Below, one piece after another: positions 1 to 64,000 of a stretch of DNA of 64,000 bases. Below the pieces are notes generated by a model. It did no database searches. It saw only the letters and a list, made by a program, of their open reading frames with translations, and was not told where the DNA came from. Within the stretch, counting starts at the first letter, position 1; each line of letters opens with the position of its first letter. The position numbers and the translations under genes were made by a program. The DNA comes from Exiguobacterium antarcticum DSM 14480. GTDB lineage: Bacteria; Bacillota; Bacilli; Exiguobacteriales; Exiguobacteriaceae. Where the stretch lies: contig NZ_JMKS01000003.1 of the NCBI RefSeq assembly GCF_000685865.1, forward strand, positions 682,001 to 746,000, in the 5' to 3' direction.

Positions 1-450
1 CATCAGCAAAACGTAGTGCTCACAGGTGCCCCCGGCACTGGTAAGACACATCTTGCGATTGGTTTAGGACGGGAAGCTTGTCGTAAAGGAAAAGAAGTAC
101 GTTTCTTTCGTGTTTCGGAGCTCGTAGAGCAACTCACCAAAGCATGGCGTGATGGGAAGCTGAGTAGCTTCCATACACGCCTCGATTCTGCGGATCTTAT
201 CGTCTTGGATGAAATGGGCTATCTTCCATTATCCAAAGAGTCAGCAGAGCTCCTGTTCCATCTCATTACAGACTGGTACGAAAAGAAAAGTATCATCATC
301 ACATCGAATCTAGAATTCAGTCAATGGAATCGTGTTTTCGCAGATCCTAGATTAACGTCAGCACTCGTTGATCGTGTGATTCATCATGCGCACATTCTGA
401 CCTTCACAGGCGATAGTTATCGTGTCACACATGCATTATCAAGAAATTAA
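1..450 (+). CDS. istB: IS21-family helper ATPase IstB (5' end outside window)
   Basis: This is the C-terminal part of an IstB AAA+ ATPase, which loads target DNA for the IstA transposase. The Walker A motif GAPGTGKT begins at about base 28, and a Walker B-type LIVLDEMGYL follows. The visible residues are the same as the corresponding part of the full-length IstB at 5800-6516, so the true start lies upstream of base 1. It ends with a normal TAA just inside the element end, and nothing in the visible part is broken. Confidence 0.9.
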   Translation, partial: HQQNVVLTGAPGTGKTHLAIGLGREACRKGKEVRFFRVSELVEQLTKAWRDGKLSSFHTRLDSADLIVLDEMGYLPLSKESAELLFHLITDWYEKKSIIITSNLEFSQWNRVFADPRLTSALVDRVIHHAHILTFTGDSYRVTHALSRN

Positions 451-515
451 ATATTTACTGGCAAAGTTCTGTACTTTTTTCTGCAATTCACTGCACAAAC
501 CTATTGCAAAATACA
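1..515 (+). mobile_element. IS21-family element, 3' (istB-side) end; copy 1, cut by window edge
   Basis: The bases match, on the opposite strand, the istB-side end of the complete copy at 5735-8100; I see no difference over the 515 bp present. The element end reads inward TGTATTTTGCAATAGG, the same terminus as at 5735. The other end lies outside the window, so its target duplication cannot be checked. The two copies are inverted relative to each other, with their istB ends facing, and they enclose the GNAT and Septu-like genes. Confidence 0.88.
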
Positions 516-530
516 AACCGAGCATCTTTT

Positions 531-1040
531 TTAGGTTTCTTCCGTTGTAAAAATCTTTGACATCGCCAGTTCGTCGACGTACTCGCCGTCAATAAACAGC
601 GAGGCAATTCGTGTCCCTTCGATGTTAAAGCCAAACTTATGATAAAGCTCGATCGCCCGCAGGTTATCTTTGCGGACCGTCAGTTCGAGCCGAACAAGCC
701 CGGCTTCAACGGCAAACGCATCGACTGCCTCAAGTAATCCTGCACCAAGGCCTTGACCGGTATAGGCATCGAGCAAGCCGATGACAAGGTTCGCCCGGTG
801 ACGGATTCGACTTGGTTTTCCACCGACGACCAACACATAGCCGACGAGTTGCTCATCGACATCAACGACGAAGATATCTGAGTTCGCCGCCTGACCAAAT
901 CGTTCGATGAACGCTTCCGCCTGCTCCGTCGACATGCTGCGTTCTTCCGGTTCATACAACATATATTTCGTTTCCCGATCAATCCGTCGCATCAAGTCCG
1001 ATAAGGGCTTTCCGTCTATCAACGTGGCGCGTCGTATCAT
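531..1040 (-). CDS. GNAT-family N-acetyltransferase
   Basis: A protein of about 169 residues with the GNAT fold. The acetyl-CoA pyrophosphate-binding segment is seen around LLDAYTGQGLGAGLLEA (R/Q-x-x-G-x-G type), followed by the C-terminal ELYHKFGFNIEGTR motif. It presumably acetylates a small molecule or a protein N-terminus; the substrate is unknown. I chose the ATG at 1040 because GGAG lies about 9 nt upstream. Its GC-richer codon use resembles the chromosome and contrasts with the AT-rich genes next to it, so it probably marks the chromosomal side of the island. The IS21 end at 515 lies about 15 bp beyond its stop and may have replaced its native terminator. Confidence 0.85.
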   Translation of the reverse strand: MIRRATLIDGKPLSDLMRRIDRETKYMLYEPEERSMSTEQAEAFIERFGQAANSDIFVVDVDEQLVGYVLVVGGKPSRIRHRANLVIGLLDAYTGQGLGAGLLEAVDAFAVEAGLVRLELTVRKDNLRAIELYHKFGFNIEGTRIASLFIDGEYVDELAMSKIFTTEET

Positions 1041-1092
1041 AGGTATCAGCTCCGTTTCTACAAAACTCAACTTTTTTATAATTTAAATCAAA

Positions 1093-2649
1093 TCAATTCG
1101 TTAATAAAGGAAAAGAGGGATGGTTTTGTGACTTTACATTGGGAACGACTAAATCAAAAATCAATCTTCCCAAAATTTCATTATTTTGATTTTCTCTATC
1201 AATCAAAATCAAGTTAGACATATCTTCAATAGAATATTCATGAAATAAATTTGGGAATTGTTTTTGTAGTTGACTTTTATATAAATTATTTAAAATATAA
1301 CTTTGCTCTATTTTACGGTTAATATAGCCTTTATATTCATTATAAACAGCTTCTAACTGAAACAATACGGCATTATTGTAAAGGATATATCTTTCAAAGT
1401 CAGAAGTGCCCTCAACTATTACTTCAATTTGATAATTTGAACTTTTCCCCAAAAAAATATCAACATAATTAATTTCGTTAGTTTCATTAATTTCTGTTTT
1501 ATATACAGTGTCAAATATCTTTTTTAACTTTTGAAAATTATCATTGATTAATTTATTTAATTTTGTAACATTAGATCTCTGGGTATTATTTTTTCCTTTT
1601 AACAATTTATATTCTTGTATTTCATAATTAAATTTTTCGAGGTACATTTCTAATTTCGAAATGAAAATTTCTTTACTTTCTATAATTGATATAATATCAC
1701 TAGATATAAATTCATCTAATTTCCGTCTATAATTATTTGATAAATTAAATATTATTCTCAATTGTTTTCTATGTTTTAAATTATTTATTCGAACATTATA
1801 AAGATTTTGTAATGTACTACTTATTTCGTCTAAATCTTTTTTCGAATTCTTAACGAAATTCCTAATATCTTTAAAATAATTTAACCCAGAAAATAATTTA
1901 ATATAATACTTTTCTAATTCAGACATTTCCACATTGTCTATTTCTTTTAATTTTTCATACGCACTTTTATATTGTTTATAAGAAACTTTAAATCTTATCT
2001 TCTCATTGATATTAATATCGTAAGGCGATAAATTTCTACTAAAACTAGTGTAGTAAGAACTTTTAAAACGTTGATTGCAATAAATACAACTTGGAACTAA
2101 GTTTGATAATGTTATAGAGAAGATTGGAAAAATACTTTTTGGTAAAAAATGATCTAAATCTGCCATTGCTCGAGAAGATGCTTGAGATAGATAATAATTA
2201 GATTGAACTGTATATATAAAATTTGCATTGCAGTAAGGACAGACGTTTTGATTTAGTCTTTTCAGAAATTTGTAGCTATTCCATTCTGTAGAATTTCTTT
2301 TGGTAAAGTTTTTATATGCCTTCAAAAAAACTTTAGAAATTGCATTATTAACATTTTCAAATTTAGAAATCTCTTCTAAGTTAGGTTGATTAGAGTTTAA
2401 ATTAAAATAGCTTTCTAATGAATGTATGAGTTGAAAGTATTCCTTTTGTATTATCTTCAATTCTTCGATAGAACAACTTACAATTCTTATTAAATTATCA
2501 ATTACATAATTTAATATAGCACACGCTATTTCATCCCCTTCTACAATATTATTTTTCAAATTTAACAAATCTTTGTTCAACTGCCCCTCTTCTTTTGCTA
2601 GGGCTTTATGTTCTAATAACAATTCATGTGGCAATGGAACATATATCAT
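1093..2649 (-). CDS. HNH endonuclease, PtuB-like (Septu-type system)
   Basis: 518 residues. The HNH/zinc module shows CPYC near residue 133, LDHFLP near 166 and a second CIYCN near 188, the layout of PtuB-type nucleases; the long C-terminal half is not recognised. In Septu systems an ABC-like ATPase (PtuA) and an HNH nuclease (PtuB) together protect against phage. Here the ATPase gene lies directly upstream in the same orientation with only 2 bp between, but it is broken by two insertion sequences. The nuclease frame is intact, so it may be expressed alone or silent. It is longer than the roughly 200-330 residues I recall for typical PtuB, so this may be a variant. Very AT-rich, which suggests acquisition by transfer. 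Confidence 0.72.
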   Translation of the reverse strand: MIYVPLPHELLLEHKALAKEEGQLNKDLLNLKNNIVEGDEIACAILNYVIDNLIRIVSCSIEELKIIQKEYFQLIHSLESYFNLNSNQPNLEEISKFENVNNAISKVFLKAYKNFTKRNSTEWNSYKFLKRLNQNVCPYCNANFIYTVQSNYYLSQASSRAMADLDHFLPKSIFPIFSITLSNLVPSCIYCNQRFKSSYYTSFSRNLSPYDININEKIRFKVSYKQYKSAYEKLKEIDNVEMSELEKYYIKLFSGLNYFKDIRNFVKNSKKDLDEISSTLQNLYNVRINNLKHRKQLRIIFNLSNNYRRKLDEFISSDIISIIESKEIFISKLEMYLEKFNYEIQEYKLLKGKNNTQRSNVTKLNKLINDNFQKLKKIFDTVYKTEINETNEINYVDIFLGKSSNYQIEVIVEGTSDFERYILYNNAVLFQLEAVYNEYKGYINRKIEQSYILNNLYKSQLQKQFPNLFHEYSIEDMSNLILIDRENQNNEILGRLIFDLVVPNVKSQNHPSFPLLTN

Positions 2650-2651
2650 GT

Positions 2652-3642
2652 TTACTCCTCTTTCCTTTTTAGAGATTCAAGTTTCTCCTTGAGAAGTTCG
2701 ATATCTGTAGTAACTTTTTCTATTTCACTTGAACGATTCAGTTCTTCTTTTTGTTTATACAACTCTAACAATTTTGTTTTAATAATTGGCTCACCTATTT
2801 GATTGATAAATTTTTCAATATATCCTTTTTCTACGTCTAAGTTGACTCCTAACAAATAGTTAGCCACTTCATTAATTCTATCTTTAGCATAATCTCCAAT
2901 TAAACCATCCGTTAAAAAAAATGAATGCGAAAATAGGTCATGGACGTTTGCTCCTAAAGTTGCTGTGAAATTTTCGAGAGTATCCTGAATTGCTATCTTT
3001 CCAGATTGGTTTTTTCTCAAAAGTAGCAGACTATTAAACGGTAATTCTGATAACACAAAGGGAGAGTGTGTAGTAAGTACAATTTGGATGTTTTTTTGAT
3101 TCTCTCTTTTTGAATTTAAAATACTCATTAGCATCTTCAAAAATTTTTTTTGTAACATTGGATGCAATGAAATTTCGACCTCATCTAATAATATTAATAT
3201 ATCTTTATTTAATGAATCTTTAATTGCTAGATTTAAACTTGTAAATAAGTTTAATAATTGAATTTCTCCAGCGCTTAAATTTCTCCATACAAAATACAAT
3301 GGTTTATTTTGGCCGACTATTTTTGAATATTCAACCATAAACCTATATGCTAAATCATGATTAATTTTGTTTACTTTTATAATAGGTACTTCAATTTTAA
3401 TCAATTTTGTAACTTCAGATTTATCATCTACTTCAAAAGCATAAGTTTCAGTAGTGTGGGTATCTACTTTTTCGAAAAAATTATCATTGGTAAAATCTAA
3501 AAAACTAACATAACTTTCGATCAGCTCTCTGCTTCTTCTTATTAAAATGTTTTGATTTTGCTGTTGTAATTTATTTGCATCTAAAATTTTTATTTCTTCA
3601 ATTGTGTCAATTACAGTTTTTTTAAATGACGGTTTGTCAAAT
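2652..3642 (-). pseudogene. C-terminal fragment of PtuA-like ABC ATPase (Septu-type)
   Basis: The open frame continues upstream of the apparent TTG start at 3404 right up to the IS30 edge, so this is a fragment and not a complete gene. It carries the ABC signature (NLSAGEIQ, near 3270), Walker B LILLDEVEISLHP (near 3190) and the H-loop TTHSPFVL (near 3065), but no Walker A. The missing Walker A half lies beyond the IS30 element. A C-terminal coiled-coil-like lysine/glutamate-rich stretch ends just before the HNH gene. On simple excision of the IS30 this frame does not rejoin the upstream piece, which ends in TAA and is offset by one base; a further mutation is therefore implied. Confidence 0.8.
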
Positions 3643-4575
3643 TAAGTGCAACACTTCTTCCGAGAAGACCTCGTATGCAGTTTTCCAGTTGAGACATTTC
3701 CGTGGTCTCCCATTGATCCAGGCGAGCGCTTGAGCGAGTTCAGAACGACTGACCTTTCCGAAATCCGTCCCCTTCGGGAAAAATTCACGGAGAAGACCAT
3801 TGGCGTTCTCGTTACTTCCACGTTGCCAAGAAGAATACGGATCCGCAAAATACATCGGTACGCCTAACGTTTCACGAATTCGTTCATGACAGCTAAACTC
3901 TTTTCCACGATCTGTCGTCGCGGTTTGAAACGTTCCCGACGGGAAGTAGAGATGCAATGCTTTAATCGCTGACTCCATCGAGGCAGCGGACCGATCCTCC
4001 ATCGGCACAGCGAGATAGAAACGGCTCTTTCGCTCGACGAACGTTGCGACACATGCCTTGGATTTCCCTCTGGCTGAGACGACAGTATCCAGCTCCCAAT
4101 GTCCAAACGTTTGGCGCCCTTTGACGTCGGCTGGACGTTTACTGATTGGTAATCCGACATTGAAGCGTCCACGCGTCTCACGTGGTTTCTGACGCTTTCC
4201 CTTTTGGCGAAGAAAACTAGAATTGGTCTCGACGAGGCCCGTATAGATCCAGCGATAAATTGTCTTGAAGGATAGTCCTTCTTCTTGGAATAAACGTCCG
4301 GCAATCTGTTCAGGCGACCATGTCTCGCGTAACTTTTCGAGGATACGAACTCCTTTTTCTAGCGTGAACTTCGTCCGTGCACCGCACTTCTTTTTGCGCT
4401 CAACATAACGCTGGTCAGCACAAGAAGCATCATAGTAAGGGTTTCGTTTTAATTCTCGTGAAATCGTAGAAGGTTGACGCCCCAGGCGTCCCGCAATCTT
4501 TCGGACGGATAAACCTAAATCGAGATACGTTTCTATTTTGACTCTTTCTGATGTGGTAAGATGAATATAGCTCAT
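3637..4575 (-). CDS. IS30-family transposase
   Basis: 312 residues, a normal length for the family. The N-terminal HTH (SVRKIAGRLGRQPSTISREL) is followed by the DDE catalytic core: FGHWELDTV (first D), TTDRGKEF (second D) and the closing NENANGLLREFFPKG with the third acidic residue. The frame is intact, so it may be active. The last element codon is TTA of the inverted repeat; the final Ile codon and TGA stop come from flanking target DNA (3637-3642), so the C-terminus depends on the insertion site. Confidence 0.93.
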   Translation of the reverse strand: MSYIHLTTSERVKIETYLDLGLSVRKIAGRLGRQPSTISRELKRNPYYDASCADQRYVERKKKCGARTKFTLEKGVRILEKLRETWSPEQIAGRLFQEEGLSFKTIYRWIYTGLVETNSSFLRQKGKRQKPRETRGRFNVGLPISKRPADVKGRQTFGHWELDTVVSARGKSKACVATFVERKSRFYLAVPMEDRSAASMESAIKALHLYFPSGTFQTATTDRGKEFSCHERIRETLGVPMYFADPYSSWQRGSNENANGLLREFFPKGTDFGKVSRSELAQALAWINGRPRKCLNWKTAYEVFSEEVLHLI

Positions 4576-4665
4576 AACAAATCCTCCGTTGAATGTGGTG
4601 TGGTAACTCCATTCTACACGAGGCCGTTATGGGCTTTTTGTGTTTTCCGTCAGGTGTTGCACTTA
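3643..4665 (-). mobile_element. IS30-family insertion sequence
   Basis: An element of about 1.02 kb with matching terminal inverted repeats: TAAGTGCAACAC at 3643 and its complement ending at 4665. The flanks carry a short AT duplication (3641-3642 and 4666-4667; AAT is possible if the ends shift by one), which fits the 2-3 bp duplications of this family. It carries one transposase gene and interrupts the PtuA-like ATPase. Confidence 0.88.
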
Positions 4666-4668
4666 ATA

Positions 4669-5734
4669 TTACAATTCGTCAAATTCAATTAAATAGCCGG
4701 TAATTTCTTTTAAGTTTAAAATTTCATACTTCTTGTTAGAATCATTCGCCTTAATTTCTTTTTTTATTCCGGTTGGCAACCAATTATCTAATTCTGAGAA
4801 TAGATTTTCAATCATAGCTAAGAACATTGATTCATTCAATTGAATTATATCTTTTTCTTTCAATATGTAATCATATATTTCATTCTCTAGAGGGAAATTT
4901 GAGATTCTTTTTTCAAATCGCAAATACTTGTTGTTATCATTTAGTGAAAAAAATTCGTTTCTGACTTGAGAATCTAGAAAGTTATAAAAAACATAAATTT
5001 CTTCAGGAACAATTAAATTTGCGTTAATATCCTCAAGCTCAGTATTTTCCTTAAAGTATCTTAAAGTATTTATAATTTCTTTTTCTTTTATTTTGAACAA
5101 ATAATCAATATCAAAACGCTTTTTCCCATCTAATACGTTTATCGTCATCATATTATCTGATATTAGATTCTCATTTATCACATGATCATTTATAGCAGAA
5201 TCAATATTATATCCTACTGAAAAATCCATATAATCTAGCTTATCTTGTTCTGTATTTTCTTTAAACACTCTATTTCTTCTTGTGTAGTCCCAATGATTAG
5301 TATAAAAAATCAAAGTACTATCTTTCCCTAATCTAGTCTTTAATCTCAATTTACTATCACGTGATTTTTTCTCATTTAAAGTTACTTTCTTTAAAAGTAA
5401 TGTGAATTTCCATTCTGAAATTTTAAATGTAAATTCATTGGTAGCACCATTAAAATTATAAATCTCAGAACTGATATCATGGTGAGAATTACTAACAACA
5501 ATAGGATTATTTTCTCTTAGCAAGGATTCATCGTAGTACATTTCATAAACATCATTTTTCTTTACAATTAATATTGATGCATCATTAGGATTCGTAAATC
5601 CATGTAGAAATCTATCTTTTATTAACTCTAAAATTGATGTTTTACCAATACCATTATTACCAGCTATTGCTGTAACTGATTTAACGTCTTTTCCCCAATA
5701 ATTTTTTAAATAACTATCACTCTTTTTTACCTCT
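4669..5734 (-). pseudogene. N-terminal/central fragment of PtuA-like ABC ATPase (Septu-type)
   Basis: The frame is open from the IS21-family edge at 5734 down to TAA at 4669. Near its upstream end it contains a clear Walker A (AGNNGIGKTS, about 5640-5665), preceded by YLKNYWGKDVKSVTAI. An ATG at 5541 could be taken as a start, but it would cut off Walker A. Signature and Walker B motifs are absent here and lie in 2652-3642, so the two are halves of one ABC-type ATPase. The native start lies beyond the IS21 element at 8218. Confidence 0.8.
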
Positions 5735-5799
5735 TGTATTTTGCAATAGGTTTGTGCAGTGAATTGCAGAAAAAAGTACAGAACTTTGCCAGTAAATAT

Positions 5800-6516
5800 T
5801 TAATTTCTTGATAATGCATGTGTGACACGATAACTATCGCCTGTGAAGGTCAGAATGTGCGCATGATGAATCACACGATCAACGAGTGCTGACGTTAATC
5901 TAGGATCTGCGAAAACACGATTCCATTGACTGAATTCTAGATTCGATGTGATGATGATACTTTTCTTTTCGTACCAGTCTGTAATGAGATGGAACAGGAG
6001 CTCTGCTGACTCTTTGGATAATGGAAGATAGCCCATTTCATCCAAGACGATAAGATCCGCAGAATCGAGGCGTGTATGGAAGCTACTCAGCTTCCCATCA
6101 CGCCATGCTTTGGTGAGTTGCTCTACGAGCTCCGAAACACGAAAGAAACGTACTTCTTTTCCTTTACGACAAGCTTCCCGTCCTAAACCAATCGCAAGAT
6201 GTGTCTTACCAGTGCCGGGGGCACCTGTGAGCACTACGTTTTGCTGATGATCGATGAAAGAGAGCGACATCAATTCTTCTTTCTTGAGATGACGAGGAAA
6301 GTAGATGTTGTCATGCCAGCGATAGTCTTCAAGTGATTTATTGTTGATGAATTTTGCTTTTTTTATGAGCCTCTCTGCCTTCGCTTCTTCACGAAGTCTC
6401 ATCTCCATTTCAAAAAGTGTCGTGAGAAACGTCTCGGACGATTCCATCGGAATCGATTCGTAAATTTCAGCGACGTAAGCGAGCCGAAGGGATTTGCACA
6501 TCTCTTTTAGATTCAC
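5800..6516 (-). CDS. istB: IS21-family helper ATPase IstB
   Basis: 238 residues, full length. The N-terminal helical domain is followed by AAA+ Walker A GAPGTGKT and Walker B LIVLDEMGYL. IstB is the ATP-dependent regulator that directs IstA to target DNA. Its ATG overlaps the end of istA by 4 nt (ATGA), the usual translational coupling in this family. Where they overlap it has the same residues as the partial copy at 1-450, which suggests recent duplication of the element. Confidence 0.95.
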   Translation of the reverse strand: MNLKEMCKSLRLAYVAEIYESIPMESSETFLTTLFEMEMRLREEAKAERLIKKAKFINNKSLEDYRWHDNIYFPRHLKKEELMSLSFIDHQQNVVLTGAPGTGKTHLAIGLGREACRKGKEVRFFRVSELVEQLTKAWRDGKLSSFHTRLDSADLIVLDEMGYLPLSKESAELLFHLITDWYEKKSIIITSNLEFSQWNRVFADPRLTSALVDRVIHHAHILTFTGDSYRVTHALSRN

Positions 6517-7949
6517 GGCTGCACCTCACTCTGCCATGGTCGATTCAAACTGTCATACTTACTCCAGTCGACATCGTAGGGATGCTCTTCGATGTCAGAA
6601 TAGGCATCGCTCTGGCTCAGTAGCTCATACAATCGTTCATCGATTTCAGTGATTGAATGCAGGACTAATCTAGATCGTAGCCATCCCAGTCTTTCTCTCC
6701 GTATCATCAGATTCTGGATGTTCAGATACTCTCGAATTCGTCCAGGGAGGTACTCTGCGTGGCGTGAATGACCATAACTACGCGGCTTTTTGTACCATTC
6801 GTTGAGAATGCTTTCCCAAGGTAACGCCCGTTTCGTCATCATATAAGGTCGCTTTTCTTCGTACAGGATTTCTCCGTGACGAGAAATGATTTTCATATCG
6901 TCCCATTTTAGGATTGCTCTCACTTGTCCATGTCGAGAACCAGATGGAACGAGAATCTTCGTTTGATCGATGGTCACTTCTCCATATTTGTTTACCTTCA
7001 ACAGTTCCTCCTTGAACACCGGAAAGTCTTCTTCCGGCAGTCGAAGGAGATGCTTTTTCTCTTCCACAACGAGATCCTTGATACGTACTTTCTTTTCATA
7101 ATGTATACGTTCCATGTCATCCCTGAGGGATGATGCGAGGCGTCTGTTCAATGATTCGAAGTCATTCATGACGGGAGAAGGAACCAGGAAGTTGTAACGG
7201 ACATATCCAACCTTGTTTTCGACGCTTCCTTTCTCATTCCCACTATACGGATTACAGCTTTGAACTTGGAAACCATAGTGCGTTACGAATTGCTGAAAAG
7301 CGTCCGTATAAATGGCATCTTCCTTTGTTGTCCGTACTTTAGCGACGGCTGCTGGGAGATTGTCGATTCGTAATTGTTGCGGCACGCCTCCGATTTCTTC
7401 GAACAGTCTCTTCAATCCGGTCAGGAAACATTCTTGGTTCTCTGCTGGTAATGCAACCGCAGCTGTTCGATTGCTATACGGCATGGATAGGATCAAGCAA
7501 TGCACATCGACCGCATGACTGTCCTTCACGACTTCCATGACGCCAAAATCTACCTGTGCTTCTCCGGGCGGGTGGGCCAACCGCTCGAATCGACTATCGT
7601 TTTCTACATCGCGACCTAGGCGCCATTCTTTGATGAATTGACAGACGGTCCGGTAGGACCCTTCAAATCCATATGTACATAATGTCTCATATAGTTTTTT
7701 ATTGGTTCGTCGTTGTTTCTTTTTCATCATCGCATCTTCCTGTAGCCAGTCCTCGATCATTTCGCCCCAACGGGTGCCATACATCATGCCACGCTTTGAA
7801 GAATGACTTTCTTTTGGTAGAAAAGACTCATCGGCATATTTTTTAGCAGTTCGCCAGTTCAGGTTAAGATCTTTCGCAATCTTATTGATGGAATAGGATT
7901 TATGGTTCCTTAAAAATTTGATACAATTGATTTCAGACATTGTTAGCAT
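6513..7949 (-). CDS. istA: IS21-family transposase IstA
   Basis: About 478 residues from the ATG at 7949 (MLTMSEINCIKF), preceded by GGAG; an in-frame extension to 8081 would run into the element's terminal repeats and is less likely. An N-terminal HTH (SINKIAKDLNLNWRTAKKYA) is followed by an rve/DDE integrase core: EAQVDFGVMEVV, then the IDNLPAAV region and NPYSGNEKGSVENKVGYVR. It performs strand transfer of the element. No frameshift is seen. Confidence 0.93.
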   Translation of the reverse strand: MLTMSEINCIKFLRNHKSYSINKIAKDLNLNWRTAKKYADESFLPKESHSSKRGMMYGTRWGEMIEDWLQEDAMMKKKQRRTNKKLYETLCTYGFEGSYRTVCQFIKEWRLGRDVENDSRFERLAHPPGEAQVDFGVMEVVKDSHAVDVHCLILSMPYSNRTAAVALPAENQECFLTGLKRLFEEIGGVPQQLRIDNLPAAVAKVRTTKEDAIYTDAFQQFVTHYGFQVQSCNPYSGNEKGSVENKVGYVRYNFLVPSPVMNDFESLNRRLASSLRDDMERIHYEKKVRIKDLVVEEKKHLLRLPEEDFPVFKEELLKVNKYGEVTIDQTKILVPSGSRHGQVRAILKWDDMKIISRHGEILYEEKRPYMMTKRALPWESILNEWYKKPRSYGHSRHAEYLPGRIREYLNIQNLMIRRERLGWLRSRLVLHSITEIDERLYELLSQSDAYSDIEEHPYDVDWSKYDSLNRPWQSEVQP

Positions 7950-8100
7950 TCCTTTCATCTCCTTCACGTTCTTGTTTCGCAACTTAAACGTTAGGATGAA
8001 TTTGTGGGTGCTGGCAAGTCTTTTTCTTTTTTCGCAAAAGGAGTGCAGAACTGTGTACGTTTCCGTCGCACAAGTCTGCACTCCTATTTTGCATTACACA

Positions 8101-8218
8101 CCTCTAATGTTTTATCAGCTTTATTATAAAAGAATCTATACTCGCTAAAAAAATTCAAATCACAATATTCTAGCTTATTTTTACTATTGGCTAAAAAATA
8201 TACTAACAAACAAATCAC
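8101..8218 (-). pseudogene. N-terminal fragment of PtuA-like ATPase, start side
   Basis: Removing the IS21-family copy and one target repeat joins this frame to the fragment at 4669-5734. The joined N-terminus has the pattern NFFSEYRFFYN that precedes Walker A in Septu-type ATPases. Upstream the frame is closed by TAG immediately before a GTG at 8218, so the start must be this GTG or a TTG three codons later. The joined gene would have encoded about 720 residues, long for PtuA. Confidence 0.62.
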
Positions 8219-8263
8219 ATCCTAGTTATTAAAGTATGATTCAAATTATTCTTTATACAATAA

Positions 8264-8299
8264 AAGTGTTACATCCATAACTTACAGGATGTAACACTT
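8264..8299 (-). terminator. Strong inverted repeat, probable intrinsic terminator
   Basis: Two perfect 13-bp arms (AAGTGTTACATCC and its complement) enclose a 10-nt loop; on the minus strand they are followed by TTATTG. It lies just beyond the truncated tmRNA end at 8324, so it may be the ancestral ssrA terminator displaced when the element integrated. It would also insulate the Septu-like genes downstream. Confidence 0.6.
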
Positions 8300-8323
8300 C
8301 TTTGAAATCCACTGATTTCGTCG

Positions 8324-8347
8324 TATGGAGACGGCGGGAGTCGAACC
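8324..8347. repeat. att repeat, truncated copy of the tmRNA 3' end (distal to integrase)
   Basis: This 24-bp segment matches 28770-28793, the 3' end of ssrA, with a single mismatch (C at 8335, T at 28781, in the last pair of the T-stem). No other tmRNA sequence is present here. It marks the far junction of the integrative element. Confidence 0.88.
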
Positions 8348-8399
8348 ATTTGTCTCAAGGTATTGCTATATCAATATTTGCGGGGGCAATTAATTTTAT

Positions 8400-8420
8400 T
8401 GACTACATTTTTGACTACGT
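8400..8420 (+). repeat. Integrase arm-type repeat pair, distal end
   Basis: TGACTACAT at 8400 and TGACTACGT at 8412 are spaced 12 bp apart, about 50 bp inside the att repeat. The same pair with the same spacing and orientation occurs at 28652-28672. Binding by the integrase N-terminal domain is inferred. The rest of 8421-8562 is AT-rich with no gene that I can support. Confidence 0.65.
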
Positions 8421-8562
8421 AACAAACAATAAAGCTATTTGAATTTGATATAACAATGGCGTGAGTTAATAATTTGCATTTTTGCTATAAGCGACATTTT
8501 GCTACTAAGAATATAATAATTTTACTTTTAATTATCATCTGAAACAATTTATCCAGTAAGTA

Positions 8563-9858
8563 TTAATTAGTAATATTGAATAATATCTGTAATAACTCTC
8601 TCTCCGTAGTTTCTCGGTCTACTAACGAGATTGAATATACACGTAAAAGAATGTCTTTATCTTCTAATTTCCAAGATTGTATAAATAAATCCTCACTTTG
8701 AATTAGCCCTGTTTCAGGATATAACAAGATACCTCTACTTGCATTTTTGTACCTAGTTAAATAAGCATACATTTGAAACATGTCTTCTCGTTTGACTCCA
8801 GAACGTCTTACTTCTTCTTTGTCAAAAATTTGCTTCCACTTTGTATCGATAATAATTTGATTGTCATCTCCAATTACTATATCTGGTTTTAGTTGGAATA
8901 TATCACGATTTGTTATTTCATTTTTAAACAAACGATGTCTTTGATCTTGTATATAAACAGGCCGATCTATTATACCTTCTAATAGAATAGCAATATATGC
9001 TTCAAATAAATCGTTCATTTTAAAAATAATGACAAATGTATTTGTGGAACTATGATGTTGCATCGTATTAGTTTCATTTTGTAGAAATTGTTTCGCTAAC
9101 TTAAATGGTTTCTCAAAACGTTTACTTGTTCGATTTAATTTTATTTCGTTCAATTGATGTTTTGTAAATATTTTATTTTCAACTGTATCTAATAAGTAAT
9201 CAATTTGCTGCAATTGCTTTTTAGTTTCAAAGCTTCTAACCGTTTTAGTCAATAAAGATACTGCGCTTTTCAAAACTTGATTTAAAATATTATTGTTTAT
9301 ACGTTCCTCATACCTAACGGCTACTTGATAGGGCTTGTTATTTAATAGATTGTTTCGAATATGTTGTGCAACTAGTAGTTGCCCTTTTAATGAATTTGCA
9401 TTTTCTTCTATTAATAAATACTCTTGCATAATTCCACGATGTAATTCTTTTAATAGAGTATCTGCAAAGTAATTTGCTAATATCTCTTTTAGTTCACCAT
9501 GTTCTAATTCATTGGAAGCATAATCTACTATAATATCAAATTCGTAACATGTATTTATCATTTCAATTAAGGTAACTCTCATTTGCTTGTAATCATTTTG
9601 AGGAGAAATTTTCGGCAAAATTTCGAGTGCTACGTCTTGTACTTGTAAGTAACCAACGTAATTAATGATCTTGAACTTTTTGTCTCCCCATAATATCGCG
9701 TTTTGTTCTAATCCTAACTCGTTCCATTTCTCTTTAATATGCCACAACTGAGTTTCTGTAATCGTGTTATTGTCAAAATAACGTTCGCTGTCGACATCTT
9801 CAATAATTTCAATCCAATCGAAACTCTCCTTTACTCGAACTACTTTTACATTACTCAT
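8563..9858 (-). CDS. mcrC: McrC, nuclease subunit of McrBC restriction system
   Basis: 431 residues, PF10117-type McrC. The N-terminal half links to McrB; the C-terminal PD-(D/E)XK nuclease shows KPDIVIGDDNQIIIDTKWK near residue 330, with the D and D-x-K catalytic set. It cuts modified-cytosine DNA when activated by the McrB GTPase ring. Its ATG overlaps the mcrB stop by 8 nt (ATGAGTAA), so the two are translationally coupled. A complete pair, probably functional. Confidence 0.93.
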   Translation of the reverse strand: MSNVKVVRVKESFDWIEIIEDVDSERYFDNNTITETQLWHIKEKWNELGLEQNAILWGDKKFKIINYVGYLQVQDVALEILPKISPQNDYKQMRVTLIEMINTCYEFDIIVDYASNELEHGELKEILANYFADTLLKELHRGIMQEYLLIEENANSLKGQLLVAQHIRNNLLNNKPYQVAVRYEERINNNILNQVLKSAVSLLTKTVRSFETKKQLQQIDYLLDTVENKIFTKHQLNEIKLNRTSKRFEKPFKLAKQFLQNETNTMQHHSSTNTFVIIFKMNDLFEAYIAILLEGIIDRPVYIQDQRHRLFKNEITNRDIFQLKPDIVIGDDNQIIIDTKWKQIFDKEEVRRSGVKREDMFQMYAYLTRYKNASRGILLYPETGLIQSEDLFIQSWKLEDKDILLRVYSISLVDRETTERELLQILFNITN

Positions 9859-12283
9859 CTATAGCAACACTTTCTTTTATATATATATTTATTAACGCTT
9901 GAGCAGAAGGATCTTTTACGAGAGAATAAACTACTTTTTTTGACTGAATTTTAGCTGTCTTCCCAAATAACTCATTTGCATTTATTGTTTTTTTAGACAA
10001 GAAATAATCATTTTCATTACTATCGGAGTTTATTGCCCCCCCTAGTACTAATTCGATTTTTTCCCAATCATCATAAAAATATTCTTGTAACAATGGAATT
10101 ATTTTACGTTGCATCACTTCAATCAATTCTGAAGAACTTTCTTTTCCAATAAAAAAGGCATGTCCAACTTGATGATCGCGGTCATATAAATACTCAATTC
10201 TTTGATTAATTTTTTTTAATAGACTTTGAACATCAATTCCTTCTACTTCTGTTAACACATCAGGTTCAGGCAGCATTTCTTCAAAATCAAATCTTCTACG
10301 TAGTGCAGTATCCATTAATGAGATTGAACGATCCGCTGTATTCATTGTGCCTAATATGTAAACATTTTTCGGTACAGAGAACTTTTCATTTGAGTATGGT
10401 AACGTAACTTCTAAGCCTTTAATTGTACCGTCATCCTCTACGTTAAATCGTTTGTCTTCTTCAATCAAAGTTATAAGTTCCCCAAAAATTTTAGAAATAT
10501 TACCACGGTTTATCTCATCTATAATTAATACAAAGCGTTCTTCTTCGGCGTTTTTATTTGGTGTTATAAAATTTTTTATAGCTTCTATGTTCAGCTGATC
10601 TTTACCAAACGGATAAATGGACTGTTGTGAAAACCTTCTTGAATCTGTATTTGTCGCATTGAAAATGTGTTCAGCTTCTTCCTCATTACTGCTAATAAAT
10701 AGCCATTCAACTTTTCTAAAATGATTATAAGGTATTTCCGTTTCCTCATCGTAGTAATAGTGACCAGTCACCTTTGCGATTGCTCTAAGCTTTAAATTAC
10801 CTTTTGAAACAATTACAATATCACCGATTTGTAAGATATTTTTAAAGTTATTTACCATCTTGATGACACTATTGCTAGTATCATCCTCATACTCTCCAAA
10901 TTCATTTGAAACATCTGTTAAATTATTTTTATTTGTAAAATCGATTCCACTCCCGTGCCCAAGCGCAATTAATTTATTTTCAATACAATAACGATATATT
11001 TTTTCACCTTCGATACTATTTGCTTTTCCTAAAGAAATTTTATAAATATCACTTTGATCAATATCTGTCGATGAAGAATTCGAAAGTTGATAACGACTCT
11101 TTGCTAATTCACAAATTTCTTTAAATACACCATTTTGAGGTGTAAATGGTGCTCCTTCTTTTTCAATATCACTGCGGAGGCCTTCTACAAAGTCTTCATA
11201 ACTAAACGACTGATGGAACGTGCAAAATTGGATTTGTTTATTTTCGATATACATATGATAAGCTTCTTCATAGTCTTTGCGAGTACGTTCTACATCAGAA
11301 AAATATGGATTTACAATATTTACAGCCTTCTCAATGACTTTGTAAGTTTTTCCGGTGCCTGGCGGGCCATACAAGATTGTATTTTTAGGAAAGCTCATTT
11401 TTTCTACCTCATTCTTAAAATCATTATTGTCATTAAGATACTTTTGGATTTCATTTAATAAAGGATCTGATTCATCGTTTGCAGTTAAAAGTCTCGTTGA
11501 AATACCTTCTTGTAATTTCCCATTTAAACTTTGAAATTTCTCTTCTAAGATCTTCATTTTCATAAATTTACTTCCACGCCACGTTCGAAGTCTCAATATT
11601 AAATTTTCACCATCTAAACCTAAGTCATTACATGTCTGAACAATTTTTTGTAATGAATGTATGTCTGGTAATTCTCGGTATGTTAATGCGCTAGTAATAC
11701 TTTTATCTGCTTTTCTATGTCTTGGAAAACCTAAAGCTAATTCATAAACTTCTTCATCATTTTCTGATTGTATGTAAATTGAATCATCTTTAAAAAAAGC
11801 TCTAGTAAATTTTAATTCATTACTATCCATCAATGTTCGAATGCAATCGCCAAATTCGATTGCTTTATCAATTTCAAGTAAATTATTATCGGTAAATTTT
11901 GTTCCTAAATAGTTCGGTAACTCTTTAAATTGAGGTAAAAATTCAAATGGTAGCATAAAAGAACTACTTGGGTTTTTACCATGTGTGTAACGATATCCTA
12001 GAACAGGTCTTTCATAAACTTCTGATACTTCAGCGATATGTGTCATCATTGGAGAATGAGTAATTTTCTCTCTTAAATAAGAATCTTTAATATTTTTCAT
12101 TTTAGCTCCAACAACAATTGCTATTTTATCTCCAACTTTTTCAGGGAGTTCGAGATTATCTAACTTTCTTTGAGATTGTGTTAATTTAGTTATTTCATTG
12201 GGCCAATAAAAAACTCCCTTATTAATAAATGCTTCATATTCTTCGATCGTATTTGAAAAAAGTACAAAGTTTTGATGTCCCAT
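9851..12283 (-). CDS. mcrB: McrB, AAA+ GTPase subunit with inserted EVE-like domain
   Basis: About 810 residues. I start at the ATG at 12283 (MGHQNF), which follows GAGGTAG. An N-terminal domain of unknown specificity is followed by Walker A LYGPPGTGKT near residue 304, Walker B LIIDEINRGNISKIFGE near 590 and the McrB signature NTADRSI. About 285 residues separate Walker A and B, far more than usual. Within this gap, around 410-500, is a stretch like an EVE/PUA modified-base reader (ALGHGSGIDFT, LQIGDIVIVSKG). McrB forms a GTP-driven ring that translocates DNA to McrC. The N-terminal domain and the insert may both read modified bases. Confidence 0.9.
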   Translation of the reverse strand: MGHQNFVLFSNTIEEYEAFINKGVFYWPNEITKLTQSQRKLDNLELPEKVGDKIAIVVGAKMKNIKDSYLREKITHSPMMTHIAEVSEVYERPVLGYRYTHGKNPSSSFMLPFEFLPQFKELPNYLGTKFTDNNLLEIDKAIEFGDCIRTLMDSNELKFTRAFFKDDSIYIQSENDEEVYELALGFPRHRKADKSITSALTYRELPDIHSLQKIVQTCNDLGLDGENLILRLRTWRGSKFMKMKILEEKFQSLNGKLQEGISTRLLTANDESDPLLNEIQKYLNDNNDFKNEVEKMSFPKNTILYGPPGTGKTYKVIEKAVNIVNPYFSDVERTRKDYEEAYHMYIENKQIQFCTFHQSFSYEDFVEGLRSDIEKEGAPFTPQNGVFKEICELAKSRYQLSNSSSTDIDQSDIYKISLGKANSIEGEKIYRYCIENKLIALGHGSGIDFTNKNNLTDVSNEFGEYEDDTSNSVIKMVNNFKNILQIGDIVIVSKGNLKLRAIAKVTGHYYYDEETEIPYNHFRKVEWLFISSNEEEAEHIFNATNTDSRRFSQQSIYPFGKDQLNIEAIKNFITPNKNAEEERFVLIIDEINRGNISKIFGELITLIEEDKRFNVEDDGTIKGLEVTLPYSNEKFSVPKNVYILGTMNTADRSISLMDTALRRRFDFEEMLPEPDVLTEVEGIDVQSLLKKINQRIEYLYDRDHQVGHAFFIGKESSSELIEVMQRKIIPLLQEYFYDDWEKIELVLGGAINSDSNENDYFLSKKTINANELFGKTAKIQSKKVVYSLVKDPSAQALINIYIKESVAIDE

Positions 12284-12453
12284 AACTACCTCACATAATT
12301 TCATTATTTTTAAATTGACATAATAAACAGTAAATTTATTATAGATCATTTTATAATTTATATTTATTAATCCCTGACTAAGCTTTTGTCTCCATTAAAG
12401 CTGAATTCAGGAGTTGGATATCTTAGAGTGCTGAAAACACCTTTTAAATATAG

Positions 12454-13989
12454 TTACAAATCAATTAACTTAACTACTTTTCTTAATTGATCATCGGATT
12501 GTAATTTTTCGTCATCAACATATTTTATCAAGTGCTTCTTGTATCTATGAGTATTATCGATAATCACCATTTTATTTTTTGCTCTTGTGATAGCTACATA
12601 ATGTTTATTTCTAGATTCTTCATTTAGAAGATCGTAGTCTCCTGCGAAAGCAACTACTTGATCAAATTCTAATCCTTTAGAGCCGAATACAGTCATTACT
12701 TTTAGGTGAGAATTGTTTCTTCTAAAACAAACTTCAAAAGCTGGATCAGAGAGAGTATCATACAAACTTTGCACTTCAGTATTACTTACCACAATATCGA
12801 ATAATTTTTCAAATTCTTTAAATATCACTTGTAGTTCTTCCAATTTTACTTTTTTCTTAGAGTTTAAAGGCGTTAAATTTTTTTCATATTCTTTAATTGC
12901 TTCATAGTCATTATCAATTTTTAATGACTCACAGAAGTCATAAATTGAAAAGAAAGAATCAAAGTAAAACGCAGCAACTTGTTTTAATAAAAATCCATTC
13001 ACCAAACTTTCATCAATTGGAGTCTTAGGTATAAATAAAAAATCGTATCCAATTTCTTTAGCACTCTCACAAAATTTCACAGCACTCGCATTAACATTAA
13101 TTAGAACCGTAGTTTCTTTTTTTATGTCTAACTCCCCTGATAAAAATAGCTTCTTTAAACAATCTGCCCGTGACAATGCAGTTTTGCAAAGTACTATATT
13201 AGTTATTTTTTCTTTCGACTCAATAAAATACTCAGGATGATGTATAAGGTTTGCAAAATTTGTGATTTGTGGATGACATCGGAAATTATGAGTTAATACA
13301 TATTTATCAAAGTCTCTAGATGTTAACTCTTTAAAAATATTCTTCCTAGCTCCTCTCCACATATATATAGCTTGTTTCTCATCGCCAACAATAAAGAGCT
13401 TTACACGCAGTTCTTTCTTTATAAACATAAATAATTCATGCATTTCAGTATCTGAGTCCTGATATTCATCTATAAACATCATAAAATACTTCGACTCAAT
13501 GTACTGTCTAGCTGCTAGTGATTTTTCTAATATTACTTTTGCTAGTTCGAATTTGAAGTTTTTTTTAAGTTCGTACTTGTATGAACTTAATATCCCCTCA
13601 TTCTTTAACCTTGTTATACCTTCGTCAAATGTATTCAAAACGGCATCATAGTGAACAACAAATTCACCATTAAAGTTGTGTATTAAGTCTGTATCTGAAA
13701 TGAAGGGTCTAATAATTTCGAACTCTACGAAATTGTCATTGGTACTAACTACTATTTCTTTAACAGCAATGTTATTTTGTGCACGTTCCTTAATTTCTTT
13801 AGTAGCCTTAATTGTAAAAGTGATTGCCGCTATGGTTCTATGTGTTTTCTCAGCATCTAAAACTGTATTAATTTTCTCAATCATAATAGTAGTTTTTCCA
13901 GCTCCAGCACTTGCAGAAACTATGATGCTTCCTATATCATTTTCTAAAATTTCTTCTCTTATATCGATATCTATTACTGAGTTATTCAT
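12454..13989 (-). CDS. gajB: GajB, UvrD-like helicase of Gabija defence system
   Basis: 511 residues, close to the usual GajB length. SF1 motifs are SASAGAGKT (Walker A, about residue 27), MFIDEYQDSD (motif II, about 175), HNFRCHPQI (motif IV), MTVFGSKGLEF (motif V) and HYVAITRAKNKM (motif VI). GajB forms a complex with GajA and is thought to sense DNA ends or termini during phage infection. The ATG at 13989 overlaps the gajA stop by 8 nt (ATGAATAA). It ends 170 bp before the mcrB start. Confidence 0.9.
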   Translation of the reverse strand: MNNSVIDIDIREEILENDIGSIIVSASAGAGKTTIMIEKINTVLDAEKTHRTIAAITFTIKATKEIKERAQNNIAVKEIVVSTNDNFVEFEIIRPFISDTDLIHNFNGEFVVHYDAVLNTFDEGITRLKNEGILSSYKYELKKNFKFELAKVILEKSLAARQYIESKYFMMFIDEYQDSDTEMHELFMFIKKELRVKLFIVGDEKQAIYMWRGARKNIFKELTSRDFDKYVLTHNFRCHPQITNFANLIHHPEYFIESKEKITNIVLCKTALSRADCLKKLFLSGELDIKKETTVLINVNASAVKFCESAKEIGYDFLFIPKTPIDESLVNGFLLKQVAAFYFDSFFSIYDFCESLKIDNDYEAIKEYEKNLTPLNSKKKVKLEELQVIFKEFEKLFDIVVSNTEVQSLYDTLSDPAFEVCFRRNNSHLKVMTVFGSKGLEFDQVVAFAGDYDLLNEESRNKHYVAITRAKNKMVIIDNTHRYKKHLIKYVDDEKLQSDDQLRKVVKLIDL

Positions 13990-15727
13990 CACTTGAAAAC
14001 TCCTTCAATACTTTAAACAGTGGATGACTATAAATCTTTAGGCAATCCTCATCTTCTAGTTGCTCAGCTAGATTTATCATATTTAGTAATTTTGCATTTT
14101 GCAGCCTTCTAATAGGATAGTCACCAAAAACATCTTCCATCTGCTTAGGTATAACATCATATAAATCGTTTTCTAAATCAATTTTAGAGAGATAAATGTT
14201 ATTTTCATTGAATTTTTTAATTAGTGTTTTATTTCGTTTATAAAGACTTTTTTTCTCTTCTTTTATAATCTCTTCTTTTTTAGAAGTGATAAAATTACCA
14301 TTAGTCGACCTGGCCGAACTAAAATCGATTTGAATTGCTTCTTTCTTTGTTTCATTTAATATATCAAGACATCTATTAAATCCTATAAGATCAAAAGTCG
14401 TATTCTGGTTTCGTTTAGATTTTAAATCATTGTCAGTTTTTACGAAACATTTTATATTTAATGCAGTTAAAATTTTAACATAAGGTCTAAATTTTATACC
14501 ATCTACTTCTAATATGTATCCACCCTCTAATTCATATATAGGATTAGACACATTGAGAATTCTTTCGAATAGCACTCTTTCAGATGGCCCTTCAATTAAA
14601 AGTACTCTATCTGCAAACAAAGACTTGGCTAAAGCTTTGTTTAATTCTTTCTTTAAATTTCTATACTCTGCATCAACTTTATAAACAACAGAAGTACAAT
14701 TTGTTTTATTTTTTGAATAGACTCTTATTAATGCTGCCTCGTCCATTTCATATAATAACTCTGAAGAATGGGTCGATAAAAAGAAATACTTATATACGTC
14801 TAAGTTAAATAATTGATGTGATAAGGCTATTTGCATAGATCTATGTAAGCTATTCTCCGGTTCTTCAATTAAATAAACGGTTATTTTATTCGATTTTAAA
14901 CTTTTTGTAATATGATTCATCATAGAATATGCAATTATTTTCTTCCTTCCATCTCCGGAAGTAGGGTATAAGTTATCATCGTTATTTTTTTTTATATATG
15001 GAGTTAAATCATTGAAGTAACCTTTAATGGCCATTTCTGATTTTAATTCTATTTTTATCTCTTCCTTTTTTAATTCTTGGTACTCCTTGGTTAACATTAG
15101 TTGAAAGTTTTTAATAATATTCATTTCACCAATTTTATCGTTTAAATCACTTGATAAACTTTTAATTTCCTTAGAGATTTTAATGTCTTCTTCGTTCAAT
15201 TTTGATTCGTTAAATATACTCCGTCTGTTCTTTTTAAATATCTGCTCAAGATTAATAGCAGGATCAAGATATACTACTTTAAAAATTTTATCTAACTCCG
15301 AAAAAACTCCATTAGAAGGAATAGGAGATAGATCTGTCGGGTTGTTCCCCCAGAATAAAAATGGTTCACCAATATCTTCATTTAAGTTAAACTTACTTTT
15401 TACCAAAAAATAGAATGAATCTAGATTATCATTGCTTCTCTCTTTCCCTACTTTTGATACCAAGAATTGGGTGTCTTCAGATTGTTTATAGTCTTTTAGA
15501 CTAACTTCCAATTGTAGTGTTATTTCATTATCTATATTGCGTTGGAAAAAATCAGATTCTTTAAATCCATCTTTCCGAATGTCCTTATCTAACAAAAAAC
15601 GTATAGCAAAAAGAAAATTAGTTTTACCTACATCATTCATTCCAAACAAGACATTTTGATTAGTCAAATCAACTTTAACTTCTTCAAAGTTTCTAAAGTT
15701 CTTTATAACTAAACTTTTAAACTCCAC
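13982..15727 (-). CDS. gajA: GajA, OLD-family ATPase/TOPRIM nuclease of Gabija
   Basis: About 580 residues. The N-terminal ABC-type ATPase has NVLFGMNDVGKT (Walker A, about 30) and VYLIEEPENSLH (Walker B, about 290), then the H-loop FLSTHSSELL. The C-terminal TOPRIM domain shows LIEGPSERVLFE (about 380) and CFVKTDND (about 430), the acidic metal-binding set of OLD nucleases. GajA is a site-specific DNA nuclease held inactive by nucleotide. I take GTG at 15727, with GGAG 9 nt upstream; the ATG at 15736 abuts the GGAG and would be poorly placed. Both genes are intact, and length, order and coupling match Gabija. Confidence 0.9.
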   Translation of the reverse strand: MEFKSLVIKNFRNFEEVKVDLTNQNVLFGMNDVGKTNFLFAIRFLLDKDIRKDGFKESDFFQRNIDNEITLQLEVSLKDYKQSEDTQFLVSKVGKERSNDNLDSFYFLVKSKFNLNEDIGEPFLFWGNNPTDLSPIPSNGVFSELDKIFKVVYLDPAINLEQIFKKNRRSIFNESKLNEEDIKISKEIKSLSSDLNDKIGEMNIIKNFQLMLTKEYQELKKEEIKIELKSEMAIKGYFNDLTPYIKKNNDDNLYPTSGDGRKKIIAYSMMNHITKSLKSNKITVYLIEEPENSLHRSMQIALSHQLFNLDVYKYFFLSTHSSELLYEMDEAALIRVYSKNKTNCTSVVYKVDAEYRNLKKELNKALAKSLFADRVLLIEGPSERVLFERILNVSNPIYELEGGYILEVDGIKFRPYVKILTALNIKCFVKTDNDLKSKRNQNTTFDLIGFNRCLDILNETKKEAIQIDFSSARSTNGNFITSKKEEIIKEEKKSLYKRNKTLIKKFNENNIYLSKIDLENDLYDVIPKQMEDVFGDYPIRRLQNAKLLNMINLAEQLEDEDCLKIYSHPLFKVLKEFSSDE

Positions 15728-15745
15728 ATTTTTCATCTCCTATAA

Positions 15746-15794
15746 AAAGAATAAGAGAGTATCAATAATTAACTTTTGATACTCTCTCGAAAAA
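15746..15794 (-). terminator. Intrinsic terminator between small gene and gajA
   Basis: An inverted repeat, AGAGTATCAA with its complement, around an AT-rich loop and followed on the minus strand by TTATTCTTTTT. It would end transcription of the 90-residue gene upstream of gajA, so gajAB probably relies on read-through or an internal promoter. Confidence 0.7.
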
Positions 15795-15808
15795 TACTAA
15801 ATAAAATG

Positions 15809-16069
15809 TTATTTGCAGTAAATGTTTGTAACTTCTCTAAATTCTGATTTAAAACGTTCTCTTTTAGTTGGTTTCTGAGATAAAAACTTAAACCTGCATA
15901 GATTAACTTCTTTACCTTCAGCCAGATTTATTAAAGGTTTAACATTTTTTAGCTTCAGAAGCATATCTTCCTTCCACTGATCACTATAAAATAAAAATTC
16001 ACCCTTTGTTTCAATTATTAACTCGAATAACTGATCGTATTCTTCTAAGTAAAGGACGAAATCAAGCAT
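15809..16069 (-). CDS. Small unrecognised protein upstream of Gabija
   Basis: About 86 residues from the ATG at 16069 (GGTGGAG 11 nt upstream); a GTG at 16081 is an alternative. It is hydrophobic and aromatic at the N-terminus (LDFVLYLEEYDQLFELIIE) and basic at the C-terminus (SQKPTKRERFKSEF). I recognise no domain. It has its own terminator and lies between two defence loci, so it may be a regulator, an immunity factor or a remnant. Bases 16082-16279 hold no further gene, only short ATTTGAACCA-like repeats near 16200. Confidence 0.5.
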   Translation of the reverse strand: MLDFVLYLEEYDQLFELIIETKGEFLFYSDQWKEDMLLKLKNVKPLINLAEGKEVNLCRFKFLSQKPTKRERFKSEFREVTNIYCK

Positions 16070-16279
16070 AAAACTTCTCACTCCACCAAACTCTACAAAT
16101 CTTAACTTTTGTTCATTTCTTATTAAACAAACGTTTGTGTTTTGAGATCAATTAAATAGAAGAAACTCTGAATGCCAATCCATTTAAATACTTTCACTTC
16201 AATTGAACCAATTTGAACCAACATGATAAATATAAGATGTTAGTTGAATACAACAACAATAATCGATGTCTTGCCTAAC

Positions 16280-19200
16280 TTATTCCATTCGTCTTACATT
16301 ATCTTCAATGAACTGAATTTCATTCTGGCTCAAACTATATTTTTTATATAGCTGATTATCAATTTCAGATATTGATTTTGACCAATTGATATCCGATTTG
16401 TCGGTAAAATTTTGAACAGGAACTTTTGACCACTTATCTCGAGTATTCTCTTGGGTTATTTTTAACACGCCTAACATTGCTCTTGCGAATTTGCTCTTAA
16501 TGTATTTCAAAACTGACTCTGCTTCATATTGTGTTGAAAATCCACCAATTGAAAGAAAAGTTTCTGTAGCCCCAACATTGGGTTCTAGAATTAATGGCGA
16601 ACTTATCACTTCGCCGAATGTCCCACTTCCACTAGCTTTGGGTATAATCACTTTATACTCCTCGAAACTACTTGGAGCGTCCAGATATCTTTTATCCATC
16701 CAATAATACACACGCCGGCTATTTTCAAGTCCTAAAATGCGTACAAACTCCCCTTCATGCTGAGGCATATCTTTGAAAAAAATCACGTCTTTCAGCAGCT
16801 TGAATACGCCTGTACCAATGTCATTCTTATGACCCTTAGACTGAATACCCTCAATTTCAGGATAATCTTCGTGTGCAGTTTTCGTTAATTTATATACGCC
16901 TCGACCTGAAATTAAAAGATCCAATGTTTTTAAAGTAGCGGGAGTTACTTTATTCAAAATTGAATTTAATTCATCATAAACTGTAAAAATCCCAATTTCT
17001 TTAAAGGTTTTTCCCTTGTCTCTATACGTTATAGCAATTCCGCCTTTAATATCAGTATTAGGAAATACCTTTGAGCTATCCTCGAAATAATTAACAACTT
17101 TTAGATGTTTATCAGATAACATTTTCATATTCCATGATCTTGGAGTACTTCCGGCATTATATAAAAAGCGCCCTGGATGAATCATTTCTACTTTATCAGC
17201 TAGTTTATAAGACTCCTCCAAAAACTTGTGGTAAATTGGTGGCGCATAAGTTTTATTATCACCTATTGTTTCATCTTGATATGGTGGATTTCCTATTATT
17301 ACATCAAATTTCAAATTATCATCTCCAAACGCTTTGTAAATATCTGTTTTTAATTTTTCTCCACTAGCTAAAATCATTGTATCGACTTCTATTAGGTTTT
17401 TTGTGGAAACATCTATTACATCATTATAGATGAAATTTTTAACAATATTATATATGATTTTACTTGGCGCACATGCGTATACTTGATTTTCTAATATCCA
17501 CTTGATACGTTCTTGTTGATCCGGGATTTGTTCTTGCAATCCATCGTTTAATTTCTTGACTATCTCTGTAATAAACAAACCGCTCTTTACATATAAGTCA
17601 GCAAATTTTATTGTTTTGTTAGAAAATATATCTGGGTTTTCTTCTTCTAATATATTAACCATTTTTTTAACTACTCTTTTTGGTGTAAAAATTTGATTTG
17701 TTTTTTGTGGAGGAATGTAATCGAAAATATCCTCTTGCAAACTATCATCAAAATAATTGGCTAAACGCTTTTTAGTATCTAAAAACTCACGAATACTTGC
17801 ATTAAAAACTATTTCATTGAATAAACCATGAACGACTACCGTATTACCTTTATCATTCTCATATGCAAAACCATCTCGAAGCTTTTTGAACTCTTCTTTT
17901 GTGATACTTGTAAGATTTTCAAAGGTAGCGTCATCAATATTCTTTTCAAAGTTTTGTAATCTTGTCTGATCATCCCCGTAAGCCATTAAAAATGCAGGAA
18001 TTGTACGTGCAAATCCTCGTAAATGATCCCGAACATCATCTTCTGTTGTTTTCTTTTTCTTTTCTTCTACTTTTTCTATTTGTTCTTCTACAATTGTATG
18101 AATCGTCTCTTCTACTTCTTTATTTATTTCTTCAGTAAAAGTCTTTTTTATTTCTTTCCTTTTCTCTTCATATTGTTGAGTTACAACCTGCAACGTTTCT
18201 TCATTATTTCCTTGTAAAGCGTCTACTTTTTTCTGTTCATACTCTCTCTCTAAATCTTTTACTTGATTTGTCAGTGCTAAATGTTTATCAGTAATCATAT
18301 CTTCTAATGTTACATGAACCGTTTTCTTTATATCCTCTGTTTGTCCTTGATTTAATTTGAAGTTATCTTTCAACTTATCAAAACCATTCGCAAATGATTT
18401 CGTTATATCGCCGGCTAAAGCTATGATCGATTCCCTTTGTTTTTCTTCAGCTTCGTCAATTGACTTAGCTACCTCTTCTATAACTTCAATCGGTGCATAT
18501 ATTTTTTCGCCAAATATATCTTTTGATTTACCAACTACAACCTCTTTCGGTATTCTAACTTCTCCTTCTTCGTCTAAATATGGATCTGTCACTTCCAGTT
18601 CACGCGGCTTCTCTAATCTTTTATTTTTTTCTGGTGGTATTTTATCCAATATTTCTTTAAATGGTGAATCACCCGAGAAAATACCCGCTATGTTAGCGAA
18701 AAGTAGGTTGCTCATAAAGCCTCTCTTCACTACTTCTCTTGACGTAATACGTGTTGGAATTGCAAGGACTTCAGAAGCATTAATTTCATGCATCGATCCG
18801 TCTTCATCTTCTGCAATAACAGGGAAAAAATTTAATAGCTTTTTAATCTTACTTTTTCTTTCGCCGCTTGTTTTTGAAGTATCACTAGTCAAATTATTCG
18901 CTAAATCGTCATATAAGCGTAATGTTCTGTCTGGGGAAAAATCAAATATATACGCATTTTCTTTACGATATAACCTTCCATCCTGTTCAAATTCATATGG
19001 ATTTTGTGATCTAAATGCTGCCTGAAAGTATAAACTAGGCGATTCAATATTATTTAACATAAATACTGCCGTCCACTCAGGTATAGTCACACCTGTCGTC
19101 AATTGGCCTACAGAAAGCGTAATTGTTTTATCATGTTTTTGTATTGCTTCACGCACTTTATCAAAACTTTTTGTATTCCCTTTCACATCCAGCGCTTCTG

Positions 19201-20623
19201 CTTCTAAGTCCTCACTTATACTTACTCCATCTCCTGCTGCAAGTATCACAGTGTAATCTTTAAATGTCGAATGCTGTTTTAATAGTTTCTCCAAAGCTTT
19301 CGCCGCTTTTACACGTGGAAGTAACCAAAATGTATGGTTTAATTCACTTCGATATTGACTCTCTGAAAAAGGGAATTTCCCTGAGGACAAATTATCCAAG
19401 AACCTTATAACACTGTTTTCATATTCAAATTGTCCATTTTCTTTCACACGGAAAAATTCATTTAAATCAAATGCATAATCTACATTTGTTTCGTTTTCAA
19501 TTTGCAAACCCGCTGTTACTTCATCTTCTATCATTTTACTCATTTGATATGTAAATAAATTTAATGTTGGCAAATTTTCATATGGGTTACTTCCGATAGC
19601 CGGATCCCAGTTTTCTTTAGCTTCCTGTTCATCTACGTATGACCAATTAAAAATTTGCTCTTCATTAAATTTATTATTTGCTATTGCCTTAAATGGGGTT
19701 CCAGATAAATGTAATGTGAACTTTCTTTTGATTTGATTGAATGCCCTATCCGTCTTTTTAGTATCAATTCCCTCATGTGCTTCGTCGACAACCAATACAT
19801 CCCAGTCTAAACCAGCAACCCATTCTAATTTATTGTAAGGACCTCCAGCAAATTTCGCTCCTTTTAAATCCTGTAGAGATATAAATGCAATTTGTGATGG
19901 ATTTGAATAATTTGTTGTATCAAGATGGTCTATGTACTGTTGTCTCGACATTGCTTTACCGCTTAATGCATCCGTTTCAGAAACGAATTTCATATGCGGT
20001 TCTTGCCATGCAATATACTTCTGAAAATCATCGAACCAAGAGTTGGCAATCGCTGGTCTATTCGTTACGATTAATACATTTGTTGTCTTTAAATTACGGA
20101 TAAAATCGTACGTAGTTAATGTTTTTCCAAAACGTGGCTTTGCATTCCATAAAAACTCTATTTCTTCGCGATTACTATGATAATACTCGACTGTTTTTTC
20201 AACAGCTTGTTGTTGTTCATTCCGTAATACATAATCAAATTTATCATCGGTAATTTGTATTTCTTCATAGTCACGATTAATAAATTTATCTGTTAATTCT
20301 TCAGCTTTTTCAAGTGTTTCATTAAAATAAAACCATTCATCAGCTCGGCTGTTGAAATCCTTTCTTTCAATCCCATTCAATAGTAAAAAGCGATGAAGCT
20401 CTTTATCACGAAACCATTTACCATTTGATTTCCTAGCTAGTTTTTCAAACAATATATCCGGATTTAATCCCGCTGTACCAACTTGTTCAAAAACTCTTGT
20501 AGCGGCATCTCGTGTTGTATCTCCTATTTTCACGTAGCCGTCATGAGTAGGAACTTCAGGTAGAGTGTAACCGTAGACTTTATATTCGATTTCTTTAAAA
20601 GGCTTAATTATAGTTTTATCCAT
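16280..20623 (-). CDS. GIY-YIG / SF2 helicase / N6-adenine methyltransferase fusion (restriction-like)
   Basis: About 1447 residues. An N-terminal GIY-YIG/T5orf172-like nuclease has VYGYTLPE, then YVKIGDTTR with the trailing arginine (residues ~15-45). An SF2 helicase follows: RFGKT (~162), VVDEAHEG (~281), LSGTPFK (~308), TTGVTIPEW. A charged coiled coil runs about 790-865 (YEEKRKEIKKTF, EEQIEKVEEKKKK). The Eco57I-like methyltransferase has IFTPKRVVKKM, a degenerate motif I (LYVKSGLF) and catalytic NPPY near 1111; the tail is probably a target-recognition domain. This single chain could read, methylate, translocate and cut. I start at ATG 20623, overlapping the methyltransferase-like gene by 8 nt (ATGGATAA). 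Nearest known analogues by layout are type IIG and type ISP enzymes, but those I know of use other nucleases. Confidence 0.85.
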   Translation of the reverse strand: MDKTIIKPFKEIEYKVYGYTLPEVPTHDGYVKIGDTTRDAATRVFEQVGTAGLNPDILFEKLARKSNGKWFRDKELHRFLLLNGIERKDFNSRADEWFYFNETLEKAEELTDKFINRDYEEIQITDDKFDYVLRNEQQQAVEKTVEYYHSNREEIEFLWNAKPRFGKTLTTYDFIRNLKTTNVLIVTNRPAIANSWFDDFQKYIAWQEPHMKFVSETDALSGKAMSRQQYIDHLDTTNYSNPSQIAFISLQDLKGAKFAGGPYNKLEWVAGLDWDVLVVDEAHEGIDTKKTDRAFNQIKRKFTLHLSGTPFKAIANNKFNEEQIFNWSYVDEQEAKENWDPAIGSNPYENLPTLNLFTYQMSKMIEDEVTAGLQIENETNVDYAFDLNEFFRVKENGQFEYENSVIRFLDNLSSGKFPFSESQYRSELNHTFWLLPRVKAAKALEKLLKQHSTFKDYTVILAAGDGVSISEDLEAEALDVKGNTKSFDKVREAIQKHDKTITLSVGQLTTGVTIPEWTAVFMLNNIESPSLYFQAAFRSQNPYEFEQDGRLYRKENAYIFDFSPDRTLRLYDDLANNLTSDTSKTSGERKSKIKKLLNFFPVIAEDEDGSMHEINASEVLAIPTRITSREVVKRGFMSNLLFANIAGIFSGDSPFKEILDKIPPEKNKRLEKPRELEVTDPYLDEEGEVRIPKEVVVGKSKDIFGEKIYAPIEVIEEVAKSIDEAEEKQRESIIALAGDITKSFANGFDKLKDNFKLNQGQTEDIKKTVHVTLEDMITDKHLALTNQVKDLEREYEQKKVDALQGNNEETLQVVTQQYEEKRKEIKKTFTEEINKEVEETIHTIVEEQIEKVEEKKKKTTEDDVRDHLRGFARTIPAFLMAYGDDQTRLQNFEKNIDDATFENLTSITKEEFKKLRDGFAYENDKGNTVVVHGLFNEIVFNASIREFLDTKKRLANYFDDSLQEDIFDYIPPQKTNQIFTPKRVVKKMVNILEEENPDIFSNKTIKFADLYVKSGLFITEIVKKLNDGLQEQIPDQQERIKWILENQVYACAPSKIIYNIVKNFIYNDVIDVSTKNLIEVDTMILASGEKLKTDIYKAFGDDNLKFDVIIGNPPYQDETIGDNKTYAPPIYHKFLEESYKLADKVEMIHPGRFLYNAGSTPRSWNMKMLSDKHLKVVNYFEDSSKVFPNTDIKGGIAITYRDKGKTFKEIGIFTVYDELNSILNKVTPATLKTLDLLISGRGVYKLTKTAHEDYPEIEGIQSKGHKNDIGTGVFKLLKDVIFFKDMPQHEGEFVRILGLENSRRVYYWMDKRYLDAPSSFEEYKVIIPKASGSGTFGEVISSPLILEPNVGATETFLSIGGFSTQYEAESVLKYIKSKFARAMLGVLKITQENTRDKWSKVPVQNFTDKSDINWSKSISEIDNQLYKKYSLSQNEIQFIEDNVRRME

Positions 20624-21362
20624 CAATTTCTGCCATCTCCTCTTTAAATACATCGATTATTTTAACGGGTAAATATTGCATTTCTGTTCGCTTCTCTTCC
20701 GGTAACTCTATATTTTCATCCAGAAAATCAAAAATATCTATTTGCTCTGGTTCATTTTTGGGCTGTCGTAAAGCTTTACCACTTTCTTTTTGTGTCTTTT
20801 CAAATATCTCATTAAGTGTATATTCTGTTCTTTGAACCTTTATATTTTTAGTCGTTTTTCTTAAATTAAGAGGCATCCATTCACTAAATACTAATGGAGT
20901 ACCATCTACTGCCTCATGCGTTAGAAAGTTACCATTTCCAATATTTAATGAAATAATTTTTTTAGCGCTATCTAATACTTTACGATTCATATTTCCATTA
21001 TGTTTTTTAATTTGTTCTTTATAATAGTCATAGTATTTTTGAAACATATTCATTACACATATTTGCGCATTATCCTCTAATAATTCAATCCCATAAAGCG
21101 TTGACAGAGAGAGTAATGAATAATTTTCATACTGAATTAAATCATTATTATACTCATTTGATACCATATTTAATTTTCTATCGAGTATCTCTATTAAAAA
21201 GGCTCCTTCTCCAGCGGCTGGCTCTAAAAACGTTGTAGTAAGATTTTCACAAGCCTCTTTAATTTCAGGTATATTTAGCATCTGATTTACAATTCTTTTT
21301 GGCGTAAATACCTCACCGTGTTTTTGAACACGTGCTTTACTTTTTATTATTAGTTCTGTCAA
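20616..21362 (-). CDS. Small N6-DNA methyltransferase-like protein lacking NPPY
   Basis: 248 residues from TTG at 21362 (GGGGA 8 nt upstream). It begins KHGEVFTPKRIVNQML and has a good SAM-binding motif I, FLEPAAGEGAFLIEIL, followed by the ELLEDNAQICVMNM region of N6-adenine methyltransferases. The position where NPPY is expected instead reads LVFSEWMPLNL, so it should not methylate alone. The neighbouring giant protein has the reverse defect: NPPY present, motif I degenerate. The two may form one composite active site or a regulator-enzyme pair. They overlap by 8 nt and are surely co-expressed. Confidence 0.82.
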   Translation of the reverse strand: MTELIIKSKARVQKHGEVFTPKRIVNQMLNIPEIKEACENLTTTFLEPAAGEGAFLIEILDRKLNMVSNEYNNDLIQYENYSLLSLSTLYGIELLEDNAQICVMNMFQKYYDYYKEQIKKHNGNMNRKVLDSAKKIISLNIGNGNFLTHEAVDGTPLVFSEWMPLNLRKTTKNIKVQRTEYTLNEIFEKTQKESGKALRQPKNEPEQIDIFDFLDENIELPEEKRTEMQYLPVKIIDVFKEEMAEIDG

Positions 21363-21654
21363 ATAAACATCCCCTATTGCAATCTGAATCTATTTTATCA
21401 TATAGAAGCCTAAATTTTTCCGACTTCTTAATAGTCATCCAGAATTACTATACTTTTATCATAAAAATCTTATCGTGATTGCATTTTCGAGCATCTTATC
21501 ACTTTATACTTTTAAAAAACAATCGGTGTTTTTCCGTTTTGTAAGTTGATATTTTTTTCAGAATTTCAACAATATTTCGCATTTTATTTACTACTTTGTA
21601 TTTATTTCCAAATATTTTAATGAGATAATATGCTAAAAGAAAGGTGTGAATAAA
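21363..21654. promoter_or_regulatory. Divergent promoter region between methyltransferase locus and nuclease-like gene
   Basis: About 290 bp, AT-rich, with no gene. On the plus strand TAATAT near 21626 is a plausible -10 for the nuclease-like gene, with AAAGGTG as its ribosome-binding site before ATG 21655. The minus-strand promoter for the methyltransferase locus must also lie here but I cannot fix it. Divergence suggests the two units are controlled separately. Confidence 0.4.
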
Positions 21655-22452
21655 ATGTCAGCATTGTTAAATTATATCTATTCTTCTTTTAGAAATAACC
21701 CGCAAAAAAACGCTTTTATTAGTAATCCTCCTGGACCTGCTATCTTGTTATGGTCTAACAGACAAACCCACCCACAATTATCAGGAATCTCTGTGGTGAG
21801 TGAAAAACCAATAAATACACCAAGTACAAATCAACAAATATCTACGAACTTAATATCAACCATTGTGAATGACATTAGAAAAAACACTTCGATTCCATTT
21901 TTATCCATTGAATATGATTTTTATGACCCTAATCATCATAACCATACACTTCTAATTAATGGCCAACAGCATAATGTAACTAATGGAGGGAATCTTATTG
22001 CTTCAACATTTAGTCTTCAAATCAGTTCTGCGCCTCAAAAAGCTATAAATAGTTCTGCATCTGTTAAAGATCCATTCCATTTGTGGTCAAGTAATCTATT
22101 CAGTGGAACAAGTGTAATGAAAATCGATTTGGATTTGGTAATAGTCAATATATCTAACAATACCATTTCAAGCATGGTTGAAGTTAAAAGAAGTGGTATA
22201 ACTAATTTTAATGCTTGGCAGCCTTATCAAATTGACTATAGTAATTATGCCATGATGTTTTCATTATCTGATGCTTTAAATATTCCATTTTTAACAATTC
22301 ATCATAATGAATTAAAAGCTAATGTTATTAACCCTAATAAAATTGTTAATCTATACACCTATACTCCGAATTCATCAATGGATTGGCAAAGTTTTAGAGG
22401 TTTTAGCAATCGACAACAAATCTCTGCTCAGCAGGCAGTAAGTCAATTATAA
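21655..22452 (+). CDS. Putative PD-(D/E)XK nuclease, orphan, beside the methyltransferase locus
   Basis: 265 residues from ATG 21655 (AAAGGTG 8 nt upstream); the in-frame GTG at 21646 is less well placed. The segment KIDLDLVIVN followed after a short turn by SMVEVKRSG is a good fit to the D-x(n)-E-x-K core of PD-(D/E)XK nucleases. The rest is polar and Asn/Ser-rich (HNHTLLINGQQHN, QISTNLIST) and I do not recognise it. It may be the restriction partner of the adjacent methyltransferase or an independent toxin-like effector. It ends before a clear terminator. Confidence 0.6.
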   Translation: MSALLNYIYSSFRNNPQKNAFISNPPGPAILLWSNRQTHPQLSGISVVSEKPINTPSTNQQISTNLISTIVNDIRKNTSIPFLSIEYDFYDPNHHNHTLLINGQQHNVTNGGNLIASTFSLQISSAPQKAINSSASVKDPFHLWSSNLFSGTSVMKIDLDLVIVNISNNTISSMVEVKRSGITNFNAWQPYQIDYSNYAMMFSLSDALNIPFLTIHHNELKANVINPNKIVNLYTYTPNSSMDWQSFRGFSNRQQISAQQAVSQL

Positions 22453-22586
22453 ATGACCATTTTTTTGATGTCTGCGGACCATAAGTCCTATTCTTTTTAA
22501 TTACTGCTAATTACTGTCATAAATGACTAAGGGTTAATCTTGTTTTTCTGCATACATAACAAACTCATTTATATATTATTTAATTG

Positions 22587-22634
22587 AAACAGCCATAGCA
22601 GCTCCTTGCAAGGGAGTGCTATGGCTGTTTCTTA
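22587..22634 (+). terminator. Intrinsic terminator after PD-(D/E)XK-like gene
   Basis: 14-bp perfect arms (AAACAGCCATAGCA and complement) with an inner GCTCC/GGAGT extension, followed by TTCTTAATATTT. It separates the nuclease-like gene from the radC-like gene. Confidence 0.75.
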
Positions 22635-22663
22635 ATATTTAATTATAAAAAGGAGTTGAAGTT

Positions 22664-23119
22664 ATGGAAGGTAATATTGCTGCAAAACGAGTAAATATCG
22701 TACAGGTTAAACTGGTTCGAGAAAAAACTATTTTATATAAAGATCGCCGAATTAGCTCACCTCAAACTGCTTACAATCTTTTTACAGAAATCTTAGGAGA
22801 TGTTGATCGGGAACACTTCATAGTAATGTGTCTTGATATTAAAAATCAGCCAACTTGTATTCAAACTGTTCATATCGGGAGTTTAAACGCCAGCATTGTG
22901 CATCCCAGAGAAGTTCTAAAGTCAGCTCTACTTAGTAATTCTGCCTCTATAATTGTGGCTCACAATCATCCTAGCGATGATTGCACTCCAAGCCCTGAAG
23001 ATATATCAGTTACTAAACGGTTAAAAGAGGCTGGTGAAATTATTGGTATAGAATTAATGGATCATTTAATTCTTGGCACTGATTCATTTATTTCCTTAAA
23101 AGAAAAAGGCTATATCTAA
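22664..23119 (+). CDS. radC: RadC-like JAB/MPN-domain protein
   Basis: 151 residues. The JAB zinc-metalloprotease-like core is intact, with HNHPSDDCTPSPEDISVTKRL and the upstream VHIGSLNASIVHPREV. It lacks the N-terminal helix-hairpin-helix part of chromosomal RadC, as is common for copies on mobile elements. The role is unclear; JAB proteins on islands are often next to restriction or anti-restriction genes. AAGGAG sits 8 nt before the ATG. Confidence 0.85.
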   Translation: MEGNIAAKRVNIVQVKLVREKTILYKDRRISSPQTAYNLFTEILGDVDREHFIVMCLDIKNQPTCIQTVHIGSLNASIVHPREVLKSALLSNSASIIVAHNHPSDDCTPSPEDISVTKRLKEAGEIIGIELMDHLILGTDSFISLKEKGYI

Positions 23120-23215
23120 AAACTAAATTAAAAACTTACGCTATCAACCTACCATATAACTAGCTCTGCTTATGTACAAGTCATAAGCTAATAACCTCAT
23201 AGATGAAGTGGGTGC

Positions 23216-24553
23216 TTAAAGCACCCCATCATCCTTAAGTGTTATATGTCCATATACTGCTGTATATGCATAATAGTAAAACTCTTTATATACAATATCC
23301 TTAGTACTTGCAGTTGGAATATCAATAATTTTAATTTCGTTTTCAATTTTATTAATTTTTTTTCGATAAGGATCCTCTTTCACTAATTCCCTATATATTT
23401 CGAGACTTTTTATAGTAGGTTCATTTACTTCTAAAGAATTAAATCGACTGTTTGTCATTATTGAACTCTTTAACTCATCAATACAGTCCTCATAAAATGT
23501 ATTAAATATCTCAATAAAATCATCTTGTAATATAACCCTGCTGTTCATAAAGTTTTTCATGAAAAAGCTCTTAATTAATAACCCTTTAAAATTGATAAAT
23601 TTGACTTTCGACTCACACCTGTTTTTTTTGAATGCAAACCGGACATCCTTAGAAATATTACCATAGTCTTCCATGCTATATGAATTATATGCTGATGCAA
23701 ACTTTAATTTTTTTGATATATTTTTAGCTAGTACATGTACATCATAAAGATTTGTAAACTGATTAAAGAAGTAGAAATTTAAAGATTTATTCAAATTATA
23801 TTTTGTATTATTAAGTAAAAGAATATAACTGTCTAACAATACTTGAGAATCGCTAATAGTAGATATATCTTTGTTAACTTCTTCAGAAAACACCGGATAG
23901 TTTCCTGATAGCTTTTTCAATTGAAGTTTGTGCAAATTATTTAGTGGTTCACTAAATGTTTTATGTGATCTATTTCTGCTATGAGTCAATACTAGAGCAT
24001 AAAAAACAATTAAATCTCTAGGCAAGGATACACTACCTAGATTTTCATTTTCTTCTACTTTGTATATTATATTTTCTATGTCTTGGTTATTGTCAGAAAG
24101 CTGAGTAAGATAACTTTTTAGATTTCGCACGAAATCTTCTTGGTTATTCGCAAAAATGCTTTCAAACTCTTTATATAAACTAGAGTCCCAATCTGCATTT
24201 AATCCAATTTCAAGTGCGGTTTTTGCTAGTAGTGAAACTTTAACATCGGATTCCAGACTCTTTAAAAATTTTTTGAAAAGCTTTTCATTATTCTTTAACA
24301 CATCATTTTTTATATACCTTAAATATAAATTCTCATTTAAATTTATACACCACTTATTTTCTCTGAGTTCCCAAACGATATTGAAATCTTCTGCCTCAAT
24401 ATCATTGATATTTACATCCCCTACGGATTCCTTCTTTTTTATCTCCCAATCAGCACGAGAGTCATTGTCAAATACTCCTTCAAGTTCCTCCATAACTCTT
24501 TTACTAATTCGTTCAGATAATTCATCCAACGTTAAAGATGCTTCTAATTTCAT
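23216..24553 (-). CDS. Unrecognised 445-residue cargo protein
   Basis: I start at ATG 24553 because a G-rich Shine-Dalgarno (eight G) lies about 8 nt upstream; an ATG at 24604 is an alternative. The product is mostly helical and charged, with many Asn and Lys and no signal peptide or membrane segment. I see no catalytic motif that I trust. It is transcribed alone, opposite to the replication genes, in the usual position of cargo on satellite-like islands. It may be a defence or abortive-infection protein, but that is inference from position only. Confidence 0.7.
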   Translation of the reverse strand: MKLEASLTLDELSERISKRVMEELEGVFDNDSRADWEIKKKESVGDVNINDIEAEDFNIVWELRENKWCINLNENLYLRYIKNDVLKNNEKLFKKFLKSLESDVKVSLLAKTALEIGLNADWDSSLYKEFESIFANNQEDFVRNLKSYLTQLSDNNQDIENIIYKVEENENLGSVSLPRDLIVFYALVLTHSRNRSHKTFSEPLNNLHKLQLKKLSGNYPVFSEEVNKDISTISDSQVLLDSYILLLNNTKYNLNKSLNFYFFNQFTNLYDVHVLAKNISKKLKFASAYNSYSMEDYGNISKDVRFAFKKNRCESKVKFINFKGLLIKSFFMKNFMNSRVILQDDFIEIFNTFYEDCIDELKSSIMTNSRFNSLEVNEPTIKSLEIYRELVKEDPYRKKINKIENEIKIIDIPTASTKDIVYKEFYYYAYTAVYGHITLKDDGVL

Positions 24554-24604
24554 CCGATTTCCCCCCCTTGTGTTCATTTTTTCTGAAAGTTCATATAGAT
24601 TCAT

Positions 24605-25027
24605 GTTTTAAAATTATGTACGAAATTCAGAAATAGTAAGCTCAAAACCAGTATACATTAAGTGACTTGAACAATTTGAACTTCTGGAACACTAGTAACA
24701 CCATTACTCTTTGTTGTACACGTAATCTAAGATAGGAACACAGATGTCTCAAGCTGTTCATAGTGTTCAAGGTGTTCAAGGTGTTCAATAGCTTTACTTT
24801 ATTAAAAGATATCTAAGAAACTATGAATAAAAATAGCAATAACAAAGTGTAAATAATTTAAGGAATAATTTTGGAACATATTGAACGTTCTCAGTATATC
24901 CGATTCATAAACCCACTCATTTGTCAATGCCCCCTTCAATTAAAAAAAGGTTGTTTTTTCATTTAGTGGTCAAGTATTAATTCACATTAGTACACCTTAG
25001 TATTAACAACGTAACTAAAACTAAGGA
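24605..25027. other. Putative replication origin / regulatory region with iterons
   Basis: Four tandem 9-bp units at 24754-24789 (CTGTTCATA, GTGTTCAAG twice, GTGTTCAAT) are flanked by inverted copies of the core: TTGAAC at 24667 and 24676, and again near 24881. The region is otherwise AT-rich and holds no gene. It lies just upstream of the D5-type helicase operon, the usual place for the origin of satellite and phage Rep proteins. It is also the intergenic space between oppositely oriented genes, so operators are possible. Confidence 0.55.
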
Positions 25028-25039
25028 GTGGTACGAGAT

Positions 25040-25636
25040 ATGAGTAAAAAAAATCAGGATAGTTTAAAAAAGAAGTTTGACAAGATTATGAAGCTTAGCA
25101 AGAAAAATCAAGACGGTGTCCACACTATTGCTATGACCTCTGAAAAAGCATTGGCTCAGGGATTGGGACCTGACCAAATCAATCCACCCACAGCATTATT
25201 CTTTTCAAACATTGAAGGCATTAGTTTTTTTAATGGTTTTATCGACTCTACACCATTATCGCAAAAACACTCTTCTGATCTAACTCTTATAGGAATAGAT
25301 AATCAAGATTTGAAAAAACCTTCTATATATATTCGAAACGGCGATGCTCTATCAAGGTTTAATAATAGAGCTGAATTACAAGATGATGAAAAAATACTTT
25401 TATATTGGGAGTATGGCCCATATTCTTGTTTCTTCTTTGTTATTAAGGATCCTTTAACACAAAGTACTCTATTAGAGTGTATATTTAGCGAGAGTTTTAC
25501 TACCCAAAAAGCTAATAGATTCTTTTTCTTAAGCTTGTTGCCTATCGAAGAAAAGAAAATCGCTATAAGTCTTTTTAAAGAATCATTTGATAGAAAAAAT
25601 GCAATTGGGTCTGGTGGTTTGCATGAAGACAACTAA
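25040..25636 (+). CDS. Unrecognised protein encoded just before the replication helicase
   Basis: About 198 residues from ATG 25040 (AAGGAG 11 nt upstream; the GTG at 25028 abuts it). The lysine-rich N-terminus (MSKKNQDSLKKKFDKIMKL) is followed by an aromatic beta-rich body (YWEYGPYSCFFFVI). It overlaps the helicase start by 14 nt, so it belongs to the replication operon. It may be a primase-like or origin-binding partner, but I see no motif that proves this. Confidence 0.65.
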   Translation: MSKKNQDSLKKKFDKIMKLSKKNQDGVHTIAMTSEKALAQGLGPDQINPPTALFFSNIEGISFFNGFIDSTPLSQKHSSDLTLIGIDNQDLKKPSIYIRNGDALSRFNNRAELQDDEKILLYWEYGPYSCFFFVIKDPLTQSTLLECIFSESFTTQKANRFFFLSLLPIEEKKIAISLFKESFDRKNAIGSGGLHEDN

Positions 25637-27098
25637 ATTAAAAAAAATCCCTACAAACTTTCATTCTTTACAAAGCTTACAAATGACAGAGATTGTTCCA
25701 ACTCTCAACGTTAAGGAACGTTTAAACAAGCTTCCTCCTTTAAAGATCAATAAAAAAGATATTCTAAAGGAGACTTATAGCCCAGTTCCAGAAATCATTA
25801 AAAAAAATAACATAATATCAAATGCTGATTTAGCCGCTCTTTTTTTGGAAAAATTCATTTTCTTGTCTGTTGAGGATAGTCTGTATCATTGGAACTCTAC
25901 AAGAGGGGTTTATGTTGCTGTAACTCTAGATTATGCAGAGACCTTTATTAGACGAAACACACCAGATATTTATAGAAATAAAATTAACAGCAGCACAATA
26001 AAAGAAGTCATTCAATGGATTAAATCGGAACTTTATCACGAGCATGGCAATATAGCATCAATTGATAAAAACCATTTAATAGCGTTTAGTAACGGAGTAT
26101 TTAATATCGACAATCAAAAATTCATTTCACACAGTCCTGAAAACTTCTTTACTTCTACAGTTAATGCAGAATATAGAGGTAATCAAAATCTTACAGGGCA
26201 ACACTTTTTGCAATTCATGCTTGACGTATGTAATGGGAATACTGATTTATATTTACGAGTTCAAGAACTGTTCGGCTATGTTATTTCAGAAATAAGGAGT
26301 GTTAAGTATATTCCTTATTTACTTGGACCCAAAGATACTGGTAAATCAATTGTTCTAAAAGTACTTGAAAATTTAGTCGGCAAAGACTCTTATACTAATT
26401 TAAGCTTTGACCAATTAAATAAACCAGAATATTTAGCACAACTTCTGGGCAAAAGATTAAATACTTGTGGTGAGACTTCTGAATTTAAACTCAACAAACT
26501 TGATATCTTCAAAAAATTATCGGGTGGAGATCACGTAACTGCCAGACCTATCTATGGTCAGCCTATAAACTTTGTTAATAAAGCTGTTTTACTGTTCGCC
26601 GGAAATCACTTGCCCACAATTAATGGTTTAGATAAATCCAATGCTTTTAGTCAAAGAATTATTATCTTTCCATTTACACATCAAATCCCTAAATCTAAAC
26701 AAGATCCTCAACTTATTGAAAAGATTCTTGACGAAAAAGATTATATTATTCAATGGGCCATTGAAGGTTTAATTCGCTGGAAAAGCAATAATTATCAATT
26801 TACAAGTTGCGAGGAGATCGAAGAACTTACTACTTCCTATTATGAACAAAACAATTCAATCGATAGTTTTGTAAAGTATATTTGCGATGTAAATGTAAGT
26901 GGTCAGATTTATAAGTGTAAGCTTCAAGACAGCTATTTAGCTTACTGCAAATCAAACGATATTACTCCTGAAAGCATGCAAGTATTGCATCAATACATGA
27001 AATCTCTACCTTATATAACCTATAAGAGGTTCCGAGATGGCTTAGGGAATAATAAATACGGATATATCGGTATAGAATTAAGAAATGAAGAAGTATAA
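25623..27098 (+). CDS. D5/P4-family replication helicase (phage/satellite type)
   Basis: 491 residues from ATG 25623, overlapping the previous gene. A D5_N-type N-terminal region (FIFLSVEDSLYHWNSTRGVYV) is followed by an SF3 helicase with Walker A LGPKDTGKSIVLK, then FKKLSGGDHVTARP and LLFAGNHLP (motif C), and the C-terminal WAIEGLIRW. There is no obvious archaeo-eukaryotic primase domain ahead of it, unlike full P4 alpha proteins. It would unwind the element's origin after excision. Confidence 0.88.
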   Translation: MKTTKLKKIPTNFHSLQSLQMTEIVPTLNVKERLNKLPPLKINKKDILKETYSPVPEIIKKNNIISNADLAALFLEKFIFLSVEDSLYHWNSTRGVYVAVTLDYAETFIRRNTPDIYRNKINSSTIKEVIQWIKSELYHEHGNIASIDKNHLIAFSNGVFNIDNQKFISHSPENFFTSTVNAEYRGNQNLTGQHFLQFMLDVCNGNTDLYLRVQELFGYVISEIRSVKYIPYLLGPKDTGKSIVLKVLENLVGKDSYTNLSFDQLNKPEYLAQLLGKRLNTCGETSEFKLNKLDIFKKLSGGDHVTARPIYGQPINFVNKAVLLFAGNHLPTINGLDKSNAFSQRIIIFPFTHQIPKSKQDPQLIEKILDEKDYIIQWAIEGLIRWKSNNYQFTSCEEIEELTTSYYEQNNSIDSFVKYICDVNVSGQIYKCKLQDSYLAYCKSNDITPESMQVLHQYMKSLPYITYKRFRDGLGNNKYGYIGIELRNEEV

Positions 27099-27108
27099 GG
27101 AGGTTCTC

Positions 27109-27372
27109 ATGAATCAGAATACATTTATATTGAGTGAATTAGAAGCACGAATTTCAAGCCTATTAACAACATCTATCAATGACCTCAAAGCATCTAATAA
27201 ATCACTGCATAAAGAATGGTTAACTCTATCAGAATCTGCTGCCTATGCAGGTGTTTCATATAATACTTTCATTAAGTTCAGGCTAATGGGGTTGAAAGTA
27301 TGTGAAATAGATGGAATAAAAAGAGTTTCAAAGAAAGAAATTAATTCATTTTTAGAGAGAAATAGCTTTTAA
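27109..27372 (+). CDS. Small HTH protein, excisionase-like
   Basis: 87 residues from ATG 27109 (AAGGAGGTTCTC upstream). The C-terminal half is a MerR/excisionase-type winged HTH: LTLSESAAYAGVSYNTFIKFRLMGLKV and then GIKRVSKKEINSFLE. Placed between the replication helicase and the integrase, it is probably the recombination directionality factor (Xis) or a regulator of int. Confidence 0.8.
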   Translation: MNQNTFILSELEARISSLLTTSINDLKASNKSLHKEWLTLSESAAYAGVSYNTFIKFRLMGLKVCEIDGIKRVSKKEINSFLERNSF

Positions 27373-27380
27373 ACACCATA

Positions 27381-27444
27381 AAGAGGTCCCTTCCCTAGTT
27401 AAAATATATATTATAACTATGAGGAAGAGTCCTCTTCTTTTATT
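27381..27444 (+). terminator. Long hairpin terminator between HTH gene and integrase
   Basis: AAGAGGTCCCTTCC pairs at 12 of 14 positions with a downstream complement at 27423-27436. The loop holds a nested palindrome (TAGTTA with TAACTA). TTTTATTT follows. It would separate integrase expression from the replication operon. Confidence 0.65.
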
Positions 27445-27478
27445 TCTTGCCCCCGCGAGATATTAGGAGGAGTTCACA

Positions 27479-28648
27479 TTGAAAAAGAATAGAGTCACAA
27501 CTGTTAAAAAATATAATTTAAAATCTGGGGAAATACGATATGAGTTCTCTGTTTATTTAGGGGTAGATCCACTGACCGGAAAGCAAAAACGAACCACTAA
27601 GAGAGGTTTTAAAAATCGGAAAGAAGCTGAGTTAGCATTAGCACGTATAAAATTTGAGGTAGCAAACGGTACTTACCGTCAAGTATCAGTAGAAACATAT
27701 TTAGATATATACAATTTATGGATTACCAATTATGAAAAGACAGTGGAAGAAAGCACATTCATTAAAACAATAGGAATTTTTAAGAATCATATAAACCCTG
27801 CTTTAGGTAGCTACAAAATCGAAAAGATAACAATAGATATTTGTCAAAGCAACCTCAACTTGTGGGCAGAAAAACTAAAGAATTTTCGAATGGTAAAATC
27901 TTACGCTTCAAAAGTTTTTAGTTTTGCAGTAAAGAGAGGCTATTTACAATCCAATCCCTTCACATATGTAGATGCTCCAATGATTTTATCAAAAAAAAGA
28001 GGCATAATAAATGATGATGAAAAAGAAAACTTTTATACCAAAGAACAGCTTCTAAACTTTCTTGAAGCACTTGAGCATGAAAAAAACGTAAAAGCTTTTA
28101 CGCTTTTTCGCTTACTCGCTTTCAGTGGTATGCGCAAAGGAGAAGCATTAGCATTAACTTGGAACGATTTAAACTTTAGTACCCAAGAACTTCGTATTAA
28201 TAAAGCTTTATCTAGAGGAAAAGACAATAAATTATATGTAAAAACTACGAAAACCGGAATCGCCAGATCAATAAAGTTGGATGAGAAGACTATTCTAATT
28301 TTAAAAAGATGGGAAGAAGAGCAAAAAAATTCTACTTCCTTTTTTACAACTGACCGACAAACTAGTGCACTCATATTTAGTAATGAAAACGGAGAATATT
28401 TACAACCTACAAAAACTAGAAAGTGGATGCTTCACATTCAAGAGAAGTACAACTTCGAAAAAATCACTACTCATGGCTTGCGCCACACACATTGTTCTCT
28501 TTTATTTGAAGCTGGTGCTAGTTTAAAGGAGGTACAAGATAGATTAGGTCATAGTGATATACAAACAACTATGAACATCTATGCTCATGTTTCAAAACAA
28601 GCACGAGATGAAGCAATTAAGAAATTCTCAAACTATGTTGAACTTTAA
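27479..28648 (+). CDS. int: Tyrosine site-specific integrase of the ssrA element
   Basis: 389 residues. It starts at TTG 27479 after a strong TAGGAGGAG. The N-terminal arm-binding domain begins KYNLKSGEIRYEFSVYLG; the core SAM-like domain follows; the catalytic domain shows MRKGEALALTW (Arg), HGLRHTHCSLL (His-x-x-Arg) and GHSDIQTTMNIYAHV (His and nucleophile Tyr). It cuts and rejoins the tmRNA 3' end; its position about 120 bp from the intact att copy is typical. Confidence 0.96.
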   Translation: MKKNRVTTVKKYNLKSGEIRYEFSVYLGVDPLTGKQKRTTKRGFKNRKEAELALARIKFEVANGTYRQVSVETYLDIYNLWITNYEKTVEESTFIKTIGIFKNHINPALGSYKIEKITIDICQSNLNLWAEKLKNFRMVKSYASKVFSFAVKRGYLQSNPFTYVDAPMILSKKRGIINDDEKENFYTKEQLLNFLEALEHEKNVKAFTLFRLLAFSGMRKGEALALTWNDLNFSTQELRINKALSRGKDNKLYVKTTKTGIARSIKLDEKTILILKRWEEEQKNSTSFFTTDRQTSALIFSNENGEYLQPTKTRKWMLHIQEKYNFEKITTHGLRHTHCSLLFEAGASLKEVQDRLGHSDIQTTMNIYAHVSKQARDEAIKKFSNYVEL

Positions 28649-28651
28649 AAT

Positions 28652-28672
28652 TGAGTACGTTAATGACTACGT
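28652..28672 (+). repeat. Integrase arm-type repeat pair, integrase-proximal end
   Basis: TGAGTACGT at 28652 and TGACTACGT at 28664 are spaced 12 bp apart, matching the pair at 8400-8420 in sequence, spacing and orientation. They lie between the int stop and the ssrA terminator. Confidence 0.65.
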
Positions 28673-28711
28673 TTTGATGATATCTATTGATAAAGAATGA
28701 ATAGTAAACAA

Positions 28712-28740
28712 CAAAAAAACCCTTGGAACCCAAGGGTTTA
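28712..28740 (-). terminator. Intrinsic terminator for ssrA, supplied by the element
   Basis: AACCCTTGG, a 3-nt loop and its complement, followed on the minus strand by a seven-T run. It lies 30 nt past the mature tmRNA end, on the element side of the att repeat, so the element appears to provide a new terminator. It can also act on int from the other side. Confidence 0.8.
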
Positions 28741-28769
28741 AAAGCGAATGATTCCAAACGAAATCATAC

Positions 28770-28793
28770 TATGGAGACGGTGGGAGTCGAACC
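28770..28793. repeat. att repeat within intact ssrA (proximal to integrase)
   Basis: 24 bp at the tmRNA 3' end, covering the acceptor-stem strand, part of the T-arm and two bases beyond. The partner is 8324-8347, with one mismatch. Confidence 0.88.
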
Positions 28794-29127
28794 CACGTCC
28801 GAAGGCATCGTATACTTAAGCTTCTACGTGTGTAGTCAATTTATTGGGATCTCGTCGTCAGGCTGCCAATTGACAGGCGTCCGTCCGACCAGTCTGATTC
28901 CATCTCTTCTCTTTCCCACCAGACGGAAGGGTCCAAGCGTAGCCTGTTTAAAGTGAGACCCTAGAAATCAGCCGACCAGGCGACGGCTGCTAGGATCCGT
29001 AGTAGCTATTAAGCTGCTGCGAGTTGTGTGTTAGTTTTGCCAGTTATGGCTGATGCGTTTTAACGAGGCCGACCCCTCGACACGCCACAGAAGACCGAAC
29101 TACCCCCGTCGAATCCGTAACGTCCCC
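28772..29127 (-). ncRNA. ssrA: tmRNA
   Basis: About 356 nt, excluding the added CCA. The 5' end GGGGACG pairs with 3' CGTCTCC to form the acceptor stem; discriminator A follows, and CCA is not encoded. The T-arm reads GTGGGTTCGACTCCCAC. The tag frame lies at 29009-29041 and reads GKTNTQLAAA with tandem stops TAA TAG. tmRNA with SmpB frees stalled ribosomes and tags the products for ClpXP-type proteolysis. It remains complete because the integrated element restores the 3' end. Confidence 0.96.
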
Positions 29128-29157
29128 AAGATATAAAATTGGGGCTTTCCGAATACT

Positions 29158-29189
29158 ATTATAATAGCAGAAAAGTGTTACGGGTTCAA
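29158..29189 (-). promoter_or_regulatory. Promoter of ssrA
   Basis: The minus strand shows a -35 TTGAAC at 29184-29189. The -10 is either TATTAT (17-bp spacer) or the overlapping TATAAT at 29158-29163 (20-bp spacer). A leader of roughly 20-30 nt before the mature 5' end would be removed by RNase P. Confidence 0.6.
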
Positions 29190-29656
29190 TACTTTTGCTT
29201 GTCGCGTAACGCACGGTCGATATCCCGCTTCGCGTCCTTCTTCTTCAAATCGTCACGTTTGTCGAATTTCTTCTTCCCGCGCCCGAGCCCGATCAGACAT
29301 TTCGCGTAGCCGTTTTTGATGTAGACCTTCAGCGGCACGATCGTATAGCCGTCGCGCGAGACGAGTCCCATCAAGTTGGCGATCTGTTTTTTGTGCAGCA
29401 ACAGTTTCCGCGGACGGAGCAGTTCGTGGTTGTACCGGTTCCCCTGTTCGAAGTGGGCGATGTTCGAGTTCCAGAGAATCGCTTCCCCGCCATCGAACCG
29501 GACGAACGCGTCAGCGATACTGATCTTGCCTTTACGGACCGATTTGATTTCGGTTCCCGTCAAGACGAGACCCGCTTCGATCGTATCTTCAATCGCATAA
29601 TCAAACGACGCCCGTTTGTTGTTCGCTAATACTTTTGAACTTGTACCTTTTGGCAT
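29186..29656 (-). CDS. smpB: SsrA-binding protein SmpB
   Basis: 156 residues, normal length. SmpB motifs include [21 protein letters not shown] and the basic C-terminal tail [16 protein letters not shown] that enters the ribosomal decoding site. It works with the tmRNA encoded immediately downstream. The start ATG follows GGTGGAAGAG. The ssrA -35 region overlaps the end of this gene. Confidence 0.98.
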
Positions 29657-29688
29657 CTCTCTTCCACCACATTTCTAAACAGAAGCGC

Positions 29689-32049
29689 TTAGGGGCGCTT
29701 CCGTTTTTTATTCGAGACCGCTTTATGGAACGGCGGTTTGTCCTTCTTGTCTTTCCCAGCGAATCCTTTGCCTTTTGATTGCTCGTTCGGTTTCCCTGGA
29801 CGTTTCGACTTCCCGCCGCGGCGGTCGTCTTTCTTGTCGTCGCGTTTTGGTCCCGGACGGCCGCCTGTTGAACGGATCGTCTTCGACTCAAAGCGTTTTT
29901 TCGGTTGGCGCTCCGGCATCCCGACGACAGCAAAGTCGATCGTCTTCTCATCGATGTTGACACCGGTGACTTTGATCTCAACGACGTCGCCGATCCGGAA
30001 CTGTTGTTTTGTCCGTTCGCCCATCAATTGATAGTTCGCTTCATCATAGCGATAGAAGTCATCCGTCATCGCCTGGATGTGGACAAGACCTTCAATCGTG
30101 TTCGGTAACTCAACGAACATGCCGAAGTTTGTCACCCCACTGACGACGCCTTCAAACGTCTCACCGATGTGTTGTTCCATATACTCGGCTTTCTTGAGCG
30201 CATTCGTTTCCCGCTCGGCGTCGACGGCACGGCGTTCCCGTTTTGAGGCGTGATCGGCGATTTCCGGTAAAATGGCAGAATAACGGTCCTGTGTCTTTTG
30301 CGATTTATCATTAAAGATGATGTACTCGCGCAGGAGACGGTGGACCATCAAGTCCGGATACCGGCGGATCGGTGACGTGAAGTGCGTGTAGAAATCGGTC
30401 GACAAACCAAAGTGACCAATCGGCTCGACGTCATATTTCGCTTGTTGGAGCGACCGTAACATGACCGTACTGACAACCGCTTCTTCCGGTTCGCCTTCGA
30501 CGGCGTTCAGGATTGTCTGCAACGTTTTTGGCGTGACCGACTCGCCTTTGCGTTCGACGTTGATGCCGAAGTTGGCGATGAACTTGAAGAACGTATCGAG
30601 ACGTTCTGCTTTCGGCTCATCGTGAATCCGGTACATGAACGGCAACTTCTGATGTTGGACGTATTCAGCCACCGTTTCGTTCGCAGCGAGCATAAATTCT
30701 TCGATCAGTTTCTCGGCAACGGACCGTTCACGGAGGATGATGTCGCTTGTCTTGCCTTCTTCATTGACGAGGACTTTTGCTTCCGGGAAGTCGAAGTTAA
30801 TCGCTCCACGGCGTGAGCGGCGTTCCCGGAGGATCGCAGCGAGTTCTGCCATCTGATCGAAGTTGGCGACGAGATCCTGGTACTTCGCGATGACTTCTTC
30901 GTCTTCGCGTTCGATGATTTTCCGGACATCGGTATACGTCATCCGTTCCGTCGTCTTGATGACACTTTGTAAGATTTCTTGGTTGATGACGGCACCGTTC
31001 TGATCAATCTCCATGATACAGCTGAGCGTCAAACGGTCGACGTGTGGGTTGAGTGAACAAATCCCGTTTGACAAGCGGTGCGGAATCATCGGAATGACGC
31101 GGTCGACGAGATAGACACTCGTCCCACGTTCGCGAGCTTCTTCGTCGAGCGGTGAATCTTCCTTGACGTAATGTGAGACGTCGGCGATATGGACACCGAG
31201 CTCGTAATTGCCATTGCTGAGTTTCTTGACGTGGACGGCGTCGTCCAAGTCTTTTGCGTCAGCGCCATCAATCGTGACCGTCAGTTCCTTGCGTAAGTCA
31301 ACGCGACCGACGAGATCTTTCTCATCGATTTGATCGGGAATGTTGTTGGCTTCCGCGATCGCTGCGTCCGAGAAGTCGACGTTGATGCCGTGTTTGTGGA
31401 CGATCGACAGGATATCGACACCCGGGTCATTTTTATGACCGATGATCTGTAAGACTTTTGCTGTTCCGGCGTAACGACCGTCCGGATACTTCGTGATCCG
31501 GGCGAGGACTTTGTGTCCGTCGACCGCACCAAGCGTATCTTCATCTGCGACGACGGGTAAGAACGTCAGCTTCGAATCATCCGGCTCGATATATGCGATT
31601 GATTCAATCCGTCCTTTTGGACTGACGAACGTCCCGACGAAATCGGCTGGTCCGCGTGAGAGAATCTTGAGCAACTTGCCTTCGCGGCGGTCCCCACCGT
31701 TTGATTCGGCAAAGACTTTGACGAGAACACGGTCGCCGTTATAGACATTGCCGAGTTCCGGTGCCGGCAGGAAGATATCACCTGCTGAACCGTCTTCCGG
31801 TGAGACGAATCCGAAGCCACGTTGGTGGACGGAGATTTTTCCGGCGACTTGTCCGATTTGTGCCAGTGTCCCGTATTTGTTCGACCGGGTCCGGGCGACG
31901 AGTGCTTCTTCTTCGAGTGTGTTCAACGTCCGGATCAACTCTTTGAATTCGGTTGTATCCGACAGTTCTAATTTTTTCGTTAATTGATCGATCGACAACG
32001 GACGTTCGTCCGCTGCGATGACCTCTAGTATTCGTTCACGTAATTCCAA
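29689..32049 (-). CDS. rnr: Ribonuclease R
   Basis: 786 residues. An N-terminal HTH (RPLSIDQLTKKLELSDTTEF) is followed by cold-shock domains, the RNB catalytic core (DGADAKDLDDAVHVKKL with metal-binding aspartates), an S1 domain (GVVSGVTNFGMFVELPN) and a long basic Lys/Arg/Gly tail. It degrades structured RNA and acts with tmRNA-SmpB on non-stop mRNAs, consistent with its place upstream of smpB-ssrA. It starts at TTG 32049 after GGAGGTG. Confidence 0.97.
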   Translation of the reverse strand: MELRERILEVIAADERPLSIDQLTKKLELSDTTEFKELIRTLNTLEEEALVARTRSNKYGTLAQIGQVAGKISVHQRGFGFVSPEDGSAGDIFLPAPELGNVYNGDRVLVKVFAESNGGDRREGKLLKILSRGPADFVGTFVSPKGRIESIAYIEPDDSKLTFLPVVADEDTLGAVDGHKVLARITKYPDGRYAGTAKVLQIIGHKNDPGVDILSIVHKHGINVDFSDAAIAEANNIPDQIDEKDLVGRVDLRKELTVTIDGADAKDLDDAVHVKKLSNGNYELGVHIADVSHYVKEDSPLDEEARERGTSVYLVDRVIPMIPHRLSNGICSLNPHVDRLTLSCIMEIDQNGAVINQEILQSVIKTTERMTYTDVRKIIEREDEEVIAKYQDLVANFDQMAELAAILRERRSRRGAINFDFPEAKVLVNEEGKTSDIILRERSVAEKLIEEFMLAANETVAEYVQHQKLPFMYRIHDEPKAERLDTFFKFIANFGINVERKGESVTPKTLQTILNAVEGEPEEAVVSTVMLRSLQQAKYDVEPIGHFGLSTDFYTHFTSPIRRYPDLMVHRLLREYIIFNDKSQKTQDRYSAILPEIADHASKRERRAVDAERETNALKKAEYMEQHIGETFEGVVSGVTNFGMFVELPNTIEGLVHIQAMTDDFYRYDEANYQLMGERTKQQFRIGDVVEIKVTGVNIDEKTIDFAVVGMPERQPKKRFESKTIRSTGGRPGPKRDDKKDDRRGGKSKRPGKPNEQSKGKGFAGKDKKDKPPFHKAVSNKKRKRP

Positions 32050-32063
32050 CGTGACACCTCCAG

Positions 32064-32804
32064 TTAATGACTCCAGTTCAAGCCGTCCAAAAATTCATGG
32101 ATGTCTTGGTGGAGCGTTTCTTTTTCTTTGTCGAGCGTAATGACATGACCTGAGTTCTCATACCAGATCAGCTCTTTTTGTAAGGCACTGACACCATCGT
32201 GAATGATGTTCGCCGAATCCGTGTTGATCATATGATCGTTGCGGGCCTGGACGACGAGTGTCGGTGCGTAGACGTCTTCGAGTGAATCGCGTGTCTCTTT
32301 CAGCAAGGCTTGCAGATCTTTTAAGGTCGGCATCGGTTCGAAGACTGCCATCTCCTGTTCGATTTCGTCCACGGATTTTCCTTCTCGCTTCTTAAATTCT
32401 CTGGCATACTCCGTGACTCCTGCATACATGACGTCTTCACTTTTGATGTAGGCCGGCGCACACATCGGAATGACAGCCTTGACCGGACGATGCATCGAGA
32501 GCCGCAGCGACATGACACCGCCGAGCGACAGACCGCAGACGGCAATCTCGTCGTATCCTTTGGCTTTTAATTCTTCGTAGCCATCAAGGACGTCCTGCCA
32601 CCAGTCGGCTGGCCCGGTCTTCGTCAGCTCTTCGGGTGGGGCAGCGTGCCCTTTATATTGTGGTGCCAGTGATGTATAGCCGTGTTTTTGCAAGTACCGC
32701 CCGAGCATCCGGACATCGGCACTCGAACCGGTGAAGCCGTGTAACAACAGAACGGCCCGGTTACCGCCTTCAAAAAAGAACGGTTTTGGTAATGTGATTT
32801 TCAT
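32064..32804 (-). CDS. est: Carboxylesterase, Est30-type alpha/beta hydrolase
   Basis: 246 residues. The nucleophile elbow GLSLGG, an oxyanion-hole segment [11 protein letters not shown], and the late [11 protein letters not shown] and NSGHVITLD segments supply the Asp and His. It hydrolyses short acyl esters in the cytosol. It lies 15 bp before rnr, in the secG-est-rnr-smpB-ssrA order conserved in Bacillales. The natural substrate is unknown. Confidence 0.92.
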
Positions 32805-32864
32805 AAAATGATTCCCCCTCTAACCCTATACCCCAAAATGAAAATTTAGAAATCGAGAAAACAA

Positions 32865-32898
32865 GAAAAAACGACAGCGCAATCGGACGGCTGTCGTT
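32865..32898 (-). terminator. Intrinsic terminator after secG
   Basis: 8-bp arms AACGACAG and complement with a 13-nt loop, then TTTTTTC on the minus strand. It separates secG from est-rnr-smpB. Confidence 0.8.
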
Positions 32899-32905
32899 TC
32901 AATAC

Positions 32906-33139
32906 TCACTTATAAAAAGCGACGAGTAACGCCAAAATAAAGAATAATGCCCCTAAGATAGACGCCACACGATTTAGGACCGCATCCAAGCCACGGGCTT
33001 TTTGGCGACCAAATAATTGTTCTGCCCCACCTGTCAATGCTCCGAGGCCAGCCGTACGGCCTGACATCAAGAGAACGACGATGATGAGAAGAACGGAAAC
33101 GACGATGAGGCCGACAAGAGCCACGTTATGAATGATCAT
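32906..33139 (-). CDS. secG: Preprotein translocase subunit SecG
   Basis: 77 residues from ATG 33139 (AGGAGGATC upstream); the longer frame lacks a ribosome-binding site. Two membrane helices (ALVGLIVVSVLLIIVVLLM and LNRVASILGALFFILALLVAF) flank the conserved GLGALTGGAEQLFG loop. It is an accessory subunit of SecYEG at the membrane. Confidence 0.96.
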   Translation of the reverse strand: MIIHNVALVGLIVVSVLLIIVVLLMSGRTAGLGALTGGAEQLFGRQKARGLDAVLNRVASILGALFFILALLVAFYK

Positions 33140-33232
33140 CGATGATCCTCCTTCAGTAATATACGCTTCTTTCATTATAGAGAAAAACAACTACGGGAAC
33201 AAGGTATAGATTCAGGAAGTTCATCTTACCTC

Positions 33233-33272
33233 CAAAAAAAACCAGCCGGCTGACAAAATCAGACCGGCTGGC
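33233..33272 (-). terminator. Intrinsic terminator of the rbs operon
   Basis: CCAGCCGG with its complement and an eight-T run on the minus strand, 10 bp after the rbsB stop. Confidence 0.85.
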
Positions 33273-33280
33273 GATGACGA

Positions 33281-34195
33281 TTATTGTTTGATCAGGTCGA
33301 GTTCGACCGGAATGTTCTTCTCGACAGTTTCACCTTTGAGGTGTTTGATCGCTGTGTCGATGCCTGTTTTTCCGATCTCAGCCGGTTTCTGAGCGACCGT
33401 CCCTGCCATCTTACCGTCTTCGACTGCTTTGACGGCATCATCTGTTGCATCAAAGCCGATGACTTTGACATCTTCCATGCCCGCTGCTTTCAACGCTTCA
33501 ACGGCACCAAGGGCCATTTCATCGTTGTGCGCGAAGACCGCTTTGATGTCTTTGTTGTTTTGGAGGATATTTTCCATGACCGACAGACCTTTTGCCCGGT
33601 CGAAGTTTGCTGATTGTTTGGCGACGACGTCAAGCTTGCTGTCGACTGCCGCGTGGAACCCTTCGCCGCGGTCGCGTGTTGCAGATGCGCCCGGGATTCC
33701 TTCGAGTTCAACGACTTTCGCTTTGTCACCAACGAGTTCGATCATGTATTCACCCGCTTGTTTCCCACCTGCGACGTTATCCGACGCGATGTGCGCGATG
33801 ACGTCACCAGCTTCTGCATTCCGGTCGACTGTGATGACCGGGATGTCAGCATCGTTTGCCGTTTGAACGGCTGCCCCGACTGCTGCTGAATCGGTTGGGT
33901 TGATCAGGATTAAATCGACGTTCTTTTGAATCATGTCTTCGATGTCGCTCGCTTGTTTCGCGGCATCATCTTGTGCATCCGCGACTTGCAGTGTTGCGCC
34001 TTGTGCTTTTGCTTCTTTTTCTGCGCCTTCTTTGAGTGAGACGAAGAACGGGTTGTTGAGTGTCGAGATCGACAGACCAATCTTAAAGTCTTTTGTTTTC
34101 TTCTCTTTTTCCGTGTCACTGCCCGGTTGTTCTGTTGAACAGGCAGCGGCGAAGACCATTAACGCCATCATGACGAGTGCGAGTAGTTTTTTCAT
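33281..34195 (-). CDS. rbsB: Ribose ABC transporter substrate-binding lipoprotein
   Basis: 304 residues. The signal peptide ends in a lipobox, VFAAAC, so the protein is anchored by a lipidated Cys. The mature part is a periplasmic-binding-protein-1 fold: LNNPFFVSLKEGAE, VDLILINPTDSAAVGA, TVDRNAEAG and FAHNDEMALGA. It is the last gene of rbsRKDACB and feeds ribose to RbsC/RbsA. Confidence 0.95.
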   Translation of the reverse strand: MKKLLALVMMALMVFAAACSTEQPGSDTEKEKKTKDFKIGLSISTLNNPFFVSLKEGAEKEAKAQGATLQVADAQDDAAKQASDIEDMIQKNVDLILINPTDSAAVGAAVQTANDADIPVITVDRNAEAGDVIAHIASDNVAGGKQAGEYMIELVGDKAKVVELEGIPGASATRDRGEGFHAAVDSKLDVVAKQSANFDRAKGLSVMENILQNNKDIKAVFAHNDEMALGAVEALKAAGMEDVKVIGFDATDDAVKAVEDGKMAGTVAQKPAEIGKTGIDTAIKHLKGETVEKNIPVELDLIKQ

Positions 34196-34222
34196 ATCAA
34201 TATCCTCCTTTTGGATGGTAAA

Positions 34223-35191
34223 TCACGTAGTTTGTTTCCGGTCCGCAAGTACGGCGAACAGGATGACGAGCCCTTTGACGACAAGCTGGAAGAACGAGGA
34301 GACGCCAAGCAGATTCAGTCCGTTGTTGAGTGTCCCGATGATCAAGGCACCGATCAACGTCCCGACGATCCAACCGCGTCCACCGGATAAGCTGGTCCCG
34401 CCGAGCACGACCGCTGCAATCGCGTCCAGCTCATACGACGTACCGGCTGTCGGTTGCGCCGAGTTGAGGCGCGACGTCAAGATGATGCCGGCGAGTGCTG
34501 CCATTAGACCAGACAAAGAATAAATCATGATTTTTACTTTGTTGACTTGAATCCCCATCAGTTTTGCCGCTTCTTCATTGCCGCCAATCGCGTACGTATA
34601 ACGGCCGAACGTCGTTTTCTTCAGGATGAAGTAGAGGACGGCGAAGGCGATCAACATCGTCACGACCGGGACCGGGAAGATCCAGATGTAGCCGCGACCG
34701 AACAATTCGAACCAGCCGCCCTGGCTGAGTCCGGTGATTGGTTTTCCGTCCGTGTAGACGAGCGTCAGACCACGGAAGATCGTCATCGTCGCGAGTGTCG
34801 CGATAAACGGTGCGACTTTCCCGAGGGAGATGACCATCCCGTTTAAAGCACCCATGATTGCCCCGACGATCAAGCCGGCGAGGACGGCGAGAATCGCCGA
34901 CGTCCCGTCCGTCATCAATCCGGCAACAAATGCCGACGATAAGGCGAGGATCGAGCCGACCGATAAGTCGATCCCCCCCGTCAGGATGACGAACGTCATT
35001 CCGAAGGCAATCAAGGCGTTGATCGAAACTTGGCGTAAGATGTTAAATAAGTTATTAAGTGTTAAAAAGTCCGGTTCCATGATCGATACGACGAGAATGA
35101 TCGCGAACAGTCCGGCGAGCGGACCGAGCTTTTGACCAATCCCAAGCCGTCTTGGTTTCTTTTCCGTCAGTTTTCCTTGCATCAATTCCAT
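34223..35191 (-). CDS. rbsC: Ribose ABC transporter permease
   Basis: 322 residues, with multiple hydrophobic helices and the motif GGIDLSVGS typical of sugar permeases of this class. I start at ATG 35191, preceded by GGAGG within the end of rbsA. It forms the membrane channel of the ribose importer. Confidence 0.95.
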   Translation of the reverse strand: MELMQGKLTEKKPRRLGIGQKLGPLAGLFAIILVVSIMEPDFLTLNNLFNILRQVSINALIAFGMTFVILTGGIDLSVGSILALSSAFVAGLMTDGTSAILAVLAGLIVGAIMGALNGMVISLGKVAPFIATLATMTIFRGLTLVYTDGKPITGLSQGGWFELFGRGYIWIFPVPVVTMLIAFAVLYFILKKTTFGRYTYAIGGNEEAAKLMGIQVNKVKIMIYSLSGLMAALAGIILTSRLNSAQPTAGTSYELDAIAAVVLGGTSLSGGRGWIVGTLIGALIIGTLNNGLNLLGVSSFFQLVVKGLVILFAVLADRKQTT

Positions 35192-35192
35192 G

Positions 35193-36671
35193 TCATTGTC
35201 CTCCTGTCGCAAGGGTCATGATACTCTCTTGCGTCGCCTCTTGTTGATCAAGCATCCCGCTCATTTGTCCTTCCCGCATCACGTAGACACGGTCACTCAT
35301 GCCAAGAATTTCCGGTAAGTCCGAACTGATCATGATGATCGCAACGCCGGATGCGGCGAGTTCGTTCATGATCAGGTAAATTTCTTTTTTCGCCCCGACG
35401 TCGACACCGCGTGTCGGTTCGTCAAGAATCAACACATCCGGTTTCGTCCCAAGCCATTTCGCGAGCACGACCTTTTGTTGGTTCCCACCGGACAGTGACT
35501 TCGCCGGTTGATCCATCGAACTGTGCCGGACGGACAGCGACTTCAGATAGCCTTCCGCGAACTGCCGTTCTGCCTGATCGGAAATGACACCCGACTTTGA
35601 TAACGACCGGATTGTCGGCAAGGAGATGTTTTCCCGGAGTGAAAAGTCGAGGAATAATCCTTCGCCTTTTCGGTCTTCGGTCAAAAATCCAAGTCCCTGT
35701 TTGATTGCATCGTGCGGCGATTTGATTTTGATGACGTTGCCGTTTAAGCTAATCGTTCCTGCTTTCAGCCGATCGACCCCAAACAAGCCGCGCATGACTT
35801 CCGTTCGTCCGGCACCCATCAAGCCGGAAAAGCCGACGATTTCACCGGCGCGGACTGAAAACGACACGTCTTCAAACCGTTTACCGGTCGCACCTGTGAC
35901 TTCAAGAACCGTCTGACCGAGCGTGACCTGGCGTTCCGGGTACCGTTCGCCCATCTCGCGTCCGACCATTTCACGGACGATCTGTTCAAACGACGTCTCG
36001 GCAATTTGGTGGGTCGAGACCGAAACCCCGTCCCGTAACACCGTGATCCGGTCGCACAGTTCAAAGATTTCTTCCATCCGGTGCGAGATGTAGACGATCG
36101 AGACACCTTGCGCGCGTAATGCCGTCGCGACACTGAACAAGGCGCGGATTTCGCGCTCCGTCAAGGCGGCCGTCGGTTCATCCATGATGATGACCTTCGC
36201 ATCCGTCATCAATGCCTTGGCGATCTCAATCATCTGTTGTTGTCCGACCGATAACGTCCGGGCCAGCTGATTGACGTCCATGAAGACGTTCAGTTCCGCC
36301 AGTTCGCGTTCCGCAAGCCGCTTCATCTCTGCCTGCTTCAAGACACCGAACCGGGATTTCAGTTCCCGTCCGAGAAACAGGTTTTCCGTGACCGTTAAGT
36401 CGGGTAATATGTTCAATTCCTGGTGAATGAAGGCAATCCCCGCTTCTTCCGCGAGTTTCGGATTTTTATAATGTTGCTCGACGCCGTCGACTTGAATCGT
36501 TCCTTCATCGGCTTTATGCACACCGGTCAGGATTTTCATCAACGTCGATTTCCCCGCTCCGTTTTCACCCATCAAGGCATGAATCTCACCTGTCGTAAGT
36601 GTAAAGTCGACACCCTTCAAGACGGGCACGGGACCAAACGATTTTGTGATACCTGTCATCTCAATTTGCAT
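35193..36671 (-). CDS. rbsA: Ribose ABC transporter ATP-binding protein (double NBD)
   Basis: 492 residues with two nucleotide-binding halves. Half one has Walker [12 protein letters not shown], signature LSVGQQQ and Walker [12 protein letters not shown]. Half two has a degenerate Walker A region ([11 protein letters not shown]), signature LSGGNQQK and Walker [10 protein letters not shown], as is usual for RbsA. It energises ribose uptake. Confidence 0.96.
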
Positions 36672-36683
36672 CGTGCTTCCCCC

Positions 36684-37073
36684 TTAAAAAATAACGCCGG
36701 CGTGTAGGATGACGTTGGCATACGGTGTCGCTTCCCCCGTCCGGATGATGACTTTCGCCTGTTTCGTCAGTTCCTTGAATGCTTCATGCGAGACGTAGTC
36801 TTGCGGGACGTCGAGTTGAGTGACAACCTCTAACGCAGCGACGTTCGTGTCTTTGATTTCCGATGCGAGTGTCACCTGTTCGATTGCCATGTCACTCGCG
36901 ACGATCCGGACGACATCGGCAAATGATGGTGTTCCGAGTTCGAGTGCTAAATCAATCCGCTTGACGCCGGCCGGAATCGGTAGACCGCAGTCGGCAATGA
37001 CGACGGTATCCGTATGACCGAGATCTGTTAAGACCTTACTGATATGACTGTTTAAAATACCGTGTCGTTTCAT
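36684..37073 (-). CDS. rbsD: D-ribose pyranase
   Basis: 129 residues. The family's N-terminal [20 protein letters not shown], including the catalytic His, and C-terminal [13 protein letters not shown] are present. It converts beta-pyranose to beta-furanose ribose ahead of the kinase. The gene overlaps the rbsK stop by 4 nt. Confidence 0.96.
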
Positions 37074-37948
37074 TGTTCGACCTCCATTTGTTCGCGTGTC
37101 GGCATGCCGCCTTGTGCGCCGAGTGCCCGGACAGATATACCGGCTGCCTGATTGGCAAACCGAATCGCTTCCGTCAAGGGTCTTCCTTCCGTCAAAGCTA
37201 CAGCGAGTGCCCCGTTGAACGTATCCCCGGCTCCCGTCGTATCGACGACCGTGGTTGCGATGGCAGGAACCGTCACGATGTCTTGACCGTCATAAAAACG
37301 AGCTCCGCGGCTACCTTCTGTGACGATTAATTTATTGGGATACTGGCTTAACCAATGTTCGAGTGACTGCTGTTGTCCGAAAATCAAGCCGCATTCATGT
37401 TCATTTGGTGTTAAGTATGTCACGTCCGCAAGCAACTCTTCGTCAAGGACGATGGCTGGCGCCGGATTCAAGACGACGGGAATGCCGTGTGCCTTACCGT
37501 AACGCGCCACCTGCTTGACTGTCTCAAGCGGAATTTCGAGCTGTAACAAAATCATGTCCGTCTGACCGATCAGGCTGTCGAGCTGTGCCTCATCATAGAC
37601 GACGGCTAAGTTCGCCGACTGGACGACGACGATCGAATTGTCACCTTCAGCGAGCGTGATGTGCGCCGTTCCGGTCCGTTCGTTCGCAATCGTCTGCAGA
37701 TGCGTCGTTCCGACCTGTGCCGTTTCGAAGTTCTGCCGGATTGCGTCACCGTTCGCATCATCGCCGATACACCCGACCATCTCGACGTTGCCGCCGAGCC
37801 GCGCAATCGCGACGGCCTGGTTTGCTCCTTTGCCTCCCGGTACCGTATGGAAGGCGGATCCGATGACCGTTTCTCCTGCTGACGGACGACGATCGCTTTC
37901 GACGACCAGGTCCATCGAGATACTGCCGACTACACTAATTTGTTTCAT
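37070..37948 (-). CDS. rbsK: Ribokinase
   Basis: 292 residues of the PfkB family. The N-terminal [16 protein letters not shown] substrate signature and the C-terminal [13 protein letters not shown] with its catalytic Asp are both intact. It phosphorylates ribose to ribose-5-phosphate. It overlaps rbsR and rbsD by 4 nt each. Confidence 0.96.
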
Positions 37949-38934
37949 GACTGTTCACCCTTCCGCTTCGTCGTTTCTCGTTCGATGACTTCGACCATCA
38001 ATTCATGATGGACGGCCGCAATCTCTTTTCCTTCAATCCGTTGAATCAATAACTTCGCCGCCAGTTCGCCCATCTGATAGATCGGCTGGGCAATCGTCGT
38101 CAACGGCGGGGAAATCATCTGCCCCAGTTCAATGCCGTCGTACCCGATGACCTGTAACTGCTCGGGAATCGCGATGCCTCGTTCTGCCGCGACTTGGATC
38201 GTCGCTGCGGCGATGACATCGTTTGCCGCAAAGATCCCATTACAGTCGTAATGATCAAATAAGTAATTGGCGGCTCCGAGTGCACCCTGAAAATGAAACG
38301 GTGACTCGATACTTGCGACAAGATGTTTCCCGGCGACTTCTTCAAATCCATCCCGGCGTTTTCGGATCGTCGGTAACTTTGACGGACCACTGATAACGAC
38401 GAGCTCTGTTGCGCCATGCTCCAGTAGAAACTGCGCTGCCTTTTTCCCGCCGTCATAGCCGTTTGACGTGACGGTCGGGATTGCGCCTTGTAAGACACGA
38501 TCAAGAGCGACGATCGGCACTTCAATCTCTTCATAGTTCGGATTGTTCGAATAGTTCGTCGTGATGATCAAGCCGTCGATATGCATTGCTTCGAGCGATT
38601 GAATATATTCCTGTTCTTTCTGAAACTGTTCATCTGTGTTACATAAAATCACCTGAAAACCATGTTGATGTGCCATATCTTCCACAGCTCGAGCGAGTTG
38701 TGGGAAAAACGGGTTCGTGATGTCCGGCACGATCAACCCAATCAATCCTGATCGTTTTTGAAACAAGGACCGGGCAACCCGGTTCGGTCGGTAATCCAGC
38801 TGTTTGATCGCTTGAAGGACCGCCGTCCTTGCTTTTTCACTGACATATCCTTTTTCATTCATGACGCGCGATACCGTCGCAACGGAGACATTGGCCACTT
38901 TCGCTACTTCCCGGATGGTCGACATGTTCGCCAC
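37945..38934 (-). CDS. rbsR: Ribose operon repressor, LacI family
   Basis: 329 residues. The N-terminal LacI HTH (TIREVAKVANVSVATVSRVMNEKG) and hinge (YRPNRVARSL) are followed by a sugar-binding domain. It is first in the operon and probably represses its own promoter through the palindrome at 38974-38987. Confidence 0.93.
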   Translation of the reverse strand: MANMSTIREVAKVANVSVATVSRVMNEKGYVSEKARTAVLQAIKQLDYRPNRVARSLFQKRSGLIGLIVPDITNPFFPQLARAVEDMAHQHGFQVILCNTDEQFQKEQEYIQSLEAMHIDGLIITTNYSNNPNYEEIEVPIVALDRVLQGAIPTVTSNGYDGGKKAAQFLLEHGATELVVISGPSKLPTIRKRRDGFEEVAGKHLVASIESPFHFQGALGAANYLFDHYDCNGIFAANDVIAAATIQVAAERGIAIPEQLQVIGYDGIELGQMISPPLTTIAQPIYQMGELAAKLLIQRIEGKEIAAVHHELMVEVIERETTKRKGEQS

Positions 38935-38944
38935 CTCTTTCTTT

Positions 38945-38958
38945 TGATAACGCTTACA
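38945..38958 (-). promoter_or_regulatory. cre site (CcpA operator) of the rbs operon
   Basis: The minus strand reads TGTAAGCGTTATCA, which fits the cre consensus with the central CG. It lies right at the expected transcription start, 7-20 nt past the -10, so CcpA/HPr-Ser-P bound here should block initiation. HprK, encoded at 59823-60764, supplies the signal. Confidence 0.85.
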
Positions 38959-38964
38959 ATATGT

Positions 38965-38993
38965 ATCATATTGTGTAACCGGTTACACATCAA
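38965..38993 (-). promoter_or_regulatory. SigA promoter of rbsRKDACB
   Basis: -35 TTGATG (38988-38993), a 17-bp spacer and -10 TATGAT (38965-38970) on the minus strand, about 30 bp before the rbsR start. Confidence 0.85.
38974..38987 (-). promoter_or_regulatory. RbsR operator
   Basis: The perfect palindrome TGTAACCGGTTACA (16 bp counting one more pair) lies entirely inside the -35/-10 spacer. Its LacI-type half-sites with a central CG fit RbsR. Binding would compete directly with RNA polymerase. Confidence 0.8.
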
Positions 38994-39033
38994 TCCTTTT
39001 TATTAAAATATATTTTTTTTTTGCGAGACTGAC

Positions 39034-39077
39034 AAAAAAGCCCGATCAAACGTGGTGTGACAACGTTTGATCGGACT
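39034..39077 (-). terminator. Intrinsic terminator after the small membrane gene
   Basis: CCGATCAAACGT with its complement around a 9-nt loop, followed by a T-run on the minus strand. Just outside the end of the 39081-39413 gene. Confidence 0.8.
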
Positions 39078-39080
39078 TCT

Positions 39081-39413
39081 TCAGCTTTTCGGATGGCTTT
39101 TTTGATACAACCGTCGAAACAAGGCAACGAGAAATGCTAAAATCGCGAGCGGCTCCAGTAAGTAAATCAACAGGAACGTAATATCGATGACGGCATCTTC
39201 TGGGTTATACCGCAGAATATAGATTGCTCCCGGCAACAGCGCTGTCAGACCAGCAACGCCGAGAACCGTTCCAAGAATCATGCTTTGATGCGAAAAGCGG
39301 CTCGTAATCTGATAGAGACCGATAAAAAAGATCAGTTCCGTAAAATAAATGATCCGTAATTGAATCTCATCGATCGTGGGGTCCATACCCAGAAATAAAT
39401 AACGAAACAGCAT
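39081..39413 (-). CDS. Small membrane protein of unknown function
   Basis: 110 residues with three probable membrane helices (IIYFTELIFFIGLY, MILGTVLGVAGLTALLPG, IDITFLLIYLLEPLAILAFLVALF) and a basic C-terminus. I recognise no family. It is a single gene with its own terminator, between the rbs promoter region and a divergent small gene. Confidence 0.75.
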   Translation of the reverse strand: MLFRYLFLGMDPTIDEIQLRIIYFTELIFFIGLYQITSRFSHQSMILGTVLGVAGLTALLPGAIYILRYNPEDAVIDITFLLIYLLEPLAILAFLVALFRRLYQKSHPKS

Positions 39414-39548
39414 GTCACTCCCCCCTTACTTCATTCTCTACCCGGATATCCGCTCTCTTAATGCAACGATTCCAGTTTGCCTGCATATCCCATCTGACTT
39501 TAGGGAATAGCTTACAGTACTAGTACTCATAGAAAGTTGGGGGTTTGG

Positions 39549-39869
39549 ATGAAAGAAGATCACTCGATGAAAGTCGTCAGTTGTCTCAACGACTTTTTTC
39601 AACGAAATGAACAACCACTCCAGGTCGATATCTTGCGTGGCCTTCCTCCCGTCGTCCTCTTGTTGAAAGATGAAGCCAAACGATCCTTTGCAGCGGAAGC
39701 GAACCTGCACGATGAATTACTCAGCGATATCAAACGTCTCGTTCAGGAATGTCTCGATCCGCAGACATTACGTGAACTCGATATCGATGTCGACTTACCC
39801 GAGTTCTTCGTCACGCGTGCTCCGCTCTATTCTGCCCATCATTACCTCGTTACGTTTATCGAGGATTGA
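39549..39869 (+). CDS. Small unrecognised cytosolic protein
   Basis: 106 residues from ATG 39549, preceded by GGGG about 6 nt upstream. Acidic, with no membrane segment: helical N-terminus (VVSCLNDFFQRN), middle SDIKRLVQECLDPQTLRELDIDVDLPEF. Base composition is chromosomal. No function assigned. Confidence 0.65.
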   Translation: MKEDHSMKVVSCLNDFFQRNEQPLQVDILRGLPPVVLLLKDEAKRSFAAEANLHDELLSDIKRLVQECLDPQTLRELDIDVDLPEFFVTRAPLYSAHHYLVTFIED

Positions 39870-40026
39870 TCTCAAGGAGTGTAATTCCATTTTGATACTA
39901 CGGGATTCGACGTTTAGTCGGGTCTCGCTTTTTTACGTTTGTCAAAAATCATTCATTCGCTCGCTTTTCTAGGGCGGAACGCGAGCCGCGGATTTCTTGC
40001 TTTTCTATACAACTGTTATCACGCGT

Positions 40027-40151
40027 TTCACGCGACTCCTACAGGAAAAAGCGCAAGCCTGCTTGCGCTGTCAGAGACAAACAAGACCCGATTGCCTGCC
40101 TCAATGAGGCAGGCAAACTGGCTTGTGTCTCGCCTGAGGAAAGCGCGTGAA
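40027..40151. repeat. Complex extragenic palindrome (structured repeat)
   Basis: Nested arms: outer TTTCACGCG/CGCGTGAAA, middle TCAGAGACA..CAAG against CTTG..TGTCTCGCCTGA, an inner perfect hairpin at 40101-40126 (TTGCCTGCCTC and complement), and a side hairpin GCGCAAGC/GCTTGCGC. The order ACTCCTACAGGAAAAAGC ... AGACCCG ... TCTCGCCTGAGGAAAGCG resembles, from memory, the dispersed extragenic repeats of Bacillaceae. The remaining bases of 39870-40238 contain no gene that I can support. Confidence 0.6.
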
Positions 40152-40238
40152 AAAAAGCGTGACTCTGATTCTTGAAAAACCTATACGCTCTACTATATCG
40201 CCTCTGAAAAGCGGGTGAATGGCTGCCATACTCAACGC

Positions 40239-40272
40239 AAAAAAACAGCCTCCCGCCAAGCGAGAGACTGTC
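40239..40272 (-). terminator. Intrinsic terminator after the zinc-ribbon gene
   Basis: ACAGCCTCCCGC with GCGAGAGACTGT (one G-T mismatch region) and a run of T on the minus strand. Ends the desaturase/zinc-ribbon pair. Confidence 0.75.
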
Positions 40273-40295
40273 AACTCAATCCGTAGATTACTTAC

Positions 40296-40550
40296 TTAAT
40301 TTTCGACTTCAAGAATAGCTTCGATTTCTGCCTCGACTTCTTTATTCACCATCTGCGAACGTTTTTTTCTCAATTCAAGATCCATTTCCTGATCAATGAA
40401 CTCGTTCGTATGTTTGTCAAAACAACTGTAACAAATCGAATAAAAGTCTTTTTCCTCTGTCTTCAACGAATTAAATTCCCACGTGTTCAGTTCCAGATAA
40501 CTGACTTGGTTATTCGTTTCTTTTCCGCATATTTCGCACGTCATGTTCAT
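40296..40550 (-). CDS. Small zinc-ribbon-like protein
   Basis: 84 residues from ATG 40550 (GGGGAGA upstream). Two CxxC pairs, CEIC near the N-terminus and CYSC near residue 38, suggest one bound zinc; the tail is acidic and helical. It lies 13 bp after the desaturase stop and shares its terminator, so it is co-transcribed. It could help assemble or regulate the desaturase, but this is only inferred from position. Confidence 0.7.
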   Translation of the reverse strand: MNMTCEICGKETNNQVSYLELNTWEFNSLKTEEKDFYSICYSCFDKHTNEFIDQEMDLELRKKRSQMVNKEVEAEIEAILEVEN

Positions 40551-40563
40551 GATTCTCCCCTCG

Positions 40564-41466
40564 TCATGCATCGATCTTAGTTTTTGCTAATTGGCGATCC
40601 TTGATTCGTTTCAAACGTCCGTGATATTTCATGATGTTCGCTTGTGATTGTTTGGCCTCTTCGCTCGTAGGTTGCAAGTCGGCAATACCCCAGTATTTCA
40701 CGACGACATCTAATACTTGGTCAAAGTATTGGAGTGGTCCGTAATTCGTATCGATTGCAATGGTTTTCATGCGCTCGGTAAAGTCCGGCATGATCGCACC
40801 CGGCATCGAGAAATTAATAATGACATCCTCAAAGAACACGATGAAGTTCGGATCAAGTTCAAGATGCGCCTTCACTGTATCGCGATAGAACGCATAATGA
40901 AGGGCTTCGTCTTTCGCCAAACGGCGAAGCAGCGTGGCTAAATCTTTGTCGTGCGCCCCCGCCACCTTAGCTACGTTATTATAAAAGACGAGTGTCGCGA
41001 GCTCTTGCAACGAAGTATAGGCCATTGTCGCTAAAGGATTCGTGAAATCCGGGAACCATCCACTTTCGACGACGCGTCTTCTTAATTGATGCAATCGTGT
41101 CGGGTTAACGTTTCGTGTCACGAGTAAATACGTTTCCAGTAAGCTCGAGTGTTGATCCTCTTCCGCCGTCCACGTGCGGACGAAATCATTGATGACTTCC
41201 ATCGAATTCTTAAAGGTATAATCCAAATGTGACGTATACCAAGGTAAATTCACTTCTGTCAGTAATGCGGTTTCTACCGCAACGATGACACCTTCCGGAA
41301 GTGTGACTTGACTCTCCTCCCAAGGAACCCGTTTGAACGACATCGCCTTGTCCCAGGGAATGAACTCGTGATAGCTCCAGTCAATATTGGCAGAGCGCTC
41401 CTTATGTAATCGATACAGTTCTTTAATGCGTGGTTCTAAGCGTATATCTAAATCTGAATTTAACAT
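40564..41466 (-). CDS. Acyl-ACP desaturase-type diiron protein
   Basis: About 300 residues, ferritin-like. The diiron ligands appear in two E-x-x-H motifs, AEEDQHSSLLE and KDEALHYAFYRD, as in soluble acyl-ACP (stearoyl-ACP type) desaturases. It probably puts a double bond into ACP-bound acyl chains for membrane fluidity, which would fit cold tolerance. ATG 41466 follows AAAGGAG by 8 nt. Upstream bases 41473-41650 are AT-rich, with possible -10 boxes but no promoter I can fix. Confidence 0.82.
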   Translation of the reverse strand: MLNSDLDIRLEPRIKELYRLHKERSANIDWSYHEFIPWDKAMSFKRVPWEESQVTLPEGVIVAVETALLTEVNLPWYTSHLDYTFKNSMEVINDFVRTWTAEEDQHSSLLETYLLVTRNVNPTRLHQLRRRVVESGWFPDFTNPLATMAYTSLQELATLVFYNNVAKVAGAHDKDLATLLRRLAKDEALHYAFYRDTVKAHLELDPNFIVFFEDVIINFSMPGAIMPDFTERMKTIAIDTNYGPLQYFDQVLDVVVKYWGIADLQPTSEEAKQSQANIMKYHGRLKRIKDRQLAKTKIDA

Positions 41467-41652
41467 GATCATTTCTCCTTTAGATGTTTTTTGAACCTTA
41501 ACCCATTCAAATGTATTTAAGCCTTATAATGATTGTACTTCAACTTATTTATAACTATAACATTTTAATGACCAGGTAGTAAAAAACAAGTTCTCGTAAA
41601 TTCGTTTTTTTAAATTGAACGTAACACTCTTTAACCAATCCATTATGAATAC

Positions 41653-41703
41653 AAAAAAACCTCCTATTCGTGTGTCGATCTCACACATAAATAGGAGGTT
41701 TTA
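41653..41703 (-). terminator. Intrinsic terminator of the glycolytic operon (after eno)
   Basis: AACCTCCTATT with its complement, an internal TGTGT/ACACA extension and a seven-T run on the minus strand, 115 bp past the eno stop. Confidence 0.85.
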
Positions 41704-41817
41704 GCTGTAATCCTTGTACGACTCAGTTCATGTTTCTGTATGACATAGCTCAGAATCACCAAACGTATCCTGTACAACAAATTACAGACTATCATTTCTG
41801 TCGACTCAATCCATCAA

Positions 41818-43119
<1,302 letters not shown>

Positions 43120-43196
43120 TTAAATTCGCTCCTTTGTGTGTGAAAAAAGTTAGTGGTTCGTTGTGAGGCAGAGAACAGGACGTTCCATCGACGGGA

Positions 43197-44744
43197 TTAT
43201 TTCTTTAATACGATGGATTGACCTGTCATTTCTGCCGGTTGATCCGCATCCAACAGATAAAGCATCGTTGGTGCCAGATCGGCCAATGCACCGGTCAACG
43301 GTTCAAGGAGTTCGACATCCTCGACTGTGACGATACATGGAACAGGTTCTGTCGTGTGCGCCGTCATCTTGCTACCATCGGCATTCAGCACTTTGTCTGC
43401 ATTCCCGTGGTCCGCTGTGATGATGGCTGCGCCACCTTTACTGATGATCAAGTCAACGACTTTACCAAGACACTCATCGACGGCTTCGATTGCTTTGATT
43501 GTCGGCTCGAGCATACCCGAGTGACCGACCATATCAGGGTTCGCAAAGTTCAGCATGATGGCATCGTGTTTGTCCGAGTTGATGGCATCAATCAGTGCGT
43601 CCGTTACTTCGTAGACACTCATTTCTGGTTTCAAATCGTACGTCGCGACCTTTGGAGATGGGATCAAGATCCGATCTTCTCCTTCGTACGGCTCCTCACG
43701 TTGTCCGTTAAAGAAGAACGTGACGTGCGGATACTTTTCGGTTTCCGCAATCCGTAACTGGTGTAATCCTTGTTTCGACAATGTTTCACCAAGCGTGTTT
43801 TTGATGTCTTCTGGTGGGAAGACGATATCCGTATCAATCGCATCCGAATATTTCGTCATCGAGACGAGTAGCAGGTTCTTCGGTGTGTTGTCCGGTAATG
43901 CAAAACCAGTGAAACCTGTTTTTTCTTTGTACGCCTTGGCGAGCTGAATCGCACGGTCCGGACGATAGTTGAAGAACATGATCGCATCGTTGTCATGGAT
44001 CGGTGCTACTGGAGTACCGTCTTCCTGCACGACTACCGTTGGTTCAATGAACTCATCTGTGACGTCTGTTTTGTACGAAGCTTCGACCATTCCGATTGGA
44101 TCGGTTGTCGTTGGACCTTCTGCAAAAGTGATCACGTCATACACTTTCTTGACGCGTTCCCAACGGTTATCACGGTCCATCGCATAATAACGACCGGAGA
44201 CACTTGCGAATTGACCGACGTTTAACTCGTCCATCTTCGCTTGTGCATCACGGAGGAAACCGGCTCCTGATTGTGGATCACAATCGCGGCCATCCGTGAA
44301 GGCATGGAGATAGACTTTTTCGATTTCGTGAAGTTTCGCGAACTCAAGCACTGCATACAAGTGGTTGATATGACTGTGGATTCCACCGTCAGAGACTAAA
44401 CCGAAGATATGCAAAGCTGAACCGTATTTCTTCACGTGACCTGCCGCATCGTTCATCGCTTGACGCGAGAAGAACGAGCGATCCTTAATGGCATTGTTGA
44501 TTCGGGATAGCGATTGATAGACGACGCGACCTGCCCCGATGTTCAGGTGACCCACTTCTGAGTTACCCATCTGACCATCTGGCAAACCAACGTATGCACC
44601 TTGCGCATTCAACAACGTATGCGGGTATTGATTCCAAAAACGATCGAAATTCGGTTTGTTTGCCGCCGTAACGGCGTTTCCGAACTCCTCGTCACGCATA
44701 CCGAAACCATCAAGGATGATTAGTGCGACTGGACGTTTTTTCAT
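43197..44744 (-). CDS. gpmI: 2,3-bisphosphoglycerate-independent phosphoglycerate mutase
   Basis: 515 residues of the alkaline-phosphatase superfamily. The catalytic serine is in GQMGNSEVGHLNIGAG, and metal ligands include LDGFG at the N-terminus and ADHGNADK near the C-terminus. It is Mn-dependent and interconverts 3- and 2-phosphoglycerate. It follows tpiA directly with GGAGG inside the tpiA end. Confidence 0.98.
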   Translation of the reverse strand: MKKRPVALIILDGFGMRDEEFGNAVTAANKPNFDRFWNQYPHTLLNAQGAYVGLPDGQMGNSEVGHLNIGAGRVVYQSLSRINNAIKDRSFFSRQAMNDAAGHVKKYGSALHIFGLVSDGGIHSHINHLYAVLEFAKLHEIEKVYLHAFTDGRDCDPQSGAGFLRDAQAKMDELNVGQFASVSGRYYAMDRDNRWERVKKVYDVITFAEGPTTTDPIGMVEASYKTDVTDEFIEPTVVVQEDGTPVAPIHDNDAIMFFNYRPDRAIQLAKAYKEKTGFTGFALPDNTPKNLLLVSMTKYSDAIDTDIVFPPEDIKNTLGETLSKQGLHQLRIAETEKYPHVTFFFNGQREEPYEGEDRILIPSPKVATYDLKPEMSVYEVTDALIDAINSDKHDAIMLNFANPDMVGHSGMLEPTIKAIEAVDECLGKVVDLIISKGGAAIITADHGNADKVLNADGSKMTAHTTEPVPCIVTVEDVELLEPLTGALADLAPTMLYLLDADQPAEMTGQSIVLKK

Positions 44745-45497
44745 TTAAATCGCCTCCAACAGTTTGAGGAACGATCCTGTCTCAAGACTTGCGCCACCAA
44801 CTAGAGCACCGTCGATGTCAGGTTGAGCCATATATTCTTTGATGTTTTCCGGTTTGACACTGCCACCGTACTGGATACGGACCGCTTCAGCTGCTTCAGT
44901 ACCGAATTCAGCCGCGACGACGTCACGAACGAATTTACAAGAATCTTGTGCATCTTGTTCTGTCGCTGATTTGCCTGTTCCGATTGCCCAGACAGGCTCG
45001 TATGCGACAACAAGGTTTTTCACTTGATCGACTGTTAATCCTTTAAGGCTGTTTGCCGTTTGTTCGCGGATGACTGACTCGAATTGACCGCCTTCGCGTT
45101 GTTCGAGTGTTTCACCGACACAAACGATTGGCACGAGACCGTGTTCGAATGCTTTTTTCGCTTTGCTGTTGATGAACGCATCTGTTTCACCAAAGTATTC
45201 ACGGCGTTCTGAATGACCGAGGATGACGTATGTCACGCCAAGATCTTTCAGCATGACCGGGCTGATTTCGCCTGTATATGCGCCGCTTTCTTGGTCATAC
45301 ATGTTTTGAGCGCCGATTTTCAAGTCTGTTCCAGCTGCTGCTTCTGTCAAATGTGCAAGGAATACAGACGGTGCACAGACAGCCGCGTCGACTTTCGAAG
45401 AAGCGGGTACAGTTCCTTTGACTTCCTCAGCGAATGCGACAGCATCCTTGAGGCTAAGATTCATCTTCCAGTTACCTGCGATAATTGGTTTACGCAT
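44745..45497 (-). CDS. tpiA: Triosephosphate isomerase
   Basis: 250 residues from ATG 45497 (AAGGGAG upstream). The active site is complete: GNWKMN (Lys), LGHSERR (His) and [12 protein letters not shown] (Glu and flexible loop). It interconverts DHAP and glyceraldehyde-3-phosphate. Confidence 0.98.
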
Positions 45498-45524
45498 TAA
45501 AAACACTCCCTTGTGAACTTTAGA

Positions 45525-46709
45525 TTACTTGTCGTTAAGCGCTTCGACACCAGGAAGAGCTTTCCCTTCCATGAACTCGAGGCTTGCGCCACCACCTGTT
45601 GAAATGTGGCTCATTTTATCAGCAAGGCCAAACTTCTCAGCTGCTGCTGCAGAGTCTCCCCCACCGATGATCGAGTATGCATCGCTGTCTGCTAACGCTT
45701 GAGCGACACCTTTTGTTCCGTTTGCATATTTATCAAGTTCGAAGACGCCCATCGGTCCGTTCCAGACGACGAGTTTCGAGTTCTTGATTGCTTCTGCATA
45801 AATCTCAACGGTTTTCGGACCGATATCCAGTGACATGTGATCTGCTGGGATACTGTCGATATCGCGTGGTCCGACGTATGTTTCTTCGCCGAATTCCTTC
45901 GTGATGATGCAGTCGACAGGCATTAAGAACTTCACGCCTTTATCTTCTGCTTTCTTCATGAATTCCTTCGCCTGTTCGATTTTGTCGACTTCAAGAAGTG
46001 ACGTACCGACTTCATAACCTTGAGCTTTGAGGAATGTATAAGATAATCCTCCACCGATGATCAACGTGTCGACGATATCAAGCAGGTGATCGATGACGCC
46101 GATTTTATCCGCGACTTTCGAACCACCGATGATCGCTGTAAACGGACGATCCGGATTCGAGAGTGCTTTACCGAGAACTTGAAGTTCTTTTTCGATCAAC
46201 AATCCAGCTACAGCAGTCTCGACGTGGTGCGCGATTCCTTCTGTAGAAGCATGCGCACGGTGCGCTGCACCAAATGCGTCGTTGACGAAAATATCTGCAA
46301 GTTTCGCAAAACCTTCTGCGAGTTCAGGATCGTTTTTCGTTTCGCCTGGGTAGAAACGAACATTTTCAAGAACGATGACTTCGCCTTCTTCAAGCTTGCT
46401 GACCGCTTCTTCAGCGACCGGACCGTATGCTTCTTCAACGAGCTTGATGTCTTTACCAAGTAATTCGCTGAGGCGTGCTACGACTGGTGCAAGTGAGAAT
46501 TCAGGGTTCTTCTCGCCTTTTGGACGTCCCATGTGGCTTGCGAGGATGACTTTCGCTCCACCGTCAACCAAGTGTTTGATTGTCGGAAGGGCAGCACGGA
46601 TCCGTGTGTCATCTGTGATCTTGCCGTCTTCTAACGGTACGTTGAAGTCCACACGTGTAAACACGCGTTTTCCTTTTACATCGATATCGCGAATTGATTT
46701 CTTATTCAT
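45525..46709 (-). CDS. pgk: Phosphoglycerate kinase
   Basis: 394 residues from ATG 46709 (GGAGGACG upstream). The motifs [29 protein letters not shown] and the C-terminal [13 protein letters not shown] are present. It makes ATP from 1,3-bisphosphoglycerate. The longer in-frame extension to 46775 would run through the hairpin region and is unlikely. Confidence 0.98.
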
Positions 46710-46739
46710 ACATTCGTCCTCCGTCTCATACGTATAGTG

Positions 46740-46810
46740 AGGGGCTATTACGCCCCTCCAGACTTTTTTCCGCAATAAGAGCGGAGACTGGTATCGTTTC
46801 CGCTCTTATT
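46740..46810 (-). promoter_or_regulatory. Two stem-loops between gap and pgk
   Basis: Downstream of gap are a 12-bp-arm hairpin (AATAAGAGCGGA and complement, 46774-46810) and then a short GC hairpin (AGGGGC/GCCCCT, 46740-46757) with TTTTTT-poor spacing. They probably act as a partial terminator or mRNA 3'-end stabiliser, which would give more gap than pgk transcript. Confidence 0.6.
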
Positions 46811-46833
46811 CAATTGCTATTTAATTGCTCGAA

Positions 46834-47883
<1,050 letters not shown>

Positions 47884-47894
47884 TCAAAAGGGGG

Positions 47895-48923
47895 CTACCC
47901 TTTCAAAATCGTTGTTGCTGCCCCTTCATCCGTAATCAGGATGATGTTCGGGGACTGTTTGACATACGCATTGATTGCTTCTGCCTTGGAATGTCCGCCC
48001 GCGACGACGATGACGTGTTCGACTTGTTTCAAGTCGTCGAGTTGCAGACCAACCGTCTTCACCCGATGCACGATTTTCCCGTCCCGATCGAAATAATAAC
48101 CAAATGCTTCTGCCACTGCGTGTTTGGTTTCAAGCTGTTCCAGTAACTCGGTTGAAGCGCGACGACGTTTCGCCATCGTTTTTGCCTCACCAATTCCATG
48201 TACCACGATTGAGGCATCTCTAATCATTTGTAACACATTTTTTATGCTTGGCTCTTCCACCATCTTGACAAACGTTTCCGTGCTGACCATGTCTGGGATG
48301 TGCAATAAGTGGTAATCACTTTGTGCACGGGACGCCATTCGTGAGCAGACCGTATTCGCTTGTAATTCAAGGGTTTCGCCTAGTCCACCACGTGCTGGCA
48401 CAAATGTCATCGGACGGTTTTCCTTGTCGGGCGACATCATCGCCGCGACGGAAGCCATCGTCGTTCCTCCTGTGACGGCAATCGTGTTGTGTACAGATGA
48501 AGAAAGTTCTCGTTTCAAACGTGCGACCGTCGCACGTCCCATATCGCGTTGTACCCAAAATGTCTGATCCGAGTCACCCGGTACGATGACGACATCTCGT
48601 ACGCCCAGTTTTTCTTTTAAAGCTTTCGCCATATCGGAAATCCCGGCCAGTTCTGCCATCACACTGTGCATACTCCGTAAGACGGTCCGTCCTTCGTCCG
48701 TTAAAGACATTCCTTGTGTTGCCACTTCGAGCAATCCTTGCTCTTTCAGAAAGTCTACTTCGCGCCGTAACACCCGCTCCGTCAAGCCAAGGCTTGTCGC
48801 TAGTGTACGTCGACCAATCGGTTGCATCAGCCGGACATAATGAAGTATGTCGTAACGTGTCTGCATTTCTTCAATCAGATCAGGCACGATTCGCTTTTGG
48901 ATCTGCACTAACTGCCGAATCAT
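47895..48923 (-). CDS. cggR: Central glycolytic genes regulator
   Basis: 342 residues of the SorC family. The N-terminal winged HTH (GRRTLATSLGLTERVLRREVDFL) is followed by the sugar-phosphate sensor domain (VPARGGLGETLELQANTVC, GIGEAKTMAKRRR). It represses the operon unless fructose-1,6-bisphosphate is present. First gene of the operon, so autoregulated. Confidence 0.96.
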   Translation of the reverse strand: MIRQLVQIQKRIVPDLIEEMQTRYDILHYVRLMQPIGRRTLATSLGLTERVLRREVDFLKEQGLLEVATQGMSLTDEGRTVLRSMHSVMAELAGISDMAKALKEKLGVRDVVIVPGDSDQTFWVQRDMGRATVARLKRELSSSVHNTIAVTGGTTMASVAAMMSPDKENRPMTFVPARGGLGETLELQANTVCSRMASRAQSDYHLLHIPDMVSTETFVKMVEEPSIKNVLQMIRDASIVVHGIGEAKTMAKRRRASTELLEQLETKHAVAEAFGYYFDRDGKIVHRVKTVGLQLDDLKQVEHVIVVAGGHSKAEAINAYVKQSPNIILITDEGAATTILKG

Positions 48924-48949
48924 GTATTTCCCGCTCCTCTCAAACTGCT

Positions 48950-48986
48950 GGACACTTTACGTCCCGCGTGTCGTATCTTGTCCCAC
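48950..48986 (-). promoter_or_regulatory. CggR operator
   Basis: On the minus strand, two tandem half-sites: GTGGGACAAGATACGACA then CGCGGGACGTAAAGTGTC. They match the GGGAC(N)nGTC pattern of the Bacillus CggR operator, and lie between the -10 and the cggR start, so binding would block elongation. Confidence 0.8.
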
Positions 48987-48999
48987 TTGGTACATCCTC

Positions 49000-49028
49000 A
49001 TCATAACAGCCATCGCACAAGGATTCAA
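49000..49028 (-). promoter_or_regulatory. Promoter of the glycolytic operon
   Basis: -35 TTGAAT (49023-49028), a 17-bp spacer and -10 TATGAT (49000-49005), upstream of the CggR operator. Confidence 0.75.
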
Positions 49029-49038
49029 GCCCCACCCT

Positions 49039-49299
49039 TCAACTTTTTTCAAGTAAGCGGTTTCTTATGGGCTCTGTCTCAAATTTGCCATAACTCCAAA
49101 TTTCAGACTGATACATCACAACCGGAATTTCATATAAAAACCGTAAGCTGAGCGCTGCATCTTCATCAATGTTGATTTCTTGGTACGACCAACCGGGAAA
49201 TTCGTCGAGTACGAAATCAAGTAAGACGGCGGCTTCCTCACATAGCGTACATCCCGGACGTGAATACAATATTAAGGTCATGTGTTCTTTTGTTTGCAT
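49039..49299 (-). CDS. Glutaredoxin-like thioredoxin-fold protein (DUF836 type)
   Basis: 86 residues. The redox motif CTLC follows LILYSRPG; then come YQEINIDEDAAL and the cis-Pro segment EIPVVMYQ, the glutaredoxin fold. It overlaps the rpoN stop by 1 nt and is translated with it. It probably reduces disulfides; the partner is unknown. Confidence 0.88.
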   Translation of the reverse strand: MQTKEHMTLILYSRPGCTLCEEAAVLLDFVLDEFPGWSYQEINIDEDAALSLRFLYEIPVVMYQSEIWSYGKFETEPIRNRLLEKS

Positions 49300-50450
49300 C
49301 AGTCATTCGCCTCTCGTCGGTTCGTGATGTCGGACCGGGTCAATTCAAGACCCGACCGGTACTTGGCAATCGTCCGTCGCGCGACTTGGATGCCTTCCAC
49401 TTGAAGACGATCAGCAATCTGTTGATCCGACAATGGCGTGATTGTTTCTTGAATCAGCTTCGCAATCCGCACCTTGACCAAAAAGCTCGATGTCCCATCC
49501 TGCGTCTTCGATACAAAAAAGTTTTCTAACGCCAATGTCCCGTGGGCAGTCCGGACCGTTTTGTTGGCAATCGCTCGACCGATCGTCGAAGGATGATATC
49601 CCGTTTGTTCAGCAACTTCCTTTTTTGTCAGTGGTTCCAGGTGAAGCTCACCTTCAAACCAACGGACTTGTCGTTTCGTGACGACATCTAAAATAGCCTC
49701 TAGCGTCTTCCGTCGTCGTTCGTACGCACTTAAAAAGGATTTTGCTTCTTCAAGATCCGTCCAGGACGCATCGACCGGTATGTCATACCAGACAATTCGG
49801 ATTTGACCATCCATCACCTGTACCTCAGCTTCCGGTATCGTCACGACGGTTGATGTCGGCAAGACCGGTCTTTTCGGCAACCGATTGATTCGTTGTTTCA
49901 TTTGCTGTCGCTCCGTTACATCCCTGATTCCCTGTAGGGCTTGTTTGAGCGACATCCCTGCTTGCAGCTCGGTGACCAGATCAATCAGTTGGTCTTCTTC
50001 TGACTCGATGGCGTGCAACAATCGGCACTCCGCCTCTGAACGTGCCGCGATACCGGTTGGTTCACATTGTTGGAGCAGTTGCCGCGCCTGTCTGATGATC
50101 GACTCCTCGCTCGCAAGCAGAATCGCTAATTCTGCGTCTGTCGTTCTGAGTAGTCCATCCGTATCTAAGTACATGATGAGTTGTTCCGCCATATATCCTA
50201 TTTCCTGTCTGACCGATTCTAAACGTATTTGCTTCAGAAGTTCATTCTCAAACGAGTCGATCCGATCCGCAACTTGCTCTAAATCTGGATGGATTGTTTT
50301 TCTTCCATTATGTTTCGTGTGCCTAGCACGACGGATGATCCGGTAAAGATGTTGCTCTAGTTCCGCGCGCGTCTCTTCTAAAACCGATAATTGAAACAAC
50401 TGTGCTGCTGACATCACAAGACGCTGCGCTTGTTCTTGTCTCTGTTCCAT
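49299..50450 (-). CDS. rpoN: RNA polymerase sigma-54 factor
   Basis: About 383 residues from ATG 50450 (AAGGGAAG upstream); the longer frame to 50519 looks less likely. The core-binding domain, the HTH (EPLTKKEVAEQTGYHPSTIGRAI) and the C-terminal RpoN box ARRTIAKYR are present. The N-terminal region I is short, with only a brief Gln-rich part (MEQRQEQAQRLVMSAAQLF). It directs transcription from -24/-12 promoters with an enhancer-binding protein, not encoded in this window. Confidence 0.93.
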   Translation of the reverse strand: MEQRQEQAQRLVMSAAQLFQLSVLEETRAELEQHLYRIIRRARHTKHNGRKTIHPDLEQVADRIDSFENELLKQIRLESVRQEIGYMAEQLIMYLDTDGLLRTTDAELAILLASEESIIRQARQLLQQCEPTGIAARSEAECRLLHAIESEEDQLIDLVTELQAGMSLKQALQGIRDVTERQQMKQRINRLPKRPVLPTSTVVTIPEAEVQVMDGQIRIVWYDIPVDASWTDLEEAKSFLSAYERRRKTLEAILDVVTKRQVRWFEGELHLEPLTKKEVAEQTGYHPSTIGRAIANKTVRTAHGTLALENFFVSKTQDGTSSFLVKVRIAKLIQETITPLSDQQIADRLQVEGIQVARRTIAKYRSGLELTRSDITNRREAND

Positions 50451-50567
50451 CTGTTCATCTTCCCTTTCTCCGACTGGATGTGGTTCTGTTTCTATTATAA
50501 TGTATGGGGATTGAATCAATCGTCCTTCAGCCTTTTACAAAAAAACAAGAAACTTCAGTTTCTAGTA

Positions 50568-50596
50568 TTGCTTTCCTGAAAAAATGTCGGTATACT
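50568..50596 (+). promoter_or_regulatory. Promoter of tRNA-Arg
   Basis: -35 TTGCTT (50568-50573), a 17-bp spacer and -10 TATACT (50591-50596), 22 nt before the tRNA 5' end. Confidence 0.75.
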
Positions 50597-50618
50597 ATTA
50601 ATTGTTCAGTAAAAACAT

Positions 50619-50694
50619 GCACCCGTAGCTCAGGGGATAGAGCACTGGTTTCCGGTACCAGGTGTCGGGAGTTCAAATCTCTCCGGGTGTACCA
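50619..50694 (+). tRNA. tRNA-Arg (anticodon CCG)
   Basis: 76 nt with CCA encoded. Acceptor GCACCCG pairs with CGGGTGT; the anticodon arm is CTGGT-TTCCGGT-ACCAG with CCG at 34-36, reading codon CGG; the T-arm contains GTTCAAATC. D-arm GCTCAGGGGATAGAGC is normal. Confidence 0.96.
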
Positions 50695-50709
50695 TACTTG
50701 AATCTACAG

Positions 50710-50738
50710 GCAATGCCGTTCTCGGTGTTGCTTTTTTT
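50710..50738 (+). terminator. Terminator after tRNA-Arg
   Basis: GCAATGCCG with CGGTGTTGC (two G-T pairs), a 4-nt loop and a seven-T run. Confidence 0.85.
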
Positions 50739-50800
50739 CTATATCGGTATGTTTACGCGAATCGGTTTCAGGAAAAATACCTAGAAGTCGCATCGTATCT

Positions 50801-50830
50801 TTTGACCAATACTGACCAAAGGATTATGAT
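50801..50830 (+). promoter_or_regulatory. clpP promoter overlapped by CtsR-like operator
   Basis: -35 TTGACC (50802-50807), a 17-bp spacer and -10 TATGAT (50825-50830). The complement of 50801-50817 reads GGTCAGTATTGGTCAAA, a tandem heptad close to the CtsR box, covering the -35 and spacer. Heat-stress derepression by CtsR loss is expected. Confidence 0.7.
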
Positions 50831-50880
50831 AAGAACAAGGCGAATATGAGCTACATACCTACTATAAGGAGGCAAAGACT

Positions 50881-51459
50881 ATGTTAATTCCAACAGTCAT
50901 CGAACAAACCAACCGCGGGGAACGTGCGTACGACATCTACTCACGTTTGCTCAAAGACCGGATCATCCTTCTCGGGAGCGCGATTGACGACAACGTCGCC
51001 AACTCAGTCGTTGCCCAGTTGCTGTTCTTAGCAGCAGAAGATCCAGATAAAGAAATCTCGCTTTACATCAACAGCCCAGGTGGTTCAATCACAGCCGGTA
51101 TGGCGATTTACGATACAATGAACTTCATCAAACCACAAGTTTCAACAATCTGCATCGGAATGGCTGCATCAATGGGTGCTTTCTTGCTTCAAGCAGGCGC
51201 TAAAGGAAAACGTTTTGCGCTTCCAAACGCTGAAATCATGATTCACCAACCACTTGGTGGCACACAAGGTCAAGCATCGGATATCAAAATCCACGCCGAA
51301 CGGATCATCAAGATGCGTGAACACTTAAACAAAATCATGGCTACAAATACAGGACAACCACTTGAAGTCATCGAGCGCGATACAGAGCGTGATAACTTCA
51401 TGTCTGCTCAAGCAGCAGCTGACTACGGTTTAATCGACCGTGTCATGGAACGTGCATAA
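50881..51459 (+). CDS. clpP: ATP-dependent Clp protease proteolytic subunit
   Basis: 192 residues. The catalytic triad lies in [11 protein letters not shown] (Ser), [10 protein letters not shown] (His) and [12 protein letters not shown] (Asp). It forms the 14-mer protease that works with ClpX/ClpC and degrades tmRNA-tagged proteins. Preceded by TAAGGAGG. Confidence 0.99.
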
Positions 51460-51468
51460 GCTTTCACG

Positions 51469-51503
51469 AACCGTCTTCACTTCATGTGGAGGCGGTTTTT
51501 TTA
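51469..51503 (+). terminator. Terminator after clpP
   Basis: AACCGTCTTCAC with GTGGAGGCGGTT, a 5-nt loop and a T-run. Confidence 0.85.
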
Positions 51504-51533
51504 GTTTGTTACCCGAATACCACATTGCAGTAT

Positions 51534-51590
51534 GAAAAAAGACCTCTGTCCGACTTCTCCCCTCAAGGAGAAAGTACGTGGACAGAGGTC
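51534..51590 (-). terminator. Terminator after the RHH-like gene
   Basis: Perfect 11-bp arms GACCTCTGTCC and complement with an inner CTTCTCC/GGAGAAAG pairing, then TTTTTT on the minus strand. Confidence 0.8.
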
Positions 51591-51598
51591 CTGATTCA

Positions 51599-51835
51599 TT
51601 AATCGATCATGTCTGTGATATCAGATACGATATCGTGGTTTTCGCGGATCAATGTGTAAATCCCGTTCGCATGTGGTGAAAGTTCTTCTTCTGCCTGTAA
51701 TTGCTTCAGGAACAGGGAAGTCGCAAACGTCACGAGTGTACTTTTCGGAACACCGATCGTTTTTGCTTTTTTCGTAAGCAGTTCATCAAACTTCGCATCT
51801 ACCGTCAGCGAAATACGTTTTTTGTCATTAGCCAT
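51599..51835 (-). CDS. Small ribbon-helix-helix-like protein
   Basis: 78 residues. The N-terminal strand KRISLTVDAKFDELLTKKAKTIGVPKSTLV has the RHH/Arc layout (alternating beta strand, then two helices), so DNA binding is likely. The acidic C-terminus is of unknown role. AAGGAG precedes the ATG. The target is unknown. Confidence 0.72.
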   Translation of the reverse strand: MANDKKRISLTVDAKFDELLTKKAKTIGVPKSTLVTFATSLFLKQLQAEEELSPHANGIYTLIRENHDIVSDITDMID

Positions 51836-51916
51836 TTCAAAAACTCCTTAATTCGAACATTTAGTTGCACCGACTATATATTATAGTAGACTATGGTTCA
51901 TCTCGCAAGTTACTCC

Positions 51917-52873
51917 CTAAAGAGCCCCGGTCATGGATTCGCCGTTTCGGAGTTTATCCGCAATTTGATCAATCTTGCGCAATCGATGATTGATACCTGA
52001 CTTCGAGATGGCACCACTTTCGACCATCTCGCCTAACTCCTGTAACGTCACGTCTTGATGGGTCACACGTAAGATCGCAATTTCTCTGAGTTTGTCCGGT
52101 AAGACATCGAGTCCGACCGTCCGTTCTAAGAACTTGATGTTCTCGACTTGGCGTAACGCCGCACCGACCGTCTTGTTTAAATTCGCCGTCTCACAGTTGA
52201 CGAGTCGGTTGACCGAATTGCGCATGTCCTTCAAAATCCGGACATCCTCAAAGCGTAACATCGAATAGGTCGCACCAATCAGCTTCAGGAAATCAGAGAT
52301 CTTTTCACTTTCCTTGATGTAGAGGATATGCCCTTTTTTCCGTTCGATCGCTTTTGCATTCAAGTCAAACTGATTCGTCAAGCTGCGTAAGGCGGCATTG
52401 TGTTCTTCATACAGACTGAAGATTTCCAAGTGATACGAAGACGTCGCCGGATTGTTTAGTGACCCGCCCGCTAAAAAGGCGCCCCGGAGATAAGCCCGGG
52501 CACGACGTTCATCGTGGAGAATCGAATCACTGATCGAGCGGATCATCGTAAACCCTTCTCCGAGAATACCGAGATCTTGCAGAATCTTGTCCGCTTGTTG
52601 TTTGACGCGGACGATGTAGACGTTATTTTTCTTTAACCGCATTTTTTTGCGGACGAGTAAATCGAGATGGACACCATAAGCGCGTTTGAGCAGCGAATAG
52701 ATCCGACGCGCAATCGACGCATTTTCCGTCGAGACGTCAAGTGTCAGTCCACGGCCGAGACCAAAGGAAATCGCCCCATTCATCCGGGCGAGCGCAGCAA
52801 GCTCCGCCTTCATCTCGTGATCGGTCATCGTAATTTGTGTTAATTCTTTTTTGACTTCTGAAGCAAAACTCAC
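51917..52873 (-). CDS. whiA: WhiA, DNA-binding/cell-division-related protein
   Basis: 318 residues. The N-terminal LAGLIDADG-like fold ([23 protein letters not shown]) and C-terminal HTH ([33 protein letters not shown]) are typical. It is the last gene of the conserved rapZ-yvcK-whiA operon and overlaps yvcK by 4 nt. Confidence 0.97.
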
Positions 52874-53868
52874 GTCAATTCCTCCTTCCCTTCAAATTGA
52901 CGGACCCGTCGAATCGATAAGACTTTCCGCATGACAAGGCTTGCGACGGCATCCGAATCATGGCGGATGAAGTGATGGTTGTAGTCCACGATATCATCCG
53001 CGAGTACTTCAATGCCGGCTTCTTCAAAACTCGTTTCATCGTAGGTCACCATATCCGCGTGATCCTTCTGGTATTTTCGTAAATAACTGACATCAATCGA
53101 TTCGTTATTGACGATGATCGTATCGATCACCCCTTTGCCGAGGAATCGTTCCAGGACGTTCAGGTGATCGTTTGCCGTAAAGGCCGTCGTCTCCCCCGGT
53201 TGTGTCATGACGTTGCAGATGTAGACGACCGGGGCAAGCGCCTGCTTGATCGCATCGCGAATCTCTTCGATCAAGACGTTCGGAATGACACTCGTGTAGA
53301 GGCTACCTGGACCAAGGACGATGACATCGGCGTCAAGAATAGCTTGAATCGCTTCCGGGACGGGGCGGACGTCTTCTTCTTCGAGGAAAATCCGGTCGAT
53401 GACCTTCCCGACTTTTGGAATCAGTGACTCCCCCTTGACGATTGTTCCGTCTTCAAACTCGGCACATAACGTAATCGTCCGTTCCGTTGCCGGATAAACT
53501 TTTCCTTCCGCATTCAGCAGTTGTCCCATGACACCAATCGCCTCGACAAACGAACCGTTACAGAGCTGCGTCGCTGCCGTCAGCATCAGGTTCCCGAGCG
53601 AATGGCCGTGCAGACCTTCCCCCGTCTCAAAGCGATATTGCATGATCCGGTCCATCAGTGTCTCGGACTTCGACAGTGAGACGATGACGTTTCGGATATC
53701 CCCCGGCGGCAACATGTTGAATTCCGTTCGCAAACGGCCCGAGCTTCCCCCGTCATCAGCGACGGTGACGATGGCCGTGATATCAAGCGGATAATGTTTT
53801 AACCCACGCAAAAGAGTTGATAGGCCCGTTCCTCCGCCGATGGCGACGACTTTTCGTTCCCATTTCAT
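52870..53868 (-). CDS. yvcK: YvcK-type gluconeogenesis factor (CofD-like)
   Basis: 332 residues. [14 protein letters not shown] begins the protein, then [23 protein letters not shown], and [18 protein letters not shown]. In B. subtilis the homologue is required for growth on gluconeogenic carbon and for cell shape; it binds UDP-GlcNAc. Overlaps rapZ and whiA. Confidence 0.97.
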
Positions 53869-54737
53869 TATTTTTCCTCCTTTGCATGCACATAGTCCCG
53901 GTGATTCGTCACAATATGGTATTGGTTCTTGAACTCTTTACTGATCGCTTCCGCAAACGTGATCGACCGGTGTTTGCCGCCCGTACAGCCGAGTGCGACG
54001 ACGAGTTGTGATTTCCCTTCCCGCTCATACTGGGGAATCAGGAATTCTAACAAGTCGACGAGTTTTTTATAAAACAGCTTCGCTTCCGGCCATTGCATGA
54101 CGTAGGATGATACTTCAAGATCGAGTCCCGTTTTTGGTCGGAGTTCCGGAATATAAAACGGGTTCGGCAAGAAACGTAAGTCAAACACAAGATCGGCATC
54201 GAGTGGTAAACCATGCTTAAAGCCAAATGACATCACGTTGACCGTGAACGGAATCCGTTCCCCTTCCGTAAACTCTTTTAAAATCCGTTCTTTTAGTGCG
54301 AGCGGCTTGATGTCGCTCGTATCCATCAGCAATTGTGCTTTATCGCGGAATCCTTCAAGCAAGGTGCGTTCCCGCTCGATTCCGATCAGTGGTGAGGCGG
54401 TCGGGGCAAGCGGATGCGACCGGCGGGATTCTTTATACCGACGGACCAATACCTCATTGCGGGCGTCCAAATAAAGCATTCGGATTTGCAGGTTCGTTTT
54501 CTTCAAATCTTCATAAACGACAAAGAAACTATCGATGAAATCACGAGCCCGTGTATCGATGGCGACGGCGATTTTCGGACGCACCTGTCCAATCACTTCA
54601 ATCAATTGTGGTAGTAACGTCGGCGGTAAATTGTCGACACAAAAGTAGCCTAAGTCTTCAAAACTATTCATCGCGACCGTTTTCCCGGCGCCACTCATTC
54701 CTGTAATGATGACCAGTTGCGGTTGATTCTCTTCCAT
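53868..54737 (-). CDS. rapZ: RapZ/YvcJ nucleotide-binding protein
   Basis: 289 residues. The N-terminal P-loop [14 protein letters not shown] is followed by [11 protein letters not shown], and the C-terminal [16 protein letters not shown] is the family signature. It binds RNA and/or metabolites in related bacteria; in B. subtilis YvcJ affects competence. First gene of the operon. Confidence 0.97.
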
Positions 54738-54796
54738 CTCTTCGCCCTCCAGACAACAGTTCCGTGTGTATTTTTTACTCTGATTTCAGTATAACA

Positions 54797-54845
54797 CAAA
54801 AAAAGAGCCAGCTTGATTGAAGTGCCCTCCAACCAAGCTGGTTCT
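54797..54845 (-). terminator. Terminator after trxB
   Basis: GAGCCAGCTTG with its complement, an inner 18-nt loop and a T-run on the minus strand, at the end of trxB. Confidence 0.85.
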
Positions 54846-54849
54846 TGAA

Positions 54850-55872
<1,023 letters not shown>

Positions 55873-57357
55873 CTAACACTTTGCACGCGCCGGGTTCAAA
55901 AGTCGTTGATAGGAACGAATCACAGCCGCCACCTCGTCGAACGAGACATCGACTAAAGCCGCACAGTCCTCAATCAAAGTCCCTTCACGGACGTCATGAA
56001 ACAGGTAAATCAACGCAGCAGCTGACACCTCAATCGCGTCAAACGTCTCTCCACTAAGGACGATTCGCGCGAATCGTTCATAAAAGTCCCCTTCTAAACT
56101 CATCCGTTCTTCATCTGAAACATACCGTTCCGCTAGACGAATCGTCAATAACGCACGATGAATCCGGGCATCGACGATCATTTTCTCACCGTTCATCTCA
56201 TGTAGAATCTGTTCTGTCAGCAATAAAACATCCGGATGATCCGTCACTTCCGGCATCATCGATAACGCCAGTTTTGCTTCCTCATCGTTCAGTTTACCAA
56301 GCAAAAGTGCCGTGAAAATCCGTGAGACGTCATCTTCCGTTTTCAGCGCTTGAATCAACGCGGAACGGAACTGAAGGTTATGTCGGATATCGTACGCTTC
56401 TTGTTCTTCCCGCATGCCTTGGGCTTCTTCTGATTGTAGGAAGGCAGCAGCTTCTTCGACATGTCCTGTCTTGAATGCTGAAATCGACAGCCAGTGACCG
56501 AATAGCGGGTCTCCCCGGTAACCACGACGTTCGAGTAACTTCAATTCTTCATACGCTAAATCATGACGACCGATGATCGCGAGCGTCGAAGCGACCTTGT
56601 AACGGGTCTCGAGATTGAGCGACCGGACGTGTTCGAGCTTCTGCGATAGACGGTGGGCTTCTTCGTCCTGTCCCATCTCATGTAACAAGACAAGCGTATT
56701 ACAGAGGGCGTGTAAGTTTCCTGGATTTCCATCAAGGACCTGTTCGAGTGACGCAAACGCCCGGTCATTTTCACCTAGATAAAACTCGACGATCGCAAGG
56801 TTGTTGTAGGCTGGCCAAAACGTCGGATACTGGATGATCAAAGCTTCCAGTGTCTCTTGCGCCGCAAATAACATCCCTTTGTCGATTTGACGTTGTGCTT
56901 GAGCATGCAAACGAATCAATTCATCCTCATCGTCATCTTCCATCTCTTGTTCGAGATCGATCAGTTCCACGAGTGCGGCCGATGCCTCTGCGTGTTTTCC
57001 GTTCGGTGCACTGGATAGATATTCAAGCGCATAGTTTTTTGCCTCTTCATATAAGGAGACGTGCGCGTAGTTATTCGCTAAATAAAATAATGATTCGGTA
57101 TTTGACTTGTCGAGCGTCCGCACTTGTTTCAAGACATCATTGGCATGGTTGATCTCGCCTGTCTCAAACAGGACACGTGCGTAACGTAAAAGATAGCGGA
57201 TATCGTCAGGCTGAAGCGTCGTGGCTTCATCGAGATGGTATACCGCCTCTTCAAGTCTCCCTTCCCGGTGCGCCTTCCGTCCGCGGAAATAAAAAAGTTC
57301 CGCTTGGCGCATTGTAATCGCAAAGGGGTCTGCTTTGTATTCAGTTAATTCCATCAT
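55873..57357 (-). CDS. Tetratricopeptide-repeat protein
   Basis: 494 residues, with TPR-type helices throughout: KAHREGRLEEAVYHLDEATTLQPDDIRYL, LFETGEINHANDVLKQVRTLD, LYEEAKNYALEYL, AYNNLAIVEFYLGENDRAFASLEQVLDGNPGN. No enzyme motif or signal peptide. It is a cytosolic scaffold or regulator of unknown partner; comparable large TPR genes lie near trxB in Bacillales. Confidence 0.85.
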   Translation of the reverse strand: MMELTEYKADPFAITMRQAELFYFRGRKAHREGRLEEAVYHLDEATTLQPDDIRYLLRYARVLFETGEINHANDVLKQVRTLDKSNTESLFYLANNYAHVSLYEEAKNYALEYLSSAPNGKHAEASAALVELIDLEQEMEDDDEDELIRLHAQAQRQIDKGMLFAAQETLEALIIQYPTFWPAYNNLAIVEFYLGENDRAFASLEQVLDGNPGNLHALCNTLVLLHEMGQDEEAHRLSQKLEHVRSLNLETRYKVASTLAIIGRHDLAYEELKLLERRGYRGDPLFGHWLSISAFKTGHVEEAAAFLQSEEAQGMREEQEAYDIRHNLQFRSALIQALKTEDDVSRIFTALLLGKLNDEEAKLALSMMPEVTDHPDVLLLTEQILHEMNGEKMIVDARIHRALLTIRLAERYVSDEERMSLEGDFYERFARIVLSGETFDAIEVSAAALIYLFHDVREGTLIEDCAALVDVSFDEVAAVIRSYQRLLNPARAKC

Positions 57358-57435
57358 GATTCAAGCCCCCATAGATCTAAATCTGGTTTCGTAGTTGCAG
57401 AGACAAGAATAACCTATCTCGGAAACCGTTGCAAC

Positions 57436-57467
57436 AGAAAAAAACGCCGGGGTTTACGCCCAGCGTT
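57436..57467 (-). terminator. Terminator overlapping the kapB end
   Basis: AACGCTGGGCGT with ACCCCGGCGTT (imperfect) and a seven-T run on the minus strand; the 5' arm overlaps the last codons of kapB. Confidence 0.7.
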
Positions 57468-57834
57468 TCGCATAAATCGATTCCAGTTCCTTGTAATTCT
57501 CTAAGCATTTTTGTACAAAAGCATCCGCTTCTGGATTTTGTCCGTTCAGACGCGCGACATCTTTGTCGTAGGCTTGACGTAAGCTCTCGGCATAGGCCGG
57601 AATTTCACCGTCGTACGCATAAACGACACTTGGTGCGACCGTCACTTTTTCGTGTGGGTGTAGGGCGGGACGAACATGGAAGAGCGGAACATCGACCTGG
57701 TTCGGATTGTGCAAGTCACCTTGGACCGGGTGTTTCTCGACCGCCAACACTTCCACGACCAACCCTTGTGGACGTTCTGCAAATAATCTTCCGAAATACT
57801 TTCCTGTTTTATACGTAAAGCGGATATAACTCAT
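57454..57834 (-). CDS. kapB: KapB, kinase-associated protein
   Basis: 126 residues from ATG 57834 (GGAGGAAACGAG upstream); the longer frame overlaps the previous gene and lacks a site. YKTGKYFGRLF, VLAVEKHPVQGDLHNPNQVDVPLFHVRPAL and YDGEIPAYAESLRQAY match KapB of B. subtilis as I recall. There it is linked to KinB in sporulation; the role here is uncertain as this lineage is not known to sporulate. Confidence 0.85.
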   Translation of the reverse strand: MSYIRFTYKTGKYFGRLFAERPQGLVVEVLAVEKHPVQGDLHNPNQVDVPLFHVRPALHPHEKVTVAPSVVYAYDGEIPAYAESLRQAYDKDVARLNGQNPEADAFVQKCLENYKELESIYAKRWA

Positions 57835-57862
57835 CTCGTTTCCTCCTCTTCTCACAGTTTCG

Positions 57863-58345
57863 TCACATTTCATGACGACGGAGCGGCTGACTCGAGACCC
57901 GTTCGCCTGGCAGGATGTCACGATGGACGACCGATCCTGCTCCGATCCTCGCGCCATCTCCAATCGTCACCCCTGGTAAAATCGTGACGTTGGCCCCGAT
58001 CAACACATCGTTTCCAATCGTGACGTTCCCGATCCGGTATTCCGTCGTTAAATATTCATGGCAGAGAATCGTCGTATTAAAACCGATGATCGTATTCGAG
58101 CCGATCGTGATCCGTTCCGGGAACATCGTATCCGGCATGACCATCAACGCGAGTGCCGTCCGGTCTCCGATCTTCATCCGCAAGAATGTCCGGTAGAGAC
58201 TGTTCTTAAAACGAAGCGACGGGGAAAAACGACCGATCGTGATGATGAGGAAACACCACATGACTTTAAAAAACGACACCGTCCGGTACATGTGCCACAG
58301 TGGATTCGTCGTCCCGACGCGATAGCGGTCAGTTCGTCTTGGCAT
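57863..58345 (-). CDS. yvoF: Hexapeptide-repeat acetyltransferase, YvoF-like
   Basis: 160 residues from ATG 58345 (MPRRTDRYRV), overlapping the ppaX end. Left-handed beta-helix repeats (ITIGSNTIIGFNTTI, VTIGNDVLIGANVTILPGVTIGDGARIGAG) and HEY form the acetyl-CoA site. Substrate unknown. Same neighbours as B. subtilis yvoF. Confidence 0.88.
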   Translation of the reverse strand: MPRRTDRYRVGTTNPLWHMYRTVSFFKVMWCFLIITIGRFSPSLRFKNSLYRTFLRMKIGDRTALALMVMPDTMFPERITIGSNTIIGFNTTILCHEYLTTEYRIGNVTIGNDVLIGANVTILPGVTIGDGARIGAGSVVHRDILPGERVSSQPLRRHEM

Positions 58346-58985
58346 TCTCGGCCTCAATCCAGTCGCTTAAGTGTTCCATCGAGTCGATGATCACGTCCGG
58401 TTGCAAAGCTTCGAGGTAGGGCCGCCCTTTGATGGCCCACCCGACGGCAACGGTTTTTAGTCCAGCATTTTTTCCGCCGTCGATATCGGTAGCATTGTCA
58501 CCGACCATGATCGTTTCGTTTGGTGTTGCGCCAAGGAGCGCCATCGCTTTTTCGAACGGTTCGACGGCCGGTTTTTCTTCTGTCACGTCATCCGCTGCGA
58601 TGATCGCATCAAACAGATGCGTCAATCCAAACAGTTCGATTCCTTTTAAGGCGACACGCCGGCTTTTCGACGTCACGATCGCCATCTTGTAGCCCTCTTG
58701 TTTCAAGCGACGTAATCCGTCGAGAACCCCCGGATATTCGAGCACCAGCGCATCGTGCATCGCGATGTTGTAGCTCCGGTAAAAGGCGACCATCTCTTTC
58801 CACTGGTCCGCATTCATCTCAGAAAACGACTTCTCAAGTGTCGGTCCGATGAACGGAAGCAACTCCGCTTCCGTAAACGTCCGGTCCGGGTAGTAATAAC
58901 TCAGTGTATGTTCAAAACTTTTTAGGATGAGGGGGTTCGTATCAATCAACGTCCCGTCGAGATCAAATAAAATCGTTTGAATCAT
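58329..58985 (-). CDS. ppaX: Pyrophosphatase PpaX
   Basis: 218 residues from ATG 58985. HAD motifs: FDLDGTLIDT, VTSKSRR and MVGDNATDIDGGKNAG. It hydrolyses pyrophosphate, including that released when HprK dephosphorylates P-Ser-HPr, matching its position beside hprK. Confidence 0.94.
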   Translation of the reverse strand: MIQTILFDLDGTLIDTNPLILKSFEHTLSYYYPDRTFTEAELLPFIGPTLEKSFSEMNADQWKEMVAFYRSYNIAMHDALVLEYPGVLDGLRRLKQEGYKMAIVTSKSRRVALKGIELFGLTHLFDAIIAADDVTEEKPAVEPFEKAMALLGATPNETIMVGDNATDIDGGKNAGLKTVAVGWAIKGRPYLEALQPDVIIDSMEHLSDWIEAENAKTN

Positions 58986-58989
58986 CGGC

Positions 58990-59823
58990 TCATTTCGCCT
59001 CCCGTTTTGTTCCGTCCAAGTAACGGACGGCATTTTTCCGAACGACCATCATGATCAGACCAAATAGGATCAGGCAAATCGATACGATCTGGGCAGTCCG
59101 TAATCCATCTCCCATCATCAAACTATCAGTCCGCAAGCCTTCGATATAGAATCGACCAATCGAATACCAGACGAGATACCCGAGGAAGATATACCCCCGA
59201 CGTGGATTCCATTTCATTCGCCAGACGATCAATAATAGGACACCGATGATATTCCAGATACTTTCATAGAGGAACGTCGGGATATAATAGACGCCGTCGA
59301 TGTACATCTGATTGACGATCCAGTCCGGTAAGTGCAAGGTATCTTGCAGGAACGTCCATGTCGTTTCCCCTCCGTGAGCTTCCTGATTAAAGAAGTTGCC
59401 CCAACGTCCGACCGCTTGACCGAACAAGAGCGACGGCGCCAAGATATCCGCGATTTGCCAGAAGGAGATGTTTTTCTTCCGTGTATAAATCAAGACCGTC
59501 AAGATTGCCCCGATGATCGCTCCATGAATCGCGATCCCACCTTGGCGAATATTGATGATCTGATCGATGTTTTGACCGTAATAGTCCCATTCGAACGCCA
59601 CGTAATAGATACGTGCACAAATGATGCTGATCGGAATCGACCAGATGACGACATCAACCGCATACTCTTCATTAAAACCGATTCGTTTCGATTCGAAGAT
59701 GGCGATCATCAGACCGACGACTGCTCCTAAGGCAATGACAATCCCGTACCAATAGATCGGGATCGGCCCCAGTTCAATCGCTACCCGGTCAAACGTTGGT
59801 TGGACACTCGCTAACGTTCCCAT
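58990..59823 (-). CDS. lgt: Prolipoprotein diacylglyceryl transferase
   Basis: 277 residues from ATG 59823, overlapping the hprK stop by one base. Seven hydrophobic helices; signature [14 protein letters not shown] with catalytic residues, and the C-terminal [13 protein letters not shown]. It attaches diacylglycerol to lipobox cysteines, such as that of RbsB in this window. Confidence 0.98.
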
Positions 59824-60764
59824 CAAAGGCCACCGTTCCCCTCTTCAATCGCTTGCGCCAGACGCCCCGCAAACTCTTCTGCTGTATTGATGCCCATGTT
59901 TTTCAGACGATAGTTCATCGCAGCCACCTCAATGATGACAGCTAAGTTTCGCCCTGGACGGACTGGAATCGTCAAGAAAGGAATTTCCGTGTCAATGATC
60001 TGAAGGGTTTCTTGATCAAGACCAATCCGGTCATACACTTTGGTTTGATCCCAAATTTCTAAATTACAGACGAGGCTGATTTTTTTATGCGAACGAACCG
60101 CACCGGCTCCAAATAACGTCATCACATCGATGATCCCGATTCCCCGAATCTCAAGCAGATGCTGAATCAATTTCGGTGCTGTCCCGACGAGGATGCCATC
60201 ACCCGTTTGACGGATTTCAACCGAGTCATCGGCAACGAGACGATGACCGCGCTTGACGAGTTCCAGTGCTGTTTCGGATTTACCGACACCACTGGCTCCC
60301 TTGATGAAGACCCCGACCCCATAAATGTCGACGAGTACACCATGCATCGCCGTCGTCGGTGCGAGTTCCGCCTCGAGGAAGTTGGTGATTTGAGATTCGA
60401 CCGATGTCGTATGTCCCTTCGTCGTCAACAGCGGGACGTTCGTTTCGTCTGCTGCCTTGACGATTGCTTCCGGTACCTCGAACCCACGTGTGATCAAGAT
60501 GCCAGGTGTCTCATCCGTACAAAGGACGTTCGCTCGTTCGAGCTGTTCCTCATACGTCAAGTTATTGAAAAACGTCAATTCCGTTTTTCCGAGAATCTGG
60601 AGTCGTTCCGCTGGATAATACGCATAATAGCCGGCAAGAACGAGACCCGGTCGACAAAGATCAGCCGTCAGAATCGGGCGATGTAACCCCTCTTCTCCGG
60701 TGACGATTTTTAAATTGAATTGTTTTACGATTTCAGCTGTTCGCACTTTTGGTTGCACGCTCAA
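59823..60764 (-). CDS. hprK: HPr kinase/phosphorylase
   Basis: 313 residues. The P-loop [14 protein letters not shown], the SVEIRQ region, [21 protein letters not shown] and the C-terminal [21 protein letters not shown] signature are intact. It phosphorylates HPr on Ser46 to activate CcpA, and dephosphorylates it in low-energy conditions. Confidence 0.98.
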
Positions 60765-60877
60765 TCAGCCCCTTTCACTTGAAGTATTGTACCATATTTT
60801 TACGAAAATCAAGGAATTCGATTAGAAGTGGACAATCTTGGGAATGGATTACAGATAGCCTAAAAAGGAGGGATATT

Positions 60878-61270
60878 ATGATGGAATCATCAGGAAGTGG
60901 CATTGGTCTCATTATCATCTTAATTTTATTCGGAATTCTCGCCATCGCTGGTTTTGTGTATCTGATCATGGCACTGATCGATATGTGGAAAGCCTACTCA
61001 CGCAACCAAGACCAAACCGCTTTATTGTTCTTCATCATTTCGATCATCGGGATCTTCATCAGCGGTTCGCTCATCTCACTTATTCTTGCCATCGTCTTTT
61101 ATTGGAACCGGGCACGTCGCAAAAGTTGGATGGGGATCGGTTTGATCATCGCGTCGATCGTCCTGACAATCATCGGGATCATCGTGTTCATCCAATTCGG
61201 TTATGACATGAACAACTTCGAAAACATGAATTTCGACGATCCGATGATGGATCAAGATTACGATTACTAA
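60878..61270 (+). CDS. Small membrane protein
   Basis: 130 residues from ATG 60878 (AAAAAGGAGGGA upstream). Three hydrophobic segments (GLIIILILFGILAIAGFVYLIMALI, TALLFFIISIIGIFISGSLISLILAIVFY, MGIGLIIASIVLTIIGIIVFIQFGY) and an acidic tail (MNFDDPMMDQDYDY). Divergent from hprK. No known family recognised; the acidic tail might bind cations. Confidence 0.85.
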   Translation: MMESSGSGIGLIIILILFGILAIAGFVYLIMALIDMWKAYSRNQDQTALLFFIISIIGIFISGSLISLILAIVFYWNRARRKSWMGIGLIIASIVLTIIGIIVFIQFGYDMNNFENMNFDDPMMDQDYDY

Positions 61271-61286
61271 GCTTCCCCTTCTCATC

Positions 61287-61328
61287 CGACGACTCCCTAT
61301 CCTAAGTGATAGCGAGTCGTCGTTTTTT
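61287..61328 (+). terminator. Terminator after the small membrane gene
   Basis: CGACGACTC with its complement, an inner CTATC/GATAG pairing and a six-T run on the plus strand. Confidence 0.85.
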
Positions 61329-61340
61329 GTCGAAGCCATC

Positions 61341-61382
61341 AAAAAATCCCTGCCTCCTTTTCATCAAAGGGGCAGGGATTTA
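61341..61382 (-). terminator. Terminator after the YvlB-like gene
   Basis: AAATCCCTGCC with its complement and an A/T-rich flank on both sides, probably bidirectional. Confidence 0.8.
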
Positions 61383-61388
61383 CTTAAC

Positions 61389-62492
61389 TTAAAAAGCTTG
61401 CGGGCTTAAATGAACGCCGTGTGTGACAGAAATCGTGCCTGTTTTCGTCTCGGCAGCGACTTCGATTTTCGGTGTCCGACCACGACCTGATAAGAAGTGC
61501 AGCTTACGATTCACGACTTCTTTTTGATCGCGAATCAATTCCATCTCATCGAGGTTACAGTTCAGTCCACCGAAGTTCGTTTCCAGCTCTCCATAAATCT
61601 CAGCACCATGCGGCAACATCAAGGCGATGCTTCCGGCTAGGGAAGATGCTTGAATCTTTGCATCTTGAACGGTTTTCAATTCACAGCGGACATTGCCGTT
61701 CGCCGTCTTCAAGTCAGACCGTTCAAAGACACCCGTTGCGATGACTTGACCGTTTGCCGTTTTTGCTTTCAGTGACTTGATTTCTGATTCTTCGATTTCA
61801 ATCGAGCCGTTTGCGGTCGACGTCTTGACCTCATCACTGAACAGATCGCGGACAAGAATCCGTCCGTTTGCTGTCATCAATTGGACCGACGTCGCATCGA
61901 GCGATGACAACGTGATTTCCCCGTTTAGCGTTTGGAGAACCAATGACTCATAATGACGACGTGGAATCTTCAGATGAATCGTCGCCCGGACACGTTTGTC
62001 TTTAAGACGAATCGATAGCGTGTTGGCAGAGACAGAATGTTGAAGAGAAGCTTGAAGTTGCTCCAGCGCCTGCTCTTCATTGACTTGGCGAAGCGGACGA
62101 CCGGTCACAGTCAGTTCACATTCTTCGAGATCCCCCGGCTCAATGATGGCATTGGCATTAAAGAGGTCCAGATGAATCGTCTCGCCGCTGAATGGGAATT
62201 GTTTGACGTAGGTGACGTTTGGTCCAGATGTTTGATTAAGTGACAAATCACTTTCCTTGATCCGGTTGACGAGTCCGTCAAATGCCGACATGACTTTCGA
62301 CGTCAGTGAATCGACCGTATAATGATCGACCCGGTCGTAGTGTTCCGGTTCGTCCACGTACTTGTGTTCACTGGCTGTCGACTGATGCTCGTTAATCGCT
62401 TCGAGTCGTTCCAGCTTGTCAAGCGCTTCATCAATCGTCAGCTTTCCTTCTTTCACTTGTTCAAGTATCAGTTGGCGCATATCTTGCTTCAT
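61389..62492 (-). CDS. yvlB: YvlB-like DUF4097-type protein
   Basis: 367 residues from ATG 62492 (GAGGAGGGAATATTG upstream). An N-terminal SHOCT-like helical segment (MRQLILEQVKEGKLTIDEALDKLERL) is followed by a parallel beta-helix-like region (SLVLQTLNGEITLSSLDATSVQLMTANGRILV, TSTANGSIEIEESEIKSLKAKTANGQVIA). Related proteins are part of envelope-stress (LiaFSR/LiaX-type) responses in Firmicutes. Located upstream of uvrA as in Bacillus. Confidence 0.85.
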   Translation of the reverse strand: MKQDMRQLILEQVKEGKLTIDEALDKLERLEAINEHQSTASEHKYVDEPEHYDRVDHYTVDSLTSKVMSAFDGLVNRIKESDLSLNQTSGPNVTYVKQFPFSGETIHLDLFNANAIIEPGDLEECELTVTGRPLRQVNEEQALEQLQASLQHSVSANTLSIRLKDKRVRATIHLKIPRRHYESLVLQTLNGEITLSSLDATSVQLMTANGRILVRDLFSDEVKTSTANGSIEIEESEIKSLKAKTANGQVIATGVFERSDLKTANGNVRCELKTVQDAKIQASSLAGSIALMLPHGAEIYGELETNFGGLNCNLDEMELIRDQKEVVNRKLHFLSGRGRTPKIEVAAETKTGTISVTHGVHLSPQAF

Positions 62493-62599
62493 CAATATTC
62501 CCTCCTCTGATCTGACACACGGTAATCGGTCCTGCATACTTATTACTTTCGTTCTACTTCCTTTACTTCCCTTTTTACGATTCTTGAATCAAAAAAGTT

Positions 62600-64000
62600 T
62601 CACGATTCGATTCGTGCCGCATCTCGTTCCAAGACTGGAGCCAGGTAGTGACCCGTATACGATTCCTTGACGGCCGCGATTTCTTCCGGTGTTCCGGTCG
62701 CAACAATCTTCCCGCCACCGTCGCCACCTTCCGGACCCAGATCAATCAGGTAGTCGGCCGTCTTGATGACATCGAGATTGTGTTCGATGACGAGGACGGT
62801 GTCACCGTTATCCACTAGACGCTGCAAGACTTTTAATAAGCGGGCGATATCGTGGACGTGTAATCCGGTTGTCGGTTCATCGAGAATATAAATCGTTTTC
62901 CCGGTCGATCGTTTGTGAAGCTCAGACGCCAGTTTGACCCGTTGTGCTTCCCCGCCGGATAGTTCCGTCGCCGGTTGGCCAAGGCGCATATACGTCAGTC
63001 CGACATCGGCGATCGTCTGGAGCTTGCGGCTGATTTTCGGAATCTTCTCAAAGAATTCCAATGCATCTTCGACCGTCATTCCCAGGACGTCGGCAATCGT
63101 CTTCCCTTTGTACTTCACTTCGAGTGTCTCACGGTTGTACCGTTTGCCATGGCAAATCTCACACGGAACGTAAACATCGGGTAAGAAATGCATCTCGATT
63201 TTGATGATTCCGTCGCCACGGCACGCTTCACAACGGCCACCTTTGATGTTGAAGCTGAAACGCCCTTTTTTGTAACCGCGGAGCTTCGCTTCGTTCGTCG
63301 ACGCGAACACGTCACGAATGTCATCAAAGACGCCGGTATACGTCGCCGGGTTCGAACGTGGGGTCCGACCAATCGGCGACTGGTCGATGTCGATGACTTT
63401 ATCGATTTGATCCAGCCCGGAAATCCCTTTATGGGCACCTGGTTTTTCTTTCGCCCGGTTCATTTCATGGGCGATCGTTTTATAAAGGATCTCATTGATC
63501 AACGTCGATTTCCCAGATCCCGATACACCCGTGACGGCGACGAACAAACCAAGCGGAATGTCGACATCCACATTTTTCAGGTTGTTTTCCGACGCTTTAT
63601 GAATCTGTAGTGCCCGACCATCCGGTTGTTTCCGTTCTGACGGAACAGGAATGAATTTTTTCCCCGACAAGTATTGACCTGTCAAGGAGTTGGGATCTTT
63701 CATCAATTCTTCCGGACGTCCGGCTGCCGTCACGAAGCCACCGTGGTCCCCTGCACCCGGTCCGATATCGATCAGGTAGTCGGCCGCCATCATCGTATCC
63801 TCATCGTGTTCGACGACAATCAACGTGTTTCCGAGGTCACGCATCGTCTTCAGCGTATTGATCAGCCGGTCATTGTCGCGTTGGTGTAAACCGATTGATG
63901 GCTCATCCAAGACGTACAGGACCCCTGTCAGACGGGAACCGATTTGTGTCGCCAGACGAATCCGTTGTGCTTCGCCGCCAGACAACGTCCCGGCAGCGCG
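62600..64000 (-). CDS. uvrA: Excinuclease ABC subunit A, C-terminal part (extends past window)
   Basis: Truncated by the window edge; the visible part covers the second half. It contains the signature [27 protein letters not shown], the Walker [14 protein letters not shown], zinc-finger cysteines CEACRGDG and [10 protein letters not shown], and the terminal [15 protein letters not shown]. It scans DNA for lesions in nucleotide excision repair. Nothing is disrupted within the visible part. Confidence 0.98.

What the first reader, a model, noticed from the sequence alone, without database searches (positions are those of the whole stretch)
16280..21362. GIY-YIG + helicase + methyltransferase giant with a complementary half-methyltransferase: candidate undescribed restriction system
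A 1447-residue protein joins a GIY-YIG-like nuclease, an SF2 helicase, a coiled coil and an NPPY methyltransferase whose motif I is degenerate (LYVKSGLF). Its coupled partner has a good motif I (EPAAGEGAFL) but no NPPY. I know of type IIG and type ISP enzymes with similar domain logic but other nuclease types; I know of no characterised member with this layout.
Basis: partly seen in the sequence, partly recalled or inferred. Interest (0 to 1): 0.85.

Follow-up and report, generated by a model that had tools for sequence, protein, structure and literature searches.

The report
Restriction system with a two-part methyltransferase
Two overlapping genes appear to encode a phage-defence machine whose DNA-marking enzyme is built from two separate proteins, one of which, in many relatives, also carries a short tag resembling the one that proteins use to ride on the DNA-replication clamp.

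Summary
Gene B (1447 aa from ATG 20623) reads GIY-YIG/T5orf172-like nuclease, SF2 helicase, coiled coil, a methyltransferase N-half with a K-[ST]-G motif I, and a catalytic C-half (NPPY plus target-recognition-like region). Gene A (248 aa) overlaps it by 8 nt: an N-half with a good motif I and no NPPY. The "degenerate" motif I is conserved, not decayed.

New here: (1) in 31 of 154 loci A is fused to the NPPY half. The predicted fold of one fusion aligns along its length with complete adenine methyltransferases (CamA Z 20.1, M.TaqI Z 16.0), and a Fusobacterium phage carries such a fusion with no helicase match. A plus the C-half is probably the working methyltransferase. (2) A's tail holds a peptide matching the beta-clamp consensus QL[SD]LF: 18 of 65 non-redundant As against 0.03 expected. 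The window's copy is an imperfect QIDIF.

Best reading: an ATP-dependent, Type ISP-like restriction system with a methyltransferase assembled in trans. Docking on the replication clamp is the boldest reading not excluded. Six library searches found no experiment on a member.

The parts
20616..21362 (-). gene A, 248 aa: methyltransferase N-half (Pfam N6_Mtase 9-125) with motif I and no NPPY
21198..21224 (-). motif I of A, EPAAGEGAF (residues 47-55)
20730..20744 (-). clamp-motif-like peptide QIDIF in A's tail (residues 207-211); QLDLF in near relatives L004, L011, L017; QIDIF also in L003
20616..20623 (-). 8-nt stop/start overlap ATGGATAA between A and B
16280..20623 (-). gene B, 1447 aa from ATG 20623 (ORF open to ATG 20653, 1457 aa; residue numbers in this report use the 1457 frame)
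20279..20608 (-). GIY-YIG / T5orf172-like domain, residues 16-125
18674..20233 (-). SF2 helicase (ResIII at 141-321), residues 141-660; FGKT, DEAH, SGTPF, QAAFRSQ
18044..18436 (-). charged, coiled-coil-like segment, residues 740-870 (31% E+K over 746-865; judged by composition only)
17345..17698 (-). second methyltransferase N-half with K-S-G motif I, residues 986-1103 (FADLYVKSGLF at 17573-17605)
16283..17326 (-). catalytic C-half, residues 1110-1457, with GNPPYQ at 17276-17293
   Evidence: fold of the homologous part of L031
16454..16978 (-). target-recognition-like region, residues 1226-1400: 41-42% identity to L003, L004 and L017, whose helicases are 84% identical to the window's (82% identity to L011)

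Best explanation
A and B form one ATP-dependent restriction-modification machine with the logic of Type ISP enzymes but another nuclease and a methyltransferase assembled in trans. A supplies the cofactor-binding N-half (motifs X and I). B's C-terminus supplies the catalytic half (NPPY) and the target recognition region. Together they make a gamma-class adenine-N6 methyltransferase (supported by natural fusions and fold prediction; activity inferred). The K-[ST]-G N-half in B is a conserved second N-half that joins this unit to the helicase; what it binds is unknown. On an unmethylated site the helicase probably translocates and the GIY-YIG domain cuts (inferred). A's flexible tail may dock the complex on the replication clamp, so that new DNA is methylated just behind the fork (inferred, separate and less certain; see the novel case).
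For: Layouts among 154 B-containing loci: A with giant B (30, the window's type), A with helicase protein H and a separate NPPY protein (33), A-NPPY fusion with H (31), A with a longer MTase ORF and H (37); the other 23 were incomplete or had no detected A. In the 31 fusions A is N-terminal; in 30 of them the C-half match starts 0-72 residues after A's, in L053 only the end of the C-half was matched but NPPY is present. On a FastTree helicase tree of 129 loci the fusion label needs at least 13 changes, 6 forced by starred branches, so the C-half has moved more than once. AlphaFold2 of the L031 fusion: pLDDT 82.2, pTM 0.79; VIA-align: CamA Z 20.1 with 410 residues aligned, rmsd 5.6, model 6-569; LlaGI Z 18.9; M.TaqI up to Z 16.0, model 20-547. 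None of 102 unfused As has NPP[YFW]; 125 of 133 As matched a motif-I pattern; 137 of 139 MT ORFs of 300 aa or more have NPP[YFW]. Fusobacterium phage FNU4 carries a 546-aa A-NPPY fusion, and B matches that record only at residues 1114-1454. In four near relatives the C-half is only 37-40% identical (NPPY core) although K-S-G half and helicase stay at 69-74%: the C-half behaves as an exchangeable cassette. Mycoplasma amphoriforme L052: one A precedes two B-type units. Helicase motifs among 145 H proteins of 800 aa or more: Walker A 142, SGTPF 136, DE[AS]H 102, motif VI pattern 96.
Against: No activity has been shown. AlphaFold2 knows complete methyltransferases and may complete any half it is given; the unfused window pair was not modelled. 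Foldseek's TM-scores for the same matches are moderate (about 0.45-0.5 for CamA). In the fourth layout (37 loci by a length rule) the MTase has its own N-half in canonical order (DPACKSG...NPPY), so A could be an accessory. Locus L147 has no separate A despite 6.4 kb of upstream DNA, L088 none in 1.4 kb. The GIY-YIG fold match is weak (Z 5.4; Foldseek gave nothing at E <= 0.001). The DEAH box was not found in 43 of 145 H proteins by the pattern used.
Confidence: 0.7

Rival explanations
1. B is a self-sufficient methyltransferase whose K-S-G N-half still binds SAM; A is a regulator or extra subunit, as in a Type IIG enzyme with an accessory protein.
For: In the giant-B and long-MTase layouts the K-[ST]-G half and NPPY half are contiguous in canonical order. 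K-[ST]-G is strongly conserved (131 of 134), which argues that this half still does something. PADLOC calls B Type IIG (158 bits).
Against: In 64 loci (33 and 31) the NPPY half is not joined to the K-[ST]-G half, and in 31 of these it is joined to A (a few of the 33 are misfiled, see full report). A phage carries A-NPPY with no match to the rest of B. The first glycine of motif I is replaced.
Confidence: 0.17
2. The QL[SD]LF-like peptide in A's tail docks A on B or another partner, and has nothing to do with the replication clamp.
For: The window's own copy is QIDIF, and the long-MTase layout lacks strict matches (0 of 17). Short hydrophobic peptides in disordered tails often bind partner proteins (general knowledge).
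Against: Preferences at all five positions agree with the clamp consensus (Q 25 of 32, L or M 22 of 29, S or D 25 of 35, L 20 of 25, F 25 of 28). The peptide is kept in A-NPPY fusions, where A needs no docking to the C-half (7 of 16 strict), and a phage fusion with no helicase match carries QLNLF.
Confidence: 0.4
3. The complex does not cut DNA but, like BREX, stops phage replication after site recognition; the GIY-YIG domain is inactive or does another job.
For: The YIG tyrosine is a lysine (K42 invariant), the fold match is weak, and BrxX is among the fold matches of the methyltransferase (Z 17.7).
Against: The presumed active-site residues (Y27, R53, D83, E106; assigned by position, not tested) are 99-100% conserved, hard to explain in a dead nuclease. 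No BREX family was hit by the 16 neighbouring proteins scanned.
Confidence: 0.12

Closest known systems
Type ISP restriction enzymes (LlaGI, LlaBIII)
   Same: Order nuclease, SF2 helicase, helical coupler, gamma-class N6A methyltransferase, recognition domain (LlaGI layout read in passages of PMC4872093); the L031 fusion model matches LlaGI with model range 1-568, Z 18.9.
   Different: GIY-YIG-like instead of Mrr nuclease; the N-half with a usual motif I lies in a second protein; no phmmer match to B in the PDB better than E 0.64.
Type IIG enzymes (PADLOC PDLC03626)
   Same: Nuclease-like and methyltransferase domains in one chain; B scores 158 bits.
   Different: B has an SF2 helicase and a modified motif I, and comes with partner A.
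CamA and M.TaqI, adenine methyltransferases
   Same: Fold of A plus C-half: Z 20.1 (CamA) and up to 16.0 (M.TaqI).
   Different: Those are single chains without a motor; here the halves are on two chains or in a fusion with a disordered linker.
GIY-YIG domains near methyltransferases or in HsdR, predicted in 2006
   Same: A GIY-YIG nuclease joined to an NPPY methyltransferase, or inserted in a Type I R subunit (passages in PMC1564403).
   Different: Slx1-like GIY-YIG and other architectures; no half-methyltransferase partner is described in those passages.
DNMT1 with PCNA (function only)
   Same: A methyltransferase thought to work on new DNA through a clamp-binding motif (passage in PMC9690074).
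   Different: Eukaryotic cytosine-5 enzyme, unrelated; clamp binding here is untested.

Membership tests
Type ISP restriction enzyme | Nuclease, SF2 helicase, coupler, gamma-class MTase and TRD in that order in one chain | tested here: inconclusive
   Order present in B by sequence; a working N-half appears to lie in A instead.
Type ISP restriction enzyme | Mrr-family nuclease domain | tested here: not met
   N-terminal domain is T5orf172/MUG113-like in family members (34 and 25 of 38); no Mrr family among B's Pfam hits.
Type ISP restriction enzyme | ATP-driven translocation and cleavage by converging enzymes | not testable with these tools
   needs protein
Type IIG restriction enzyme | Endonuclease and methyltransferase centres in a single self-sufficient polypeptide | tested here: inconclusive
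   Both domain types in B, but A was found in 133 of 154 loci; of the 21 others 15 have under 500 bases before the first gene.
GIY-YIG nuclease superfamily | GIY-YIG sequence motifs with conserved Arg and Glu | tested here: met
   Pfam family hits in 34 of 38 members, window itself only E 0.042; Y27, K42, G44, R53, E106 at 99-100%, I43 75%. That E106 is the catalytic Glu is my assignment.
GIY-YIG nuclease superfamily | GIY-YIG fold | tested here: inconclusive
   Model pLDDT 81. At-HIGLE ranks first at Z 5.4 over 87 residues, next row 3.9; Foldseek had no match at E <= 0.001.
Gamma-class adenine-N6 DNA methyltransferase | Motif order X-I-IV-TRD and the fold | tested here: met
   Met by A plus C-half in natural fusions and by the fold of L031; the window pair itself was not modelled.
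Beta-clamp-binding proteins | QL[SD]LF or QxxLF peptide in an accessible segment | tested here: inconclusive
   Family: 18 of 65 strict, 34 of 65 QxxLF, expected 0.03 and 2.6; in L031 it lies in the pLDDT < 50 stretch 168-235. Window: QIDIF, imperfect.
Beta-clamp-binding proteins | Binding to DnaN | not testable with these tools
   needs peptide and clamp
Type I restriction system (HsdR, M, S) | Separate specificity subunit | tested here: inconclusive
   No specificity-subunit family was hit by the 16 neighbouring proteins scanned; the rest of the genome was not scanned. The variable region is at B's C-terminus.

The most novel reading that the evidence does not exclude
A restriction system tied to the replication fork. 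A's tail carries the sliding-clamp motif, so the modification unit (A plus the NPPY half) rides on DnaN and methylates new DNA before the helicase-nuclease can cut it, a bacterial counterpart of DNMT1 on PCNA. The C-half may also switch between two N-halves: A (SAM-loaded, methylating) and the K-[ST]-G half on the motor (non-methylating, restricting). From the known order of strands in this fold (recalled), only one N-half should be able to pair with the C-half at a time. The first part rests on a motif count; the switch is a guess from architecture.
Probability: 0.4. Interest if true: 0.86.

Novelty: new variant of a known kind. Interest (0 to 1): 0.64.

Why it matters
The family is common in places (54 of 395 genomes in the order of genome G201; 8 of 398 across the phylum, the window's own included) and sits on enterococcal and lactococcal plasmids, yet the searches made here showed no experimental study of it. 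If the methyltransferase is assembled in trans, annotation of motif I in single proteins misjudges such systems, and the C-half is a natural cassette for changing specificity. If A binds the clamp, it would suggest how a restriction system protects the host's new strand in time, and a mutation of the few motif residues would test it.

Tried and rejected
Decayed motif I: rejected, the K-[ST]-G variant is conserved (131 of 134 by pattern, the other 3 TAG; of the 20 loci that the pattern missed I looked at 12, and 11 show K-[ST]-G). A as a complete small methyltransferase: rejected, no NPP[YFW] in 102 of 102 unfused As. A known PDB relative by sequence: for B only one chance hit at E 0.64, none up to E 1 for the L031 fusion; the profile of the N-domain gave only chance hits, best E 0.14. 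Recombinase-driven switching of halves: ORFs in the gaps between A, NPPY and H in ten loci were read by eye and no recombinase was recognised. A background for the clamp motif in the window's own whole genome could not be made. An independent replication of the motif was small: of 51 new loci with short flanks, A was found in 39 and was at least 200 aa in 24 (17 strict, 20 QxxLF, null 0.02 and 0.86), but only 3 of the 24 were under 60% identical to the first set and to each other (2 strict, 3 QxxLF). The motif was noticed in the alignment and first tested on the same sequences. Foldseek on the GIY-YIG model gave no match at E <= 0.001. BrxX, MmeI and DrdV are also fold matches of the MTase, so the fold alone does not say which system it belongs to.

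Rows dropped: one search aligned 150 of 154 N-terminal segments. One search used 131 of 133 As (2 under 200 aa) and then 65 representatives. One search used 129 of 154 loci. One search used 38 of the 141 N-domains found, one search used 45. Alignment A6 (49 rows) used 30 of 31 fusions (L068 left out for its divergent C-half), ten A-only rows cut to their first 150-182 residues, and nine C-half rows.
Full report
THE OBSERVATION. Two minus-strand genes lie at 16280-21362. The upstream one, A, has 248 aa and starts at TTG 21362. The downstream one, B, has 1447 aa from ATG 20623; its start overlaps A's stop by 8 nt. Residue numbers below count from the longest frame (ATG 20653, 1457 aa). Pfam sees ResIII and Eco57I in B and N6_Mtase in A. 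PADLOC scores B as Type IIG restriction enzyme-methyltransferase PDLC03626 (158 bits) and A, weakly, as assorted Type II and Type I methyltransferases (best 40 bits). The PDB holds no sequence relative of B (one chance hit at E 0.64).

THE NUCLEASE. B as a whole gave no GIY-YIG-type Pfam hit; its N-terminal domain alone is a sub-threshold T5orf172 hit (E 0.042), but 34 of 38 relatives scanned match T5orf172 and 25 of 38 match MUG113; both belong to the GIY-YIG clan (recalled). In 149-150 aligned sequences Y27, K42, G44, R53, D83 and E106 are 99-100% conserved. The domain model (pLDDT 81) gives one structure at Z 5 or more: At-HIGLE, Z 5.4 over 87 residues, next row 3.9. Passages of PMC9071465 describe At-HIGLE as a GIY-YIG endonuclease and give PDB 7WME. 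Foldseek alone found nothing at E <= 0.001. I take GIY-YIG as likely, with the structural test supportive but weak.

THE FAMILY. tblastn finds B in 90 plasmid records, chiefly Enterococcus (39), with 41 covering at least 80%. By their titles the fetched genome loci include Bacillota, Bacteroidota, Pseudomonadota and Actinomycetota (phyla assigned by me). It is patchy: 1 of 61 close genomes, the window's own (E <= 1e-10); 7 of 398 in the class (E <= 1e-20); 8 of 398 in the phylum (E <= 1e-50), own included in both; 54 of 395 in the order of genome G201 (E <= 1e-50).

FOUR LAYOUTS. Of 154 loci, 30 have A plus a giant B; 33 have A, a helicase protein and a separate NPPY protein, often about 345 aa; 31 have A fused to NPPY plus a helicase protein; 37 have A, a longer MTase ORF (about 520 aa in many) and a helicase protein; 23 are incomplete or show no A. 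The split between the second and fourth groups is a length cut at 470 aa, and a few loci are misfiled by it or by broken frames (L018, L114, L126, L149 are examples). In the 31 fusions A comes first; in 30 the C-half match starts 0-72 residues after A's match ends, and in L053 only the end of the C-half was matched, with NPPY present. On a FastTree helicase tree of 129 loci the fusion label needs at least 13 changes, 6 of them forced by starred branches (FastTree, so indicative). A was found in 133 of 154 loci. Of the 21 without it, 15 have under 500 bases before the first gene; L052 has A when read with code 4; L147 has no separate A with 6.4 kb upstream, L088 none in 1.4 kb, and L074, L091 and L100 show none in the DNA held, B or H being broken or incomplete in the last two.

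THE METHYLTRANSFERASE. The K-[ST]-G form of motif I in B's own N-half was found in 131 of 134 loci where the pattern matched (KSG 120, KTG 11; the other 3 TAG); 20 loci did not match, and of 12 of these examined 11 show K-[ST]-G. So it is a conserved variant. A, in contrast, keeps a usual motif I (125 of 133 by pattern) and never has NPP[YFW] when unfused (0 of 102). The AlphaFold2 model of the L031 fusion (pLDDT 82.2, pTM 0.79, residues 168-235 disordered) aligns along its length with CamA (Z 20.1, 410 of 585 residues, rmsd 5.6), LlaGI (18.9), MmeI (18.1), BrxX (17.7) and M.TaqI (up to 16.0); Foldseek TM-scores for CamA are moderate, 0.43-0.51. A and the NPPY half thus can make one complete gamma-class fold. 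Fusobacterium phage FNU4 encodes such a fusion (546 aa); B matches nothing else in that record. Tenacibaculum phage PTm1 carries an NPPY half of 344 aa; no A-like ORF was seen in the 1.6 kb before it and the search with A lists no Tenacibaculum record. Within near relatives, the C-half is exchanged as a block: L005, L013, L014 and L027 keep 69-73% identity in the K-S-G half but only 37-40% in the NPPY core and 17-22% in the recognition-like region; L003, L004 and L017 keep 84% in the helicase and 41-42% in the recognition-like region. M. amphoriforme L052 has one A ahead of two B-type units.

THE TAIL OF A. Between A's last conserved block and NPPY lies a variable linker with a recurring peptide. 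In 65 As under 60% identical to one another, 18 hold Q[LM][SD]LF (0.03 expected from 200 shuffles) and 34 hold QxxLF (2.6 expected); by layout the strict count is 7 of 17, 4 of 14, 7 of 16 and 0 of 17, and 0 of 1 incomplete. The 38 matches to a slightly wider pattern all fall at 0.8-0.9 (rounded) of A's length. The H and MT proteins of the same loci have 1 strict match in 87,768 residues, the As 19 in 19,222. In the last 40% of A, with one position left free at a time: Q 25 of 32, L or M 22 of 29, S or D 25 of 35, L 20 of 25, F 25 of 28. This is the bacterial clamp-binding consensus QL[S/D]LF or QxxLF (passages in PMC12309361, and PMC9690074). Against it: the long-MTase layout has no strict match and 5 of 17 QxxLF; the window's own copy is QIDIF, with isoleucine at two positions; the motif was seen before it was tested, and the fresh set was small in independent members. 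Three library searches on clamp binding with methyltransferases or restriction (listed 7 of 7, 20 of 30 and 15 of 36 papers) showed none that describes this, judged by titles and abstract openings and by passages of three papers.

HOW IT MOST LIKELY WORKS. Shown: domain content, gene overlap, natural fusions, conserved motifs. Predicted: fold of one fusion. Inferred: A and B associate; A's SAM is used at B's NPPY; B's C-terminal region reads the target; the helicase moves on DNA when the site is unmethylated; the GIY-YIG domain cuts. Unknown: what the K-[ST]-G half binds. Guess: it competes with A for the C-half, which would make a switch between marking and cutting.

COMPARISON. Type ISP enzymes have the same order of parts with an Mrr nuclease and a one-chain methyltransferase (LlaGI passages in PMC4872093). 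Type IIG is the database label. T5orf172 is listed with the 'Type III restriction enzyme, res subunit' in a table compiled from earlier defence surveys (passage in PMC7251935), and GIY-YIG domains fused to an NPPY methyltransferase or set in an HsdR were predicted in 2006 (passages in PMC1564403). A lactococcal plasmid pair with a PLD-SNF2 helicase protein and a separate Type IIG-like methyltransferase is also described from sequence (passages in PMC6098607); it has another nuclease. I found no paper that studies a member: searches (25 of 56 listed; 1 of 1; 8 of 8; 15 of 24; 7 of 7; 15 of 780), read as listings and abstract openings, with passages of some papers. Subscription papers and REBASE were not searched.

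SURROUNDINGS. The pair lies in an island with McrBC-type genes (8563-12349; PF10117 and an AAA_5 protein), Gabija GajAB (12454-15736), a RadC-like gene, a D5/DUF5906 primase-like gene and a tyrosine integrase (27479-28648) beside tmRNA (28772-29127). A 24-bp near-repeat of the tmRNA end (23 of 24 identical) lies at 8324-8347 and 28770-28793, so the element is probably about 20.5 kb, carrying three defence systems.

Noticed in passing
window 8324-28793: Probable integrative element of about 20.5 kb at the 3' end of tmRNA: tyrosine integrase, D5-type primase-like gene, McrBC-type genes, Gabija and this system between 24-bp near-repeats (23 of 24 identical).
   Followed up: partly
L052, L074 (Mycoplasma amphoriforme A39): Tandem units of the helicase protein plus NPPY half, read with genetic code 4; in L052 one A gene precedes two units, as if one N-half served several specificities.
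   Followed up: partly
L174:2413-4053 (Fusobacterium phage vB_FnuS_FNU4): Phage-borne A-NPPY fusion of 546 aa with a QLNLF peptide and no helicase match in the record: possibly a phage self-protection methyltransferase.
   Followed up: partly
L173:3010-4044 (Tenacibaculum phage PTm1): NPPY half of 344 aa with no A-like ORF recognised before it; Aeromonas and Synechococcus phages conversely have hits to A but not to B.
   Followed up: no
window 22664-23119; L003:4720-5163; L004:3760-4068: A RadC-like or JAB-domain gene lies directly before A in two enterococcal plasmids, and about 1.3 kb from A on the other strand in the window.
   Followed up: no
window 15809-16081: 90-aa ORF between GajA and B with a hit to the end of a PADLOC Type III restriction enzyme model (35.9 bits, residues 780-851 of 873).
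   Followed up: no
L035:8155-9111, L042:8136-9092: A 319-aa ORF resembling abortive-infection Abi_2 proteins (by eye, from memory) lies between the A-NPPY fusion and the helicase gene in Streptococcus.
   Followed up: no
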